From: Bartonella queenslandensis
GTDB taxonomy: Bacteria; Pseudomonadota; Alphaproteobacteria; Rhizobiales; Rhizobiaceae
Direction: 5' to 3'
DNA: 49,913 nt
NCBI RefSeq assembly: GCF_018155095.1
Contig: NZ_NAAI01000013.1
Span: 1 to 49,913, forward strand
Position 1 is the stretch's first letter. Every line of letters begins with the position of its first letter. The notes under the pieces were generated by a model, which worked only from the letters and a program-made list of their open reading frames with translations, was not told the origin of the DNA and ran no database searches. The translations under genes and the position numbers were made by a program. Shown here piece by piece: positions 1 through 49,913 of the stretch.

Positions 1-16
1 TGGTGCCCCCAGAGAG
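1..16. repeat. Attachment site core, left copy
   Basis: The first 16 bases (TGGTGCCCCCAGAGAG) are identical to the last 16 bases of the window. Read on the minus strand they end GGGGGCACCA, which resembles the acceptor end of a tRNA gene including CCA. Integrase (216-1373) and an excisionase-like gene (49595-49798) lie just inside the two copies. I infer attL/attR from the direct repeat plus these genes. The bases following the left copy do not form a T-arm, so the intact tRNA probably lies beyond the right end. Confidence 0.85.
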
Positions 17-143
17 CGAATCAGGCTTTAGCAACGAGAATCAAGTTATGTAAATATGTGCAAGAGCATATTGATGTCTATAATTTTTTATGTTCCAATA
101 AAAAAATTAAGAATTAAAGAAAAAATCTCAAATCAAAAAATTA

Positions 144-200
144 AGGTGGTCTAAAAGGTGGACCTAAAAAGGTGGACGAGCGATGTATGAAAAGGTGGAC
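144..200 (+). promoter_or_regulatory. Repeated GGTGGW arm-type integrase sites, left
   Basis: GGTGGT or GGTGGA occurs at 145, 157, 171 and 194, each followed by C. The 18 bases at 144-161 (AGGTGGTCTAAAAGGTGG) recur exactly at 49821-49838 next to the right core. Short direct repeats flanking the core on both sides are what arm-type binding sites of tyrosine integrases look like, so in the excised circle these would flank attP. The binding role is inferred. Confidence 0.6.
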
Positions 201-215
201 GAGAAGGGAAATTAA

Positions 216-1373
216 GTGAGGGGGATTCATAGATTATCAGCATTACTTGTAAAGTCTGCTTCTCAAGGTAAATATTGTGATGGAGCAGGGCTATGGTTGA
301 ATGTTCGAAAAGACAATACGCGCTCTTGGTTCTTTCGTTATACATACCACAACAAACGCCGTGAAATGGGGCTTGGTCCAGTTGCACAACTTTCTCTGAA
401 AGAAGCGCGCGAACTTGCCAAGCATTATAGTGCTATTCTCAGAGAAGGCAATGACCCTATTGTCTTTCGAGAACAAACCGTCTTAAAACAGCAAAGCAAC
501 ATGTTCAGTGAGATTGCAACAGCGGCTTTTGAAAGTAAAAAAGCAGAGTTAAAAAATGAAGGCAAAAATGGGCGCTGGTTTTCTCCGCTGGAATTGCATG
601 TTATTCCACACATAGGTAGCCTCTCTATAGAGAAATTAACGGCTAATATCATTAGCAATGTTCTTGCACCCCTTTGGCATGAGAAAGCAGATACAGCACG
701 AAAAGCGTTAAACCGTATCAATATTTGCTTGAAATATGCGGCTGCTCTTGGTTTGGATGTTGATCTACAAGCTTGTATGAAAGCACGCGCCCTTTTGGGA
801 AAGCCTCGTACTACACCAACAAATATTCCTGCTATGCCATGGCAAGAAGTTCCGGCATTTTATCAGAGCTTGGATGATAATATCCTTTCAAATTTAGCAC
901 TGAAGCTCTTGATTTTGACAGGAGTACGGTCATATCCATTGCGCTATTTGCGTCTTGAACAAATTGATAAAGATATATGGACGATACCCAAAGAAAATAT
1001 GAAGGGCATTGTAGGAAAGGTTTCAGATTTTCGCGTGCCATTGAGTAATGAAGCTTTAAAAGTGATTGAAAAGTCTCTCCCCTTTGAAAAAAATGGTTTT
1101 CTCTTTTCTGGTCTTACCGGAAAACCAATTTCTGATGCAAGCATGGCAAAATATATGACAGTTTGTGGTTTGACTTATCGCCCCCATGGTTTTCGTTCCA
1201 GTTTACGGGACTGGATAGCAGAAACGACGTCAACACCCTTTGAGATTGCAGAAACTGTTCTTGCGCATTCAGTTGGGAGTTCAGTGACAAAAGCTTATAT
1301 GCGAACGGATTTTTTAGAACAACGCCATGCTCTCTTGGAACAGTGGGCTGCATTTATAACGGGAGATACTTGA
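216..1373 (+). CDS. int: Tyrosine-family phage integrase
   Basis: 385 aa with a GTG start. This site-specific recombinase would integrate and excise the prophage at the 16-bp core. The N-terminal part (about 1-95) looks like the DUF4102 arm-binding domain, followed by a core-binding region (about 95-200) and a catalytic domain. Catalytic residues are visible in order: R238 in the TGVRS box, H324 and R327 in HGFRSSLRDW, H351 in LAHSVG and the nucleophile Y361. Length is typical of P4-type integrases. Its stop codon overlaps the -35 box of the next RNA leader. In the circular phage it would lie downstream of the excisionase gene. Confidence 0.95.
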   Translation: MRGIHRLSALLVKSASQGKYCDGAGLWLNVRKDNTRSWFFRYTYHNKRREMGLGPVAQLSLKEARELAKHYSAILREGNDPIVFREQTVLKQQSNMFSEIATAAFESKKAELKNEGKNGRWFSPLELHVIPHIGSLSIEKLTANIISNVLAPLWHEKADTARKALNRINICLKYAAALGLDVDLQACMKARALLGKPRTTPTNIPAMPWQEVPAFYQSLDDNILSNLALKLLILTGVRSYPLRYLRLEQIDKDIWTIPKENMKGIVGKVSDFRVPLSNEALKVIEKSLPFEKNGFLFSGLTGKPISDASMAKYMTVCGLTYRPHGFRSSLRDWIAETTSTPFEIAETVLAHSVGSSVTKAYMRTDFLEQRHALLEQWAAFITGDT

Positions 1374-1399
1374 CAATATGGCTACATTATGTCTATTCT
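1370..1399 (+). promoter_or_regulatory. Promoter of RNA leader L1
   Basis: TTGACA at 1370-1375 and TATTCT at 1394-1399 are separated by 18 bases. The predicted start, near 1406, falls exactly at the first paired base of the leader. The -35 box overlaps the integrase stop codon. L3 and L6 have the same box and spacing. Confidence 0.65.
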
Positions 1400-1405
1400 T
1401 AAATC

Positions 1406-1644
1406 AGGTGCCTAGAAAACACCTTAGACACATAGCGGATAGATTGCCGATACAATCTTTTCTCCGCACATTAAAGGCTTTGACTCATTATATGCCGTGG
1501 CATATAAAGGTCTTGTCGGGTGTGGTTATGCTATACAATACCCTTTTGGGAAAGGCATAACGACGGGCTATGTGCCGTGTTTTCTAGCACCCGGCGCTCT
1601 TCTAGAGTGTCAATAGAAGACATTTAAACACATAGGAGTTCATT
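1406..1644 (+). ncRNA. Structured antirepressor leader RNA, copy L1
   Basis: Copy-specific word CACATAG is at 1429-1435, its complement CTATGTG at 1568-1574, and the word again at 1629-1635, where its last bases begin the AGGAG ribosome-binding site of the gene at 1645. A second long-range helix pairs GGTGC(C)TAGAAAACAC (1407-1422) with GTGTTTTCTAGCACC (1577-1591), leaving one bulged base. Inside lie hairpins at about 1438-1462 (loop with GCCGA), 1488-1508 and GTTATGC/GCATAAC. A hairpin at 1593-1611 follows. The 1406-1611 core is about 206 nt, close to Bartonella Brt RNAs. I infer a translation switch in which the complement pairs with either the 5' word or the ribosome-binding site. Confidence 0.75.
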
Positions 1645-2193
1645 ATGAACACACTTATAGAAATTAAAGAACAAATCATTGATCAGGAAACTGTTCAAAC
1701 GGTAAACGCTCGTGATTTGCATGCGTTTTTGGAAATAGGGAAAGATTTTTCTACCTGGATTAAAGATCGCATTAATCAGTATAAATTTGAAGAGGGTAGT
1801 GATTTTATAAAAACACAAGATTTGCGGTCCCCAAAATTGGGGAGCGCAAAATCTAGAGCTGTTACAGCAATAGATTATCACCTTACCTTAGACATGGCCA
1901 AAGAACTTTCAATGGTTGAACGCAATGAGAAAGGTAGACAGGCTCGTCGTTACTTTATTGAGTGTGAAAAAAAGTTAAAAAGCCAATCTGTTGATTATGA
2001 TAATGATACACGCTTTGATTTGCCAAGTTACTGGGAGGGTATGAGTGCTGGTGAAAAAGCTTTGTATCTTTTAGGTCCTATCCATGTTCGTCTTATTGAT
2101 GCTTTCAGAGTAGATGAAGAGAACAGAAAATATAAAGCCCTCATTAAAGAAGCTAAGCAGGTTTTAGCAACATCTGTTACGAAAGCTGCTTAG
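1645..2193 (+). CDS. AntA/AntB-type phage antirepressor
   Basis: 182 aa. Residues about 15-110 carry an AntA antirepressor domain: VQTVNARDLHAFLEIG near the start, then WIKDRINQYKF, YHLTLDMAKELSMVERN and KGRQARRYFIECE. The last 60 residues are a separate module beginning DTRFDLPSYW and ending EEAKQVL-type sequence; it recurs in three other antirepressors here (11633, 33851, 39222). Such proteins bind and inactivate a lysogenic repressor. The gene is single, behind leader L1, which can mask its AGGAG site. The target repressor (here or elsewhere in the host) is unknown. Confidence 0.85.
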   Translation: MNTLIEIKEQIIDQETVQTVNARDLHAFLEIGKDFSTWIKDRINQYKFEEGSDFIKTQDLRSPKLGSAKSRAVTAIDYHLTLDMAKELSMVERNEKGRQARRYFIECEKKLKSQSVDYDNDTRFDLPSYWEGMSAGEKALYLLGPIHVRLIDAFRVDEENRKYKALIKEAKQVLATSVTKAA

Positions 2194-2211
2194 TTTTAAA
2201 ACCGATTTCAT

Positions 2212-2234
2212 CTCCCCGTTTCAAAAGCGGGGAG
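2212..2234 (+). terminator. Hairpin after the L1 antirepressor
   Basis: CTCCCCG (2212-2218) pairs with CGGGGAG (2228-2234) around a 9-nt loop, 19 bases after the stop codon. There is no T-run, so it may act as a weak terminator or 3' protective hairpin. Comparable hairpins follow the other antirepressor genes. Confidence 0.5.
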
Positions 2235-2360
2235 AGGATAAGGCTTTCAGTTTTTGAAACCCACTGTTTGAGATGTACAATGATATTATCTCTCGCACCT
2301 GTGAGACGTGTGAAATTGATAATCCATTTGCCAAACAGTTTCGCACATCTCAGAATGTAT

Positions 2361-2573
2361 TTAGAGTCGGATATTTGGTTTTTGTGTAAAAATATTTACC
2401 AATGCATCTATAAGACGTGAAAAATCAAGCGCTAGTAAGAGTATAATGAGTACAATCCATTTCGTATAACGTGACATCACTTTTATACTTTTGTAGGTCA
2501 TGATAATTTCTTGAAGTATTTCTTTTTCTCCTTCTGTAAGTTCTATATCGTCTTGTGTTTTTTTCTTAGCCAT
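2361..2573 (-). CDS. Small membrane protein of the lysis cassette
   Basis: 70 aa from the MAKKKTQDD start; an ORF six codons longer begins at 2591. An acidic N-terminus is followed by one clear membrane segment (WIVLIILLLALDF, about 38-52). It overlaps the end of the Rz1-like lipoprotein gene and is the last gene of the endolysin/spanin transcript. Position and size are compatible with a holin or antiholin, but I see no family signature and only one membrane span. Function is uncertain. Confidence 0.55.
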   Translation of the reverse strand: MAKKKTQDDIELTEGEKEILQEIIMTYKSIKVMSRYTKWIVLIILLLALDFSRLIDALVNIFTQKPNIRL

Positions 2574-2769
2574 GCTTCCATCCACACACACGTTCGCCCT
2601 GCTTGTTATGCTTTAAGATCTCTCTTGCTAAATTGGAACTGATGACGTCAACATCTTGCCTCTCTAAATAAATTGGCAACCAACCAACACAAGAGATATA
2701 CTTATTTGTCCCGCAACCAACGAGAGAGAGCAGCACGCACATCAGTATCACTTTTCTGATTAACTTCAT
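2566..2769 (-). CDS. Rz1-like outer-membrane spanin lipoprotein
   Basis: 67 aa. A short signal peptide ends in a lipobox (SLVGC, Cys19), so the mature protein should be lipid-anchored in the outer membrane. The gene starts inside the Rz-like gene (2702-2929) in another frame, the classical embedded Rz/Rz1 arrangement. The PIYLERQDVD..SSNLAREILKHN segment resembles small lipoproteins of other alphaproteobacterial phages. It should pair with the inner-membrane spanin to disrupt the outer membrane at lysis. Confidence 0.75.
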   Translation of the reverse strand: MKLIRKVILMCVLLSLVGCGTNKYISCVGWLPIYLERQDVDVISSNLAREILKHNKQGERVCGWKHG

Positions 2770-2929
2770 TTTCCACCTCCAGCCGTGTTGTTGCTGCCTT
2801 TAAGGTTTTTTCTATTTGCTTTTGCTGTTCTGCCTTTTTTCCAAGGGTAAAAGCTTTTGCCAAAGCCATAAAAAAAGCGGCTAGAACCGCGCCTGTTAAC
2901 AGCAGATTTCTTTTCATCCATAAGATCAT
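2702..2929 (-). CDS. Rz-like inner-membrane spanin
   Basis: 75 aa. An N-terminal membrane segment (LLLTGAVLAAFFMALAKAF, about 9-27) is followed by a charged, probably coiled-coil periplasmic stretch and a C-terminal DVRAALSRWLRD motif typical of alphaproteobacterial phage i-spanins. The start codon overlaps the endolysin stop (ATGA), so the two are translationally coupled. Its 3' 68 bases also encode the start of the Rz1-like lipoprotein. Confidence 0.75.
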   Translation of the reverse strand: MILWMKRNLLLTGAVLAAFFMALAKAFTLGKKAEQQKQIEKTLKAATTRLEVENEVNQKSDTDVRAALSRWLRDK

Positions 2930-3588
2930 AGGCGGTGTTCCTGAAAACGTTTAGCAACAAAGAAAATGCCAGCACATGCAGCTAAAACCATGATAGTGGC
3001 GAGCGCCCATTGCACTGGACCATTGCCTGCTAATAAGCCTCCAAGCCCAGAAAAAGAGCCGATAATAGGAGCAAGGGCTTCGGCTTTGAAAAGCCCTGTT
3101 GGTGCTTGCGTTTCGACCGTTTGGTAGTTAGAGGAAACAAAAGCACCTTTCGCCCATAATCCTGCTTCTGCTGCACGCCGGTGTACAAGACCTTGCAAAC
3201 GTTTTCCACCAGCTTTGGTCCATTTCTGTAATTCGGTTGGGATTGCTTCATAATCGCAACGATTGAGTTTTTTTAATAGAGTCGAATTGCAAAAAGCTGT
3301 TGTTCCTACATTATAGCAAAAGGAGACCAATGCCGCGAATTGTTCATCGGTTAAAGAAACTTGAACGGCTTGTTCAACGGCATTTTCAAATTGTTTTAAA
3401 TCTTGGCAAAGAAGTTCTTCAGCTTGCTTTTCGGTGATTGCCATGCCTTTGTGAACAAAAGGTTTTCCAGCATTGTTTGTATGTCCATAACCAATGGTCC
3501 ACACCCCGATGGCGTCTTTATAGGCATTGAGACGTAAACCTTCCCATTGTTTAATCAGCGCTAGCCCTTCTTGTGATATTGTTCGCAT
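2926..3588 (-). CDS. Phage endolysin, GH24 lysozyme with C-terminal membrane anchor
   Basis: 220 aa from the ATG at 3588, preferred because GGAGAA sits just before it; an upstream ATG at 3600 would add four residues. The GH24 E-D-T triad is visible in WEGLRLNAYKD and WTIGYGHT (E16, D25, T31 from the chosen start). The catalytic domain spans about 1-150. A glycine-rich linker and a strongly hydrophobic C-terminal helix (WALATIMVLAACAGIFFVAK) follow. The C-terminal anchor is unusual, since soluble or N-terminally anchored lysozymes are commoner. It should cleave peptidoglycan at lysis and heads the lysis operon. Confidence 0.9.
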   Translation of the reverse strand: MRTISQEGLALIKQWEGLRLNAYKDAIGVWTIGYGHTNNAGKPFVHKGMAITEKQAEELLCQDLKQFENAVEQAVQVSLTDEQFAALVSFCYNVGTTAFCNSTLLKKLNRCDYEAIPTELQKWTKAGGKRLQGLVHRRAAEAGLWAKGAFVSSNYQTVETQAPTGLFKAEALAPIIGSFSGLGGLLAGNGPVQWALATIMVLAACAGIFFVAKRFQEHRL

Positions 3589-3712
3589 ATGCTTCTCCAT
3601 AAAAAAAGCCCTGCAAAAAGCAGAGCTGGATTAAAAAATTGACTTCTTTCCCATTCGAAAGGTTGGCTTGTTAAAACCTATGTAGCTTTTTCATTGGAAC
3701 AAAAGAATGTAT

Positions 3713-3746
3713 TTGACATTATAGAAATTGTATCTTATAAGTTACA
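3713..3746 (+). promoter_or_regulatory. Promoter and operator of the first HigB/HigA-type module
   Basis: TTGACA (3713-3718), 17 bases, TATAAG (3736-3741). The -10 box ends six bases before the ATG at 3748, so the transcript is probably leaderless. An inverted repeat TGTA-n-CTTATAAG-n-TACA (3729-3746) covers the -10 box and is a plausible site for autorepression by the antitoxin. Confidence 0.65.
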
Positions 3747-3747
3747 G

Positions 3748-4050
3748 ATGTTTACAGTATACAAAACAGAGCATTTTATAAAATGGTTAGATTCTTTAAA
3801 AGATGAGATTGCGCAAGCACATATTGTTAAACGCATAGCAAGAATAGAAACGGGATTTCTTGGAAATGTAAAATTTTTCCGTGGAATTGGAGAGTTAAAA
3901 ATACATCATGGTCCTGGCTATAGAATCTATTTTGTAAAACAAGGGAAACAAATCATTTTGTTATTAAATGCTGGTGATAAATCTACACAACAAAAGGATA
4001 TCGAAAAAGCTCTTCAATTAGTAAAGGAAATGAAACATGGAAATTACTAA
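3748..4050 (+). CDS. RelE/HigB-like toxin (phage Gp49-like family)
   Basis: 100 aa from ATG 3748. The ORF is open from 3694, but the promoter -10 box lies between, which rules out the longer start. Family pattern: FIKWLDSLKDE, IVKRIARIETGFLGNVK, and the strongly conserved GELKIHHGPGYRIYF. Members are small RNase-fold toxins that cut mRNA at the ribosome. The 3' end overlaps the antitoxin gene by 14 bases, giving toxin-first order. A second, diverged copy of the pair follows at 4403. Confidence 0.85.
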   Translation: MFTVYKTEHFIKWLDSLKDEIAQAHIVKRIARIETGFLGNVKFFRGIGELKIHHGPGYRIYFVKQGKQIILLLNAGDKSTQQKDIEKALQLVKEMKHGNY

Positions 4051-4357
4051 ATTTGACACAAGTGAATATTTCAAGACACCTGAGACACAAAGGATTCTTT
4101 TAGAAGATGCTCTTGAAAGCAAAGATAGTAAGTATCTTGCTCATGTTCTTGGTATAATAGCAAAAAACCAAGGAATGAGTAAAATCGCTCAAAATACAGG
4201 ATTATCAAGAGAGTCTCTTTATCGTTCTTTAAGCGATAAAGGTGATCCACGGCTTTCTACTTTTCTTAGTGTTTTAAGTGCTTTAGATTTGCAAATGAGT
4301 TTGACGCCCATTCAAAAGAATTGTAAGGAGGAAACAGCTTTAGAAGAAGCATCTTAA
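4037..4357 (+). CDS. HigA-like antitoxin with helix-turn-helix
   Basis: 106 aa. The N-terminus (FDTSEYFKTPE) and the central helix-turn-helix (MSKIAQNTGLSRESLYRSLSDKGDPRLSTFL) match antitoxins that partner Gp49-like toxins. It should bind the toxin and repress the shared promoter through the palindrome at 3729-3746. The gene overlaps the toxin gene by 14 bases. Confidence 0.85.
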   Translation: MEITKFDTSEYFKTPETQRILLEDALESKDSKYLAHVLGIIAKNQGMSKIAQNTGLSRESLYRSLSDKGDPRLSTFLSVLSALDLQMSLTPIQKNCKEETALEEAS

Positions 4358-4368
4358 TCATTTCCTTC

Positions 4369-4397
4369 TTGACAAATATTCGTTTATAAACGAATAT
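4369..4397 (+). promoter_or_regulatory. Promoter with perfect 22-bp palindromic operator
   Basis: TTGACA (4369-4374), 17 bases, GAATAT (4392-4397). A perfect 22-bp palindrome at 4376-4397 (half-site ATATTCGTTTA) fills the spacer and the -10 box. The -10 box ends five bases before the toxin ATG at 4403, predicting a leaderless mRNA. It is the likely antitoxin binding site. Confidence 0.75.
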
Positions 4398-4402
4398 GCA
4401 TT

Positions 4403-4726
4403 ATGTTTGAAATACGTCACTACCTTACCTCTGATGGCAAAGACTTGATAGCCGATTGGCTGCGAAAGCTCCGTGATGTGCAGGCTAAAACTGCAATTAT
4501 TCGCCGTCTTAATCGTTTAGAGCAAGGAAACTTTGGCGATTTCAAGCCGCTTCGTGATGGTGTCTATGAACTGCGTATTAATATTGGTCCTGGTTACCGA
4601 GTTTATTATGCTCAGTCTGGAAAGACCGTATTATTGTTATTATGCGGTGGTAGCAAAAAAACACAAGACACCGATATCACTCGTGCATGTGCTTGTTGGT
4701 ACGATTGGCAAAACCGTGAAGATTAA
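4403..4726 (+). CDS. RelE/HigB-like toxin, second tandem copy
   Basis: 107 aa. Same family as the toxin at 3748: ADWLRKLRDVQAKTAIIRRL, RLEQGNFGDFKPL and the core YELRINIGPGYRVYYA. Divergence from its neighbour suggests two independently acquired modules rather than a recent duplication. The antitoxin gene follows after 11 bases. The palindromic promoter just upstream fixes the start. Confidence 0.85.
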   Translation: MFEIRHYLTSDGKDLIADWLRKLRDVQAKTAIIRRLNRLEQGNFGDFKPLRDGVYELRINIGPGYRVYYAQSGKTVLLLLCGGSKKTQDTDITRACACWYDWQNRED

Positions 4727-4737
4727 GGAGTGCAAAA

Positions 4738-5049
4738 ATGAAAGACCGTAGCCATGATGATGCAATGGCAGAAATATTCCATAATGACCCTGAGTTGGCA
4801 GCAGCGACCCTTGATGCAATCCTAGCAGATGGTGACCAGGGGGAACTGCTTGTAACACTTCGTCAAATGGCAAAAGTCTATGGTGGTGTTCAAGCTGTAG
4901 CTAAAGCAGCCAAACTGAATCCTACACAACTTTATCGTACACTTTCAGAAAAAGGCAATCCAGAGTTCCGCAGCTTGAATGCTTTACTACGTACCATGGG
5001 GCTTCGCTTAGCTGTACAACCTCTTGAACGACCCGTTCCACACGTTTAA
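4738..5049 (+). CDS. HigA-like antitoxin, second tandem copy
   Basis: 103 aa, with a GGAG ribosome-binding site before the ATG. Helix-turn-helix region about 55-90: GGVQAVAKAAKLNPTQLYRTLSEKGNPEFRSL. It is the partner of the toxin at 4403 and the likely ligand of the palindrome at 4376-4397. Alternating helices with DPELAAATLDAIL near the N-terminus probably form the toxin-binding part. Confidence 0.85.
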   Translation: MKDRSHDDAMAEIFHNDPELAAATLDAILADGDQGELLVTLRQMAKVYGGVQAVAKAAKLNPTQLYRTLSEKGNPEFRSLNALLRTMGLRLAVQPLERPVPHV

Positions 5050-5121
5050 TCTGAGTATTGAGTGTATTAAACATTTTCTAGCCCTAAACAACAGTGTTTT
5101 ATGGCAAATCATGGTAACCTG

Positions 5122-6444
5122 TTATCTATCTTCCTCCTCCATATGGATAACGCCTTCGCCTTCATCACATGCGTTAGGTGGGGCGTTTGGATCAAGGGTA
5201 TCATCTTTGTCTGGTGTGGTGTTTGCAACGTTTCCAGCCGCATCTTCTTGGGTTTCATCAAAAAGCTCGCAATCTATTTTTGTGGTATAACCACCTGTTT
5301 TATCAAGCTTGTGTTTAACGCTTTTGATGCGCCATTCTGCTGGAATATAGGGGCGGAAAGGGGGCTCTTGAACAAGCTTTGCTTCTGCTTGTACAAAGGG
5401 ATCACCACCAATATCACAGGAGAAAGAAGATTTGCCACGCGATGATTTATTGCGATAAGCCGCAATGGCCCCAACAGCTTCTGATTGATTGTGGTAGGTA
5501 TATTTAAGTTCATGAAACGGTGGTTTGCCAACCTTGACTTCCTTTTTTTCACCAGTGCGAATATCATGATAGTTTGCGATAACACCGCCTTTTTTCTCTT
5601 CTGCTTGCTCTTGTTTTTCAGGTGTTTTGGCTTCCGTCTCTGCTTTAGGCAAATTGGGGGCGTCACTTTCATCCATATGGATAACATCTTCACCTTCTTC
5701 AATTTCCTCTGGTTCTCGTGCATCAGCGGCGGCTTTTTGATCATCTCCTGCCTCTGTTGCTAAGCCATTGGCCGCTCCTGCTTCATCACGCGCACTGTAT
5801 TTAAAATCCCAAGAGCTGCAGAGTTTTTCATGGATAAAAATAACGGGGAGTGTTTCACCAGTGATGGCTTTGCCTTCCCCTCGTTTAGCCAAAACAAGCT
5901 TGCCATCAACGGGTTTTGCTACCGCATCATAGTCTTCTGCAAGGCGCGTGGCAAAAGCCATATCGCTTTCAGAAGTTTGGTCAATATGACGCACAACAAT
6001 TTTTGCAAGAGCAGGGTCAACTTTTGGTGTATAGCCATTGCGCTCTGCTATCTCTTGAACAATACTGCCAAGGGTCTGTTGGTGATAGGATTGGCTTTTG
6101 GGTGTTCTATAAGACGTATTCATAGAGGCGGCGCGTCCTGTCACGCTTAAACTTTGTGGGGGGCTGCTTACAGAGATTTCATCAATCAGATAGGCTCCCA
6201 TATCGCGGACTTTACCGCCTTCATAGCCAAGTGTTATGGAAATAATTGTTCCGATGAGAGGAATATCAAGAAAGCCATTGTCGCACTCACGGGCGCGGTC
6301 ATCAAGCTCTATGGTAATGCGGTCACTTTTGTCTTCTGCTTCATCCGTAATTTCAATCGACAAAACATAGTCCATGAGAGTTCTTGTGATGTCCTCTCCA
6401 TTTGCCATCACTGTGCAAAAAGGTTTCACGATCGGCTGCCCCAA
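5122..6444 (-). CDS. D: P2 gpD-like late control / tail hub protein
   Basis: 440 aa, longer than P2 D (about 387). The N-terminal half resembles Phage_GPD (a gp27-like hub at the base of the tail): FCTVMANGEDITRTL, MDYVLSIEITDEAEDKSDRI, DDRARECDNGF. Residues about 225-290 are a Glu/Lys-rich insertion (REPEEIEEGEDVIHMDESD..) that accounts for the extra length. A near-copy of that motif (GEGVIHMEEEDR) ends the protein. The start overlaps the X gene by 19 bases in the minus-strand tail operon. Confidence 0.88.
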   Translation of the reverse strand: MGQPIVKPFCTVMANGEDITRTLMDYVLSIEITDEAEDKSDRITIELDDRARECDNGFLDIPLIGTIISITLGYEGGKVRDMGAYLIDEISVSSPPQSLSVTGRAASMNTSYRTPKSQSYHQQTLGSIVQEIAERNGYTPKVDPALAKIVVRHIDQTSESDMAFATRLAEDYDAVAKPVDGKLVLAKRGEGKAITGETLPVIFIHEKLCSSWDFKYSARDEAGAANGLATEAGDDQKAAADAREPEEIEEGEDVIHMDESDAPNLPKAETEAKTPEKQEQAEEKKGGVIANYHDIRTGEKKEVKVGKPPFHELKYTYHNQSEAVGAIAAYRNKSSRGKSSFSCDIGGDPFVQAEAKLVQEPPFRPYIPAEWRIKSVKHKLDKTGGYTTKIDCELFDETQEDAAGNVANTTPDKDDTLDPNAPPNACDEGEGVIHMEEEDR

Positions 6445-6650
6445 ATTCTGATTACCGGTGTGGCTTTAGGATAGGGGAGGGTTGGCAAAACGATTGTGAT
6501 GCCTGCTTTTAAGATGGGGCCATAGTCTGCAAGACCAAAGTTTGCTGCATAGACGCGTTCAACAGCAAGGGCTTGTTGACCCTTTGCATAGTATCTCCAG
6601 CAAATGGCATCAACCATATCGCCTTCTTTTGTCACGTAAAGATCACTCAT
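6426..6650 (-). CDS. X: P2 gpX-like tail protein
   Basis: 74 aa. Short LysM-like protein of the Tail_X family: YVTKEGDMVDAICWRYYAKG, AVERVYAANFGLADYGPILKAG, IVLPTLP. In P2-type phages X lies between U and D and is needed for tail assembly; the order here is the same. It overlaps both neighbours by a few bases, indicating translational coupling. Confidence 0.88.
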   Translation of the reverse strand: MSDLYVTKEGDMVDAICWRYYAKGQQALAVERVYAANFGLADYGPILKAGITIVLPTLPYPKATPVIRIWGSRS

Positions 6651-7027
6651 AGCTCTTCACCATATTCTCTCAACTTTATTGTAAATTCTTGTTTTTTGGG
6701 GGATCCGTTTTGGTGAAAAATGCTTTGCTTTTCTTCTACAGAAAGAATGACAAACTTGCCTAAAATTTTGCCCTGACCGGTCACAAGGATATGAGGACCA
6801 TTATGCGCCATTTGTCGCAAATACTCGATTTGTCCGTGACCGCCTTTAAAATCTGGATAGATCACACCGGTTAAAGAAAATTCCGCATTTGCCACAGCAG
6901 GCAATTGAAGCGCTGCTTTGCGCCCCAATCGCCCTTGCTCGACCCATGGAATGCCATAAGACATGTCAAGGGTTTGATAAGCGGCCGTTTCAATGGAAAA
7001 GATAAAACCACCCAAAGCTAACATCAT
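6647..7027 (-). CDS. U: P2 gpU-like tail protein
   Basis: 126 aa. Phage_GPU family: MLALGGFIFSIETAAYQTLD start, HGQIEYLRQMAHNGPHILVTGQGKILGKFVIL core. In P2-type tails it acts at the tail end near the hub and tape measure. Its stop overlaps the X start (ATGA) and it lies directly after the tape-measure gene. Confidence 0.85.
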   Translation of the reverse strand: MMLALGGFIFSIETAAYQTLDMSYGIPWVEQGRLGRKAALQLPAVANAEFSLTGVIYPDFKGGHGQIEYLRQMAHNGPHILVTGQGKILGKFVILSVEEKQSIFHQNGSPKKQEFTIKLREYGEEL

Positions 7028-7032
7028 GATGT

Positions 7033-9168
7033 TTAATCCGAAAGGCTAGAAGCTATAGCTAAGCGTTGCTGTCCCGCATAGCGTTCAAGGGCTTGATTGA
7101 CGGCGTTTCTGATTTCGTCCTTTAAACCATTGGGGACGGAAATATTTAAATTTGAAATCATCACGCGGGCATCTACTTCTACCGGCTTATGAACGGTAAT
7201 GGGCTTGGGAGCTTTGAAGGCGCCCGCTTTTGTATTTGGAGCTTCCATATGCTTTGTTTCAATGGCTCCAGTATTAGAACCATTCTTGCGTTTTTCAGGG
7301 GGGGTATTTGTAACCACTACTGTATCAAGCATTCTTTTGACAGGTACTTTGGTTTGATCGGTAAAGGTTTTAATGGTCTTCGTTGAAGTTTTGTTGATTG
7401 AAACATTAAACCCTAACTTTTCTTTCATCCAGTTTGGCATCCAACTGGTTAATTTACTCATCATGCCGCTAAACCATTCAGACAGAGCATTCCATTTGTT
7501 TTTGATGCCCTCCCAAAGCCCATTAATAAGATTGGAGCCTACTTCCATTAAATCGACACCAAACAGCCATTCAATGAGTTCATTGATTTTTGTTGCAATC
7601 CAAGAGAGTGGTGAAAAGTTTTTAAAGAACGTCAAGAGGTTATTGAAAGCATTACTACATAAGCTCGCAAAAGAATCCCATAGCTTGCTTATAAAGCTTA
7701 TGACTGTGTCCCAATGTTTGTAGAGCAGATATCCGGCAGCAACAAGAGCTGCAATGCCGCCAATAATCCAGCCTATGGGTGTGGTCATGATAGCAACACC
7801 AAGTGATATAAAAGCAGAACCAACAGCGGTTATTGCTGGGATAAGTGACGCTACAAGAGATACCGCAAGACCAGCAACTGCAGAAGCTGCTGGTACCATT
7901 GCCGCAATGAATGCTCCGGTAAGAACGGCTCCAACTGCGGCTAAAGATGCAGCTACCCAACCATTGAGTTTGTCCCAATATTTATAGAGGACAACAAGAG
8001 CTGCAATACCCCCAATGATCCAGCCTATGGGGGTTGTCATGATTGTGATACCAAGGCTAACAAATGCGGCTCCCACGGCTGCTAATGCGGCAATGAGTGG
8101 ACCAAAAATGAAGGAACCAAGAGCGACAAGCCCCACCTTGAAAAGGGTTATTTCACCAATCAGAGGTTCTAGCCATTGGAACCAGCCTTTAATCCTCTCT
8201 GTGAGATCACTGATGCCTTTTCTTAAATCAGAGGTAGGATTAAGCAAATCATTAAAGACTTTTCTTAAGGTTTTCGCCCAGCTCGCAACGGTTGTTTGGA
8301 TGAGGTCACGGTTTTCATCAATTAACTTTGAAAAACCGTCAACCATATCATTGATGACGGGCATGAAACGTGCACCAATAAAGTTCGCGATACCACCTAC
8401 TTTTTTCTTAAAATCATCAAGTTTATCGGTCAAATCTGCTGCATAACTGGCAACATCAGCACCTATGAGCCATTTTCCCTTTCGTGCCTGTGCAAACAGT
8501 TTTTGGATTGGCTTCATGCCTTGCGAGAGCATGGTAGCCATTTCCTTGCCATCACCACCAAACAGAAGAGCAGCAATATGCTGTCTTTGTGCTTGACTCT
8601 TTATTTTGCTCATCTTGTCGGTAATTTCTTCCAATAAGACTGAGTTTGATTTGAGTTTTCCAGAAGCATCTTTGACAGAAATGCCAAGTGCCTCAAAGCC
8701 CATAATGCCTCTTTTTTGTCCGGCATATGCTTGTGCAGAACGCCTGTTTAAAGTTGCTAAGGACTGTTGAAAGAGTTCGGCTGAATATCCTGAATGATCC
8801 GCAGCATAGCCCCATAATTGAAGCGCAGTAACACTCATGTTTAAGTGGTGTGAGGCGTGATGAAGACTATCCCCCATATGCACCGTTTTCATGGTAATGG
8901 CACCCAAGCTTGCAACAAGACCACCACCAGCAAGCCCCAAAGCACCAGAAAAGATCGCAGCGCGTTTTGCCGCTATACCAAGAGCACCTTGAACACCATG
9001 GAGGCTTTTTGTCATGTTTTTTACAGCAGCAGAAAAACGCACAATACCCAAACTATGTGATAATTTTTTTGATAATGTATCGAATTGCTTTTGTACACGT
9101 TTAAGAGGCGCGGTGAGTTTGTCTTCAAGAGATAATTTCACCTTTGCATCGGCAACTTTTTCACTCAT
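7033..9168 (-). CDS. T: Tail tape-measure protein (P2 gpT-like)
   Basis: 711 aa. Sets tail length and occupies the tube lumen. The N-terminus is charged and helical (LSLEDKLTAPLKRVQKQFDTLSK); the middle is rich in Ala/Gly and hydrophobic helices. An internal duplication is visible: the segment with MTTPIGWIIGGIAALV followed by YKYWD or YKHWD occurs twice, about 85 residues apart. A lambda-like domain ending GSNLINGLWEGIKNKWNAL follows. Its ATG overlaps the stop of the E' frame (ATGA). Confidence 0.9.
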   Translation of the reverse strand: MSEKVADAKVKLSLEDKLTAPLKRVQKQFDTLSKKLSHSLGIVRFSAAVKNMTKSLHGVQGALGIAAKRAAIFSGALGLAGGGLVASLGAITMKTVHMGDSLHHASHHLNMSVTALQLWGYAADHSGYSAELFQQSLATLNRRSAQAYAGQKRGIMGFEALGISVKDASGKLKSNSVLLEEITDKMSKIKSQAQRQHIAALLFGGDGKEMATMLSQGMKPIQKLFAQARKGKWLIGADVASYAADLTDKLDDFKKKVGGIANFIGARFMPVINDMVDGFSKLIDENRDLIQTTVASWAKTLRKVFNDLLNPTSDLRKGISDLTERIKGWFQWLEPLIGEITLFKVGLVALGSFIFGPLIAALAAVGAAFVSLGITIMTTPIGWIIGGIAALVVLYKYWDKLNGWVAASLAAVGAVLTGAFIAAMVPAASAVAGLAVSLVASLIPAITAVGSAFISLGVAIMTTPIGWIIGGIAALVAAGYLLYKHWDTVISFISKLWDSFASLCSNAFNNLLTFFKNFSPLSWIATKINELIEWLFGVDLMEVGSNLINGLWEGIKNKWNALSEWFSGMMSKLTSWMPNWMKEKLGFNVSINKTSTKTIKTFTDQTKVPVKRMLDTVVVTNTPPEKRKNGSNTGAIETKHMEAPNTKAGAFKAPKPITVHKPVEVDARVMISNLNISVPNGLKDEIRNAVNQALERYAGQQRLAIASSLSD

Positions 9169-9356
9169 TTTGTCTTATACCTTTCTGCTGCTTGTTTTTG
9201 CCAAAAGAGCAACTCTCTTGGTTCCATTTCCATCATCTCTGAAAGGGACCAATGGAACACAATGGCAATATCGGCTATCAGTTTTGCGGCGGTTTCCCAG
9301 TCGAGGTATCCCGCCGTTTGATAAAAGACTCCAAGATCTCTCCAATGCTCGACAAA
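9165..9356 (-). CDS. E' / GpE extension, probably reached by -1 frameshift
   Basis: Open frame of 63 codons, -1 relative to the E gene. It encodes the P2 GpE family signature ADIAIVFHWSLSEMMEMEPREL followed by FWQKQAAERYK. The frame has no ATG, GTG or TTG between its upstream stop and the conserved part. In P2 the E+E' fusion is made by a -1 frameshift. A slip on the T_TTT run at about 9322-9326 would yield a protein of about 130 aa. The slip site is inferred. Confidence 0.65.
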   Translation of the reverse strand, partial: FVEHWRDLGVFYQTAGYLDWETAAKLIADIAIVFHWSLSEMMEMEPRELLFWQKQAAERYKTK

Positions 9357-9562
9357 TCATTGACGTCGAGTTCGCTGATAGCCTCATGCGGCCATCCAGA
9401 AAGGCGTGCGATCATAGCGATTGTTTGCTCTACGCCTTCTTTTTTGTCGATTGCTTGCAAATCTTTTGTTTTGGGGCGCTGTAAGGTAATTGTGGTGTGC
9501 TCTTTTCCTTCAAACGCAATGGGGATCAATAATTTATGTGTAATGCTTGTTTGGACGGTCAT
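9278..9562 (-). CDS. E: P2 gpE-like tail assembly chaperone
   Basis: 94 aa. Family pattern: FEGKEHTTITLQRPKTKDLQAID and GWPHEAISELDVNDLSSIGEIL. Tail chaperones of this class bind the tape measure while the tube polymerises. The gene lies between the tube (FII) and tape-measure (T) genes as in P2, and its 3' end overlaps the E' frame at 9165-9356. Confidence 0.85.
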   Translation of the reverse strand: MTVQTSITHKLLIPIAFEGKEHTTITLQRPKTKDLQAIDKKEGVEQTIAMIARLSGWPHEAISELDVNDLSSIGEILESFIKRRDTSTGKPPQN

Positions 9563-9564
9563 TT

Positions 9565-10071
9565 TTATAATCCTAGATTGTTTCTGTGGTCTGCGAGTTG
9601 ATTGACGCCATTGAATTTTCTCACCAAGTTGAGAACGTCTATCTCAACGATTTCAACGTCCTTCTGGACATATTTGAAATATTGCAATGTGAATGTTGCT
9701 GTAGAAGTTGCTTTGCCTCCCGGTTGCCATTCTGCCATTTCAAAGCCTTTGCAAAGTCCTCTCATGGTCATGACAACACCTTCTGCGGGTGTGCCTTGTG
9801 CTTGCATTGAACTGCGCAATGAGATGTTGACATCCGTGCGTCCCAACAGAGCCATTAACTCTGGAGAGCAATCAGAAATGGTCATGCTAAGCGTGAGGGT
9901 TTCAAGACCAAGATCAACCTCAATGGAACTATCCATGCCACCACCGCGATAACTTTCAACGACCAAACTCAAATTCGGTAGAGTGACACTTTCACACTTT
10001 GCTTGATAGGGAATGCCGTCGACAAAAATGTTAAAATATTTCAAAACTCTTGGTAATACGGGTACGGTCAT
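9565..10071 (-). CDS. FII: Major tail tube protein (P2 FII-like)
   Basis: 168 aa, matching P2 FII length (about 172). Phage_tube family: VLKYFNIFVDGIPYQAKCESVTLPNL, GGMDSSIEVDLGLETLTLSM, GLCKGFEMAEWQPGGKATSTATFTLQYFKY. It forms the inner tube within the sheath. It lies immediately after the sheath gene, sharing a single base with the sheath stop. Confidence 0.92.
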   Translation of the reverse strand: MTVPVLPRVLKYFNIFVDGIPYQAKCESVTLPNLSLVVESYRGGGMDSSIEVDLGLETLTLSMTISDCSPELMALLGRTDVNISLRSSMQAQGTPAEGVVMTMRGLCKGFEMAEWQPGGKATSTATFTLQYFKYVQKDVEIVEIDVLNLVRKFNGVNQLADHRNNLGL

Positions 10072-11282
10072 TAAAAGATCTCCTCTAGGTAATCATTGAT
10101 GATTTGTGAACGGAACGTGATATGTTCTGCGGGTGTTGTGGGGGTGAATTCCACATTGAAATAGACTTTTCCGCTTTCAATGGCGCTTGCTGTATTAAGC
10201 TCTAGATCAGGCGTACAGCGTCCACCAAGAATGGCGCCTTGTGCTTTCAAATCACGCAAATAGGCATTGACGCTTTCACTGACATCATGCATGTAGGTTT
10301 TTTTGATATTGCGGTCGACAGCCCATAGATGCCCGCGCAAAATAGCATCATTGATCATATCTGCGGTGCGTACCACGGATAAAAAAGCGAATTTTGTATC
10401 ACTTGAAAGGGTGCGATTGCCCCAAAGGCGATAGCCATTTTCGCGAATAATGGTTGTGATGTTTTGTTCATTGAGAAGGTTGGCACGGCTTGATCTGTCA
10501 CCAATGGAAAAATCAATGGGGCGTGCAGTTCCCACAATCCCATTGATCACTTTATTGGAAGGCGAATGCCAAAAGCCATGGGTAAAATCCGTTTTGGCAA
10601 TGACACCAGCAACCGCTGCACTTGCTGGTTCTTCTAAAATTTTGCCATCACGGTTTACCTTTACAAACGGGTCAATGAGAATGGCGCGCTTTGAATCAAA
10701 ATCCTTTGCTGTGCTAAGAGCGGCTTCATCTGTTGTGTTGGGTGCATCAAGCACCACAATGGCGCGCAGGCGCTCGGCAATGCCAATCAATTCTGCTGCT
10801 ACAGGGTTGGCAGTTGCACCAGTTTCATTCCCTTTAATACCCACATTGGAAGGGCGCTGATGTGTAAAGCCTGGAGCAATCAGAATACGTGGTGTTTGTC
10901 CCACAATGGATTGTGCCCCAATGAAAGCATGAACGCCTTCATAAGCACCATTTGCGTTTACACCGCCTAGAATATTGGTGAGTGTCGCATTTTCATTGTC
11001 ACCTTCTTGCACACGGACGACAACGACAATTGCTCCTATTTGCTTGAAAATGAGATCAAGGGCATTGGGTAATGTACCGCGTCGTTTGCCTGTTCTATCG
11101 AGTTTTGCGGCTTGTGAAAGAGAACCCGCTACCAAAACTGGTGTGTTAAGAGGAAAAGCTTGTTCATCGGCATCGGGTGCTGTACCAACAATCCCGATAA
11201 CTGCCGATTGAACTGCACGAAGGGGGCGGGTGCCGTCGTCAACTTCAACGACTTCAACACCGTGTAAAAAACCTGTTGCCAT
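10071..11282 (-). CDS. FI: Contractile tail sheath protein (P2 FI-like)
   Basis: 403 aa, against 396 in P2. GVEVVEVDDGTRPLRAVQSAVIGIVGTAPDA is the classic start; later come FIGAQSIVGQTPRILIAPGF, GNRTLSSDTKFAFLSVVRTADMI and a C-terminal NVEFTPTTPAEHITF. It forms the contractile sheath, so the phage is a myovirus. A good ribosome-binding site (AAAGGAG) precedes the ATG. It is the first gene of the second tail segment, separated from the rest of the late genes by the 11.3-13.7 kb island. Confidence 0.93.
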   Translation of the reverse strand: MATGFLHGVEVVEVDDGTRPLRAVQSAVIGIVGTAPDADEQAFPLNTPVLVAGSLSQAAKLDRTGKRRGTLPNALDLIFKQIGAIVVVVRVQEGDNENATLTNILGGVNANGAYEGVHAFIGAQSIVGQTPRILIAPGFTHQRPSNVGIKGNETGATANPVAAELIGIAERLRAIVVLDAPNTTDEAALSTAKDFDSKRAILIDPFVKVNRDGKILEEPASAAVAGVIAKTDFTHGFWHSPSNKVINGIVGTARPIDFSIGDRSSRANLLNEQNITTIIRENGYRLWGNRTLSSDTKFAFLSVVRTADMINDAILRGHLWAVDRNIKKTYMHDVSESVNAYLRDLKAQGAILGGRCTPDLELNTASAIESGKVYFNVEFTPTTPAEHITFRSQIINDYLEEIF

Positions 11283-11358
11283 TTTATACTCCTTTGAAAT
11301 ATTGGCTAATGAAATGAATGGGAAAAAATGAGAAACGAAAGCCGTTCTGACGAGCGAC

Positions 11359-11386
11359 TTGACAAAATGTTTAAAACCGTTAGATT
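11359..11386 (+). promoter_or_regulatory. Promoter of RNA leader L2
   Basis: TTGACA at 11359-11364, 16 bases, TAGATT at 11381-11386. The start would fall just before the first paired leader bases at 11395. The -10 box is weaker than in the other copies. Confidence 0.5.
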
Positions 11387-11393
11387 CATAAAA

Positions 11394-11632
11394 AGGTGCC
11401 TAGAAAACACCTTGATAGTAAGCGGATAGATTGCCGATACAGTCTTTTTCCGTGCATTGAATGCTTTGACTCATTATATGCGCATAGCGTATAATAGGGT
11501 TGTCGGGTGTAGTTATGCTATACAATACCCTTTGAGGGGAAAGTGTAACGACGGACTTACTACCGTGTTTTCTAGCACCCGATACCCTTCTAGGGTGTCA
11601 ATAGAAGACGTCTAAATAGTAAGGAGTTCATC
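11394..11632 (+). ncRNA. Structured antirepressor leader RNA, copy L2
   Basis: Word TAGTAAG at 11416-11422, complement CTTACTA at 11556-11562, word again at 11617-11623 fused to GAG to form the ribosome-binding site. The long-range helix GGTGC(C)TAGAAAACAC / GTGTTTTCTAGCACC (11395-11410 with 11565-11579) is kept with its bulge. The hairpin before the ribosome-binding site is ACCCT-TCT-AGGGT, differing from L1 by compensatory changes. Same architecture as L1 with an entirely different word, so pairing rather than sequence is conserved. It also fills the gene-free stretch 11283-11632. Confidence 0.75.
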
Positions 11633-12151
11633 ATGAACAATTTAGTAACAATCAACAGTGCTGGTATCGCTGTCACAACCTCTTTAACAATTGCTGAGGG
11701 TATTGGAAATAGCCATGCTACAGTTATCAAGCTTGTACGTCAAAACATTGAAGATTTTGAAGAATTTGGAAGGGTTGGATTTGAAATCTCATCCTTTGGA
11801 ACCAAAGGTGGAAGACAAAAGAGAGTAATAGCTATCCTCAATGAACCACAAGCAACTTTACTCATGACCTATATGCGTAACAATGATATGGTACGCATAT
11901 TTAAAAAGGCCCTCGTTAAAGCTTTCTATGATTTAAAAAATCAATTGATTGATCAGGACCGTGACACGCGATTTGATTTTCCAAGCAACTGGAATAAAAT
12001 GTCTCCTACTGAAAAGGCTGTTTATATTTATGGACCTCTCCACATGCACCTTGTTAAAGCCTTCACCTTAGTAGAAGAGAGCAAACATTATAAAACGCTT
12101 GTTGAAGAAGCCAAGCAAGTTTTAGGAAAAACTATTGTAAAAGTTGCTTAA
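11633..12151 (+). CDS. Rha-type phage regulatory protein / antirepressor
   Basis: 172 aa. The N-terminal half is a Rha (pRha) domain rather than AntA: AVTTSLTIAEGIGNSHATVIKLVRQN, FGTKGGRQKRVIAILNEPQATLLMTYMRN. The last 60 residues are the module beginning DTRFDFPSNWNKMSPTEKAV that also ends the AntA proteins at 1645, 33851 and 39222. It is a single gene behind leader L2. Likely role: relieving repression at induction or modulating host regulators. Confidence 0.8.
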   Translation: MNNLVTINSAGIAVTTSLTIAEGIGNSHATVIKLVRQNIEDFEEFGRVGFEISSFGTKGGRQKRVIAILNEPQATLLMTYMRNNDMVRIFKKALVKAFYDLKNQLIDQDRDTRFDFPSNWNKMSPTEKAVYIYGPLHMHLVKAFTLVEESKHYKTLVEEAKQVLGKTIVKVA

Positions 12152-12168
12152 GTAAAAAACATAGCTTA

Positions 12169-12193
12169 TCTTCCCTGCTTTAAGTGGGGAAGA
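12169..12193 (+). terminator. Hairpin after the L2 antirepressor
   Basis: TCTTCCC (12169-12175) pairs with the GGGAAGA end of 12186-12193, 18 bases after the stop codon. The T content downstream is modest. Likely terminator. Confidence 0.5.
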
Positions 12194-12274
12194 GTTTAAT
12201 AGATACCTTTGAGAAAGGCTTATTCCAGTTACAAAAGGGTGTTTTTTCTCCAGTATGTTGTAAAACATCTTTAC

Positions 12275-12306
12275 ATAATACATATTATACGTACAATACG
12301 TATTAT
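12275..12306 (+). promoter_or_regulatory. 32-bp near-palindromic operator
   Basis: A 32-bp inverted repeat centred on TACGTA, with half-site ATAATACATATTATAC. Only a few symmetric positions mismatch, all as transitions. It lies 20 bases before the Phd-like antitoxin gene and is probably its autoregulatory operator. Confidence 0.65.
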
Positions 12307-12325
12307 CTATTAAAAGGCTGTCCTT

Positions 12326-12577
12326 ATGAAAAAATATAGTTTTACAGATATCAACCGCGGGGCAGGCGATATTTTAGACGAGGCTATGTCAACACCTGTT
12401 GCTTTGACAAAACGAGGGCGTGAAAAAATCATTATGCTTCCTGTTGATTTATATCATGAATTAATAAAATCCCGTTCTAGTGTACAATCTTTTGTTTATG
12501 CAGATGCACCGCAAAATATATTAGACGATTTAGACCATGGTTTAGATGACATTTTAAACAGTGATGAACATGTTTAA
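12326..12577 (+). CDS. Phd/YefM-type antitoxin
   Basis: 83 aa. The N-terminal DNA-binding part (YSFTDINRGAGDILDEAMSTPVALTKRGREKIIMLPVDLYHEL) has the Phd/YefM pattern of prevent-host-death antitoxins. The acidic C-terminal tail (DDLDHGLDDILNSDEHV) would be the toxin-binding part. It overlaps the next gene, forming a module, and has the 32-bp operator upstream. Confidence 0.75.
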   Translation: MKKYSFTDINRGAGDILDEAMSTPVALTKRGREKIIMLPVDLYHELIKSRSSVQSFVYADAPQNILDDLDHGLDDILNSDEHV

Positions 12578-12956
12578 AGTGGGGGATGTTGTTCGGTATT
12601 ATTATTTATGGCATGAACAAGCCCAAAACGGTGAACATTCGGGTCGTAAAGCGCGTCCTTCTTGTGTCATGGTTAAAACTGAAAAGCATCTTTTTTTGTT
12701 TCCTATCACCTCTCAAGAGCCAGTTAATTTGCAATTTAGCTTAAAAATACCTGAGATAGAATGTAGGCGTGTGGGTTTGCAAAAGCAATCTTGGGTACGT
12801 GTTGATGAATTTAATGTTGTTTCTTGCGAATCTTTGTTTGACTTTGAAGATTTAAAACCTCAAGGGCGTTTTAGTCTTGCTTTCATGCGTAAAATTGCAC
12901 TTAAAATTAAAGAAGTTAAAACAATAAAACCACTTGGAAAAGTTTCTAGAGACTGA
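12564..12956 (+). CDS. PemK/MazF-like toxin paired with a Phd antitoxin
   Basis: 130 aa from ATG 12564; ATG 12570 is an alternative. FKVGDVVRYYYLWHEQ, GRKARPSCVM and LFLFPITSQEP match the start and central strands of the PemK/MazF barrel, an mRNA-cutting fold. The start lies inside the Phd-like gene. Phd normally pairs with Doc, and MazF/PemK with MazE/PemI, so this is a mixed module. The toxin assignment is moderately sure. Confidence 0.6.
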   Translation: MNMFKVGDVVRYYYLWHEQAQNGEHSGRKARPSCVMVKTEKHLFLFPITSQEPVNLQFSLKIPEIECRRVGLQKQSWVRVDEFNVVSCESLFDFEDLKPQGRFSLAFMRKIALKIKEVKTIKPLGKVSRD

Positions 12957-12965
12957 GTTATACAA

Positions 12966-13262
12966 TTAAACGGTATGGAGTGTCGGAACTTTGCTAACAT
13001 CTGTTTTCCGTTCAGCATGCCAAGCATCATAATTGGCTTGAAGCTGTAGCCAGAGGGCTGGTCCATTTCCTAACAATTTACCAATGCGAGCCGCTGTTAC
13101 GGCTGTAACTGGACGTTCTCCTTTAAGGATGCCGTGCAAGTGCTGGCGTGATATTTGAAGAATCCGAGCAATTTCGGTTTTGCTTGCATTTAAATGTTCT
13201 AAGGATTCAGCTAAAACTTCTCCTGGATGAGTAGGGCAGCGATCAGGATTACGTGTGGTCAT
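12966..13262 (-). CDS. HigA/VapI-type antitoxin, apparently orphan
   Basis: 98 aa from ATG 13262; a TTG at 13280 would give 104. RCPTHPGEVLAESLEHLN, an XRE helix-turn-helix (KTEIARILQISRQHLHGILKGERPVTAVTAARIGKLLG) and WLQLQANYDAW are diagnostic of the HigA/VapI family. The HigB toxin normally sits just before it, but no such gene is present, so this looks like a solitary antitoxin or regulator. Confidence 0.8.
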   Translation of the reverse strand: MTTRNPDRCPTHPGEVLAESLEHLNASKTEIARILQISRQHLHGILKGERPVTAVTAARIGKLLGNGPALWLQLQANYDAWHAERKTDVSKVPTLHTV

Positions 13263-13349
13263 AGATAGTCTTCTTTGCAATTAATTTTAAAATCGTTACA
13301 ATTTAAACAGTATGCCATTGATATTATATAATTTAAAGAAATTTAAGAA

Positions 13350-13529
13350 ATGAACATCAAACCTATTCGCACTGAACAAGCTTATCAAAAAGCCTTAGAA
13401 ATTGTGTCTGCAATGTTTGATCAGCAACCAGAAGTTAATACGCCAGAGTTTGATAGAATGAAAACTCTTGTTTTGTTAATTGAAGCTTATGAAGCCGAAC
13501 ACTATCCTGTTTCTCCACCTCATGCGTAA
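13350..13529 (+). pseudogene. Truncated HigA-like (COG5499) antitoxin, N-terminal part only
   Basis: 59-aa ORF with weak AAGAA before its ATG. The sequence MNIKPIRTEQAYQKALEIV..MKTLVLLIEAYEAEHYPV matches the N-terminal half of COG5499 antitoxins, which normally continue into a helix-turn-helix after the HYP(I/V)xPP motif. Here the frame stops right after HYPVSPPHA, so the DNA-binding half is missing. No HigB neighbour is seen. It may be a remnant or a trimmed antitoxin. Confidence 0.55.
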
Positions 13530-13682
13530 AGAGAAGGACAGGCACATGGAGGGAATAAACTTGCACGTAAACATCAAGGATTTTACAAACATACCAAAAG
13601 CTGTCTGATCAAATATTGCTAAAAATTCAGATCCCTTGCCATTCTTAATAAAGCGAATACGAAGTTTAAGTTCTATTGTCAT
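13476..13682 (-). CDS. Hypothetical small protein
   Basis: 68 aa from ATG 13682, preceded by GGAGAG at good spacing. Content: MTIELKLRIRFIKNGKGSEFLAIF, then a Phe/Met-rich segment. I recognise no family. Its 3' end overlaps the truncated HigA-like ORF on the opposite strand, so one of the two may not be expressed. Confidence 0.35.
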   Translation of the reverse strand: MTIELKLRIRFIKNGKGSEFLAIFDQTAFGMFVKSLMFTCKFIPSMCLSFSLRMRWRNRIVFGFISFN

Positions 13683-13753
13683 TTTGCTCTCCAAATCAAT
13701 GGAGAGACCATAACAATCATCTATACTCTCTCATAAGTCTGACACTGTCAGTC

Positions 13754-13776
13754 AAAAAGCCCTTTAAAAGGGCTTT
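13754..13776 (-). terminator. Intrinsic terminator after the fibre gene
   Basis: Read on the minus strand, AAAGCCC pairs with GGGCTTT (13756-13762 with 13770-13776) and a run of five T follows. It lies about 80 bases beyond the fibre gene stop and would end the first late-operon segment. Confidence 0.7.
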
Positions 13777-13853
13777 GAAGAGAACTTTTAAAAATCATAC
13801 AAACCCACTATACAATAAGCACCATTTGAATTGTGTTCTCTTTGGTTATGTAA

Positions 13854-15212
13854 TTAATCTTTCCACAATCTTATAAGGACAGCGCCATCAGCTCCAGCAC
13901 CACTTGGAGAAAAATCTCCATGAGCACCAGCTCCACCGCCGCCAAAACCACGCCCTGCTTTTCCTGAACTATAGGAACCTTGCCCCATCCCTCCAGAACC
14001 ACCCCTTGATGTATCGCCCCCAGCATCACCGCCATTACCACTTGTTTTACTCGTAATTCCACTCGTTCCAGCATAACCATTTCCCCCTTTGGCTAATCCT
14101 GGATATATGTTTGTTGCTAAACCAAAATTTCCCCCCACTCCTCCAGCACCACCACTTCCTGAATAGTAGTCAGTAATATAACCGTTTCGTGAACTATAAT
14201 AAGCACCCCCACCACCATTTCCTCCTTTAGCGGTAATAAAATTCTTTCCAACGGTTGTTGTTCCTCCAGAATTACCTGTTGCACGGCGCGAGGCAACAGA
14301 AGCTCCCCCTTTACCAACGATGATATCCTCATGACCATTTAAACTGGCTTTATAGCCATACCAGACTGAACAACCGCCACCGCCGCCGCCGCCTCCTAAT
14401 CTTGGCGTATCCGCTCCGCCACCACTACCCCCACCGCCCCATGCTTGGATTTCAACCCTAGTTTGGTCCGTTACCCAATCGGGCCACTCAATCTTCCCAT
14501 CTTGCGTATACAGCAATTCAGCATCGGCAATAATGAGTTTATTAATCAAATCTTTTTTGATTTTTTTAATTTCATGCTTGAGAATATCTATTTCTGATTT
14601 CGTATAAACAAGATCTCCATCGACTTTTAAAGGTCCTTTAAGAAAGCTTCCGCTTGCGCTTAGACGGGTGACCACTTCGGTATTATGGATGAGGCTAAAC
14701 GGAGAATTACCTAATAGCTCTAAACCACCACTCATAGTGACTTTGCTGGTAAATTTATTGTAATTCTGCCATTCATTGGGATTTGCTAAACGCCCATAGC
14801 TTGTCAGATCTTGATTGATCTTGGCTCTAAAATCATCAAGCCCCACAATGTCTTCGGTTTTATGTTGATGTGCTCCTAACAGTGAGACAGCACTGCCAAA
14901 GGTAAAATTGTTGTTGCTTGATTTGTAGAGAACATAATTGTTGGCGGCATCTTCTGCCCCCTCAATATCGCTTAAATCAGCAAAAGTGAAGGTTTTATCC
15001 GCTGCCATTTTGCCATTGAGAGCGCTTTCTAGATCTGTGATTTCGCTTATGGTATGCGTGTGGTGTAAAGGCGCCTTTTGGTCTATTTTTTTCTCAACAG
15101 CCAAAAGTGCTTGGTCAAGTTTGCCCAAGTTCTCGCGCAAGATTGGGAATTCAGAACTGATAAAACGCCCTTCTTGTGGCAATTCCATGTCGAGTTTTTT
15201 GGTTTTGGTCAT
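13854..15212 (-). CDS. Tail fibre protein with glycine-rich C-terminus
   Basis: 452 aa. The N-terminal part has the collar pattern LHHTHTISEITDLESALNGK and GAHQHKTEDIVGLDDF, where HTH/HQH motifs often coordinate iron in fibre tips. The C-terminal 190 residues are extremely glycine-rich (GGGGSGGG, GGGGGGGG, GGAGG repeats) with scattered aromatic residues, as in adhesive fibre tips with polyglycine sheets. It likely binds the bacterial surface receptor. It is the last gene of the 30.9-13.9 kb late segment. Confidence 0.8.
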   Translation of the reverse strand: MTKTKKLDMELPQEGRFISSEFPILRENLGKLDQALLAVEKKIDQKAPLHHTHTISEITDLESALNGKMAADKTFTFADLSDIEGAEDAANNYVLYKSSNNNFTFGSAVSLLGAHQHKTEDIVGLDDFRAKINQDLTSYGRLANPNEWQNYNKFTSKVTMSGGLELLGNSPFSLIHNTEVVTRLSASGSFLKGPLKVDGDLVYTKSEIDILKHEIKKIKKDLINKLIIADAELLYTQDGKIEWPDWVTDQTRVEIQAWGGGGSGGGADTPRLGGGGGGGGCSVWYGYKASLNGHEDIIVGKGGASVASRRATGNSGGTTTVGKNFITAKGGNGGGGAYYSSRNGYITDYYSGSGGAGGVGGNFGLATNIYPGLAKGGNGYAGTSGITSKTSGNGGDAGGDTSRGGSGGMGQGSYSSGKAGRGFGGGGAGAHGDFSPSGAGADGAVLIRLWKD

Positions 15213-15225
15213 CTCTGTTTTCCCC

Positions 15226-18200
15226 TCATACTATGCCAGCGCCAAAATCACGCACCATGGACCGCGCCGCCGGTCCACCGGTAAGCGTGAGTTTAAGGCG
15301 TGCTTGTTTGGCTGTCTTGTCACCACTGATAAATTTTCGCTCTGTCCAAAGAGGCTCGGATAATTGTTCTGTTTCATCGAGTTTTAAAGGGACAAACGCT
15401 CCATCATCCAGCTGCATCTTCAGTAAAAAAGTTGCACCACCTGGCAAAAAGGTTTTGATATAGCTGGTCAGTCTCGCCTTTTCCCCAAAGGCAAAAGCAC
15501 GCGTGACATAAGTGGCTTCCTTATGGATCTTTCCTGCAATCAACTGAATAGGGGCAAATAACACCGGTGAGAGTTTTTCTGTGCCTTTAAGAATGGCGCG
15601 AAGCTTGACCTTTTCACGGATATATTCGGTAAGGCTTAACAATTGAAAGGGAAGCAACTGATAAATTGTGCCGTTATTGCGTTCAATTTCAAAGAGGACA
15701 GAACACTCACTTGACGGCAGTTCAACCGCTGCACGCACTTGTAAATCAGAGCAGTCCACAAGATCAAATTCACCTAAATCAACCCTCTTTTCTGTTTGCC
15801 TATAGCGGGCAGCGAGCACCCTAAATGCCAAGGCCTCATCTTGATGGGCGCTCCAGCTCTTGGCATTGACCGAGGAAAAACGGGGACCCGTCACATAGGG
15901 GTGGCTTGAGACATATCTTTGGTTGTCTTTATCAAAATCCCCAAGTTTAGCCAGTGAGACAGAATGATCAGCATCATCGGTTTTAAGCACAAAAGCAGTT
16001 AGACGATCATCGGGCACGAGAAGTGGCACATCATAGCGTGCGCCAACCCATCCGGTTTTTGCACCCTTCATAGAATAAGATGTTTGGGCTTGAATATCAG
16101 CGGTAGGATAACCGTTTTCGGTGGTGACCAAATCAATCACCAGATCATGGTTTTGATTGCCTATTTTACAAAGGTGGAAATCAACCCCCGTGATTTGTCG
16201 TGTTTCATCGGGGGTAAAGACTTGGGCTTGCGGGTCATAGGCTGTCCATATTTTCACTGTGGTGGTCCGTCGCATCACCTTTACATCAATCACCCCTTGA
16301 CCCGTAAAAAGCCCTGTTGCTGTTGTTCCACCTTTCCCTCGTGCCACAACGTTTTTTGTACCAGCCGTAATATTCGCAGGAATGCTAAAGGTGCCTTCAA
16401 GGGTGCCTTTGCTATCGGCAACAAGGCGGCTTGTTGGCAAGACATTGACACCATCAAAGGTAAGGCTTTGCAAGATTTCGCCACTGCCAAAGCCTTCAAT
16501 CTTAAAGTTCAGCTTCATTTGCCTTAAAAAATCGATCTGCTCCCTTGCGGCATTGACCAAATCATCCCGCACTTCTGTGTTACGGATAGTTCTCCCACGG
16601 TTCCAGCCCATATTGAGTTGATTGGTCACACTGGAGAGCCAATCGGTGCGCTGTTCATGCCAAAAATCTGTTGCGGGGTTAAGGGTGACTGTTCCAGGCA
16701 AGGGTGCAAAATTTTGATAGGGATTGATCTTTTCGCAAGCGGTTGTCAATTCTTGTGCAATGATGACTTCATTTGTCCAGTCAAGGGTAACGGGTGCTGT
16801 CAGATGAGCGGTGTAAAAAGTTGGATCAATGGCAAGCTGTAAAATGCCATGACCAATAGCCCCTGTTTGGGGAAATCCTTCATCTCTGTAACTGTCATCG
16901 AGAAAAGGGTCAACAAACATGCCTTTTTTGGCAACGGGCTCCTTAGAGTCAACATTACTTTTAATACGCTCTAATTGCATGAGGCGATCAAGGGAGAGCA
17001 CCCGTTGAAAATAACGCCACATCTCATCATAAGGGGCAACACGCGTGCCATCATTAACCACAAGGGGGGTGCTAAGCCAATTATTGGTAATGGTGGCAAG
17101 GGAGAGCACATCATCAGGGACACTGGGCGCCATGGGTTGGTCTGAGGAGACCCCTTTGATATAGACGACATTGCCTTTTGTGTTGAGACCAATACGGTCA
17201 ATGCGGGGCAATTTGTAAGTGTAACTCACAATAATATCACCTCCCTCAGCCCCTCCTGAGACGGTGATTTCCTGCGCTGTGACTTTATCAGCCGTGATTT
17301 TTGCACGGGTGCGGTAGGTCACCGTATAGCTGCTTCCTGGTAAGGGTTCATCTCCCACCGGTGCCCAATCAATAGTGTCTCCGGTTTTTTTGAAATCCTT
17401 ACCTTCTTTAAATTCCTTGGTTCCTTGAACAATTTTGATAAAGGCGGTGATGCTTTTATCGGGAACACCATCACGCCCAGCAGCAACCGCACCACGGGTT
17501 ATCGTCACGGTTTTTTCTTTCGTCAACAAAAGGGAATGAACAGCAGCAATGGGAGCGTAATAGGGTTTAAAGGTAAAGCTTGTCTTGCCCTTTGGAGGTG
17601 CAAAAATATGGGTTTCACTAGGAACGGCACTTGTCGAAAAGTCTTGCATCTCTTCATGGCGCAAAGCAGCCAAGCGCTTGCGTTTGAAACCATTGATATT
17701 GGCTTCTCCCTCTTGAATACTGAACACCTGCTTTTGTCCCTCTTGCCCCAACGCTGTGACACGGCATCCCCCCACGATATAATGTCCATGGGCGCGGTCG
17801 TACGTCGCAATGGCTTGCATGGCCGGTTCAAGCAGAGAGGGGGATTTTTGATCAATCAAAACGCCATCTTGCAAAATATAAACCGGAAAAAACGAGCCTT
17901 TCTGGTCATCATCTTTGAGAGCCCAGACAAGTTTTGCAACCTCGCGTGCTGCTCCGGGCTCTCCTTCTGCCAAGGATCCTGGCACTTGTCCCAACAATTC
18001 TGGATCATCCTCATAGGTCACCCATTTCTTTTGCAACTTTACACCGATTTCCACACGCCCAATCATGGACATATTCTCCAAGACAGCATCACAGACAGGA
18101 AATATATCGCCTGCAATATAAATCTTGCCCTCCGTTAAGGTAACGGTTTTTGTGTCTTTGTTGACAAAAGCATCAGCCCGTTCAACGCGGTCTCCTTCTT

Positions 18201-18369
18201 TTGCCACAAGGCGCCCCAAACGGTCATGACGCCCCCTGATGATGGTTTGCATTTCATTGAGTTCACCCGCTTGAAGAAAAGAGCGCTGTCCATAAAACAC
18301 CACGCTTTGTTGTTCATCTTTGCCGATTGATCTGTCAATTGCAAAGGGCAAGCCACTTTCATGTTTCAT
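15226..18369 (-). CDS. Large DUF4815 tail/baseplate protein
   Basis: 1047 aa, the largest gene in the window. LPFAIDRSIGKDEQQSVVFYGQRSFLQAGELNEMQTI and RHDRLGRLVAKEGDR match the start of DUF4815 proteins, which lie between tail protein I and the fibre in many myoviruses. It is probably a baseplate or fibre-network component; its exact role is unproven. The gene starts two bases after the I gene stops and ends 13 bases before the fibre gene. Confidence 0.8.
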   Translation of the reverse strand: MKHESGLPFAIDRSIGKDEQQSVVFYGQRSFLQAGELNEMQTIIRGRHDRLGRLVAKEGDRVERADAFVNKDTKTVTLTEGKIYIAGDIFPVCDAVLENMSMIGRVEIGVKLQKKWVTYEDDPELLGQVPGSLAEGEPGAAREVAKLVWALKDDDQKGSFFPVYILQDGVLIDQKSPSLLEPAMQAIATYDRAHGHYIVGGCRVTALGQEGQKQVFSIQEGEANINGFKRKRLAALRHEEMQDFSTSAVPSETHIFAPPKGKTSFTFKPYYAPIAAVHSLLLTKEKTVTITRGAVAAGRDGVPDKSITAFIKIVQGTKEFKEGKDFKKTGDTIDWAPVGDEPLPGSSYTVTYRTRAKITADKVTAQEITVSGGAEGGDIIVSYTYKLPRIDRIGLNTKGNVVYIKGVSSDQPMAPSVPDDVLSLATITNNWLSTPLVVNDGTRVAPYDEMWRYFQRVLSLDRLMQLERIKSNVDSKEPVAKKGMFVDPFLDDSYRDEGFPQTGAIGHGILQLAIDPTFYTAHLTAPVTLDWTNEVIIAQELTTACEKINPYQNFAPLPGTVTLNPATDFWHEQRTDWLSSVTNQLNMGWNRGRTIRNTEVRDDLVNAAREQIDFLRQMKLNFKIEGFGSGEILQSLTFDGVNVLPTSRLVADSKGTLEGTFSIPANITAGTKNVVARGKGGTTATGLFTGQGVIDVKVMRRTTTVKIWTAYDPQAQVFTPDETRQITGVDFHLCKIGNQNHDLVIDLVTTENGYPTADIQAQTSYSMKGAKTGWVGARYDVPLLVPDDRLTAFVLKTDDADHSVSLAKLGDFDKDNQRYVSSHPYVTGPRFSSVNAKSWSAHQDEALAFRVLAARYRQTEKRVDLGEFDLVDCSDLQVRAAVELPSSECSVLFEIERNNGTIYQLLPFQLLSLTEYIREKVKLRAILKGTEKLSPVLFAPIQLIAGKIHKEATYVTRAFAFGEKARLTSYIKTFLPGGATFLLKMQLDDGAFVPLKLDETEQLSEPLWTERKFISGDKTAKQARLKLTLTGGPAARSMVRDFGAGIV

Positions 18370-18370
18370 G

Positions 18371-19477
18371 TTAAAACCTCAATAAAATTTTGAATTGTTC
18401 GCGAACATCAGCACGCAAAGGAATGTTGATCGGTGTTTTAAGGATCTCTACACCGCCCTTTAGTTCACCCTCGTCACACCAAAGTTTGCCAGGGGGTGTC
18501 TGCTCTGCCACAGTGCCATGAACGAGGAGGGAAACAGAGGCGGCTTGTTTGTCCTCAACATCCTCAAAATCTGTGCGGGCGGCAAGAAACAACAGAGTGC
18601 CAGTTGGGGAAGGGTTAAATCTGTTACCACAATGGCTGTAGGCGCCATCGATCGCTTGTTCAATAGGCTGGACAATGCTGCATCTTCGATACCCAATCAG
18701 AGCATTGTTTGCGTCTCTTAAAGCCAAATAAAGGGGACGGTTTTGGAACCACTCTGCCATAAGGATATCGCGTTCATGTTTTTTGACCGAACACCAGGGA
18801 AAATTTGCCAACTCCCAAGGATAATCAATTTGATCCCAGCTTAACTCCTCGTCAAAGTCATCAATCCAGTTGCCAATGCGTTTGCCTTCTTCTTTTGTGA
18901 GCGTGTGATTGATTTCTGTTGTGCGTCCAAAAGAAAACAGAGTGCCACGAGCTGTAAGACAGATGCCACTCTCGAAGTCCAGCATGCTGTCATCAAGACG
19001 TGACATATTGCTCTCTATGGCTTCCACATCATAACCATAGGTCCCACGGCGAAAATCAGAACGCAAACTTTTGGAAAGTCTCACAATCGCTTCAATGGCT
19101 TCAAGGCTACTTTGTTCAGGCAACTGGTTAAATTCAAGTTGAAAGGAATTCCACCATGCACGCCCAGACCATGCGGGTGTAAAGTGCGCAGAAAGCTCTA
19201 ACCATTGAAGTCCCAACTCAATGGCGGCAACAGAGCCGCGCAGGCGCTGCCATGCAAGACCTTGGTCAATCAAATCATAGAGGTTTGGAACATAAGGCGA
19301 AAGTTCACCAAGTCCATATTCTTCAATCAACCATGGCAAAAAGCGGGGAGGGCGTGTGATCAGTTTTGCACGGGAAATCCCCAAAACAGACCCATCAACA
19401 TCTTGATGAAAGTCGCAAGCATCGGCAAGGCGTTTCTCAAATTCTGTTGCATGTGAGGGGAGGAGCGAGCCAACCAT
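18371..19477 (-). CDS. I: P2 gpI-like tail protein I
   Basis: 368 aa, longer than P2 I (about 176), so it carries a C-terminal extension. The N-terminal part has the Tail_P2_I pattern: SLLPSHATEFEKRLADACD, FLPWLIEEYGLGELSPY, LAWQRLRGSVAAIELGLQWL. It forms part of the baseplate wedge. The start overlaps the J stop by one base. Confidence 0.85.
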   Translation of the reverse strand: MVGSLLPSHATEFEKRLADACDFHQDVDGSVLGISRAKLITRPPRFLPWLIEEYGLGELSPYVPNLYDLIDQGLAWQRLRGSVAAIELGLQWLELSAHFTPAWSGRAWWNSFQLEFNQLPEQSSLEAIEAIVRLSKSLRSDFRRGTYGYDVEAIESNMSRLDDSMLDFESGICLTARGTLFSFGRTTEINHTLTKEEGKRIGNWIDDFDEELSWDQIDYPWELANFPWCSVKKHERDILMAEWFQNRPLYLALRDANNALIGYRRCSIVQPIEQAIDGAYSHCGNRFNPSPTGTLLFLAARTDFEDVEDKQAASVSLLVHGTVAEQTPPGKLWCDEGELKGGVEILKTPINIPLRADVREQFKILLRF

Positions 19478-20304
19478 TAGCGCGCCCGCCCTTTAAAGTT
19501 TAAGGTGATTTTGCCAATCGATAAGATTTCTTCATCACAAACTGCACTGTCCTTTGTTGGTGTAATGGCAATCACTTTCTGGACACCAGCTATCATCAGT
19601 TTTGAAACCCACCACGAGAGGCTTAATTCACGACCAATGGCTTGTTCTTGTTTCCAAGCCGTGCGTAAATTTTCTTCCATTGTTGTGAGAATTTTCAAAG
19701 ATGTTTCCGGCAACAGCCAAACATCGGCTTCTAAATCCAGCACTTGTTTGACAGCAGCATGCACAATGATGGTATCATTGGTCATGATGATATTTTTTCT
19801 GTGAAGAGCTTGTGAAACTGTTTGTAAGAGATCTTCAGAGGCTGTCCCTTCTTCATTATTGCCAAAAACAGCAACATAGATAGTTGGGTCTTTGCCTTTA
19901 CGATAGATAATCGCATCTTTCACTCGACTATCGGCTGTCAAGGCGATAAGCTTGTAATAGGGTTCTGTTCCACTTCCGTTTCCCCCACGGGCATGAAGCT
20001 GTATGCGTTCACGATACCTCTCATCACTCTCTCCCTCTATGCGGGCAATACCATGCCAGTTTCCTAAAGCATCAAGGGATTCACCGGTGGCAAAATCAAG
20101 AATATTATTGCGTGCTGCCTCGTTAATACGCTGTCTTAAAAGCAGTTCTCGATAGCTAAAAGCCTCTATGACTTTTACGGCTGGATCACTTTCCAAAAAT
20201 ATATATTCGGGTAAAAGCTCTTTTAAATGGGTAAGAACAGCAGCGCGGATTTCTTCAAAAGAAAGTTCTGTAATAATTTCCGGTTTTGCAAGCGCTCTAC
20301 TCAT
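19477..20304 (-). CDS. J: Baseplate assembly protein J
   Basis: 275 aa, Baseplate_J family. LSFEEIRAAVLTHLKELLPEY, DFATGESLDALGNWHGIARIEGESDERYRERIQ and the ARGGNGSGTEPYYKLIALTADSRVKDA core are diagnostic. It builds the baseplate periphery with W and I. The gene overlaps W by four bases and I by one. Confidence 0.92.
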   Translation of the reverse strand: MSRALAKPEIITELSFEEIRAAVLTHLKELLPEYIFLESDPAVKVIEAFSYRELLLRQRINEAARNNILDFATGESLDALGNWHGIARIEGESDERYRERIQLHARGGNGSGTEPYYKLIALTADSRVKDAIIYRKGKDPTIYVAVFGNNEEGTASEDLLQTVSQALHRKNIIMTNDTIIVHAAVKQVLDLEADVWLLPETSLKILTTMEENLRTAWKQEQAIGRELSLSWWVSKLMIAGVQKVIAITPTKDSAVCDEEILSIGKITLNFKGRAR

Positions 20305-20642
20305 TGTATCAATAATCCTTCCATGGTGATGGGCTTTCCTGATGGCAAATACATGCCCTCAAAGGACAGAGAAACTTGTCCGGTTCCAAGCATTTTAAAA
20401 TCAATCTTTTTCAGCTTAAAACGCGGTTCCCACTTGTCCAAAGCCTCGGCAATGGCGGCATAAAGGGCAACGGCAAAAGCATTATTCACTGGCGCATCAA
20501 TGAGTTCTGCAATGCGTGAACCATAATCACGTCGCATCACCCGTGTGCCAATGCGTGTTGATAAGATATCAATAATCGACTGCCGCAAATGCTCTATGCC
20601 AACCAATGGTTTTCCTGTTGTACGGTCCATTCCACTGTTCAA
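20301..20642 (-). CDS. W: Baseplate wedge protein W (gp25-like)
   Basis: 113 aa, GPW_gp25 family. GKPLVGIEHLRQSIIDILSTRIGTRVMRRDYGSRIAELIDAP carries the conserved R-x-M-R-R-x-Y-G-S motif. It is a lysozyme-like wedge nucleator in contractile tails. The order V-W-J-I equals that of P2, and all neighbours overlap by four bases or fewer. Confidence 0.93.
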   Translation of the reverse strand: MNSGMDRTTGKPLVGIEHLRQSIIDILSTRIGTRVMRRDYGSRIAELIDAPVNNAFAVALYAAIAEALDKWEPRFKLKKIDFKMLGTGQVSLSFEGMYLPSGKPITMEGLLIQ

Positions 20643-21328
20643 TTCGGACCTCCTGTCATGGAACCACCAGGGAAAACACCCCTATGAACATGGGTTGCTC
20701 CTACATTGGTGCTGTTATGCTTTAATTCCCTTGAATTGATGGAAACCTCATTGTCTGAATGAAGAGAAACATCTTCCTGCGAATTGAGTGAAATGTTCCC
20801 CTCTGCTTTTACAGAAATGTTGCCCTTTGCCTTTAAACTCAGATCACGTTCTGAGGTGATTTTTATGCCTTCTGGTGCACTAAGCTCTAGCTTACCAGCA
20901 TCCCCTTTGAGTGACACACCATCAGAGATGGTTAGGATAAACTTTCCTCCCGACTTGATGTTAAGGGCATAGGTGTTTTGTTCATCATCATATTCAAGGC
21001 TGGTGCCATCGGGATAAAGTGTTTTATGAATATTGCCTTTATCGGCTACTTGGTTCGCATCGGTATGAATAGAGCCAACAATCACCCCTTGTGATAAATC
21101 GCCTGATGATGAGACAACAACCACTTGCTCTCCAACATCGCGCCCCTCATAAGAGCGTGTTTTACCGGCGCGGGCTTGGGTATCTGGAATCCAATCACTG
21201 ATAAGATTTCCAGTTTTTACGCGATAGCGTGCGTTTTTATGGTCGACATGGCTAATTTTCCCCACCACAACCATATTGGCTACGCGTCTCTTTAAATCGG
21301 TGATCTCTTTATCGCGCCGCTCTAACAT
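20639..21328 (-). CDS. V: Baseplate spike protein V (gp5/VgrG-like)
   Basis: 229 aa from ATG 21328, chosen for its GAAGGTGA site; the ORF extends to 21421 but would then overlap its neighbour by over 100 bases. KRRVANMVVVGKISHVD and an OB-fold with RAGKTRSYEGRDVGEQVVVVSSSGDLSQGVIVGSI are typical of Phage_base_V. The C-terminal repeated ISVKAEGNISLNSQEDVSLHSD forms the beta-helix spike. It punctures the cell envelope on contraction. Confidence 0.92.
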   Translation of the reverse strand: MLERRDKEITDLKRRVANMVVVGKISHVDHKNARYRVKTGNLISDWIPDTQARAGKTRSYEGRDVGEQVVVVSSSGDLSQGVIVGSIHTDANQVADKGNIHKTLYPDGTSLEYDDEQNTYALNIKSGGKFILTISDGVSLKGDAGKLELSAPEGIKITSERDLSLKAKGNISVKAEGNISLNSQEDVSLHSDNEVSINSRELKHNSTNVGATHVHRGVFPGGSMTGGPN

Positions 21329-21851
21329 GGTCACCTTCAATTTTATGGTATTTGTCTTCGTTTCCCATACCTGTTTCGGGTTTAAAACCGACAAGGGGTT
21401 CAACAACTCTTGCGGTTGCATTTCCTTCGTTAGGAGAGGGGATATTGGTGATGTAAGTCACGTCAAAGGTTAAAATTGCACCGTGGAGCGCTAGGGCGCC
21501 ATTATCACCAAAGGCAAAAGCAATATTTTGCAGGCGGCATGTCTCAACAGTGTTGTTAAGATTGGGGTTGGCATGGAAAATCTCTTCAACTTCCCATGCT
21601 AATTGGTCAACAAAGCGTGCACCCTCTTCACATGTTGCATAGCATTCAACATCTACTGTTAAAACACGCCGCCTTAAGCCAAAATCATGTCCATCTTCAA
21701 TGGTTTCATTTTGCGTTGAGATATTAATAGCCGGCATTGTTTCAATAAATAAATTGAAATCACGCATATTGAAAACATTGTCGCCAGCCACTGTTTGTGC
21801 TGCCTTTATCAAAGCAACAAATGTTTCTCTTATCGTCTCGCGGGGATGCAT
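21309..21851 (-). CDS. Tail terminator-like protein (lambda gpU-like)
   Basis: 180 aa. TIRETFVALIKAAQ at the start, FNLFIETMPAINISTQNETIEDG, RRVLTVDVECYATCEEG, VDQLAWEVEEIFHANPNLN and LTFDVTYIT resemble lambda U-type tail terminators, which cap the tail and meet the neck. Assignment rests on pattern and position between head and tail genes. The expected partner, a Z-like protein, is not beside it but at 34925-35503. Confidence 0.55.
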   Translation of the reverse strand: MHPRETIRETFVALIKAAQTVAGDNVFNMRDFNLFIETMPAINISTQNETIEDGHDFGLRRRVLTVDVECYATCEEGARFVDQLAWEVEEIFHANPNLNNTVETCRLQNIAFAFGDNGALALHGAILTFDVTYITNIPSPNEGNATARVVEPLVGFKPETGMGNEDKYHKIEGDHVRAAR

Positions 21852-21884
21852 GGGAGCTCCTGTTCAATTAAGTGTATAAAGTGA

Positions 21885-21913
21885 TTGACTAGGGTTAATA
21901 ATGATACTATTAT
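21885..21913 (+). promoter_or_regulatory. Promoter of the first HicAB module
   Basis: TTGACT (21885-21890), 17 bases, TATTAT (21908-21913), then only five bases to the ATG at 21919. The transcript is therefore predicted to be leaderless. This also fixes the start at 21919 rather than the upstream ATG at 21901, which lies inside the promoter. Confidence 0.65.
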
Positions 21914-21918
21914 TGGTT

Positions 21919-22173
21919 ATGAGTAATAAAGTTGAAAAAATAATCAGCTTGATGAAAGTAACACCAAAGAACATTAAGTTTTCAGATTTGTTGGCTGTAT
22001 GTGTCTATTTCTTTGGAGAACCGCGGAACAATGGTACAAGCCACTTTGTTTTTAAAACACCGTGGCTTGGTGATCCTCGTGTGAATATTCAAAAAGATTC
22101 TGGCAATAAGGCAAAAGCCTATCAGGTCAAACAAGTCTTACAAGCGATAGAAAGGATGAAACATGAACAATAA
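21919..22173 (+). CDS. hicA: HicA-like toxin
   Basis: 84 aa from ATG 21919. KNIKFSDLLAVCVYFFGEPRNNGTSHFVFKTPW and GDPRVNIQKDSGNKAKAYQVKQVLQAI match the dsRBD-like HicA family, with the conserved GTSH catalytic histidine segment. It would degrade RNA when unneutralised. It overlaps hicB by 11 bases, with the toxin first. Confidence 0.82.
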   Translation: MSNKVEKIISLMKVTPKNIKFSDLLAVCVYFFGEPRNNGTSHFVFKTPWLGDPRVNIQKDSGNKAKAYQVKQVLQAIERMKHEQ

Positions 22174-22480
22174 TCATTATACATATCGTGTTTTGTGGTC
22201 GCGAGAAGATGAGGAATATGTTGGATTATGTGCAGAATTCCCATCTCTTTCATGGTTAGACGCTCAAGCAGAGAAAGCGTTAAAGGGCATTATGGATCTC
22301 GTTTCAGAGGTTGTTGAGGATATGCAACACAACGGAGAAGAGGTCCCTGTGCCTTTGTCACATGGTAAATATAGTGGTAAGTTTCAATTAAGAATTCCTC
22401 CAGAACTTCATAGAAAACTGGCAATTCAAGCCGCCGAAAATGGTGTAAGTTTAAATAGATATATTTCTTCTAAACTTTAA
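22163..22480 (+). CDS. hicB: HicB-like antitoxin with ribbon-helix-helix
   Basis: 105 aa. The N-terminal partial RNase-H-like domain (YRVLWSREDEEYVGLCAEFPSLSWLDAQAEKALKGI) is the HicB hallmark. The C-terminal end (GKFQLRIPPELHRKLAIQAAENGVSLNRYISSKL) is a ribbon-helix-helix for autoregulation. Partner of the HicA at 21919. Confidence 0.88.
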   Translation: MNNNHYTYRVLWSREDEEYVGLCAEFPSLSWLDAQAEKALKGIMDLVSEVVEDMQHNGEEVPVPLSHGKYSGKFQLRIPPELHRKLAIQAAENGVSLNRYISSKL

Positions 22481-22525
22481 AGCTTTTAAAGGCAGCTTAT
22501 ACGCACCAAAAAAAGATTAATTTTT

Positions 22526-22798
22526 ATGGAAACCTCTCAATTAAAACAAATACCCGTTTTCACAACGGATGAAGAAGCAGAAAACTTTGTTGATACTGCT
22601 AATCTTACGGATTATGACTTAACTGGTTTTAAACCCGTTCATTTTGAATTCTTACCTAAAGAAGCTTCTATAAATATTCGCTTGCCTCAAGCACTTATGA
22701 AAGCTTTAAAGGAAAAAGCGAAAAATCAAGCTATTCCTTATACACGCTATGTCAGACATTTGATCGAAAAAGATTTACGAAAAAGTCACTATAATTAA
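22526..22798 (+). CDS. Orphan CopG/BrnA-like antitoxin
   Basis: 90 aa. TSQLKQIPVFTTDEEAENFVDTANLTDYDL and EFLPKEASINIRLPQALMKALKEKAKNQAIPYTRYVRHLIEK fit the CopG_antitoxin family, whose toxin usually lies directly upstream. The only gene upstream is hicB, 45 bases away, so the toxin appears to be missing. It could neutralise a chromosomal toxin; that is inference. Confidence 0.75.
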   Translation: METSQLKQIPVFTTDEEAENFVDTANLTDYDLTGFKPVHFEFLPKEASINIRLPQALMKALKEKAKNQAIPYTRYVRHLIEKDLRKSHYN

Positions 22799-22868
22799 CT
22801 TTGCGCCTATTATTAATAATAGAGCAAACAGAGAGACATTAAAATGTGTTACAGTATAAACAAAAGCC

Positions 22869-23177
22869 TTATAACCCAACTGCTTTACGTAAAATGTCAT
22901 CGACTTTTGATTGCCACCCACGACCAAAGGCTTTAAGTTTTTTTAAAACATCTGGTGACAAACGAATTGATACTTGCTCTTTAGGGTTATCAATTTGTGG
23001 TCGCCCTCGAGAACGTTTAATGCTTTCAGCTAAATCAGGAAATACTTCTGCAAATGATTTTGCTTGAGCAATTTGTTCATCTGTCGCTTCTGGAGCGTCT
23101 GGATCATGTGCAATTTCTTTTTGAATTTCAGCCTCTTCTTCATCGGTGAGAGGTTTAATATATGGATATTTCGTCAT
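22869..23177 (-). CDS. brnA: BrnA-like antitoxin
   Basis: 102 aa. Acidic N-terminus (PLTDEEEAEIQKEIAHDPDAPEATDEQ) and a C-terminal ribbon-helix-helix: RGRPQIDNPKEQVSIRLSPDVLKKLKAFGRGWQSKVDDILRKAV, the BrnA signature. It overlaps the BrnT stop by four bases. The start has an AAAGGAG site. Confidence 0.9.
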   Translation of the reverse strand: MTKYPYIKPLTDEEEAEIQKEIAHDPDAPEATDEQIAQAKSFAEVFPDLAESIKRSRGRPQIDNPKEQVSIRLSPDVLKKLKAFGRGWQSKVDDILRKAVGL

Positions 23178-23422
23178 AATATTAAACTCCTTTCTTTTTT
23201 GCTCGCACGTCTCATAGAAATGATAGAAACCGCTTCATCGCCAAGTGTAGCAAAAACGACTGCAATAACATTATTGGTAAAAACATTAATAGCCATAAAA
23301 CGTCCTTGCTTTGCTGGAAGGATGATCGCTGTTTCAAAAAATTCTATTTGAAGATCAGCAAAATCAAGCCCATGTTTTTCAATGTTTTTGTGTCGTTTAA
23401 TTTCATCATAAGTAATAATCAT
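23174..23422 (-). CDS. brnT: BrnT-like toxin
   Basis: 82 aa. DEIKRHKNIEKHGLDFADLQIEFFET and AVSIISMRRASKKERSLI are diagnostic of BrnT, a RelE-fold ribonuclease. The promoter -10 box lies five bases before the ATG. The module occupies the junction between head and tail genes. Confidence 0.9.
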   Translation of the reverse strand: MIITYDEIKRHKNIEKHGLDFADLQIEFFETAIILPAKQGRFMAINVFTNNVIAVVFATLGDEAVSIISMRRASKKERSLIL

Positions 23423-23427
23423 AAATT

Positions 23428-23456
23428 AGTGTATTACATTTATTCAAAGAGGTCAA
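23428..23456 (-). promoter_or_regulatory. Promoter of the first BrnTA module
   Basis: Minus strand: TTGACC (23456-23451), 17 bases, TACACT (23433-23428), then five bases to the ATG at 23422. Predicts a leaderless brnT transcript. Confidence 0.6.
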
Positions 23457-23516
23457 TAATAAAAGTGATACAAAATATCTTTAGTGTTTATTTCCTTTAA
23501 ATTTCTCTTGGTAACA

Positions 23517-23873
23517 TCAGCGTTCCTGTGCACGTAAAATAAGTTTATACATGCCAGATTCCGAAGCCTGTACATCCGTCACAATAAAATGCTCTTGAGA
23601 AAAGCTATCTTTCGTACTTTCAAGCGTCATAACTACAACGCTATCCTTGAGTCTTGGTGGTATTCCCCCGATATCATTGATACAAACATCAAGTTCCTTT
23701 TTTGCGATTGTCGTGGGGATTCTGCCACCAGCCTCCGATTCCGAATGTTTAATGGTGTAAATCGCTGTAATTTGAAACGATTGTTGATTATCCCCTCTGG
23801 TGTAGATGACGGGTTGCCCAAAGGTGTTGCGCACGTCTTTAATCATTTGGTTTAGCAACCCATGCCATCGCAT
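23517..23873 (-). CDS. Head-tail joining protein (lambda FII-like)
   Basis: 118 aa from the ATG at 23873, which has a GGAGG site; the ORF could start 15 bases earlier. MRWHGLLNQMIKDVRNTFGQPVIYT, a beta-rich middle (YTIKHSESEAGGRIPTTIAKKELDVCINDI) and VTDVQASESGMYKLIL fit the Phage_attach family. It follows the capsid gene as in lambda. It would connect filled heads to tails. Confidence 0.75.
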   Translation of the reverse strand: MRWHGLLNQMIKDVRNTFGQPVIYTRGDNQQSFQITAIYTIKHSESEAGGRIPTTIAKKELDVCINDIGGIPPRLKDSVVVMTLESTKDSFSQEHFIVTDVQASESGMYKLILRAQER

Positions 23874-23874
23874 G

Positions 23875-24951
23875 TTATTTTCCTCCACTGACCGCTTTAA
23901 AGAGCATTTCAGGACGCGTGCAAATATAAAGCGGATAGCTGTATACCTCTGGTTTTACCCATGCATTACGGTCGTTATCAACGATCAACATGGTGTAGAG
24001 CGGTTTTCCAACCGTGTTGGCAAAATCCAAACTTTCTCCCGGTGCAAAGGTTTTTTGAAACACGCCCGGTGCATTGGCGGGTAAGAATTGACATTCATCA
24101 GGCTTAATGCCTATGGCGCGCTTTGTTCCAGCCTTCGCACTCACATTATAGTTGTGAATACTCCGGTAATTAATGAAAGTCACACCCGCAAAGTCAAAAC
24201 TGCCAAAGCTCCCAGAGCCAATTGAACTTGGTGTTGCAACACCTCCAGCACTATTCAACGTTTGTGCAAGAGCTGTGTTGAGATAAGTCTCACGAATTGT
24301 TTTATGGTTTTTCAATTTGGAGAAAAATTCATTTCCACAAAGCCCAATAATGCGTGAACGATCAGAAAACGCTCCCTTTGAAGCTTCAATCATTTTCATA
24401 ATGACTTGATCAACATGGTCTGCAACATTGGTTGTCTCATTATTTAATTTAAAGTCAATAGGCTTTGGAGGTGTAATTTCCCATTCCTTGTACCAATCGA
24501 CAATAACAGAGCCATCGGCGTCAAGAACCACCCCTTGAACAGCGCCAAGTTGCATGTTTTCCCATGTCAATTCGATTTCAGAAATCAGTTTCTTTTGTTT
24601 TCTGGCAATATATTTCATTGCCGTCTCGAGTTGATCTTCTGTCCCAAATTCACGCCGGTTTTGGATTTCCTCTGATTTCACCGTGTCACTTTTGGCAATG
24701 CGTGTTGTTTTGAAAAACCGAAGATTACGTCCATCTCTATCACCTTCTGCCAAGGGGGCGCCACGTTCACTGGTTTGAATCAAGGACAATGTATTGTCAC
24801 GTCTTTCAATACCAACCACTGTGGTGCTTGTTTCCACTTCCTCAAAAAGATCAAGAGAACTAATAAGCCCCGGTTGAAACTCATAGTTTTCAATCGCTTT
24901 CATCATGGTGGTGGCAGAGAAAGCATCGTGTTTAAAAAAGTTCATATCCAT
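23875..24951 (-). CDS. Major capsid protein (lambda E-like)
   Basis: 358 aa, against 341 for lambda E. FKHDAFSATTMMKAIENYEFQPGLISSLDLFEE, ERRDNTLSLIQTSERGAPL, ISEIELTWENMQLGAVQGVVLDADGSV and the C-terminal LLVDNDRNAWVKPEVYSYPLYICTRPEML-type end are typical of Phage_cap_E. It has an AGGAGA ribosome-binding site. It follows the decoration protein in lambda order. Confidence 0.93.
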   Translation of the reverse strand: MDMNFFKHDAFSATTMMKAIENYEFQPGLISSLDLFEEVETSTTVVGIERRDNTLSLIQTSERGAPLAEGDRDGRNLRFFKTTRIAKSDTVKSEEIQNRREFGTEDQLETAMKYIARKQKKLISEIELTWENMQLGAVQGVVLDADGSVIVDWYKEWEITPPKPIDFKLNNETTNVADHVDQVIMKMIEASKGAFSDRSRIIGLCGNEFFSKLKNHKTIRETYLNTALAQTLNSAGGVATPSSIGSGSFGSFDFAGVTFINYRSIHNYNVSAKAGTKRAIGIKPDECQFLPANAPGVFQKTFAPGESLDFANTVGKPLYTMLIVDNDRNAWVKPEVYSYPLYICTRPEMLFKAVSGGK

Positions 24952-24963
24952 GTGCGCATTCTC

Positions 24964-25332
24964 CTATCGCAATAAAATATTGTTATGGTCTTCGAGAGAC
25001 TGAATGGCAGCACTTTTTTGTTCATCTGTAATGGCATCTGGCCATAGCAGTTCAGAAGCTTTTACAGTGCATAAGCGTGCTGTCATCACGGCGCGTTGAT
25101 CTGCCTCTGTTGCATCAACAGTGGCAAAAGAAATCCCAGCAGGGATTTGACTGCCATCTGATGCTGCTGGATTAAGGGGGGCATATTTTTGTGACGCTGT
25201 AATTTTCCCCATGACAGTTCCAGCTTCAATGAATGCTCCTGAAGCAAAAACCACTTCTTCGTTTGACATATCCGTATCGTAGGGTCCAAGATAAGCGCCA
25301 TTGCGTATGTCTTCATAAAAAACTTGACTCAT
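24964..25332 (-). CDS. Head decoration protein D (lambda D-like)
   Basis: 122 aa from ATG 25332, preceded by GGAGG and overlapping the scaffold stop (ATGA). SNEEVVFASGAFIEAGTVMGKI and the internal YAPLNPAASDGSQIPAGISFATVDATEADQRAVM are the HDPD/decoration pattern. It stabilises the expanded capsid as trimers. Confidence 0.88.
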   Translation of the reverse strand: MSQVFYEDIRNGAYLGPYDTDMSNEEVVFASGAFIEAGTVMGKITASQKYAPLNPAASDGSQIPAGISFATVDATEADQRAVMTARLCTVKASELLWPDAITDEQKSAAIQSLEDHNNILLR

Positions 25333-25766
25333 TTTATTGCCCTCCAAGCTGTTTCCCATTTTGCATGAATTTTTTCCTTGCTCGTCCCATCTCTATGGGG
25401 CGCTGTGGTTGATAGTTTTAAAGATGCGCTTTTCGAGACAGCGGCGGTTAACACAACATTTTTTGCTTTCTCAACACTCATGCCGCTTTTAATGGCTTTT
25501 GCTGCATCAAAAGAAACGCCTAAGCGCTTTGCTTGCCTTTCAAGGTTTGTCAGTGCCTCGCCACGTTTTCTTTCCTTTTCAAGAGCCGCTTTTACGCTTT
25601 CTTGTTTATCTTCGTCCTCATCTTCGTCTTCGTTTTCCTCTTCTTCGTCGAAGTCTTGCATGTCTTCGTCAATGTCATTATCATTTTCGTCTTCTTCGTC
25701 CTCATTGATGACGTCGACAATTTTTTCATCATCATCTTCTCTAGCGCGGTATTGTGTGCGTGCCAT
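25329..25766 (-). CDS. Acidic scaffold-like protein overlapping the protease gene
   Basis: 145 aa. Residues about 8-53 are almost wholly Asp/Glu (NEDEEDENDNDIDEDMQDF..); the rest (SVKAALEKERKRGEALTNLERQAKRLG, MSVEKAKNVVLTAA) resembles the scaffold region that usually forms the C-terminus of S49 capsid proteases. Here it has its own start (GAAGGA site) in a different frame. Its first 175 bases also encode the protease tail. I infer an Nu3-like scaffold role. Confidence 0.7.
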   Translation of the reverse strand: MARTQYRAREDDDEKIVDVINEDEEDENDNDIDEDMQDFDEEEENEDEDEDEDKQESVKAALEKERKRGEALTNLERQAKRLGVSFDAAKAIKSGMSVEKAKNVVLTAAVSKSASLKLSTTAPHRDGTSKEKIHAKWETAWRAIK

Positions 25767-26659
25767 GTGTTTTGTCCTTCTTTTGTTGCTGTTGGGGTTT
25801 GTGATATGGAATCCGTTAAGGCTTCCAAAGCTTGCGCAAGGGTGCCCTGCGCATCTGCTAATCCAAGCTCTAAAGCTTGGGTGCCTATAAAAGTTTCTGC
25901 TTTTGTGTCACGAATTGCGTCCGCACTCAGAGGTCTGTTTTTTGCAACCCAATCGACAAACATTTCGTAGAGCAGGGTGCAATCGGCTTGCATTTTTATC
26001 TGTGCTGTATCGCTCAAGGGTTCGTGAGGATTGCCATGCGTTTTGTGATCACCTTCAAAAACAAAGGTCCATTTCAGCCCCTGTTTCTCATCTGCACGAG
26101 ATTGGTCAAGATGGGCGCAAACAACCCCAATGGAGCCTACAACACCGGTGCGTGCAACCCATATTTGAGAAGCCGCACAAGCAATGGCATAAGCTGCCGA
26201 GCAAGCAAATTCATTGGCATGCGCCCAAATGGGTTTATTGTATTGTTTTGAAAGGGTTTGAAACTCTTCAACCAAATCAAAGATGCCACCGGCTTCTCCA
26301 CCACCACTATCAATATCAAGTAAGATAGCCTTCACATCAGTCTGTACCATGGCTTCACGAAAAGAAGCTCTTAACCCTTCATAAGAAGTCAATCCCGATA
26401 GAGCTCCAAGCCATGCACCGCGGCGTACAAGTGTGCCATGAACGGGTATTATGGCAATATTGTTTTGTACCACATAGGTTTCTGGTGGTCTGAAAGCTTC
26501 TGTATTCTCTTGCGAATAAGCTTCAATGGGAAACTTTTCGCTTGCAAAAAGGCGTGGGGCAAGAGCATTAAGGATGATATCAAGCTTTGTGGAGGCAAGC
26601 ATGTGTGGAACTCCAAAAAGCCGTGATGCCAAAAACGGCATGTCAAGATTATTCACCAT
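25592..26659 (-). CDS. S49-family capsid maturation protease (lambda C-like)
   Basis: 355 aa from ATG 26659, overlapping the portal stop by 11 bases; longer upstream frames lie inside the portal gene. IAIIPVHGTLVRRG, AILLDIDSGGGEAGG and FACSAAYAIACAASQIWVARTGVVGSIGV are the ClpP/SppA-fold signatures. S154 in ACSAAY is the expected nucleophile and K206 in GDHKTHG the expected base, 52 residues apart as in lambda C. The last 57 residues become Lys/Thr/Met-rich, read out of frame with the acidic scaffold gene. Confidence 0.9.
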   Translation of the reverse strand: MVNNLDMPFLASRLFGVPHMLASTKLDIILNALAPRLFASEKFPIEAYSQENTEAFRPPETYVVQNNIAIIPVHGTLVRRGAWLGALSGLTSYEGLRASFREAMVQTDVKAILLDIDSGGGEAGGIFDLVEEFQTLSKQYNKPIWAHANEFACSAAYAIACAASQIWVARTGVVGSIGVVCAHLDQSRADEKQGLKWTFVFEGDHKTHGNPHEPLSDTAQIKMQADCTLLYEMFVDWVAKNRPLSADAIRDTKAETFIGTQALELGLADAQGTLAQALEALTDSISQTPTATKEGQNTWHAHNTALEKMMMKKLSTSSMRTKKTKMIMTLTKTCKTSTKKRKTKTKMRTKINKKA

Positions 26660-28193
26660 TTTTATGTGCCTTACTGTCTTGGTTACTTTCATAACTCTCA
26701 GAAGCCTCTGAATCTTCATCATCAATCGCTTGATTTTCACCAGAAGGCGCTGCCATATCCGTGTCAAAAGATAAGCCGCGTGCACGAGCATCTGTGTGCT
26801 CTTCCTCAAGTTCGGCATGAATGCTGTCGATATCAAAGCCGCGCTCGGCTAGTGCCATGCGTCGTGTTTTCAAACCTGCACGGATTTCTTCTTTTTCTGC
26901 CGAAATATCTTTATTGGGATCAATCATTTCAAGCGGAGGCGCAAAGCTTTCACATTGAAGCCATGGCAAGGGATTTTCTTCCCATCCGGATAAGTGAACG
27001 CGTCCAGAAAGTACGGACATTTCAACAAAACGCTCCCACACAATGCGGTTAAACTGAAAGGCAATGATATGTTCACGCCATTGTTTGACATGCCGTCTAA
27101 ACTGAATAATGGAGGTACGAACATTGGAAAAATTACCGCGCGTAACGTCTCCAGTAACAACGGCATAAGGCATATTGAGAGCCGAGCAAATTTTTAAAAT
27201 ATTGCGAAATTGGAAAGCCTCATAAGAACCTCCAACCTCAACAGGATTAGAGAATGTAACCTCTTTATTCTCTCCTAAATAAAGAGATGCACCGGGTGCA
27301 ATGGCAGGTGCTTCGTATTCTTCTTCAACGTCGTTTTTATCACGATTATCGGATAATTTTGCGACGTTTGGAGAATTATCCTTGACAAACGCCGCGAAAA
27401 GAGCCGCCGTCCTTTTTCGATCAAGTTCTGCATCATCATAGGATTCGAGTTGAAAGATCTTTGTCATACAGCGCGTTATTTTGGGAGAACCACGCAATTG
27501 TCCGGCAATCCGGCGTTCTTTGATATGAAGGACCATTTCAGCAGGGACACGTATGCGGTCTTGGCTCTTAAAGGCGCTGTTTGCAGGACAATCATCATAG
27601 GGATGATGTTCCCAGAAATGGTAAGCAACGCGCTTACCACTGGCATCGAATTCAATTCCCATACGAATGTAATTGCCTTCAATCTCAGCCGGTCCATTGT
27701 AAGTCAGGTCCAGCATTTCAGTGGGATAAACTTGCAACTGAAGAGGCACACCAGAGCGCCCATAAAGGTCAACATAATGCAATCTTACAAAGCATTCGCC
27801 GGTTAAAAAGACCTCTCGTGCAATGGTTGCTTGCAGACCATAAAAGCTGGCATCTTCATCGTAGTCTGCTTCATCAGCCCATTGCCACCATAAGTCTAAA
27901 AGCTTTTTCTTTTCTTCTTGAAAACCTTCAATGCGAGGATAAGGTTTAATCCCATCACTGACAGCCGCAGAGACCCATTCTTCCGTTGCAGATCCATAAA
28001 GAGATTCATTGTCATAAAGCCATCTTGAACGAGCAACAATGGTATCACCGCATTCTTCAATCGCTTTATTGATATGTTTTTTTGCGGGATCAAAACCACC
28101 CATGCGACGGCTTTTGCTTGCCGCTTCAAAATGGGGATTGTGTTGACGAGAAATTGTAAAAAATCCCGTAAGTTTATTGATAAAGCCAGCCAT
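26649..28193 (-). CDS. Portal protein (lambda B-like)
   Basis: 514 aa, against 533 for lambda B. AIEECGDTIVARSRWLYDNESLYGSATEEW, TGECFVRLHYVDLYGRSGVPLQLQVYPTEML, GVRTSIIQFRR-type segment NFSNVRTSIIQFRRHVKQWREHIIAF and the acidic C-terminus match Phage_portal_2. It forms the dodecameric DNA entry ring. Its start meets the gpW stop. Confidence 0.93.
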   Translation of the reverse strand: MAGFINKLTGFFTISRQHNPHFEAASKSRRMGGFDPAKKHINKAIEECGDTIVARSRWLYDNESLYGSATEEWVSAAVSDGIKPYPRIEGFQEEKKKLLDLWWQWADEADYDEDASFYGLQATIAREVFLTGECFVRLHYVDLYGRSGVPLQLQVYPTEMLDLTYNGPAEIEGNYIRMGIEFDASGKRVAYHFWEHHPYDDCPANSAFKSQDRIRVPAEMVLHIKERRIAGQLRGSPKITRCMTKIFQLESYDDAELDRKRTAALFAAFVKDNSPNVAKLSDNRDKNDVEEEYEAPAIAPGASLYLGENKEVTFSNPVEVGGSYEAFQFRNILKICSALNMPYAVVTGDVTRGNFSNVRTSIIQFRRHVKQWREHIIAFQFNRIVWERFVEMSVLSGRVHLSGWEENPLPWLQCESFAPPLEMIDPNKDISAEKEEIRAGLKTRRMALAERGFDIDSIHAELEEEHTDARARGLSFDTDMAAPSGENQAIDDEDSEASESYESNQDSKAHKNGE

Positions 28194-28441
28194 TAATAGC
28201 CTCGTGAGATATTAAAATAGAACACGCGTGAACTTTTGCGTCCTTCAAGGTCCGCTATTTGCGTATTGATCATTTCAAGAGCTTTGCGCAGTTCCTCAAC
28301 AGAGCGGTTGCTGACTTGCTTATCGCCGTGACGCACTGATTGCGCACCCGAATAAAGAGCCTCTTCAATTTGTTCACGCCGCCTTTTTAAACTTTCCAGT
28401 CTGTTAATTTTGCTGTTAAATTGTCCTAAAGTTTCATCCAC
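28193..28441 (-). CDS. Head-tail joining protein gpW-like
   Basis: 82 aa, close to lambda W (68). The mostly helical protein begins LGQFNSKINRLESLKRRREQIEEALYSGAQSVRHGDKQVSNRSVEELRKAL, with the GDKxV..RS..EL pattern of gpW. It lies between terminase large subunit and portal exactly as in lambda. It starts four bases after the terminase stop. Confidence 0.85.
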   Translation of the reverse strand: MDETLGQFNSKINRLESLKRRREQIEEALYSGAQSVRHGDKQVSNRSVEELRKALEMINTQIADLEGRKSSRVFYFNISRGY

Positions 28442-28444
28442 AAA

Positions 28445-30373
28445 TTACCTCCAATCCCCTCGCATATAAGGATTCATCACTGTTCTGGATTGTTTCCTTT
28501 GAGGTTTTGCTATCTGAGATCTTCTTGGAGAAGTGAATGAAGAAATCCCAGATGTTGGTTGCTTTACAGAACCTTCAATTTTAAGTTTTTCCAAACGCTC
28601 TTCTAAGATATCGACTTCTCGATTAAGGTTTATTCCTGCCGAAATCAGACCTTGCAAAGCCGCATAAGCATAGACTCTACAGTCCAAGGCTTCGTTTCTT
28701 GCCTTTTCACTTTTTTGCCATTCAATACGTTTGAAGCCTTTAAAATATTTAATGACCTTTCTTTCAGCGGTTAGCTGGTTAAAATATTCTAGATCAAGGC
28801 TTTTGTGAAAGTGCGTTGCACCAGCCCCCGTTGCTTCAGGACCCGATTTTTTAAACCGTGCTGTAATGATATCTTTCGCAGCATCAACCCCAACAATATA
28901 AAGATTAATCTGTCCTTTATTGTTTTTGCTTGGTCGGCGTGGCCAGACCGCACGCCATCCCGCCTGTCCTTTAATCCCCCAAATGCGCCGCCCCTCACGC
29001 GGGCGCACATAATTATAAACCGCCTGTGTATGTCCACCACCAGTATCAATACAAGCCGCTGTTATCCTAATTCCCTCTTTATAGCCTGGATGCGGCCAGC
29101 GTTTTGCAAGATATTCATCCAATTGGTCCCACACTTCAAAAGAAGAGGGATCACCAAGGATCACTTGATAATCAATATGCCAACTTTCTTCACTACGCCC
29201 CCATCCCACCACTTCAAGCTCTAAACGGTCATTTTGCACATCAATGCCTGCTGTCAACACGACGGCTTGTTCTGGTGCAAGGGGATACTCTTCGCGTTTT
29301 GCATAGAGGCTGTCTGGATCAACAACTTCGCCTGTTCTGTCCTCCCATGGCTCTCCAAGCACGGTATTGACAAAAGGCTGTAGAAGAGCTGGATCATCTT
29401 TGGCATTTAAAAACTCTCTTGCGCATTCCCCCCATGTAAGCCAAGGAGAATAAAGTGCCGAAATATGATAAGAGCGCAAATTGGGTCTACTTGACTCACT
29501 GGTTGGGACCCAGCACGCACCTCTTTCTTCACACATGAGATCTGTTTTTCGGTGTTCGGCATGTTCATGACCACAATGCGCACAAACAAAAACAGCTTTT
29601 TCGGGAGCCCCTTTCGGCCATTTGATTTGTGACCAAACAATCGGCTGGAGTGTACCACATGCATCACAAGGCACGTTGTAATATCGCTGGTCTCCTAGTA
29701 CAAAATCTTTGGCAATACGGCTTGTGTCACGGTGGGTAGGGGTGGACAATTTAAAGATCTTTCGTTGTACAAAGGTAGAGGTACGCTTTTCCGCAATCAT
29801 TACTGGATCACCTTCGTTATCGACACTGAGAGGATAACCATCCACTTCATCCAAAATCAGATAACGAATAGGCATAGAGCGCAAACCAGCTGCACTGTTT
29901 GCTCCTGTAAGCATCAGTGCACCCCCATCAAACTCTTTCGAAAACATGGTATTCCCACTGTCACGTGCTCGTGCTGGGGCTATGCGTTCACTTAAAACTG
30001 GACTTGCCATAATCATGGGATCAAGCCGCGTCTTTGAAAGCTTTTTGGCTGTCTCAACGGTCGGCATGACATAAAGAGCAGGTCCTGGACTATAATGAAT
30101 AGCATAACCGCAGAAATTTAATCCTGCCTCTGACATGCCAACTTGCGCCCCTTTCATGACAATGGTTGTTTCAATCGGTTTGTGAGAAGAAAGATTATCC
30201 ATGATTTCGCGCAAATAGGGGGTCCGCTTTGTTCTCCACAATCCAGGTTCAGCACTGGCTACGGTGCTAAGGTATCTATTCTTGTCCGCCCATTGGGAAA
30301 CCGTGTATGGTGGGTCCGGTTGTCTTGCATCATTGGCATGGGCGAAAAATTCTGTAACAGCATTCTCATCCAT
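28445..30373 (-). CDS. Terminase large subunit (lambda GpA family)
   Basis: 642 aa, against 641 for lambda A. The Walker A-like motif is MKGAQVGMSE (about 73-82) and Walker B is YLILDEVDG (about 171-179). A Cys-x2-Cys pair (CDACG) and a second pair (CAHCGH) form a probable zinc ribbon near 236-275. The C-terminal nuclease region includes TAGIDVQNDRLELEVVGWG and CIDTGG. It packages DNA into proheads and cuts concatemers. Confidence 0.95.
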   Translation of the reverse strand: MDENAVTEFFAHANDARQPDPPYTVSQWADKNRYLSTVASAEPGLWRTKRTPYLREIMDNLSSHKPIETTIVMKGAQVGMSEAGLNFCGYAIHYSPGPALYVMPTVETAKKLSKTRLDPMIMASPVLSERIAPARARDSGNTMFSKEFDGGALMLTGANSAAGLRSMPIRYLILDEVDGYPLSVDNEGDPVMIAEKRTSTFVQRKIFKLSTPTHRDTSRIAKDFVLGDQRYYNVPCDACGTLQPIVWSQIKWPKGAPEKAVFVCAHCGHEHAEHRKTDLMCEERGACWVPTSESSRPNLRSYHISALYSPWLTWGECAREFLNAKDDPALLQPFVNTVLGEPWEDRTGEVVDPDSLYAKREEYPLAPEQAVVLTAGIDVQNDRLELEVVGWGRSEESWHIDYQVILGDPSSFEVWDQLDEYLAKRWPHPGYKEGIRITAACIDTGGGHTQAVYNYVRPREGRRIWGIKGQAGWRAVWPRRPSKNNKGQINLYIVGVDAAKDIITARFKKSGPEATGAGATHFHKSLDLEYFNQLTAERKVIKYFKGFKRIEWQKSEKARNEALDCRVYAYAALQGLISAGINLNREVDILEERLEKLKIEGSVKQPTSGISSFTSPRRSQIAKPQRKQSRTVMNPYMRGDWR

Positions 30374-30403
30374 TATTCATTCTTTGCTCGCCCCAAAACG
30401 CTC

Positions 30404-30955
30404 TCATTCTGGAGGTTGAGGATCATGATAAGGAACTGGAATATGAACAGCTTCAAGCAAAGCCTTTCGTATGTAATAATCAATGGCACCGATGAGACTT
30501 GCAGCATCACATCCGACTTGTGCGGCAATGCTTGCACCAAATCGATGAGGAAAATTCAACATGGCGTCACGGTGTGCTCTTCCAAACTCACGGGCTGCTC
30601 TCTTGACTTCTTCACGGTCAACGGTTGTTTCGCGTAAGCGTTCAAGAGCAATCTTCTCGCTTTCAAGGGCAACTTGCATTCGCTCCAGTTTAATCTTGTA
30701 TTCATTAGCGCCCTCTGTAGAGGTTTGTTTGATCTTTGTTCGCGGTTGACCATCCGGTGCTAAAAATGGAGCAGGGCGTTTTGTTGGATTCTCATTCCAG
30801 ATAGCTGTTGCAAGCGCTTCATTGACAGAACCATCTTCAAAAAGAGCCTTATCAAACTTACCTGTCTTAAATCGAGAAACCACTGCATTAGGAGAAACAC
30901 GCATCTTTTTGGCAAATGCACGAAGCGATAAACCCTTACGATGCTTCTTTGTCAT
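30404..30955 (-). CDS. Terminase small subunit
   Basis: 183 aa. An N-terminal helix-turn-helix (GLSLRAFAKKMRVSPNAVVSRFKTGKF) would recognise the packaging site. A coiled-coil middle (NEYKIKLERMQVALESEKIALERLRETTVDREEV) and a C-terminal AHRDAMLNFPHRFGASIAAQVG follow, as in Nu1-type subunits. The gene is 30 bases upstream of the large subunit and is the first gene of the head operon. Confidence 0.85.
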   Translation of the reverse strand: MTKKHRKGLSLRAFAKKMRVSPNAVVSRFKTGKFDKALFEDGSVNEALATAIWNENPTKRPAPFLAPDGQPRTKIKQTSTEGANEYKIKLERMQVALESEKIALERLRETTVDREEVKRAAREFGRAHRDAMLNFPHRFGASIAAQVGCDAASLIGAIDYYIRKALLEAVHIPVPYHDPQPPE

Positions 30956-30990
30956 AGTGGCTCCATTTTGAATGGTTTATACGAATTATT

Positions 30991-31033
30991 GTACACTTTA
31001 ATTATTGACAAGGTTTTATTTTTCGTGTACATA
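30991..31033 (+). promoter_or_regulatory. Promoter and operator of the second BrnTA module
   Basis: TTGACA (31005-31010), 17 bases, TACATA (31028-31033), then six bases to the ATG at 31040, so probably leaderless. Inverted half-sites GTACAC (30991-30996) and GTGTAC (31025-31030) flank the -35 box and overlap the -10 box, as expected for autoregulation. Confidence 0.6.
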
Positions 31034-31039
31034 AAATAT

Positions 31040-31306
31040 ATGAAGATAGTGTGGGATGAACCAAAAAGAGCTTTAAACATTGTTAAACATAAGCTTGATT
31101 TTGCTGATGTTATTTACTTTGACTGGGAACATGCTTTTATTGATGCAACCCATTCAAACCGCATGAAAGCTATTGGACATTTTGCGGATGGCACAACAGT
31201 TATTGTTTTTGCAAAGCTTGGCAATGAAGCAATATCCATTATCAGCTTTCGTCGAGCTAATAAAAAAGAAAGAGAGGTTTTCAATGACTATCAAAAAAAC
31301 CTTTGA
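31040..31306 (+). CDS. brnT: BrnT-like toxin, second module
   Basis: 88 aa from ATG 31040; the longer frame from 30941 would start upstream of the promoter. VWDEPKRALNIVKHKLDFADVIYFDWEHAFID and EAISIISFRRANKKEREVFNDYQ are BrnT hallmarks. Divergent from the copy at 23174. It overlaps the antitoxin gene by 23 bases. Confidence 0.9.
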   Translation: MKIVWDEPKRALNIVKHKLDFADVIYFDWEHAFIDATHSNRMKAIGHFADGTTVIVFAKLGNEAISIISFRRANKKEREVFNDYQKNL

Positions 31307-31589
31307 AGCAGGATGTGATTACGCAAAAGAAGATTGGGACGCTGTAGATTCTCCACCATTGACAGATGAAGAACTTGCACGCTTAAAGCCAGCTAAAGAC
31401 GTTTTACCAGCCTCCTTTTTTAAGTATGTAACAGAAGAGCGCCGTAAACGTGGGCGCCCACCCGTTGAATCTCCTAAACAAGCGGTTACTCTCCGTCTCG
31501 ACCCAAACGTTATTGCCTCTTTTAAAAAACAAGGAAAAGATTGGCGCACACGTATGGGTGAAGTCTTAAAAAAAGCAAGCGGTTGTTAA
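31284..31589 (+). CDS. brnA: BrnA-like antitoxin, second module
   Basis: 101 aa from ATG 31284; upstream in-frame codons lie within brnT. DSPPLTDEELARLKPAKDVLP, then RKRGRPPVESPKQAVTLRLDPNVIASFKKQGKDWRTRMGEVLKKA, the BrnA ribbon-helix-helix with its W-x-T-R-M motif. It should neutralise the BrnT at 31040 and autorepress. Confidence 0.9.
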   Translation: MTIKKTFEAGCDYAKEDWDAVDSPPLTDEELARLKPAKDVLPASFFKYVTEERRKRGRPPVESPKQAVTLRLDPNVIASFKKQGKDWRTRMGEVLKKASGC

Positions 31590-31640
31590 GTCAAACGATC
31601 TCTCCACTCTAAAAATAATGCTTTATAGTTGAAATTAAAC

Positions 31641-31660
31641 TTCAATTGTATTACATTGAA
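31641..31660 (+). promoter_or_regulatory. Inverted repeat upstream of the RelB/YafQ module
   Basis: TTCAA ... TTGAA arms enclose TGTAtTACA within 31641-31660. TTGAAA at 31629-31634 and TACATT at 31652-31657 could be -35 and -10 boxes. The position, 27 bases before relB, suits an operator. Confidence 0.5.
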
Positions 31661-31686
31661 ATACAGTAGAGAGAGGAGAAGTCGTT

Positions 31687-31950
31687 ATGGCTACCAGTCG
31701 CATGGTTCAAGCGCGTGTACCGGAAGAAATTCAAAATGTCGCTAATCAAGTTATTCAAGCCTCTGGTTTATCAGTAAGTGATGTCGTGAGAGTGTTGATG
31801 ACACGTATTGCGCAAGATAAAGCTATTCCTTCTTTCTTGTTTCAACCCAATGCAGAAACCATAGCGGCTTTTGCCGAACTTGATGAGGGCAACTTAAAAA
31901 AATTTCATTCCGTAGACGAATTATTCGATGATCTCTATGCGGACGATTGA
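31687..31950 (+). CDS. RelB/DinJ-type antitoxin
   Basis: 87 aa with a GAGGAG ribosome-binding site. VQARVPEEIQNVANQVIQASGLSVSDVVRVLMTRIAQDKAIPSFLFQPNAET is the RelB/DinJ ribbon-helix-helix plus linker. The C-terminal part (ELDEGNLKKFHSVDELFDDLYAD) wraps the toxin. It overlaps the toxin gene by 14 bases. Confidence 0.88.
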   Translation: MATSRMVQARVPEEIQNVANQVIQASGLSVSDVVRVLMTRIAQDKAIPSFLFQPNAETIAAFAELDEGNLKKFHSVDELFDDLYADD

Positions 31951-32218
31951 ACGTACGACTATTTTCAAACGTGATTTCAAGCGTGAGATGAAAGGACGAT
32001 ATCGGCATCTTTTAGGTACAGATTTGCATCAAGTCATTGTAGCATTAGCAAATGATCAATCTTTAAAACTTCGGTATCATGACCATGCATTAACTGGAAA
32101 TTGGAAAGATTATCGGGATTGTCATATTCGACCTGATTTGGTTTTGATCTATCGCTTGATTGGTCAAGATAGGCTCATTTTAGTGCGCCTTGGTTCTCAT
32201 TCACAGCTTAATCTGTAA
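31937..32218 (+). CDS. YafQ/RelE-type toxin
   Basis: 93 aa from ATG 31937; an ATG at 31928 would add three residues. TIFKRDFKREMKGRYRHLLGTDLHQVIVALANDQSL, HALTGNWKDYRDCHIRPDLVLIYRL and LVRLGSHSQL carry the conserved H, D and terminal H of YafQ-type mRNA endonucleases. Partner of the antitoxin at 31687. Confidence 0.88.
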   Translation: MRTIERTTIFKRDFKREMKGRYRHLLGTDLHQVIVALANDQSLKLRYHDHALTGNWKDYRDCHIRPDLVLIYRLIGQDRLILVRLGSHSQLNL

Positions 32219-32231
32219 TGTCAATTAACCA

Positions 32232-32257
32232 CTTCCCCATTTGCGACAACGGGGAGG
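32232..32257. terminator. Hairpin between convergent genes
   Basis: CTTCCCC (32232-32238) pairs with GGGGAGG (32251-32257) with one G-T pair. It lies between the YafQ-like gene and the minus-strand gene at 32273 and could serve either strand. Confidence 0.5.
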
Positions 32258-32272
32258 GGGTATATATTTTAC

Positions 32273-32551
32273 TTAAGCAACTTTTCTAATGAGGTTCTCG
32301 AAATTTGGCTCATAAGCGCGCAACAAAGAATCCATGCTATGCGGCAGTTCTGAATCGCCAAAATCTGTTAAAACTGTTAAGATTTTAAGTATACTTGGCA
32401 TCTCATTCTGAAGTTTTAAAATCAAAGCTTTTTCTATGACAGTCATAGTATCAACCAGAGCTGTACAATCTTTGTCATTCATATTTTCATGTCTAGAAAA
32501 TTGAGATAATGCCATCCACAAATCACATAAAAAGTCGATACTGGTATTCAT
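32273..32551 (-). CDS. Small hypothetical protein coupled to an antirepressor
   Basis: 92 aa from ATG 32551, which overlaps the antirepressor stop (ATGA). MNTSIDFLCDLWMALSQFSRHENMNDKDCTALVD is followed by ALILKLQNEMPSILKIL. The sequence is helical with no recognised domain. Coupling to the antirepressor gene suggests co-expression under leader L3; function unknown. Confidence 0.6.
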   Translation of the reverse strand: MNTSIDFLCDLWMALSQFSRHENMNDKDCTALVDTMTVIEKALILKLQNEMPSILKILTVLTDFGDSELPHSMDSLLRAYEPNFENLIRKVA

Positions 32552-33279
32552 TGCACACCTCCATGGATTTGCTCTTTCAAACATGCCAATCCTCTGGATG
32601 TGATTTTTGTTGAAGGCAGTACCTTTTCTGTACCATCCGGTCTTTGGATAGTGATAACAGGGCAATCCATAAATCCCTTCTTTATCTTATCCTGATAAGG
32701 TAACAGAGGTGCCCCTGGAGCACGACGATAAACCCAATCATGTTTACGCAAGTAGTCGGTTAAATCCTTTGGTCGTACCTCCAACATTTTCGCTGCTTCG
32801 ATAAGACCGAACAATCCATCAGAACGCTTTAAACCTTCTAAAGCCTCTGCTTTTGGAGTCAATTCGGCAATGGTATTATCCTTTTGCTTAATTTGACTTT
32901 GTAAATGATTCAAAACACCAAGTAATGCTTCGGGTTTAGAGTAATCGATTTGTGGTGTGGTTACTTGTTTTAAAAGCCGTTCACATTTGATAAAATATTG
33001 ACGAGCTTCATGTCCTTTATCATTACGTTCGATCATGGAAAGGTGTTTAGCCATGTCTAAGGTAATGTGGTATTCTTTAGAAGGGCGCCCACCTGAACTT
33101 TCGCTCAAAAAAGAGCAAAAGTCATACCCTTCTTTAAATTTACAATCTTGAATACGTCTGATAATCCAATCTTTAAAACTGGTTTTTACTTCTAAAAATG
33201 CGTGTAATTCGCGTGCATTAACAGTTTGAACAGTTTCTTGATCAATAACCTGTTCTGATATTTCTATAAGTGTGTTCAT
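32548..33279 (-). CDS. AntA plus ANT (KilAC) domain antirepressor
   Basis: 243 aa. N-terminal AntA domain (VQTVNARELHAFLEVKTSFKDWI, YHITLDMAKHLSMIERN, QYFIKCERLLKQ), a coiled-coil linker (LNHLQSQIKQKDNTIAELTPKAEAL), then a C-terminal ANT domain: LFGLIEAAKMLEVRPKDLTDYLRKHDWVYRR and LPYQDKIKKGFMDCPVITI. This is the full-length two-domain antirepressor form. It lies behind leader L3. Confidence 0.88.
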   Translation of the reverse strand: MNTLIEISEQVIDQETVQTVNARELHAFLEVKTSFKDWIIRRIQDCKFKEGYDFCSFLSESSGGRPSKEYHITLDMAKHLSMIERNDKGHEARQYFIKCERLLKQVTTPQIDYSKPEALLGVLNHLQSQIKQKDNTIAELTPKAEALEGLKRSDGLFGLIEAAKMLEVRPKDLTDYLRKHDWVYRRAPGAPLLPYQDKIKKGFMDCPVITIQRPDGTEKVLPSTKITSRGLACLKEQIHGGVQ

Positions 33280-33519
33280 AATGAACTCTTTGGTAATAGA
33301 GGTTTTCTATTGACACTCTAAAAGAGTGCCGGGTGCTAGAAAACACGGTACCAAGTCCGTCGTTATGCTTTTCCCAAAAGGGTATTGTATAGCGTAACTA
33401 CACCCGACAAGACCTTTATATGCCACAGCATATAATGAGTCAAAATCTTTAATGTTCAGAAGATTGATTATTTCGGCAATCAATCCGCTTGGTATTTTAA
33501 GGTGTTTTCTAGGCACCTG
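33280..33519 (-). ncRNA. Structured antirepressor leader RNA, copy L3
   Basis: Minus strand: word TACCAAG at 33494-33488, complement CTTGGTA at 33355-33349, and TACCAAA at 33295-33289 running into GAG of the ribosome-binding site (six of seven bases match). The bulged helix GGTGC(C)TAGAAAACAC / GTGTTTTCTAGCACC is kept. A hairpin with paired GATTGATT/AATCAATC around GCCGAAAT and a CACTCT-TTT-AGAGTG hairpin are clear. Same fold as L1 and L2 with its own word. Confidence 0.72.
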
Positions 33520-33524
33520 ATTCG

Positions 33525-33554
33525 ACAATAGACATAACGTCACTACCTTGTCAA
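33525..33554 (-). promoter_or_regulatory. Promoter of RNA leader L3
   Basis: Minus strand: TTGACA (33554-33549), 18 bases, TATTGT (33530-33525). The predicted start is at about 33518, one base before the first paired leader base. Confidence 0.65.
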
Positions 33555-33808
33555 GCGATAAAAACTTTTTTCTAAAAATAATACGCTATTGTACAGTGTG
33601 TATATGAGTACACATTAAATTCGTTATTTATCAATGTGTTGTGTGTACAATGTACAGTCAATTTGAAAATTCTGTCGCTAGCGATAGTTCGCGCTAGCCT
33701 GCCCCGCAACGAAGCCAACCCGCTGGGAAGTACCTTTTGAATTGATTTTATTGACTTTTTTATGGAATAAGAGAGGCATAATTGGCAATTTTCTTTAAAT
33801 TAACATCC
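33555..33808. other. Gene-free stretch with inverted repeats
   Basis: No convincing gene. TGTACA occurs three times (33591, 33652 and 33652-33660 area as TGTGTACAATGTACAG), around TACACATT. A separate hairpin pairs GCTAGCG with CGCTAGC (about 33676-33698). The remainder is A/T-rich. It lies between leader L3 (transcribed away) and the terminator hairpin of the next antirepressor gene. Role unknown. Confidence 0.4.
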
Positions 33809-33829
33809 TCTCCACTCTGAAAGTGGAGA
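33809..33829 (-). terminator. Hairpin after the L4 antirepressor
   Basis: TCTCCACT (33809-33816) pairs perfectly with AGTGGAGA (33822-33829) around a 5-nt loop, 22 bases beyond the stop at 33851. Probable terminator, with an A/T-rich tail. Confidence 0.55.
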
Positions 33830-33850
33830 AGATGAGATCATATTTTAAAC

Positions 33851-34381
33851 TTAAGCAGCTTTTGTAACAGACCTTGCTAAAACCTGCTTAGCTTCTTTAA
33901 TGAGAGCTTTATATTTTCTATTCTCTTCATCCACTCTAAAAGCGTCAATAAGACGAACATGGATAGGACCTAAAAGATACAAAGCTTTTTCACCAGCACT
34001 CATACCCTCCCAGTAACTTGGCAAATCAAAGCGTGTATCATTATCATAATCAACAGATTGGCTTTTTAACTTTTTCTCACACTTAATAAAGTAACGACGA
34101 GCTTGTCTGCCTTTCTCATTGCGTTCAACCATGGAAAGCTCTTTGGCCATGTCTAGGGTGAGATGGTATTCTTTACTTATAACATTTTTACGTTTCTCAT
34201 TTTTGAGAAGCGTAAAACCATAATCTTGATTTTCCAAAAATCCATATTCTTTAATACGGCGTACAATCCAATCTGCAAATTTAGAGTTAACTTCTAAGAA
34301 CATATATAATTCACGTGCGTTAACAGTTTGCACAGTTTCTTGTCCAACAGCTTGTTCTGATATTTTAATTAGAGTGTTCAT
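33851..34381 (-). CDS. AntA-type phage antirepressor
   Basis: 176 aa. AntA domain: VQTVNARELYMFLEVNSKFADWIVRRIKEYGF, KEYHLTLDMAKELSMVERN, RRYFIKCEKKL. The C-terminal 65 residues are the DTRFDLPSYWEGMSAGEKAL module, nearly identical to that of the gene at 1645 although the N-terminal specificity region differs. This indicates recombination between the copies. It lies behind the divergent leader L4. Confidence 0.85.
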   Translation of the reverse strand: MNTLIKISEQAVGQETVQTVNARELYMFLEVNSKFADWIVRRIKEYGFLENQDYGFTLLKNEKRKNVISKEYHLTLDMAKELSMVERNEKGRQARRYFIKCEKKLKSQSVDYDNDTRFDLPSYWEGMSAGEKALYLLGPIHVRLIDAFRVDEENRKYKALIKEAKQVLARSVTKAA

Positions 34382-34570
34382 CTTATTAGTCCTTTGTTTT
34401 ATAAGTTAAAGTATCCAGGGCTAAAACAACCGAACTAATACAGTCCTTCGTATCTTTAGGTTACCCTTGGACATACACACGAAGACCCTGGACAAGATTT
34501 CTTATGATAGGCAACAGATCTTTCGGGATACTGTTGAACCGATTAGTTACGAGGTGTTTTAAGCCTGTCA
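34382..34570 (-). ncRNA. Structured antirepressor leader RNA, divergent copy L4
   Basis: Minus strand: AACTAAT at 34548-34542, complement TATTAGTT at 34440-34433, then ACTAATA at 34390-34384, directly after the AAAGGA ribosome-binding site. GGC(T)TAAAAC near the 5' end pairs with GTTTTAGCC (34427-34419), keeping the single bulged base seen in the other copies. Most other sequence differs from L1-L3 and L6, so this is a separate subclass with the same logic. Confidence 0.62.
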
Positions 34571-34575
34571 ATCAG

Positions 34576-34602
34576 ATTATAGCTGTTCACAGAAACTGTC
34601 AA
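34576..34602 (-). promoter_or_regulatory. Promoter of RNA leader L4
   Basis: Minus strand: TTGACA (34602-34597), 15 bases, TATAAT (34581-34576). The boxes are consensus-like although the spacer is short. It lies between the orphan leader L5 and leader L4. Confidence 0.5.
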
Positions 34603-34630
34603 TTATTTTTTGAAAAATCCTAAAAGTAAT

Positions 34631-34840
34631 GACACTCCATAAGAGTGTCGGGTGCTAGAAAACACGGCAACAAGCCCGTCGTTATGCCTTTCCCAAAAGG
34701 GTATTGTATAGCATAACCACACCCGACAATGCCATTATATGCGTGTAGCGTATAACGAGTCAAAATCTTTAATGTGCGAAAGACTGATTATTTCGGCAAC
34801 CAATCCGCTTGTTGTTTTTAAGGTGTTTTCTAGGCACCTA
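34631..34840 (-). ncRNA. Orphan leader RNA, copy L5, without a gene
   Basis: Minus strand: GGTGC(C)TAGAAAACAC (34838-34823), word CAACAAG (34814-34808), complement CTTGTTG (34674-34668), the matching GTGTTTTCTAGCACC, and a perfect final hairpin (GACACTC/GAGTGTC, 34631-34649). No third word or ribosome-binding site and no antirepressor gene follow; leader L4 begins instead. It keeps a promoter, so it may be a free small RNA or a relic of a deleted gene. Confidence 0.65.
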
Positions 34841-34845
34841 TTTTA

Positions 34846-34875
34846 ACGATATATGTTTTCCGAGAATCTTGTCAA
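34846..34875 (-). promoter_or_regulatory. Promoter of orphan leader L5
   Basis: Minus strand: TTGACA (34875-34870), 18 bases, TATCGT (34851-34846). Same geometry as the L1, L3 and L6 promoters, so transcription is probably retained. Confidence 0.6.
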
Positions 34876-34924
34876 GTAATAAGATTGTTATGAGTAGCGT
34901 GTAGATAAAGCTTGAGAACATGAT

Positions 34925-35503
34925 CTAGCCTTTTTTATTAGCAGCGTATTCTTGGCGAGCAAGTTGTCTCTGTATATTTTTGGTTAATCTTTCATTGGCA
35001 TATTGTGCAATAGCATTTGCAATCTCTGGCTTGGACATCACTTTAGCAATTGAAGGTCCTTCTTGTTTTGCAATGGGGAATTGATCTGCGTCATCTCTTT
35101 GAAACACATTCCCTCCCATTTTCAATTCAACACGTTTTGGAAAACTGCCTCCCTTGATAAAACCATGGGGTAAGACTTCTTTCTTTCCAAACAGTGTATA
35201 AGTCACGCCGCGTTTTGTTTCGTTTACTTTAAAAAATTTAAGAGGTATCGGTGTTCCAGAACCAATGATATCTGTCTCAAGAAACCTTGCTGTCGCTTTT
35301 TCTTTAATATAAACGCCTCTTCTTATACGCTTTATTTGGGCTGATGAGATGTCAGCAACTTGCTTTTCAGTAAAGCGTTCAACTTGTTTTGCTGCAGTGT
35401 TTAGAGCATTACGCAGAGCCCAATTGAGGCGAGGGGCTTGAAGGCTTGTGAAGGTATCCTTCACCTGTTGAAGATACCATTTTTGGTGGATAATTAACTT
35501 CAA
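34925..35503 (-). CDS. Minor tail protein Z-like (neck/tail completion), displaced
   Basis: 192 aa. LNWALRNALNTAAKQVERFTEKQVADISSAQIKRIRRGVYIKEKATARFLETDIIGSGTPIPLKFF and GGNVFQRDDADQFPIAKQEGPSI match the prophage minor tail Z family. In lambda, Z lies beside the tail terminator U; here it is about 13 kb from the U-like gene (21309) and upstream of the terminase. It is the last gene of a two-gene minus-strand unit. Confidence 0.75.
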   Translation of the reverse strand: MKLIIHQKWYLQQVKDTFTSLQAPRLNWALRNALNTAAKQVERFTEKQVADISSAQIKRIRRGVYIKEKATARFLETDIIGSGTPIPLKFFKVNETKRGVTYTLFGKKEVLPHGFIKGGSFPKRVELKMGGNVFQRDDADQFPIAKQEGPSIAKVMSKPEIANAIAQYANERLTKNIQRQLARQEYAANKKG

Positions 35504-35506
35504 CTT

Positions 35507-35827
35507 CTAAGCCTTTTTTGGGATAGATGTTGATGGCTTGGAAGCTTTAGATTCTTTTGGTTTTTCGAGAGAGGTTTCCTCTGTTACTGTTTCAGTTGAT
35601 GTTTGGTTGGGTTCTTTTTCTACTTGCTTAATGTGTTCAATTATCTTGTCGGGTTTTATTTTTGTTTTAACATCAACAAAAGGTTTAGCAGCATTTGCAC
35701 GCTTGAGACGTGCGTAGACTTGATTAGAAATCTCCACAAATGGATTATTGGGGGTTGAAGTTTCAAAACGAACAGTGCTTTTATTATCGCCAACAACACA
35801 CATTGGCTTGGTGATGATTGCTTTCAT
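35507..35827 (-). CDS. Hypothetical protein preceding the Z-like gene
   Basis: 106 aa. The N-terminal half (MKAIITKPMCVVGDNKSTVRFET, NPFVEISNQVYARLKRANAAKPF) is beta-rich. The C-terminal half is low-complexity Lys/Glu/Thr/Ser/Pro (KEPNQTSTETVTEETSLEKPKE). It ends three bases before the Z-like gene. Position suggests a head completion or connector protein, but no family is recognised. Confidence 0.6.
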   Translation of the reverse strand: MKAIITKPMCVVGDNKSTVRFETSTPNNPFVEISNQVYARLKRANAAKPFVDVKTKIKPDKIIEHIKQVEKEPNQTSTETVTEETSLEKPKESKASKPSTSIPKKA

Positions 35828-36159
35828 CTTCGCTCCTTTTGAGGCAATGAATTAATGACATCATTGGTTACTGAATGGCGTTTGATATTTGCAAAATAGA
35901 TTAGCCTGTTTTATCAATAAAAACAGTAATTTAAGCCCTTTTGAAAGCTTAAGATTTTATCAAATTTTAAGGGATATTTTTGAATTTCAGACGCAATACA
36001 CCTACGGACAGCACGACCATTAAATAAAATTTTTTACACATTGTCAAGAGAAAAAATCTATATTTTGTATTTTTTTATTTTAAAACAGAATATATAGAAT
36101 TTTCTAAAACATTTTAGATTTTATAAATTATTGAGTAATTATTATAGGAGAGAAAGAAA
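35828..36159. other. A/T-rich gene-free stretch with a minus-strand promoter
   Basis: No gene is seen until the small plus-strand ORF at 36160. A minus-strand promoter (TTGACA at 36047-36042, 17 bases, TTTAAT at 36024-36019) would drive the genes at 35507 and 34925 after an approximately 185-nt leader. The rest is A/T-rich without clear hairpins. Confidence 0.5.
36019..36047 (-). promoter_or_regulatory. Promoter for the displaced structural genes
   Basis: Minus strand: TTGACA (36047-36042), 17-base spacer, TTTAAT (36024-36019). It is the only good promoter in the gene-free stretch upstream of the gene at 35827. Confidence 0.5.
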
Positions 36160-36255
36160 ATGACAGGTCCAGAAATACTAGATGCCATGTATATTATATC
36201 AATGATAGTTATATCACTCTTAACTGTAGCGTTGTGTTTGCCTGCTGCCTTTTGA
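36160..36255 (+). CDS. 31-aa single-span membrane peptide
   Basis: MTGPEILDAMYIISMIVISL followed by a hydrophobic run and a stop after PAAF. A strong ribosome-binding site (AGGAG, seven to ten bases before ATG) supports translation. Over half of the peptide is one membrane helix. It stands alone on the plus strand in a gene-poor region. It could be a small membrane toxin, holin-like peptide or exclusion peptide; nothing identifies it. Confidence 0.45.
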   Translation: MTGPEILDAMYIISMIVISLLTVALCLPAAF

Positions 36256-36338
36256 TTTTCATTAATATTTTGCAGATCATATACAATTATACGCTTTAAA
36301 AAAAATCTAGAGTGAGAAATTTCTCCATATTAATTGAG

Positions 36339-36734
36339 CTAAATATTAAGCTCGTGACGGGCTGCTGTTGCCAAAAAAGCAGATCTTGTTAAACCTCTTT
36401 CTTGTGCACAATTATCAATTGCACGCAAAAGCCCTCGTTCAATTGATATATTTGTACGTACGACTTCTGAATCATTTTCAATAAAAGGAACTTGTATTAA
36501 AAAAGCTCCTTCTGACAAGGCTTTTTTGACAGCTTTCTGTTGTATCACTTCTTCAAACTTTAAAGGAACAGGCACTGTATCCATATCTTCACAGTAAAGT
36601 TGCAAAGCTTCAGTTGCATTTATGATAAGATTTTCTTCTTCATCAGCAGCAGAGAATAGACCTTCAAAATCAGGAAATTGAACACCAAAAGCAGAATCCT
36701 CATCTTTATGAACAAGAGCAAAAAATCTTTTCAT
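36339..36734 (-). CDS. hicB: HicB-like antitoxin, second module
   Basis: 131 aa. RFFALVHKDEDSAFGVQFPDFEGLFSAADEEENLIINATEALQLY is the HicB partial RNase-H fold. A C-terminal RTNISIERGLLRAIDNCAQERGLTRSAFLATAARHEL ribbon-helix-helix follows. Its ATG overlaps the HicA stop by four bases. Confidence 0.9.
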   Translation of the reverse strand: MKRFFALVHKDEDSAFGVQFPDFEGLFSAADEEENLIINATEALQLYCEDMDTVPVPLKFEEVIQQKAVKKALSEGAFLIQVPFIENDSEVVRTNISIERGLLRAIDNCAQERGLTRSAFLATAARHELNI

Positions 36735-36931
36735 TCTTCTTCTCCTTTTTTTAACCAGCCTGCTTGTTGTGCAATAGAACGCGCTGTACCAATTGGAAGA
36801 TTTTTTTTAGGATGTGGGACAATAACGACCTTACCATCTTTTTTAAATTTATGGTGCGAACCTTTTACTTTAACAAGTTCAAAGCCATCGCGTTTTAATT
36901 TTGCAATTATCTTTCGGCTGTTTTGTTCCAT
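36731..36931 (-). CDS. hicA: HicA toxin, second module
   Basis: 66 aa. The classic HicA: NSRKIIAKLKRDGFELVKVKGSHHKFKKDGKVVIVPHPKKNLPIGTARSIAQQAGW, with the GSHH catalytic histidine motif. It is a ribosome-dependent or free mRNA nuclease neutralised by the adjacent HicB. Toxin-first order. Confidence 0.93.
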   Translation of the reverse strand: MEQNSRKIIAKLKRDGFELVKVKGSHHKFKKDGKVVIVPHPKKNLPIGTARSIAQQAGWLKKGEEE

Positions 36932-36946
36932 TCCCTAATCTCATAA

Positions 36947-36986
36947 TGTGTATATATTTACACACTATACTTTTTCTTATTGTAAG
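36947..36986 (-). promoter_or_regulatory. Promoter and inverted repeat of the second HicAB module
   Basis: Minus strand: TTGACT near 36986, 17 bases, then TAGTGT. An inverted repeat TGTGTA-n6-TACACA (36947-36964) overlaps the -10 region. Unlike the first HicAB module, the start codon lies about 30 bases further on, so this transcript has a leader. Confidence 0.5.
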
Positions 36987-36995
36987 TCAATGTTT

Positions 36996-37532
36996 TTAAT
37001 AACCACAATGTTTCTGGAGAGCGTTAAGGACTATCCGCAATGAAGGTACAAGGTATGGTAATTCTTGATCTTCACTAACAAGATACTGTAGCGCAGCATA
37101 AAAATTATGCTGTCTGTAAAGGCGTTGTGTTTCTTTTATTACCTCTTGCATATTCAAAAATTGTTTTGTTGTAAATTCAACCCATTTTTTTCTAGCTTCT
37201 TCATTAGAAGATGAGGGCATTTTATCATAAATGGCACTAGGCAATGTTTTTGCACAGAGATAATCATTTCTCACTTCAAGATATTTTTGTGCTGCATCAT
37301 ACTGATCTTGATTAATCACACCTTGCAGATAAAGCCGCCCTATATAAGTTCCAGAGAGTGGATTTTTTGCTTCTTCTATGGTTAAACTAAAGCGTTTGGC
37401 ACGCATTTCAATTGCCAGTTTATCTACGGGTTCACACGGTTTTTTTGCTCGTGAGATGCGTCCGTTTGGTTCTCTGATGCATCCTTTAATATGAGGACGT
37501 CCGCGTTTTGTACGTTTTTTTCTTTTAGCCAT
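36996..37532 (-). CDS. Hypothetical phage protein
   Basis: 178 aa. A strongly basic N-terminus (MAKRKKRTKRGRPHIKGCIREPNGRISRAKKP) is followed by a helical body (YIGRLYLQGVINQDQYDAAQKYLEVRNDYLC). The basic arm suggests nucleic-acid binding. It follows SSB in the minus-strand replication block, 10 bases after its stop. Possibly a phage late regulator; no family identified with confidence. Confidence 0.65.
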   Translation of the reverse strand: MAKRKKRTKRGRPHIKGCIREPNGRISRAKKPCEPVDKLAIEMRAKRFSLTIEEAKNPLSGTYIGRLYLQGVINQDQYDAAQKYLEVRNDYLCAKTLPSAIYDKMPSSSNEEARKKWVEFTTKQFLNMQEVIKETQRLYRQHNFYAALQYLVSEDQELPYLVPSLRIVLNALQKHCGY

Positions 37533-37542
37533 ATTTTTTCAA

Positions 37543-37989
37543 TCAGAACGGGACGCCATCATTAAGAGCTGTGCTATAATCTTGAGCACCTGAGGCAATA
37601 GCATAATTTTGAGAAGTAATGGGTGAGGGGTGTGCAGATTGCTCTTTCTTTGCATCAAGCAAATGCAGTTCACCTTTATATTGTGACAAGATAATCTCTG
37701 TTGTGTAACGGTCATGACCATTTTTATCTTGCCATTTACGGGTTTGTAATTTGCCTTCTATGTAAACCTTTGAACCTTTACTGAGATACTGAAGAGCAAT
37801 TTTTGCCAAATGCGGATTAAAAACCACTACGGAATGCCATTCTGTTTTATCTATTTTTTGATTGGTCTTTTTATCAGTATAGCTTTCAGAAGTTGCTATA
37901 CTAAAATTGACTATTTCAGCTCCAGAAGTTATGGTTTTGCTTTCGGGGTTAGCACCGAGGCGTCCGATTAATGTCACTTTGTTTAGCAT
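37543..37989 (-). CDS. ssb: Single-stranded DNA-binding protein
   Basis: 148 aa. MLNKVTLIGRLGANPESKTITSGAEIVNFSIATSESYTDK, EWHSVVVFNPHLAKIALQYLSKGSKVYIEGKLQTRKWQDKNGHDRYTTEI is a canonical OB-fold SSB. The C-terminus NDGVPF is a degenerate form of the DDDIPF partner-binding tip. It protects single strands in phage replication and ERF-type recombination. Confidence 0.95.
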   Translation of the reverse strand: MLNKVTLIGRLGANPESKTITSGAEIVNFSIATSESYTDKKTNQKIDKTEWHSVVVFNPHLAKIALQYLSKGSKVYIEGKLQTRKWQDKNGHDRYTTEIILSQYKGELHLLDAKKEQSAHPSPITSQNYAIASGAQDYSTALNDGVPF

Positions 37990-38154
37990 GTTTTAGTTAC
38001 CTTAAATTTATATTTAAATATGTGAAAAATCTTAGCATAATTTTATTATTTTTTCAATTATTTCAATAATATATTATTGATTATTAACATATAACATTAT
38101 GTTTTATAGCCTTCGGGATAAAAAATTGAATTTCGCGAATTTATTCGAAATTTT

Positions 38155-38195
38155 GTTTCATGTAACTTTTTTCTATGTTATACGTTACATGAAAC
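38155..38195 (+). promoter_or_regulatory. Inverted repeat upstream of the MazEF-like module
   Basis: Twelve-base perfect arms GTTTCATGTAAC (38155-38166) and GTTACATGAAAC (38184-38195) are separated by 17 bases, ending 17 bases before the antitoxin ATG. A likely operator; TATGTT and TTATAC within the spacer could be -10 boxes. Confidence 0.65.
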
Positions 38196-38212
38196 ATAAT
38201 GGAGATTTTGTT

Positions 38213-38437
38213 ATGGCTACAATGCACGTCAATGAACGCGTTCAAAAACATCGCAACGCACAAAGAAAAGCCGGTTTGCGCTTAATGCAAATTTGGGTAC
38301 CAGATACTCGCCAACCAAACTTTGCAGAAGAATGTCGACGCCAATGTCGCTTAGTCGCAAAAATGGATAAAACAGATACATCTATGCAGTTGTTAATGGA
38401 TCAATCTTTAATGGATATTTATGACTGGACAGAATGA
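38213..38437 (+). CDS. MazE-like antitoxin (DUF3018 type)
   Basis: 74 aa from ATG 38213 with GGAG upstream. MHVNERVQKHRNAQRKAGLRLMQIWVPDTRQPNFAEECRRQCRLVAK is the DUF3018 antitoxin pattern, which accompanies MazF-type toxins. It overlaps the toxin gene by four bases. It should autorepress through the inverted repeat upstream. Confidence 0.85.
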   Translation: MATMHVNERVQKHRNAQRKAGLRLMQIWVPDTRQPNFAEECRRQCRLVAKMDKTDTSMQLLMDQSLMDIYDWTE

Positions 38438-38760
38438 TGCGTGGATCTCTCGTCACAATAGCGATGCAAGGTGATTTTGGTAAACCAAGACCTGCGTTAA
38501 TCATTCAAGCCAATCAATTTAGCGAACATACTAGCGTAACGGTTTTACCCATTACCAGCACACTTGTTGCAGCACCATTACTTCGCATTACTCTCCAACC
38601 AGATACCAAAAATGGTTTACAAAAAACTTCTCAAGTCATGATTGATAAGATTATGACGGTAAGATGTGAAAAAATTAGCCCAGCTTTTGGCTCCATTCAT
38701 GCAGATAAAATGGTAGAAATTGAACGCTGCTTAGCTGTATTTTTAGGAATAGTAAAATAA
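38434..38760 (+). CDS. MazF/PemK-like toxin
   Basis: 108 aa. RGSLVTIAMQGDFGKPRPALIIQANQF, VTVLPITSTLVAAPLLRITLQPDTKNGLQKTSQVMIDKIMTVRCEKI is the complete MazF barrel pattern with the GKPRPALI and QVMIDKI motifs. It would be a sequence-specific mRNA endonuclease. Its stop codon is immediately followed by the ATG of a truncated BrnT remnant. Confidence 0.92.
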   Translation: MMRGSLVTIAMQGDFGKPRPALIIQANQFSEHTSVTVLPITSTLVAAPLLRITLQPDTKNGLQKTSQVMIDKIMTVRCEKISPAFGSIHADKMVEIERCLAVFLGIVK

Positions 38761-38880
38761 ATGAGCACCCCATGTTATTGTTTTTCTATCGGGGTAAGCG
38801 CCAAAGTGTTCGATATTATTTCAGCGCGGTGCACCAACTTGAAAGAGAGGAAACGTTATGAAGAAGAAATTTCGTTATGA
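38761..38880 (+). pseudogene. Truncated BrnT toxin remnant
   Basis: 39-codon frame starting directly after the MazF stop. Only the C-terminal BrnT motif survives: VFDIISARCTNLKERKRYEE, comparable to SIISFRRANKKEREVF in the intact BrnT at 31040. It overlaps the BrnA-like frame by 23 bases, exactly as in the intact module, supporting common descent. The N-terminal two thirds are gone. Confidence 0.6.
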
Positions 38881-39163
38881 GATTGACATAGGTAATTTAT
38901 CGCCTTTGACGGATAAACAAAGGATTGAAATTGATGAACTAGCGGCAATGCCGGACAGTGCAATTGATCATAGTGATATTCCAACATTAGATGATGCATT
39001 CTGGAAAAATGCTGTTGGCAATCCGTTCTATAAACCAACTAAGACTGTCACAACGGTGCGTGTGGATTCAGACGTGCTGGCGTGACTTAAAAGCCAAGGC
39101 AAAGGCTATCAGACACGAATTAATGCCATTTTACGTGACGCTATGCTTCGTTCAATGCGATAA
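38858..39163 (+). pseudogene. BrnA-like antitoxin interrupted by a stop codon
   Basis: The frame begins with a GAGAGG ribosome-binding site and reads IGNLSPLTDKQRIEIDELAAMPDSAIDHSDIP, then TVTTVRVDSDVLA followed by TGA (39083-39085). It continues in frame as LKSQGKGYQTRINAILRDAM to a TAA at 39161. Homologues read VLAWLKSQGKGYQTRIN, so the TGA replaces a Trp TGG codon. The 75-aa product would lack the end of the ribbon-helix-helix. Confidence 0.75.
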
Positions 39164-39170
39164 ACTCATT

Positions 39171-39200
39171 TTCTCCTCGCCATATTAAAGACGAGAAGAA
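39171..39200 (-). terminator. Hairpin after the L6 antirepressor
   Basis: TTCTCCTCG (39171-39179) pairs with CGAGAAGAA (39192-39200) with one mismatch, 22 bases beyond the stop at 39222 on the minus strand. Probable terminator between convergent units. Confidence 0.5.
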
Positions 39201-39221
39201 AGGGGAGTTACGTTTTTAAAT

Positions 39222-39770
39222 CTAAGCAGCTTTTACAACAGATTTTGCCAAGACCTGTTTTGCTTCTTCAATGAGTGTTTTATATTGTTTGCTTTCTTCT
39301 GCTAACGTAAAGGCTTTAACAAGATGCATGTGGAGAGGACCATAAATATAAACAGCCTTTTTAGTTGGAGACATTTTATCCCAATCTTTTGGGAAATCAA
39401 AGCGTGTATCACGGTCATTATCAACAGATTGGCTTTTTAACTTTTTCTCACACTCAATAAAGTAACGACGAGCTTGTCTGCCTTTCTCATTGCGTTCAAC
39501 CATTGAGAGTTCTTTCGCCATGTCTAATGTGAGCTGATATTCTATTACTGTGACAGCTCTAGATTTTGCGCTTCCCAATTTTGGGAACCGCAAATCTTGT
39601 GTTTTTATAAAGTCTTTACCTTCTTCAAATGTATATTGATTAATACGATCTGTAATCCAAGTAGCGAAACGTTTTCCTATTTCCATGAATGCATGTAATT
39701 CACGTGCGTTAACAGTTTGAACAGCTTCCTGATCAATTGTTTGTTCCGTAATTTTTATAAGCATGTTCAT
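39222..39770 (-). CDS. AntA-type phage antirepressor
   Basis: 182 aa. AntA domain: VQTVNARELHAFMEIGKRFATWITDRINQYTFEEGKDFIKTQDLRFPKLGSAKSRAVTVIEYQLTLDMAKELSMVERN. It is close to the gene at 1645 in this half, but its C-terminal module (DTRFDFPKDWDKMSPTKKAVYIYGPLHMHLVKAF) is closer to that of the Rha-type gene at 11633. It is thus a visible recombinant. It lies behind leader L6. Confidence 0.87.
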   Translation of the reverse strand: MNMLIKITEQTIDQEAVQTVNARELHAFMEIGKRFATWITDRINQYTFEEGKDFIKTQDLRFPKLGSAKSRAVTVIEYQLTLDMAKELSMVERNEKGRQARRYFIECEKKLKSQSVDNDRDTRFDFPKDWDKMSPTKKAVYIYGPLHMHLVKAFTLAEESKQYKTLIEEAKQVLAKSVVKAA

Positions 39771-40013
39771 AATGAACTCCTAGTTGTTAGATGTTTTTCA
39801 TTGACACTTTTTATAAAAATGCCGGGTGCTGAAAAACACGGCAACTAGCCCGTCGTTATGCCTTTCCCCAAAGGGTATTGTATAGCATAACCACACCCGA
39901 CAAAATTATTATATGCGTGTAGCATACAATGAGTCAAAGCTTTTAAATTGCGGAAGATCAGTTATTTCGGCAACTAATCCGCTAGTTGTTTTCAAGTGTT
40001 TTTCAAGCACCTG
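39771..40013 (-). ncRNA. Structured antirepressor leader RNA, copy L6
   Basis: Minus strand: word CAACTAG at 39988-39982, complement CTAGTTG at 39848-39842, word again at 39786-39780 followed by GAG of the ribosome-binding site. The long helix is GGTGC(T)TGAAAAACAC with GTGTTTTTCAGCACC: two base pairs changed on both strands relative to L1, with the bulge kept. The final hairpin is CAxTTTTT/AAAAAGTG, again different sequence but paired. This copy gives the strongest covariation evidence. Confidence 0.75.
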
Positions 40014-40018
40014 ATTCG

Positions 40019-40048
40019 ACAATAGACATAATGTTGCCATATTGTCAA
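40019..40048 (-). promoter_or_regulatory. Promoter of RNA leader L6
   Basis: Minus strand: TTGACA (40048-40043), 18 bases, TATTGT (40024-40019). Predicted start at about 40012, one base before the first paired leader base. Confidence 0.65.
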
Positions 40049-40371
40049 GCAACTTCCGATATTTTTTTAATGCTCTTATTTATTTCATCTATGAGAGGCT
40101 CGTAATTGAGAACGCTTTTCGGAATAGCACCACCGTAAACCCATGCTTTTACTTGCGCTTTGGTGCTAAAATCTGCCTTTTCTGGTATGGTGTAATACTG
40201 ACCGCCATCAAACTTTTCACACTCTCTTGTGCCGTCTTCATATTCGTAGAGGTTGTAAAAATATTCCTCTGCTCCGTCTCCCCAAGGAACATACCCCACA
40301 GCCGTTGCGATAAACTTTTTTTGCATTGGCTGTTTACGTTTTTTAAATAATCGTTGTTTTAAAATTTCCAT
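40045..40371 (-). CDS. Hypothetical protein
   Basis: 108 aa; ATG 40326 (MQKKFIATAV) is a possible shorter start. ATAVGYVPWGDGAEEYFYNLYEYEDGTRECEKFDGG is followed by TKAQVKAWVYGGAIPKSVLNYEPLIDEINKSI. No family recognised. The C-terminus overlaps the L6 promoter. It follows the replication genes on the same strand after a gap of about 180 bases that contains no gene. Confidence 0.55.
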   Translation of the reverse strand: MEILKQRLFKKRKQPMQKKFIATAVGYVPWGDGAEEYFYNLYEYEDGTRECEKFDGGQYYTIPEKADFSTKAQVKAWVYGGAIPKSVLNYEPLIDEINKSIKKISEVA

Positions 40372-40548
40372 GTTTTGATCCTATTTTTACCAATAGGTTA
40401 ATTTACCTTAAATTTGATCGTAAAGAGCGTTTTATATTGCGGATGTGGTTTTATCATAAAATCTTTAAATCGCTTTGTACGGTACCTTTTTGTCGATTTA
40501 AACCCATATCTAATCCAATATGAATACAAAACTTCACTACTTTGCTAT

Positions 40549-41040
40549 TTATTCGATGTGCTTTATTACCCTATCAAGGTCATCTAAAATCTTTTCAAGG
40601 CGTTCTGATGATACTGATGGCTTTTGATCAGTTGCATTTACCTCTGCCTTTTGAAGATCCTTAAGAATGCGATTTGCTTGGTAACGAATATCGCTTTCAA
40701 GTTTTTCACAATAGCGATAAAAATCTGCTGTAGACGGCATAAAGGTTGTGTTTAAGCCCTCTGCTTTGCCTTTCAACACGTTCTTTGTTGCTGTTTGCAA
40801 TATCCAGCTGCTTATGCCTTCAAGAGTGTAAAAATACGCAAGTGCTGTCGCTTTCTCATCGGATCCCATGGGGCTTTTGAGCCCATTTGAAAGGACAAGA
40901 TACGTTGTTTGTATTTCTTCTTCGGTCGCTTTTTTCTCAAGCTTTTCCAACGCATCATGAACTAATGAGGTAATTCTCTCCGCTTCTGCAATCAATGGTT
41001 TTTGCCCCGTTTTCCAAAGGAATGGTGGTTCGGTTATCAT
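40549..41040 (-). CDS. Hypothetical protein following the replication protein
   Basis: 163 aa from ATG 41040; the frame stays open to 41154 and the start is unclear, since the GAGG before 41040 is very close. IAEAERITSLVHDALEKLEKKATEEEIQTTYLVLSNGL, SDEKATALAYFYTLEGISSWILQTATKNVLKGKAEGL, then MPSTADFYRYCEKLESDIRYQANRIL. Entirely helical. It overlaps the replication gene and may be a helper or loader in phage replication. Function not recognised. Confidence 0.6.
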   Translation of the reverse strand: MITEPPFLWKTGQKPLIAEAERITSLVHDALEKLEKKATEEEIQTTYLVLSNGLKSPMGSDEKATALAYFYTLEGISSWILQTATKNVLKGKAEGLNTTFMPSTADFYRYCEKLESDIRYQANRILKDLQKAEVNATDQKPSVSSERLEKILDDLDRVIKHIE

Positions 41041-42019
41041 CCTCGAATAAAAATTTGTAAACACTATCTGAATTTTTGATATTGGACATGTGCTGTGCAA
41101 CGCGATAACTCCATCCGCGCTGGTGTTCTGTTTTTTCATTGCTTGGCTTTCCATAAATTTTTCCTTTCTCTAAATTCTCGATAGTTCTTCTCACCCAGTT
41201 ACGCCACGTTGCTTGCCAATCGATTTTTGTTGCATTTGCTCCAGCTTTTGAACGCCAGTAATCTCGAAACTTTGCGATTTCGACTTTGACACGCTCTGGA
41301 GGCAAGCCCTCCGCAATGGCAAAATCGTAATCGGGTTCAAAATCAGCAGGCAATCGACAGCCCCGATTAGCTTTAGACCGCTTGGCTTTTTTAGGAACGT
41401 TTTCTTGCTCGTGAATGGGTAGTTGGCTATCTGCACCCGTTTCGATTTGTTCTGCTTGGCTCTCGAGATCATGAACCTCTGTTGGCTTGTGAACCAAATC
41501 GGTTGTTTGTAAATTTTCAGAACCAATTTCTTTTTTTGCTAAAACGATAGTTTTAGTTTTTTTATTATATATGTTATTGTCTATGTTAATGTGTTTCATC
41601 ATGATGTCATCATGACCTCGTGATGACGTCATCATGACATCATCATGGTTTTTTGATGAGTTATCTTTATGCCTATTTTTCTTAGTATTTGCAGCTTTTA
41701 TAGCTTTTTCTGAAAGTTTATTTAGATTCTCATTGCAATTTTTTAATTCTTCTTCAACATCAAGATTCCATAAACGACCATCTGCTAAACGAATGATGTA
41801 TCCCTCTTCTAGCAAAACATTCAATGCTGTTTCAAATTTCTTTACTGAATAACCAGTGTAATGAGATAAAACTTTAATATTACAAAAAAGAGGTTCACCA
41901 GTACGAAGCATGCGAAATCGCAATCTCATATAGATATTACCTTCTACAGGAGGTAAATAATCGACGACCACTGCCCATTTATCGGCAAACAGTCTCGTCC
42001 ATGGTATTTTACTGGACAT
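40955..42019 (-). CDS. Phage replication protein, DUF1376-like N-terminus
   Basis: 354 aa. N-terminal winged-helix-like part: WTRLFADKWAVVVDYLPPVEGNIYMRLRFRMLRTGEPL, VLSHYTGYSVKKFETALNVLLEEGYI. A low-complexity linker (about 105-215) leads to a C-terminal block CRLPADFEPDYDFAIAEGLPPERVKVEIAKFRDYWRSKAGANATKIDWQATWRNWVRR, shared by phage replication/DnaT-like proteins. It likely binds the origin or loads helicase. It overlaps the RuvC-like stop by 11 bases. Confidence 0.8.
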   Translation of the reverse strand: MSSKIPWTRLFADKWAVVVDYLPPVEGNIYMRLRFRMLRTGEPLFCNIKVLSHYTGYSVKKFETALNVLLEEGYIIRLADGRLWNLDVEEELKNCNENLNKLSEKAIKAANTKKNRHKDNSSKNHDDVMMTSSRGHDDIMMKHINIDNNIYNKKTKTIVLAKKEIGSENLQTTDLVHKPTEVHDLESQAEQIETGADSQLPIHEQENVPKKAKRSKANRGCRLPADFEPDYDFAIAEGLPPERVKVEIAKFRDYWRSKAGANATKIDWQATWRNWVRRTIENLEKGKIYGKPSNEKTEHQRGWSYRVAQHMSNIKNSDSVYKFLFEDDNRTTIPLENGAKTIDCRSGENYLISS

Positions 42020-42488
42020 GTATATCCCCTTCTTTCATTAAATATAAAATTGCTAAAGCATCTGCTTCGTTATCATCACAAGGCGCGTGACCTTTTGCAC
42101 GCATTGCCTTTATCATTTCTTCTTTTGAGGCATTCCCTTTGCCTGTCATTGCTTTCTTAATCGTACCAACGGGAATGCCTTCATACGGTATCTGATGATG
42201 TTCACACCAAGCTGTTAGAGTTGCTAGAAAGCCCCCATAAACATGCGCAGCATCTGTACCCACATGCCGGCGTACCTCTTCAAAATACACCGCATCAATT
42301 TCATCAACAGACCTCTTTAATTCAGTAAGCCATTTCTTAAAGCGCAGATAACGCATGCCACCGCCTTCAAAACGGCGTGATTGAAAATGTTCTGTATCGC
42401 TTGTGATAAAACCATCAGCATCACGGAGCGCCCAGCCTGTCTTAGTCCCTAGATCAAGACAAAGAATGGTTTGTGCTTTAGTGATCAT
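42009..42488 (-). CDS. RuvC-like Holliday junction resolvase
   Basis: 159 aa. RNase-H fold with acidic catalytic residues visible: D12 in ILCLDLGTKTGWAL, E70/E71 in VYFEEVRRHVG, D138/D139 and D143 in CDDNEADALAI. It probably resolves branched recombination intermediates before packaging, in partnership with ERF and the YqaJ nuclease. It is the first gene of a minus-strand block that also holds the replication protein. Confidence 0.88.
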   Translation of the reverse strand: MITKAQTILCLDLGTKTGWALRDADGFITSDTEHFQSRRFEGGGMRYLRFKKWLTELKRSVDEIDAVYFEEVRRHVGTDAAHVYGGFLATLTAWCEHHQIPYEGIPVGTIKKAMTGKGNASKEEMIKAMRAKGHAPCDDNEADALAILYLMKEGDIHVQ

Positions 42489-42613
42489 AATCCCCCCTTA
42501 AAGTGTTGCGTATTTATATGCGTGCTATGACAGAACGTGTTGTGATTGCCTGTCTTGAAAAAATATTTTTGAAAAAGTAATCTCCCAACGATTCTAAGAA
42601 AGTGGGGGGAGTT

Positions 42614-43405
42614 ATGATGCAAGAATGGATAAAGATATTTCTTACAGGTTTCCTGTCATTTATAGGATCACTTTCAGTAGCGCTTATTTTAAGAAATAAA
42701 GACCGTAAAGAAGCAGCCAAAATCCGCAAAGATGATTTAGAAAAAGCTGCAAAAAAACGAGAAGAAGATAGAGAATGGATAAGCAAGCAATTTGCAGAAA
42801 GCCAAAAACAAACTACAGCTCTTGAAGAGCAAGCGATATCGACAAAAGATCTTGCTGAATGGTCAAAACAACATGTTGAAATTTTATTATGCGCTTCAAG
42901 ACCCCCCTTAGATCTCAAAGCGGGCTTCGACCTATTAGGACAAGTAAATGGTATCTCATATATAGCGATGATATTGCAGGTTACAAATCTAACAAAGAAA
43001 GATATTTTAATAAGAAATATACAAATGTCAGAAAGCAGCCCCTTTGAATTTATTGAAAATGTTTGTTTGTTTACCCAGTATAGGTCTGATATAGTGGACG
43101 ATTGTGTCGTCATTAAGAGAACAGCTCCCAAATACATTTCTTTAGATCCTAAAGAGATCAAATCGAACTCCACCGTAGAGTTTGCTTTAAATTTTTTCAT
43201 TATGCCTGCTACTAAGCGCACTTTTTTTCACTTTCTATTAAGCTGCTCTGACTTCAATGTCCGAAATATTGCAAATTGTACCCTTGAACACACTTCACCG
43301 GATAATCCAGATGAATTAGTCACTGCTCGTTTTTGGGCATCATATCCACGCGACAAGTTTACGTTTAAAAAATATGATCCCAAAATTCTTCAGTCTCAAT
43401 CTTAA
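42614..43405 (+). CDS. Membrane-anchored coiled-coil protein of unknown function
   Basis: 263 aa from ATG 42614, after GGGGGAG; a GTG at 42602 is an alternative. One N-terminal membrane helix (IFLTGFLSFIGSLSVALIL), a long charged coiled coil (about 27-85, RKEAAKIRKDDLEKAAKKREEDREW), then a beta-rich domain (about 95-250). Single gene on the plus strand between minus-strand replication genes. Its 3' end overlaps the next gene on the other strand by 41 bases. It could act in superinfection exclusion or defence; that is a guess from architecture. Confidence 0.7.
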   Translation: MMQEWIKIFLTGFLSFIGSLSVALILRNKDRKEAAKIRKDDLEKAAKKREEDREWISKQFAESQKQTTALEEQAISTKDLAEWSKQHVEILLCASRPPLDLKAGFDLLGQVNGISYIAMILQVTNLTKKDILIRNIQMSESSPFEFIENVCLFTQYRSDIVDDCVVIKRTAPKYISLDPKEIKSNSTVEFALNFFIMPATKRTFFHFLLSCSDFNVRNIANCTLEHTSPDNPDELVTARFWASYPRDKFTFKKYDPKILQSQS

Positions 43406-43868
43406 TGTCGCAATTCTCTACGGAAGTATGTTCTCCTGAAACAAGAAAATCTATTGGTTTGATCTTTTCTTTGATCAACGTATAAATTTGGTAATTTAGT
43501 TCACTAATAAGCTTCATTTGTGAAGCCAACTTTAATCTTTGTTCATACAGTGTCTTATTTTTTTGCTTAATTAAAGTGGATAGGTTTTCAAGTACCGCTT
43601 GTTGCTCCTCAATTGATTTGTCTCGCTCTGCAAGAGTTTCTTCATGCCATCTCATCCAACTATCAAATTTTGATTTATGCCATTCTTCTCGTTTTTTAAG
43701 AATTTTTGTATGAATTGCATATCGTTTTATGAGTTCTTCTCTACTACAATCACGATCCGGTATCCGTACAAATTCTTTCACAAATTTATCTCCATCCTCG
43801 ATTTTTGTATTACAACCTATTAATCTACAAAACTGGGTGTAGATTTTCTGCAATATTCCGTTTCTCAT
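43365..43868 (-). CDS. Coiled-coil hypothetical protein
   Basis: 167 aa. KFVKEFVRIPDRDCSREELIKRYAIHTKILKKREEWHKSKFDSWMRWHEETLAERDKSIEEQQAVLENLSTLIKQKNKTL is a long helical region with heptad character. No enzyme motif. It follows Cro on the minus strand, with a 12-base gap, so it is an early gene. It is convergent with the membrane protein gene at 42614. Confidence 0.65.
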   Translation of the reverse strand: MRNGILQKIYTQFCRLIGCNTKIEDGDKFVKEFVRIPDRDCSREELIKRYAIHTKILKKREEWHKSKFDSWMRWHEETLAERDKSIEEQQAVLENLSTLIKQKNKTLYEQRLKLASQMKLISELNYQIYTLIKEKIKPIDFLVSGEHTSVENCDIKIETEEFWDHIF

Positions 43869-43879
43869 AATCTTTCTAT

Positions 43880-44155
43880 TTAAGCCTGTGAATGCTGCTG
43901 TGGCTGTTTGTTATTAGCTGTAGTAAGTGGCATCCCCTCCTCTTCAAGAGAGGGACGTGGATATAAATCGACATACCAGTCAACGGGACGAACAATACCA
44001 TTGGTTGTCTTTTCAATCTTTAAGACAATTTCAGGCTCAGGAAACCGCAAGCCGCGTAAATACCTGTTAATTGTACTCTGTGCTACGCCAACTTGCCTCC
44101 CAAATTCGGCTTGAGATAGTTTGTTTCGTATGAGATATGATTTCAATTTTTCCAT
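43880..44155 (-). CDS. Cro-like helix-turn-helix repressor
   Basis: 91 aa. LKSYLIRNKLSQAEFGRQVGVAQSTINRYLRGLRFPEPEIVLKIEKTTNGIVRPVDWYVDLYP is a Cro/YdaS-type helix-turn-helix. It is divergently transcribed from the CI-like gene across a 94-bp operator region, the classical lambdoid switch. It heads the minus-strand early block. Confidence 0.85.
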   Translation of the reverse strand: MEKLKSYLIRNKLSQAEFGRQVGVAQSTINRYLRGLRFPEPEIVLKIEKTTNGIVRPVDWYVDLYPRPSLEEEGMPLTTANNKQPQQHSQA

Positions 44156-44249
44156 AACTCAAATAAATACCATAAAAGACTATTTTAGTCAATGAAAAAT
44201 ACCTTTATGGACTTTGTTAAATAAATAGTCTTGGTATAAGGTTTAGAGC
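44156..44249. promoter_or_regulatory. CI/Cro operator region
   Basis: The 94-bp gap holds a perfect palindrome GACTATTTTAGTC (44178-44190). A second inverted half-site pair, ATACCATAAAAGACTATTT (from 44168) against AAATAGTCTTGGTAT (44223-44237), lies across the gap. These are plausible repressor sites covering both divergent promoters; the exact boxes were not resolved. Confidence 0.55.
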
Positions 44250-44903
44250 ATGCATATAATTAAAAAATTGAGGAAAGAGTTGGGACTCACACAGATGGAA
44301 TTGGCTGAAAAGGCTGGTACCACGCAACCTCAAATAAAGCGACTTGAAAAAAGTGAGCGAAAATTAACCAAAGAGTGGGCGGAAAAGTTAGCACCACATC
44401 TTGGTGTAAAGCCGTTTAATCTTCTTTTCCCAGAAGACGAGGAAATACATCCCATATCTAATGCTATTGGAATGATACCGGTGATAGGTAAAGTCGCTGC
44501 TAGCTCGTGGATGTCGGTCGAAGATATGGATTTTGGATTTGATGACATAGAATATGTACCTAGTACCTCGAAATATCCAACTCATTTTCAATTTGCTTTA
44601 AAAATCGAAGGCAACTGTCTCAATAAAATTGCTCGTGATGGTGATCAGCTTATTTGCGTAGACATAATAAAAGCCGGTATTAATATAGAACCTGACGATC
44701 TCGTGATAGTTGAACGCAGCCGATTCAATGGTCAAATGGTTGAGCGTACAGCTAAACGTATACGTCAAACTACTAGTGGATTTGAACTATGGCCTGAAAG
44801 TACTGAACCCAATCATCAAGAACCTATCAAAATAAATGGGGCAACTGATGGAGAGGAGATTCGTATAGTTGGGAAAGTTCTTTGGATTTTAAGAAAACCC
44901 TAA
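44250..44903 (+). CDS. CI-like lysogenic repressor with degenerate S24 peptidase domain
   Basis: 217 aa. N-terminal XRE helix-turn-helix (LRKELGLTQMELAEKAGTTQPQIKRLEKSERKLT). The C-terminal S24/LexA-like domain has the stretch ALKIEGNCLNKIARDGD, where family members have G-(D/N)-S-M: Cys123 replaces the nucleophile Ser, while a candidate Lys (K169 in ERTAKRIR) remains. No Ala-Gly or Cys-Gly cleavage site is seen between about 68 and 90. Probably dimerises but does not self-cleave. Confidence 0.85.
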   Translation: MHIIKKLRKELGLTQMELAEKAGTTQPQIKRLEKSERKLTKEWAEKLAPHLGVKPFNLLFPEDEEIHPISNAIGMIPVIGKVAASSWMSVEDMDFGFDDIEYVPSTSKYPTHFQFALKIEGNCLNKIARDGDQLICVDIIKAGINIEPDDLVIVERSRFNGQMVERTAKRIRQTTSGFELWPESTEPNHQEPIKINGATDGEEIRIVGKVLWILRKP

Positions 44904-44922
44904 AAACAAAGGAGAAGCGGGG

Positions 44923-45978
44923 ATGGGGACAGTAGACGAGAGCTTAAAAATAATAGCTGACAAAGTCAAAAATCATTCAGAAACTATGTTAACTGAAGAA
45001 GCGGTCAAAACAGCGGTCGTTTTACCGTTTCTGCGCGCACTTGGGTATGATATTTTTGATCCACTTGAAGTCATTCCTGAATTTACTGCTGATGCCGTTG
45101 GTAAAAAAGGTGAAAAAGTTGACTATGCTATCCGTATAGACGGTGAGATACGTATTCTTTTTGAGTGCAAACCGGTATCTTGCGAATTGAGTTCAAAGCA
45201 TTTAAATCAATTATATCGATACTTTAGTGTAACGAATGCTAAATTCGCGATTTTGACAAATGGTCGATTTTTTCATTTTTACACAGATCTTGATGCTGCA
45301 AACAAGCTTGATAATAGGCCATTCCTTACTTTTGATGTAACAGAATATAATACTGCGGTACTTACAGAGCTTAAAAAATTTGAACGTTCAGCATTTAATA
45401 TTGAAAATATATTAGTGACAGCCGAACAGCTTAAATATGTATCTGGAATAAAGCAAAACATCCAAAAAGAAATAGAAAATCCGTCCGAAGGTTTTGTTCG
45501 TGTTGTTTGCGCAGATGTTTATGAAGGACGCCTGACTGCTAATGTCTTAGAAATGCTCACAGGTGTTACCAAAAGTGCGTTTCGCGAGCTGATATCTGAT
45601 GTAGTAAAAAGTCGGCTTTCTAGCGCTTTACAAACAACAACTGAAGCCGACAAGCAAGATAATGTTGCTACATCTATTGGTAATGAACATAGCATAATAA
45701 CGACCGAAGAGGAGCTTGAAGGATTCATGATTGTCAAGGCAATTGCGCGCGAAGTTATTTCTGCCAACCGTATTGTTATCAGAGATGCAAAGTCGTACTG
45801 CGCTATTTTAATTGACAATAATAACAGAAAGCCGTTGGTTCGATTGCACTTTAACAGAAAACATAAGCAACTAGCTCTTTTCGATACTAATATTGATGAA
45901 AAAGTCGGTATTGAAACGCTAGATAATATTTATGATTTTGCAGATAGAATAAGAGAAACAGCAAAAAAATATCTATAA
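44923..45978 (+). CDS. Stand-alone HsdR N-terminal-type nuclease (COG4748-like)
   Basis: 351 aa with an AAAGGAG site, 19 bases after the CI stop. The N-terminal part has TEEAVKTAVVLPFLRALGYDIFDP, then KVDYAIRI (D68) and RILFECKP (E81, K83), the PD-(D/E)xK core of type I restriction R-subunit N-terminal domains. Then HLNQLYRYFSVTNAKFAILTNGRFFHFYTD. There is no helicase and no HsdM/HsdS. Its place beside CI implies expression in the lysogen, so a phage-defence role is a reasonable inference. Confidence 0.8.
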   Translation: MGTVDESLKIIADKVKNHSETMLTEEAVKTAVVLPFLRALGYDIFDPLEVIPEFTADAVGKKGEKVDYAIRIDGEIRILFECKPVSCELSSKHLNQLYRYFSVTNAKFAILTNGRFFHFYTDLDAANKLDNRPFLTFDVTEYNTAVLTELKKFERSAFNIENILVTAEQLKYVSGIKQNIQKEIENPSEGFVRVVCADVYEGRLTANVLEMLTGVTKSAFRELISDVVKSRLSSALQTTTEADKQDNVATSIGNEHSIITTEEELEGFMIVKAIAREVISANRIVIRDAKSYCAILIDNNNRKPLVRLHFNRKHKQLALFDTNIDEKVGIETLDNIYDFADRIRETAKKYL

Positions 45979-46001
45979 GATATTCTAACACCCCATCTAT
46001 G

Positions 46002-46024
46002 GCCCCGCTTCGGTGGGGTTTTCT
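46002..46024 (+). terminator. Strong intrinsic terminator
   Basis: CCCC and GGGG pair across GCTTCGGT (46003-46018), extended by flanking bases, and are followed by TTTTCT. It ends the CI-nuclease transcript 23 bases after the stop. Confidence 0.85.
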
Positions 46025-46390
46025 GTTCATCTCAAATTTTGATAAAAAACTATGTCGTTGTCCCCTCATCGATTAGCGCTGTCTGCGCACAACCCACAAT
46101 TTTTCTTTCATATAAGTTTCAAATACAGCTAACTGATTTATTTTTTACGGGATATCAGGAAGTATCATGCTCCTACACTAAACACTTACAATATCCAAAC
46201 TGATTCGTAATAAATATAAAGTCTATTTATAAAAAAACCATTTTAGCATAAAATGACTTGATCACAATAATCCTTTATGGTATATATTGTTTATAACAAC
46301 ACATCATGAAGAAGCACAAGCCGATTTGTGGTGTTCAATTAAATTACATTAATACAAACAATCGCCAAGAAGCGTTAGGGAGGGGAAATT
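46025..46390. other. Gene-free stretch before the recombination operon
   Basis: I see no gene. AAGTCTATTTATAAA (from about 46218) resembles the AATAGTC half-sites of the CI/Cro region and might be a further repressor site for the rightward operon. TATGGTATATATTG (about 46276) could hold a -10 box. The remainder is A/T-rich. Confidence 0.4.
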
Positions 46391-46765
46391 ATGGAAAAGC
46401 CAATTCTTATAAATTCCAATGAAATTTTATTAGTTGCCTACGATAAAGATCAACACATTGCAGAGTCTGGACCATTTGATGCAAGCCAAATTCTAAGCAT
46501 TGTTGATGAGGTAGATGATGCAATCCAAATCTTTCGCATCAATCCCTCTGAGAAGAGTTGTGAAGATATTTCTGAAGAGATTGCAGACGCATATGTAGAA
46601 GCAAATATTGAACATCTCTATGAGGATAGTAAGGTTCATTATTTTGTAGGTGAAAGTGATGCTTACCATGACCTTTTAGATGATTTAGCAAAAGAAAAAT
46701 ATAATGATGAGGTCTACGGGACCTACGAACAACAACACCGTTTGCGTCCTTGTGATGTGCTTTAA
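46391..46765 (+). CDS. Acidic hypothetical protein
   Basis: 124 aa with a GGAGGGG ribosome-binding site. Very acidic: SQILSIVDEVDDAIQIFRINPSEKSCEDISEEIADAYVEANIEHLYED. No family recognised. Its composition could fit a DNA mimic or an early inhibitor. It is the first gene of the plus-strand recombination operon and is followed by a terminator-like hairpin, so it may be expressed separately. Confidence 0.65.
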   Translation: MEKPILINSNEILLVAYDKDQHIAESGPFDASQILSIVDEVDDAIQIFRINPSEKSCEDISEEIADAYVEANIEHLYEDSKVHYFVGESDAYHDLLDDLAKEKYNDEVYGTYEQQHRLRPCDVL

Positions 46766-46772
46766 AAATTCT

Positions 46773-46800
46773 AAAGGGCGTTTGAAAAAGCGCCCCCTTT
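46773..46800 (+). terminator. Terminator after the acidic gene
   Basis: GGGCG pairs with CGCCC (AAGGGCG and GCGCCC around TTTGAAAAA) and is followed by CCTTTTCCC. Confidence 0.65.
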
Positions 46801-46829
46801 TCCCATCAATAATTGATTAGAGTAAACTT

Positions 46830-47180
46830 ATGAACACACATGATAGTGAAGGATATCTCATACCTGAAAACGAGGTAGACAACAAAATTGGTTATGTCCA
46901 AATGGTCAAAGCCCATGCAATGCATAGGCACTTACATTTGAAACAATATTTTTCCACTTGGTTTAATGATTGTGTTGAAAAGTTTGATCTAAAAGAAGGC
47001 GTGGATTTTGTTTTTACAAAACAAGAAGGGAACAGACAGAAGATTTGTCCAAAATCTGAAATAGAAACAGATAAAACCGATAATCATTACTTCAAAATTC
47101 ACGCAGCAAAGAAAATCGCTAAAGCAGAGCGCCATAGAAACTATGGCAGAATATTATACCAAGACTTGTGTTTTCATTAA
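46830..47180 (+). CDS. Short degenerate AntA-like protein
   Basis: 116 aa. HAMHRHLHLKQYFSTWFNDCVEKFDLKEGVDFVFTKQ corresponds to the AntA pattern (HAFLxIGxxFxxWIxxRI). The later part (NHYFKIHAAKKIAKAERHRNYGRILY) matches the YHLTLDMAKELSMVERN segment only loosely. No C-terminal module follows. There is no RNA leader in front. Possibly an antirepressor fragment or small regulator; it lies just before the Rha+ANT gene. Confidence 0.6.
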   Translation: MNTHDSEGYLIPENEVDNKIGYVQMVKAHAMHRHLHLKQYFSTWFNDCVEKFDLKEGVDFVFTKQEGNRQKICPKSEIETDKTDNHYFKIHAAKKIAKAERHRNYGRILYQDLCFH

Positions 47181-47188
47181 TTTAGGAA

Positions 47189-47926
47189 GTGATGATGCAA
47201 AACTTTATTACAATATCTAAAAACAATTTTCAAAATACAACAGTTCAAACGATGTCTAGTCGTGAAATTGCAGAATTGTGCAGTAAAAGACATGACCATG
47301 TTATGCGTGATATCAAGAAAATGCTTGAAGAACTTAACGCCCCCAAATTTGGGGTGGTTGATTTTAGTGGTTATTATCTTGATGGCAAAGGTGAAAGCCG
47401 CCCTTGTTACAACCTCCCCAAACGTGAATGCTTAATTCTCGTATCTGGTTACAGCACTGCCTTACGAGCAAAAATAATTGATCGTTGGCAAGAATTAGAA
47501 AAGCAAGCAGTAACACCACAAATCGACTATTCAAGTCCAAAGGCTATGATTGGCTTTTTGAATTACCTACAAGGTCAAATAGATCAAAAAGATACCATCA
47601 TTGAAGATTTAACACCAAAAGCCATGGCTCTTGAAAGTTTGCAACGTCACAACGGGCTCTTTGGTCTTACAGAAGCCGCTAAAATACTCGAGATGCAACC
47701 AAAACAATTCATTCAATTCTTACAGCAAAAAGGGTGGATTTACAGACGTGCAGCGGGTGGAAATTTGCTACCTTATCAAGACAAAATCCAAAAGAAATTG
47801 ATGGATTGTCCAACCATCACACTTCAAACCGCATGTGGAATAGAAAAAGTTATTCCTTGCGCAAAAATCACAGCAAAAGGCATTGGTGTGCTGTCTCAAG
47901 AACTTAAACGACAAAGCATGCATTAA
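47189..47926 (+). CDS. Rha plus ANT domain antirepressor
   Basis: 245 aa with an AGGAAG site. N-terminal Rha domain: VQTMSSREIAELCSKRHDHVMRDIKKMLEEL, CYNLPKRECLILVSGYSTALRAKIIDRWQELE. A linker with QIDQKDTIIEDLTPKAMALESL leads to a C-terminal ANT domain (LFGLTEAAKILEMQPKQFIQFLQQKGWIYRR, LPYQDKIQKKLMDCPTIT), close to that of the gene at 32548. It lacks the leader RNA that precedes five other antirepressors. Confidence 0.88.
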   Translation: MMMQNFITISKNNFQNTTVQTMSSREIAELCSKRHDHVMRDIKKMLEELNAPKFGVVDFSGYYLDGKGESRPCYNLPKRECLILVSGYSTALRAKIIDRWQELEKQAVTPQIDYSSPKAMIGFLNYLQGQIDQKDTIIEDLTPKAMALESLQRHNGLFGLTEAAKILEMQPKQFIQFLQQKGWIYRRAAGGNLLPYQDKIQKKLMDCPTITLQTACGIEKVIPCAKITAKGIGVLSQELKRQSMH

Positions 47927-48069
47927 AGAGATTATTATTATACAAAAGAAATACGAACTGACTGATGAAATTCTATAGCCTTAAGAGATAGGATTCTAAT
48001 AACCAAACAACTTTTAACACATGCGTGATTCACGCCACGGGTGAATTACGTGCAATGGAGGAAAGCAAA

Positions 48070-48891
48070 ATGAATGAACAAAACACAAACTTAACAGAAG
48101 TAAACAAAACAAACGATTGTGAAGTCAAATCTACAGCTATGGAGCTTATTTTAGAAAGAGCTTTAGAAAATGATGTTGATCTGGACCGTCTCAAGAGCCT
48201 TCTCGAATTACGAGAAAAGGAGATAGAAAGACAAGAGCGCCAGAACTTTGTTCGTGATCTTTCTACTATACAAATGGAATATCAAAAAATACATAAAAAT
48301 GCTACAAACACCCATACAAATAGCCAATATGCTACGCTTGATAAGTATCTTGATGCCATAAAGGATAGCCTTTCAAAATATCGCTTTGCCTTGTTCTCTC
48401 GTATCAAAGAGCAGGGGGGAAATGGCATAACTGTCGAAATGACTTTAAAGCATATATCTGGCAATGAAATATCAACACAAGGAACATTTCCTTTTGACAC
48501 TACAGGGAGTAAAAACAACGTACAAGCGGTTGGTTCTACAATCACTTACGCACGTAGATATCTCTTAAGCATGCTTCTTAATATTGTGAGTGAAGATGAT
48601 GATACAGATGGAAATCCCCCTATCAAAAAGGCATTTCCGCAGCAAATCAATGAAATCAGAAGACTCATAGTGCAAACCCAATCAGAAGAAGCAAAGGTAC
48701 TTGATTATGTTAAAGTCAAAAATCTTACCGATATGTCTGAGGGACAAGCCCAAATCGTTTTGCATCTTTTGAAAGATAAACAAAACAAACAAAAGGCTCT
48801 AAAAGAACAATCTCTTCCACAACAAAAGCAAATAGACGCACCTATGCAAGATATTGAATATGCACCAACACAACAACAAACGGCGGTGTGA
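48070..48891 (+). CDS. ERF-family single-strand annealing recombinase
   Basis: 273 aa from ATG 48070, chosen for its GGAGGAAAG site. RQERQNFVRDLSTIQMEYQKIHKNATNTHTNSQYATLDKYLDAIKDSLSKYRFALF, then VEMTLKHISGNEISTQGTFPFD and AVGSTITYARRYLLSMLLNIVSEDDDTDGN are the ERF hallmarks. It anneals complementary strands in phage recombination. Stop and next start are separated by one base. Confidence 0.93.
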   Translation: MNEQNTNLTEVNKTNDCEVKSTAMELILERALENDVDLDRLKSLLELREKEIERQERQNFVRDLSTIQMEYQKIHKNATNTHTNSQYATLDKYLDAIKDSLSKYRFALFSRIKEQGGNGITVEMTLKHISGNEISTQGTFPFDTTGSKNNVQAVGSTITYARRYLLSMLLNIVSEDDDTDGNPPIKKAFPQQINEIRRLIVQTQSEEAKVLDYVKVKNLTDMSEGQAQIVLHLLKDKQNKQKALKEQSLPQQKQIDAPMQDIEYAPTQQQTAV

Positions 48892-48892
48892 A

Positions 48893-49516
48893 ATGGAACA
48901 AAGAACAGCACAATGGTTTCAAGCCCGTTTAGGAAAAGTCACCGCTTCAAACGTTTACAACGTACTCAGTAAAACAGCAAAGGGAACCCCTACAAACAAA
49001 TATGAAGACTACAAAATTAAGCTTATGACAGAACGTTTAACTGGTGAAGTAAGCCAATTTTATACAACACCTGCTATGCAATGGGGCATTGAACATGAAG
49101 AAGATGCCCTAAAAGAATATGCATTCATTTATGATACAAAGGTCACAGGGTGTGGTTTTATCCAACATCCCACAATTAAAATGGCTGGTGCTAGTCCTGA
49201 TGGGTTTGTTGGTGATGACGGTTTAGTTGAAGTCAAATGCCCACAATCACCAAACCATTTACGCTTCTTTATAGATGACAATATAAAGCCTGAATATCGC
49301 GCGCAAATGCAATTCCAAATGGCTTGTACAGGACGAAAATGGTGTGATTTTATCAGTTATGACCCGCGTTTTACGAGGCAATCAACATACTTGCGCATGA
49401 AAATCAAACGCATCTACCGTGATGAAGAACACATTGAACAGATTAATCAAGCGGTCGAAGCCTTTTTAGCAGAAATAGAACAAGATATGCAAAAGATTTT
49501 GACAAAAGCCGCTTGA
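48893..49516 (+). CDS. YqaJ-family exonuclease (lambda Exo-like)
   Basis: 207 aa from ATG 48893. QRTAQWFQARLGKVTASNVYNVLSK, WGIEHEEDALKEY, then GASPDGFVGDDGLVEVKCPQSPNH carry the PD-(D/E)xK active site: D103, E113 and K115. It resects double-strand ends for the ERF annealase. Tightly coupled to the ERF gene. Confidence 0.93.
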   Translation: MEQRTAQWFQARLGKVTASNVYNVLSKTAKGTPTNKYEDYKIKLMTERLTGEVSQFYTTPAMQWGIEHEEDALKEYAFIYDTKVTGCGFIQHPTIKMAGASPDGFVGDDGLVEVKCPQSPNHLRFFIDDNIKPEYRAQMQFQMACTGRKWCDFISYDPRFTRQSTYLRMKIKRIYRDEEHIEQINQAVEAFLAEIEQDMQKILTKAA

Positions 49517-49522
49517 CGTTAT

Positions 49523-49550
49523 GGGGGTGCTCTCTCCTCCCAGCACCCCC
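49523..49550 (+). terminator. Hairpin after the exonuclease gene
   Basis: GGGGGTGCT (49523-49531) pairs perfectly with AGCACCCCC (49542-49550). A T-run is lacking. Its GGTGC/GCACC arms resemble the attachment core GGTGCCCCC by chance or design. Confidence 0.55.
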
Positions 49551-49594
49551 ACCCATTTAAGTAATAAGTAATATAGAAATAGAAAGGTAATGAG

Positions 49595-49798
49595 ATGATA
49601 TTTGATGATGGCGATAGATATGTAACAACCCGTGAATGTGCACAGCTTTTTAGTGTCTCTACAACAACGATTCGCAATTGGGTGCTTCAAGGTGTATTTC
49701 CAGAGCCATATAAGCTAGGTAGAGCAGTAAGATGGAGAAAAAAAGAGATTTTAGCCTTTACTCCAAAGAAAAATACGGAGCAAATAACAACAAATTAA
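49595..49798 (+). CDS. AlpA/MerR-type excisionase-like DNA-binding protein
   Basis: 67 aa. DDGDRYVTTRECAQLFSVSTTTIRNWVLQGVFPEPYKLGRAVRWRKKEILAF is a winged helix-turn-helix of the HTH_17/AlpA type used as excisionase. It ends 99 bases before the right attachment core. In the excised circle it lies immediately before attP and the integrase gene, on the same strand. Confidence 0.8.
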   Translation: MIFDDGDRYVTTRECAQLFSVSTTTIRNWVLQGVFPEPYKLGRAVRWRKKEILAFTPKKNTEQITTN

Positions 49799-49820
49799 GT
49801 AAAGTTGTACAAACCACAAG

Positions 49821-49840
49821 AGGTGGTCTAAAAGGTGGTC
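49821..49840 (+). promoter_or_regulatory. Repeated GGTGGT arm-type integrase sites, right
   Basis: GGTGGTC occurs at 49822 and 49834, 12 bases apart, as at 145 and 157 on the left. 49821-49838 equals 144-161. Likely arm sites of the integrase on the other side of the core. Confidence 0.6.
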
Positions 49841-49897
49841 TGAAAAACAGCGAATCAAATAAAAAATTATATATTTCAATATGTTAAAGAGAAAAAG

Positions 49898-49913
49898 TGG
49901 TGCCCCCAGAGAG
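49898..49913. repeat. Attachment site core, right copy
   Basis: Exact repeat of bases 1-16 at the very end of the window. On the minus strand it would be the 3' end (GGGGGCACCA) of a tRNA gene whose body lies beyond the window edge. Marks the right prophage boundary. Confidence 0.85.

Follow-up and report, generated by a model that had tools for sequence, protein, structure and literature searches.

In the leaders of several regulator genes of a Bartonella queenslandensis prophage, a seven-letter word occurs upstream and again at the ribosome-binding site, and its complement lies between the two copies. The prophage character of the stretch analysed (contig NZ_NAAI01000013.1, 49,913 nt, referred to in its whole length as the window) is given by its integrase, tail sheath, tape measure and terminase genes (10 ORFs scanned). 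A first, sequence-only reading took the leaders for RNA switches in which the complement would bind either copy of the word, leaving the ribosome-binding site open or closed, and knew of no described element of such design. The locus raises the question of what the middle element is and where it acts. Its family, its covariation with both flanks and its occurrence without a downstream partner make it quite probable that each leader encodes a small antisense RNA of the c4 type (sRNA-Xcc1), which by means of a two-part address is predicted to silence the matching antirepressor gene at its ribosome-binding site.

Layout of the leaders

The words read in leader L1 (1406-1644), CACATAG on either side of the complement CTATGTG, are present where they had been placed (Table 1), and the layouts of L2 (TAGTAAG/CTTACTA/TAGTAAG), L6 (CAACTAG/CTAGTTG/CAACTAG) and the divergent L4 (AACTAAT/ATTAGTT/ACTAAT) are likewise borne out; L3 reads TACCAAG/CTTGGTA/TACCAAA as claimed, with one letter off at the ribosome-binding site. 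By itself CACATAG is not rare, with seven matches on both strands of the window against 4.04 expected and 11 of 100 shuffles reaching seven, so that the evidence resides in the layout and in covariation, not in the word. Alongside the word (b1, b', b2) runs a second address, absent from the first reading, in which a' (GTGTTTTCTAG) is complementary to a1 (CTAGAAAACAC) ahead of b1 and, with G-U pairs allowed, to a2 (TAGAAGACAT) ahead of b2; this address also covaries. The start codon of the L1 gene lies inside a short palindrome, GTTCATTATGAAC (window 1638-1650), and a loosely similar pattern is seen in 69 of 128 Bartonella leaders.

Table 1. Leader elements, RNAs and downstream genes located in the window
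Feature	Position	Strand	Basis or detail
Promoter-like sequence P1 of L1, TTGACA-18-TATTCT, upstream of a1	1370..1399	+	promoter scan
a1 of L1, CTAGAAAACAC, partner of a'	1412..1422	+	sequence, covariation
b1 of L1, CACATAG, partner of b'	1429..1435	+	sequence, covariation
Hairpin with T-rich 3' part in the b1-to-RNA interval of L1	1435..1467	+	folding
Promoter-like sequence P2 of L1, TTGACT-17-TATAAA, ending 5 nt before the RNA	1480..1508	+	sequence
c4-like RNA of L1 (RF02221, sRNA-Xcc1): outer stem, hairpins 1 and 2	1514..1604	+	49.2 bits (gathering score 53)
b' of L1, CTATGTG, loop of hairpin 2	1568..1574	+	alignment fold
a' of L1, GTGTTTTCTAG, 3' arm of hairpin 2 and strand behind	1577..1587	+	
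a2 of L1, TAGAAGACAT, partner of a'	1614..1623	+	sequence, covariation
b2 of L1, CACATAG, overlapping AGGAG of the ribosome-binding site	1629..1635	+	sequence, covariation
L1 antirepressor gene, AntA PF08346, PHROG anti-repressor Ant	1645..2193	+	family scans
c4-like RNA of L2, address CTTACTA	11501..11592	+	b1 11416-11422, b' 11556-11562, b2 11617-11623
Rha-type regulator gene behind L2, PF09669	11633..12151	+	family scans
AntA and KilAC antirepressor gene behind L3	32548..33279	-	family scans
c4-like RNA of L3, address CTTGGTA	33319..33409	-	b1 33488-33494, b' 33349-33355, b2 33289-33295 (one mismatch)
AntA antirepressor gene behind L4	33851..34381	-	family scans
Divergent RNA of L4, same fold	34415..34495	-	b1 34542-34548, b' ATTAGTT 34433-34439 (hairpin 2 loop), b2 34385-34390
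Orphan c4-like RNA, address CTTGTTG, without matching target behind	34638..34728	-	b1 34808-34814, b' 34668-34674
AntA antirepressor gene behind L6	39222..39770	-	family scans
c4-like RNA of L6, address CTAGTTG	39812..39902	-	b1 39982-39988, b' 39842-39848, b2 39780-39786

The middle element and its match to sRNA-Xcc1

By covariance model, the stretch between the two words appears to be the same RNA as sRNA-Xcc1 (RF02221), which matches five window copies with E below 0.001 and 48.0-53.4 bits, one of them at or above the gathering score of 53 and four at 48.0-50.6; for the L1 RNA, E is 5.6e-08 in a search of 351 bases. RF02221 is the only Rfam family that the window matches at the gathering score, and the sole copy above that score is the orphan RNA (53.4 bits). 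The Rfam match escaped the first reading, as did the orphan's possession of a 5' word (CAACAAG) with no target behind. The fold of the RNA is that of RF02221, with an outer stem, a hairpin 1 bearing the conserved ATACAATACCC, and a hairpin 2; in the alignment fold b' occupies the loop of hairpin 2 and a' lies just behind it. Both a1-b1 and a2-b2 are complementary to b'-a' in four of the five copies (with one mismatch in L3), and the fifth lacks a2-b2. The L4 RNA has no Rfam match at the gathering score and shares fold and word order with the other copies; RNAs of its type occur as 12 copies in 11 of 61 Bartonella genomes, seven with ATTAGTT and five with ATTGGTT, each matched on both sides. 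Two more RF02221 copies lie elsewhere in the genome. The seventh copy of the genome (L007:1500-1589) is strongly diverged, at 32.2 bits, and is followed by a 12-nt complement (CCAAAGAGCAAA).

The RNA is found in 41 of the 61 Bartonella genomes, in up to 44 copies, with a copy above the cut-off in 32 of the 61, and across the phylum 51 of the 299 genomes sampled carry it, this genome among them, from 31 of 153 genera. Membership in the Rfam C4 family was considered and rejected, since a search of this genome with RF01695 finds nothing up to E 10.

In Xanthomonas, sRNA-Xcc1 is a discrete RNA of 88 nt (PMC2996969). It has been presented in print as a possible virulence RNA or as controlled by virulence regulators, or as an RNA found in vesicles with computed targets (PMC2996969, PMC12189769), and it lies upstream of symE in Xanthomonas integron cassettes, where a divergent regulatory mechanism has been suggested (PMC12444791). 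The available portions of these three sources state neither an address nor a link to antirepressors. A survey of the open-licence literature, mostly at title level, found sRNA-Xcc1 and antirepressors nowhere together, and none of its titles concerns antisense RNAs to Bartonella antirepressors, each of which is weak evidence of absence. The antisense reading would hence provide an Rfam family that has no function in the literature examined with a concrete predicted one, and with predictable targets at the ribosome-binding sites of antirepressor (or SymE) genes.

Covariation of the two addresses

Bartonella copies were gathered with one regular expression from genome-search loci, 100 further stretches and the contigs of two collection scans, yielding 136 unique copies, of which 130 have full flanks; the six edge copies dropped include, by arithmetic, window L3. 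The copy's own seven-letter word is found on both sides in 109 of the 130, upstream only in 11, downstream only in eight and on neither side in two, whereas the words of other copies, placed in the same flanks, match both sides in 0 of 4680 cases, upstream only in 26 and downstream only in 11. This chance-test set comprises 37 addresses, and 42 address words occur in 154 copies of the 17 genomes listed.

Covariation was assessed in a set of 80 leaders that represents each address and a' type once and for which matching was not a selection criterion. The upstream pairings (b1:b' with a1:a') are formed in 96.4% of cells, with a covariation of 0.477 against 0.153 in shuffled and at most 0.072 in slid controls, and the downstream pairings (b':b2 with a':a2) in 88.1%, with 0.413 against 0.148 shuffled and 0.096 slid. 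Five b positions are variable in this set, each with three to five standard pair types with b1. The covariation that the sequence-only reading had proposed to look for in a larger alignment is thus present at both sites, far above both kinds of control, and its central observation, complementarity maintained while the sequence is free to change, holds at both flanks. It follows that both flanking words are possible partners of the middle word.

The likeness of the copies, and the repetition of the same address runs in one genome with 44 copies (G035), in the manner of duplicated segments, might suggest that the copies are alike by recent duplication, with complementarity inherited rather than selected. 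Such an origin is highly improbable, and the covariation already contradicts it: at five positions of b and at three or four of a, both sides vary and pairing is kept, with as many as five pair types at a position. The shuffled and slid controls fall far lower, and the RNA is carried by 31 of the 153 sampled genera. The code of the RNA-target pair has changed many times, and complementarity has been retained at three places.

In the distant set, made up of the collection-scan matches listed and biased towards part of hairpin 1, which the search pattern fixes, 86 of 142 copies have a word of 7 nt or longer in common with each flank, compared with 3.5% when another copy's RNA is put in as a control; among these listed matches, 56 of 142 fall short of a 7-nt word on both sides. 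The geometry of the Bartonella copies with a complete ORF is narrow, with b' and b2 separated by 49-58 nt (52-56 in 61 of 65) and b2 and the ATG by 6-14 nt (8-12 in 62 of 65). One leader (L318:542-798, minus strand) has b1 CGAACAG with b'/b2 CTTGCTA/TAGCAAG and resembles a recombinant of two address types.

Promoter-like sequences, terminator-like hairpins and predicted folds

The best promoter-like pair ends 5-6 nt before the RNA in 98 of 128 Bartonella copies, the commonest such pair (P2) being TTGACT-18-TATAAT (56 of 128), and TTGACA lies 188-215 nt ahead of b' in 122 of 128. The P2 of L1 is absent from the output of a stricter promoter scan. The position of P2 at the 5' end of the RNA suggests that this end would not be made by RNase P in Bartonella. 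Among the distant matches listed, P2-like pairs are not enriched, and an own promoter was rejected as a feature of the whole family, being found in Bartonella only. The compactness of the RF02221 RNA, the P2 sequence 5-6 nt ahead of it and the existence of copies without a target are together better accommodated by a separate antisense RNA than by a part of a riboswitch.

The predicted folds were obtained for 98 unique leaders, selected because their b1 and b2 are exact and TTGACA lies upstream. In full-length transcripts from the upstream promoter, b' is predicted to lie on b1 in 90 of the 98 and on b2, the word at the ribosome-binding site, in four; in transcripts beginning at the RNA start it is predicted on b2 in 49 of 98. 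The Shine-Dalgarno stretch is computed as unpaired at 0.33 with the upstream start and 0.34 with the RNA start, and L1 itself is predicted to form b1:b' from the former and b':b2 from the latter. Since b' falls mostly on b1 and Shine-Dalgarno accessibility does not change, folding alone predicts no opening in cis. The proposal that the middle word pairs alternatively is accordingly upheld by covariation and by an L1 leader that folds both ways, but its extension to an open and a closed state in cis finds no support in folding. A switch within one mRNA, in which b' would pair with b1 (open) or b2 (closed) as a signal or the order of synthesis decides, and which would involve no separate RNA, is improbable on these grounds. 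It is favoured by the covariation of both pairings, by the dependence of the L1 fold on transcript start and by the precedent of IsrK, whose alternative structures have been shown experimentally and whose readthrough mRNA encodes an antirepressor (PMC4825925), but against it stand the promoter-like P2 of the Bartonella RNA and the orphans that retain b1:b' without b2, namely 10 of 12 in Bartonella and all six in a genome of Xanthomonas melonis.

Among the distant matches listed, 65 of 112 copies have a hairpin resembling a terminator in the interval from b1 to the RNA, against 2.3% of shuffles. At the same place in Bartonella, a terminator is found in one of 119 copies by a strict scan and in 44 of 119 by a relaxed one (2.7% in shuffles), and the scan of L1 found none. 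Strong in relatives and weak in Bartonella, a terminator behind b1 was likewise rejected as a family-wide feature. With P2 not enriched in relatives and terminators nearly absent from Bartonella by the strict scan, the parts of the model differ by lineage.

The hairpin of the relatives is what would be expected of an IsrK-type activator, in which a short a1-b1 RNA, running from the upstream promoter to the terminator, binds b'-a' and frees the lock, so that the antirepressor is turned on. This activator is a possibility that we hold with considerable doubt. On its side are also the ability of short IsrK to activate its own readthrough mRNA in trans (PMC4825925) and the matches of both RF01394 (isrK, below its gathering score) and RF03163 (c4-a1b1) to the a1-b1 part of phage P1, but in Bartonella the terminator that it needs is weak or absent. 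IsrK-type activation can be compatible with the antisense lock, as its off-switch.

Genes behind the RNAs

The genes directly behind the window leaders are of the AntA or Rha type, and by this position are predicted to be under their control. Family scans covered 62 Bartonella ORFs of at least 60 aa (in 52 further copies the ORF runs off the stretch, and 13 lack an exact b2), among which AntA is matched by 37, ANT by 18 and Rha by nine, one ORF possibly matching several families. Ten of the 62 match the YdcK beta-solenoid family PF18836, so that a class of non-regulatory proteins may also sit under the RNA lock. In the distant set, the scan was restricted to ORFs whose start lies 0-22 nt past the b2 word, and it took in 72 of the 73 long and 31 of the 32 short ORFs of this kind. 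Among the matches listed, and with several families possible per ORF, the 72 long ORFs match Bro-N (25), P22_AR_C (20), KilA-N (15), Rha (12), P22_AR_N (9) and AntA (8), and the 31 short ones have few Pfam matches (AntA 3, Bro-N 2, P22_AR_N 1, SymE 2), some matching PHROG anti-repressor. Phage antirepressors from several families thus make up most of the long ORFs scanned.

SymE (PF08845) follows the RNA in two of the scanned cases, and a third SymE-like gene (L394) was recognized by eye in the same genome as one of them. At all three symE starts there is a word complementary to the RNA, and the same word lies upstream. One of these genes (L391) belongs to a gammaproteobacterial MAG (G063) and the other two (L392 and L394) to G062, each with a complete a1-b1 / RNA / a2-b2 leader. 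By this arrangement the three leaders are predicted to provide an RNA antitoxin of the c4 type.

Relation to known systems and proposed mechanism

The layout turns out to have described counterparts, in contrast to what the first reading supposed: c4 of phage P1 (NC_005856), the IsrK leader and the CI, seqA and seqC RNAs of P4 share this kind of arrangement (PMC4825925). In NC_005856, the annotated features a1 and b1 (both as putative), c4, a2 and b2 follow one another as they do here, about the point where the antirepressor operon begins. As read from the sequence, c4 has CACTAAC as b' in the hairpin 2 loop and CTGTCAA as a' in the strand after it. The c4 systems of P1 and P7 (RF01695; c4-a1b1, RF03163) thus resemble the Bartonella leaders in having a1-b1 upstream, b' in a loop with a', a2-b2 by the ribosome-binding site and, in P1, an antirepressor operon downstream, and also in an address that differs between P1 and P7 (PMC12197685, PMC5320573); c4 is reported to pair at its target and to block antirepressor translation (PMC12197685). 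P1 c4 differs in that it is processed by RNase P, whereas the Bartonella RNA has a promoter-like sequence of its own; in lacking the conserved ATACAATACCC..GGGAA of sRNA-Xcc1 hairpin 1; in its icd gene, the window regulator genes standing directly behind b2; and in copy number, RNAs of the sRNA-Xcc1 type being present many times per genome. Searched up to E 5, the c4 stretch of P1 contains no match to RF02221. Because the RF01695 and RF02221 models do not cross-match, the same way of working is claimed here, and common descent with c4 is not.

The IsrK/anrP system of Gifsy-1 likewise has complementary elements along one leader and a readthrough antirepressor mRNA, the CI RNA of P4 is an antisense RNA between two complementary sites (seqA and seqC), and both have a terminator behind the first element; they differ from the present leaders in that IsrK works through orf45 coupling and P4 CI acts on transcription termination, and the available text of their description mentions no family of diversified addresses (PMC4825925). 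The C4-like Group 1 sRNAs of Acinetobacter baumannii are comparable in forming a group within one genome and in their variable address loop, but they were matched to the C4 motif and not to sRNA-Xcc1, it is the a' loop that varies, and the accessible part of the report proposes phage or host targets without naming matched ones (PMC5320573). The Brt RNAs of Bartonella henselae, nine copies of 194-203 nt before regulator genes, have been termed "riboswitch-like"; they stand before helix-turn-helix trp genes and have been linked to badA (PMC5387305), the likeness being judged here by description. Identity with Brt RNAs was rejected, since AntA or Rha genes, not trp, follow the window leaders. To us the sRNA-Xcc1 variant and its spread appear new, the c4-type antisense lock being already known as a kind.

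In the proposed antisense model, the Bartonella RNA would arise as a short transcript in its own right, driven by its own promoter, and in relatives that have no such promoter it would be cut from the leader, as RNase P does for P1 c4. By pairing with a2-b2, the RNA would block translation of the antirepressor mRNA; with the antirepressor blocked, the phage repressor would act unopposed and the prophage would likely remain silent. Upstream, a1-b1 would offer the RNA a second landing place, and folding predicts that in a full-length transcript a1-b1 sequesters the b'-a' of the same copy. The terminator-like hairpin behind a1-b1 in many relatives suggests that the RNA would probably also decide termination there, as reported for P4 CI, and by analogy with P4 CI and IsrK as described in PMC4825925, termination or release is probably controlled at a1-b1 too.

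Computed duplexes agree with addressed silencing, the cognate target being the best duplex for 30 of 31 addresses, with a mean of -16.1 against -7.0 kcal/mol for non-cognate ones; the 31 addresses were picked for an exact target, which builds in part of the cognate strength but not the gap to the others. Since strong pairing is predicted for cognate words only, every address would mark out its own immunity group. Within genomes, same-address pairs number 47 against 41.3 in permutations (sd 6.6), as counted in this genome and the 16 whose copies are listed in full and number more than one (single-copy G047 and G050 excluded). Addresses within a genome are hence no more different than by chance; selection for differing addresses was rejected, and the result lends no support to immunity grouping. 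The address code is legible from sequence, so that silencing relations among prophages can be tabulated and put to the test.

Orphan RNAs

Twelve of the 130 Bartonella copies have no fully pairing b2 even with G-U pairs allowed, one of them (L089) being off by a single letter. In 10 of the 12, b1 is complementary, nine show the P2 pattern, and for 10 there is an intact leader with that address elsewhere. Six unique tandem pairs were found (two share both words), with addresses that differ within the pair and a spacing of 273-274 nt in five and 304 nt in one. Another of the 12 (L331, about 649, plus strand) has the address CTTGTTG and a matching b1, and the gene behind it carries a different address, TACCAAG, at its ribosome-binding site, possibly a swapped module.

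The orphan of the window stands before the L4 cassette. In six of the 12 L4 copies, an RNA is found some 195-200 nt upstream, with five addresses in all (TGTTG here, ATGTG twice, AATCG, ATGCA and ATCGA); the other six have no such RNA within 500 nt upstream. For the window orphan, the target word joined to GGAG, CAACAAGGAG, has a single occurrence in the genome, which falls within a coding sequence recognized by eye as DnaJ-like, and a target gene in its home genome was rejected on that account.

One Xanthomonas melonis genome carries six RNAs with five addresses (L389, L393, L396, L398, L399 and L400), matched by b1 in every case and with no b2 within 130 nt behind. SymE-like ORFs lie, by eye, behind L399 and L400; as these RNAs have no b2, the two genes are not established as their targets.

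Orphans of this kind may be immunity RNAs acting in trans, and would also fit remnants or modules moved by recombination. A bolder reading, which we regard as speculative, sees in the orphan sRNA-Xcc1 RNAs stackable, heritable immunity RNAs that would silence the antirepressors of foreign phages in trans, their rows forming an addressed anti-phage array, with the same module moved onto the toxin gene symE as an antitoxin. The rows counted in this tentative reading are the Bartonella tandem units of about 273 nt, the slot before L4 with its five addresses in six genomes, a reported five-copy row in Xylella and the Xanthomonas integron cassettes. Were such an immunity role true, an RNA would perhaps block other phages that share its address.

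Elsewhere in the window, at 3694-5049, two toxin-antitoxin pairs lie side by side, each with a RelE/ParE toxin (TIGR02683) and an addiction-module antidote (TIGR02684), the second antidote scoring under the curated cut-off.
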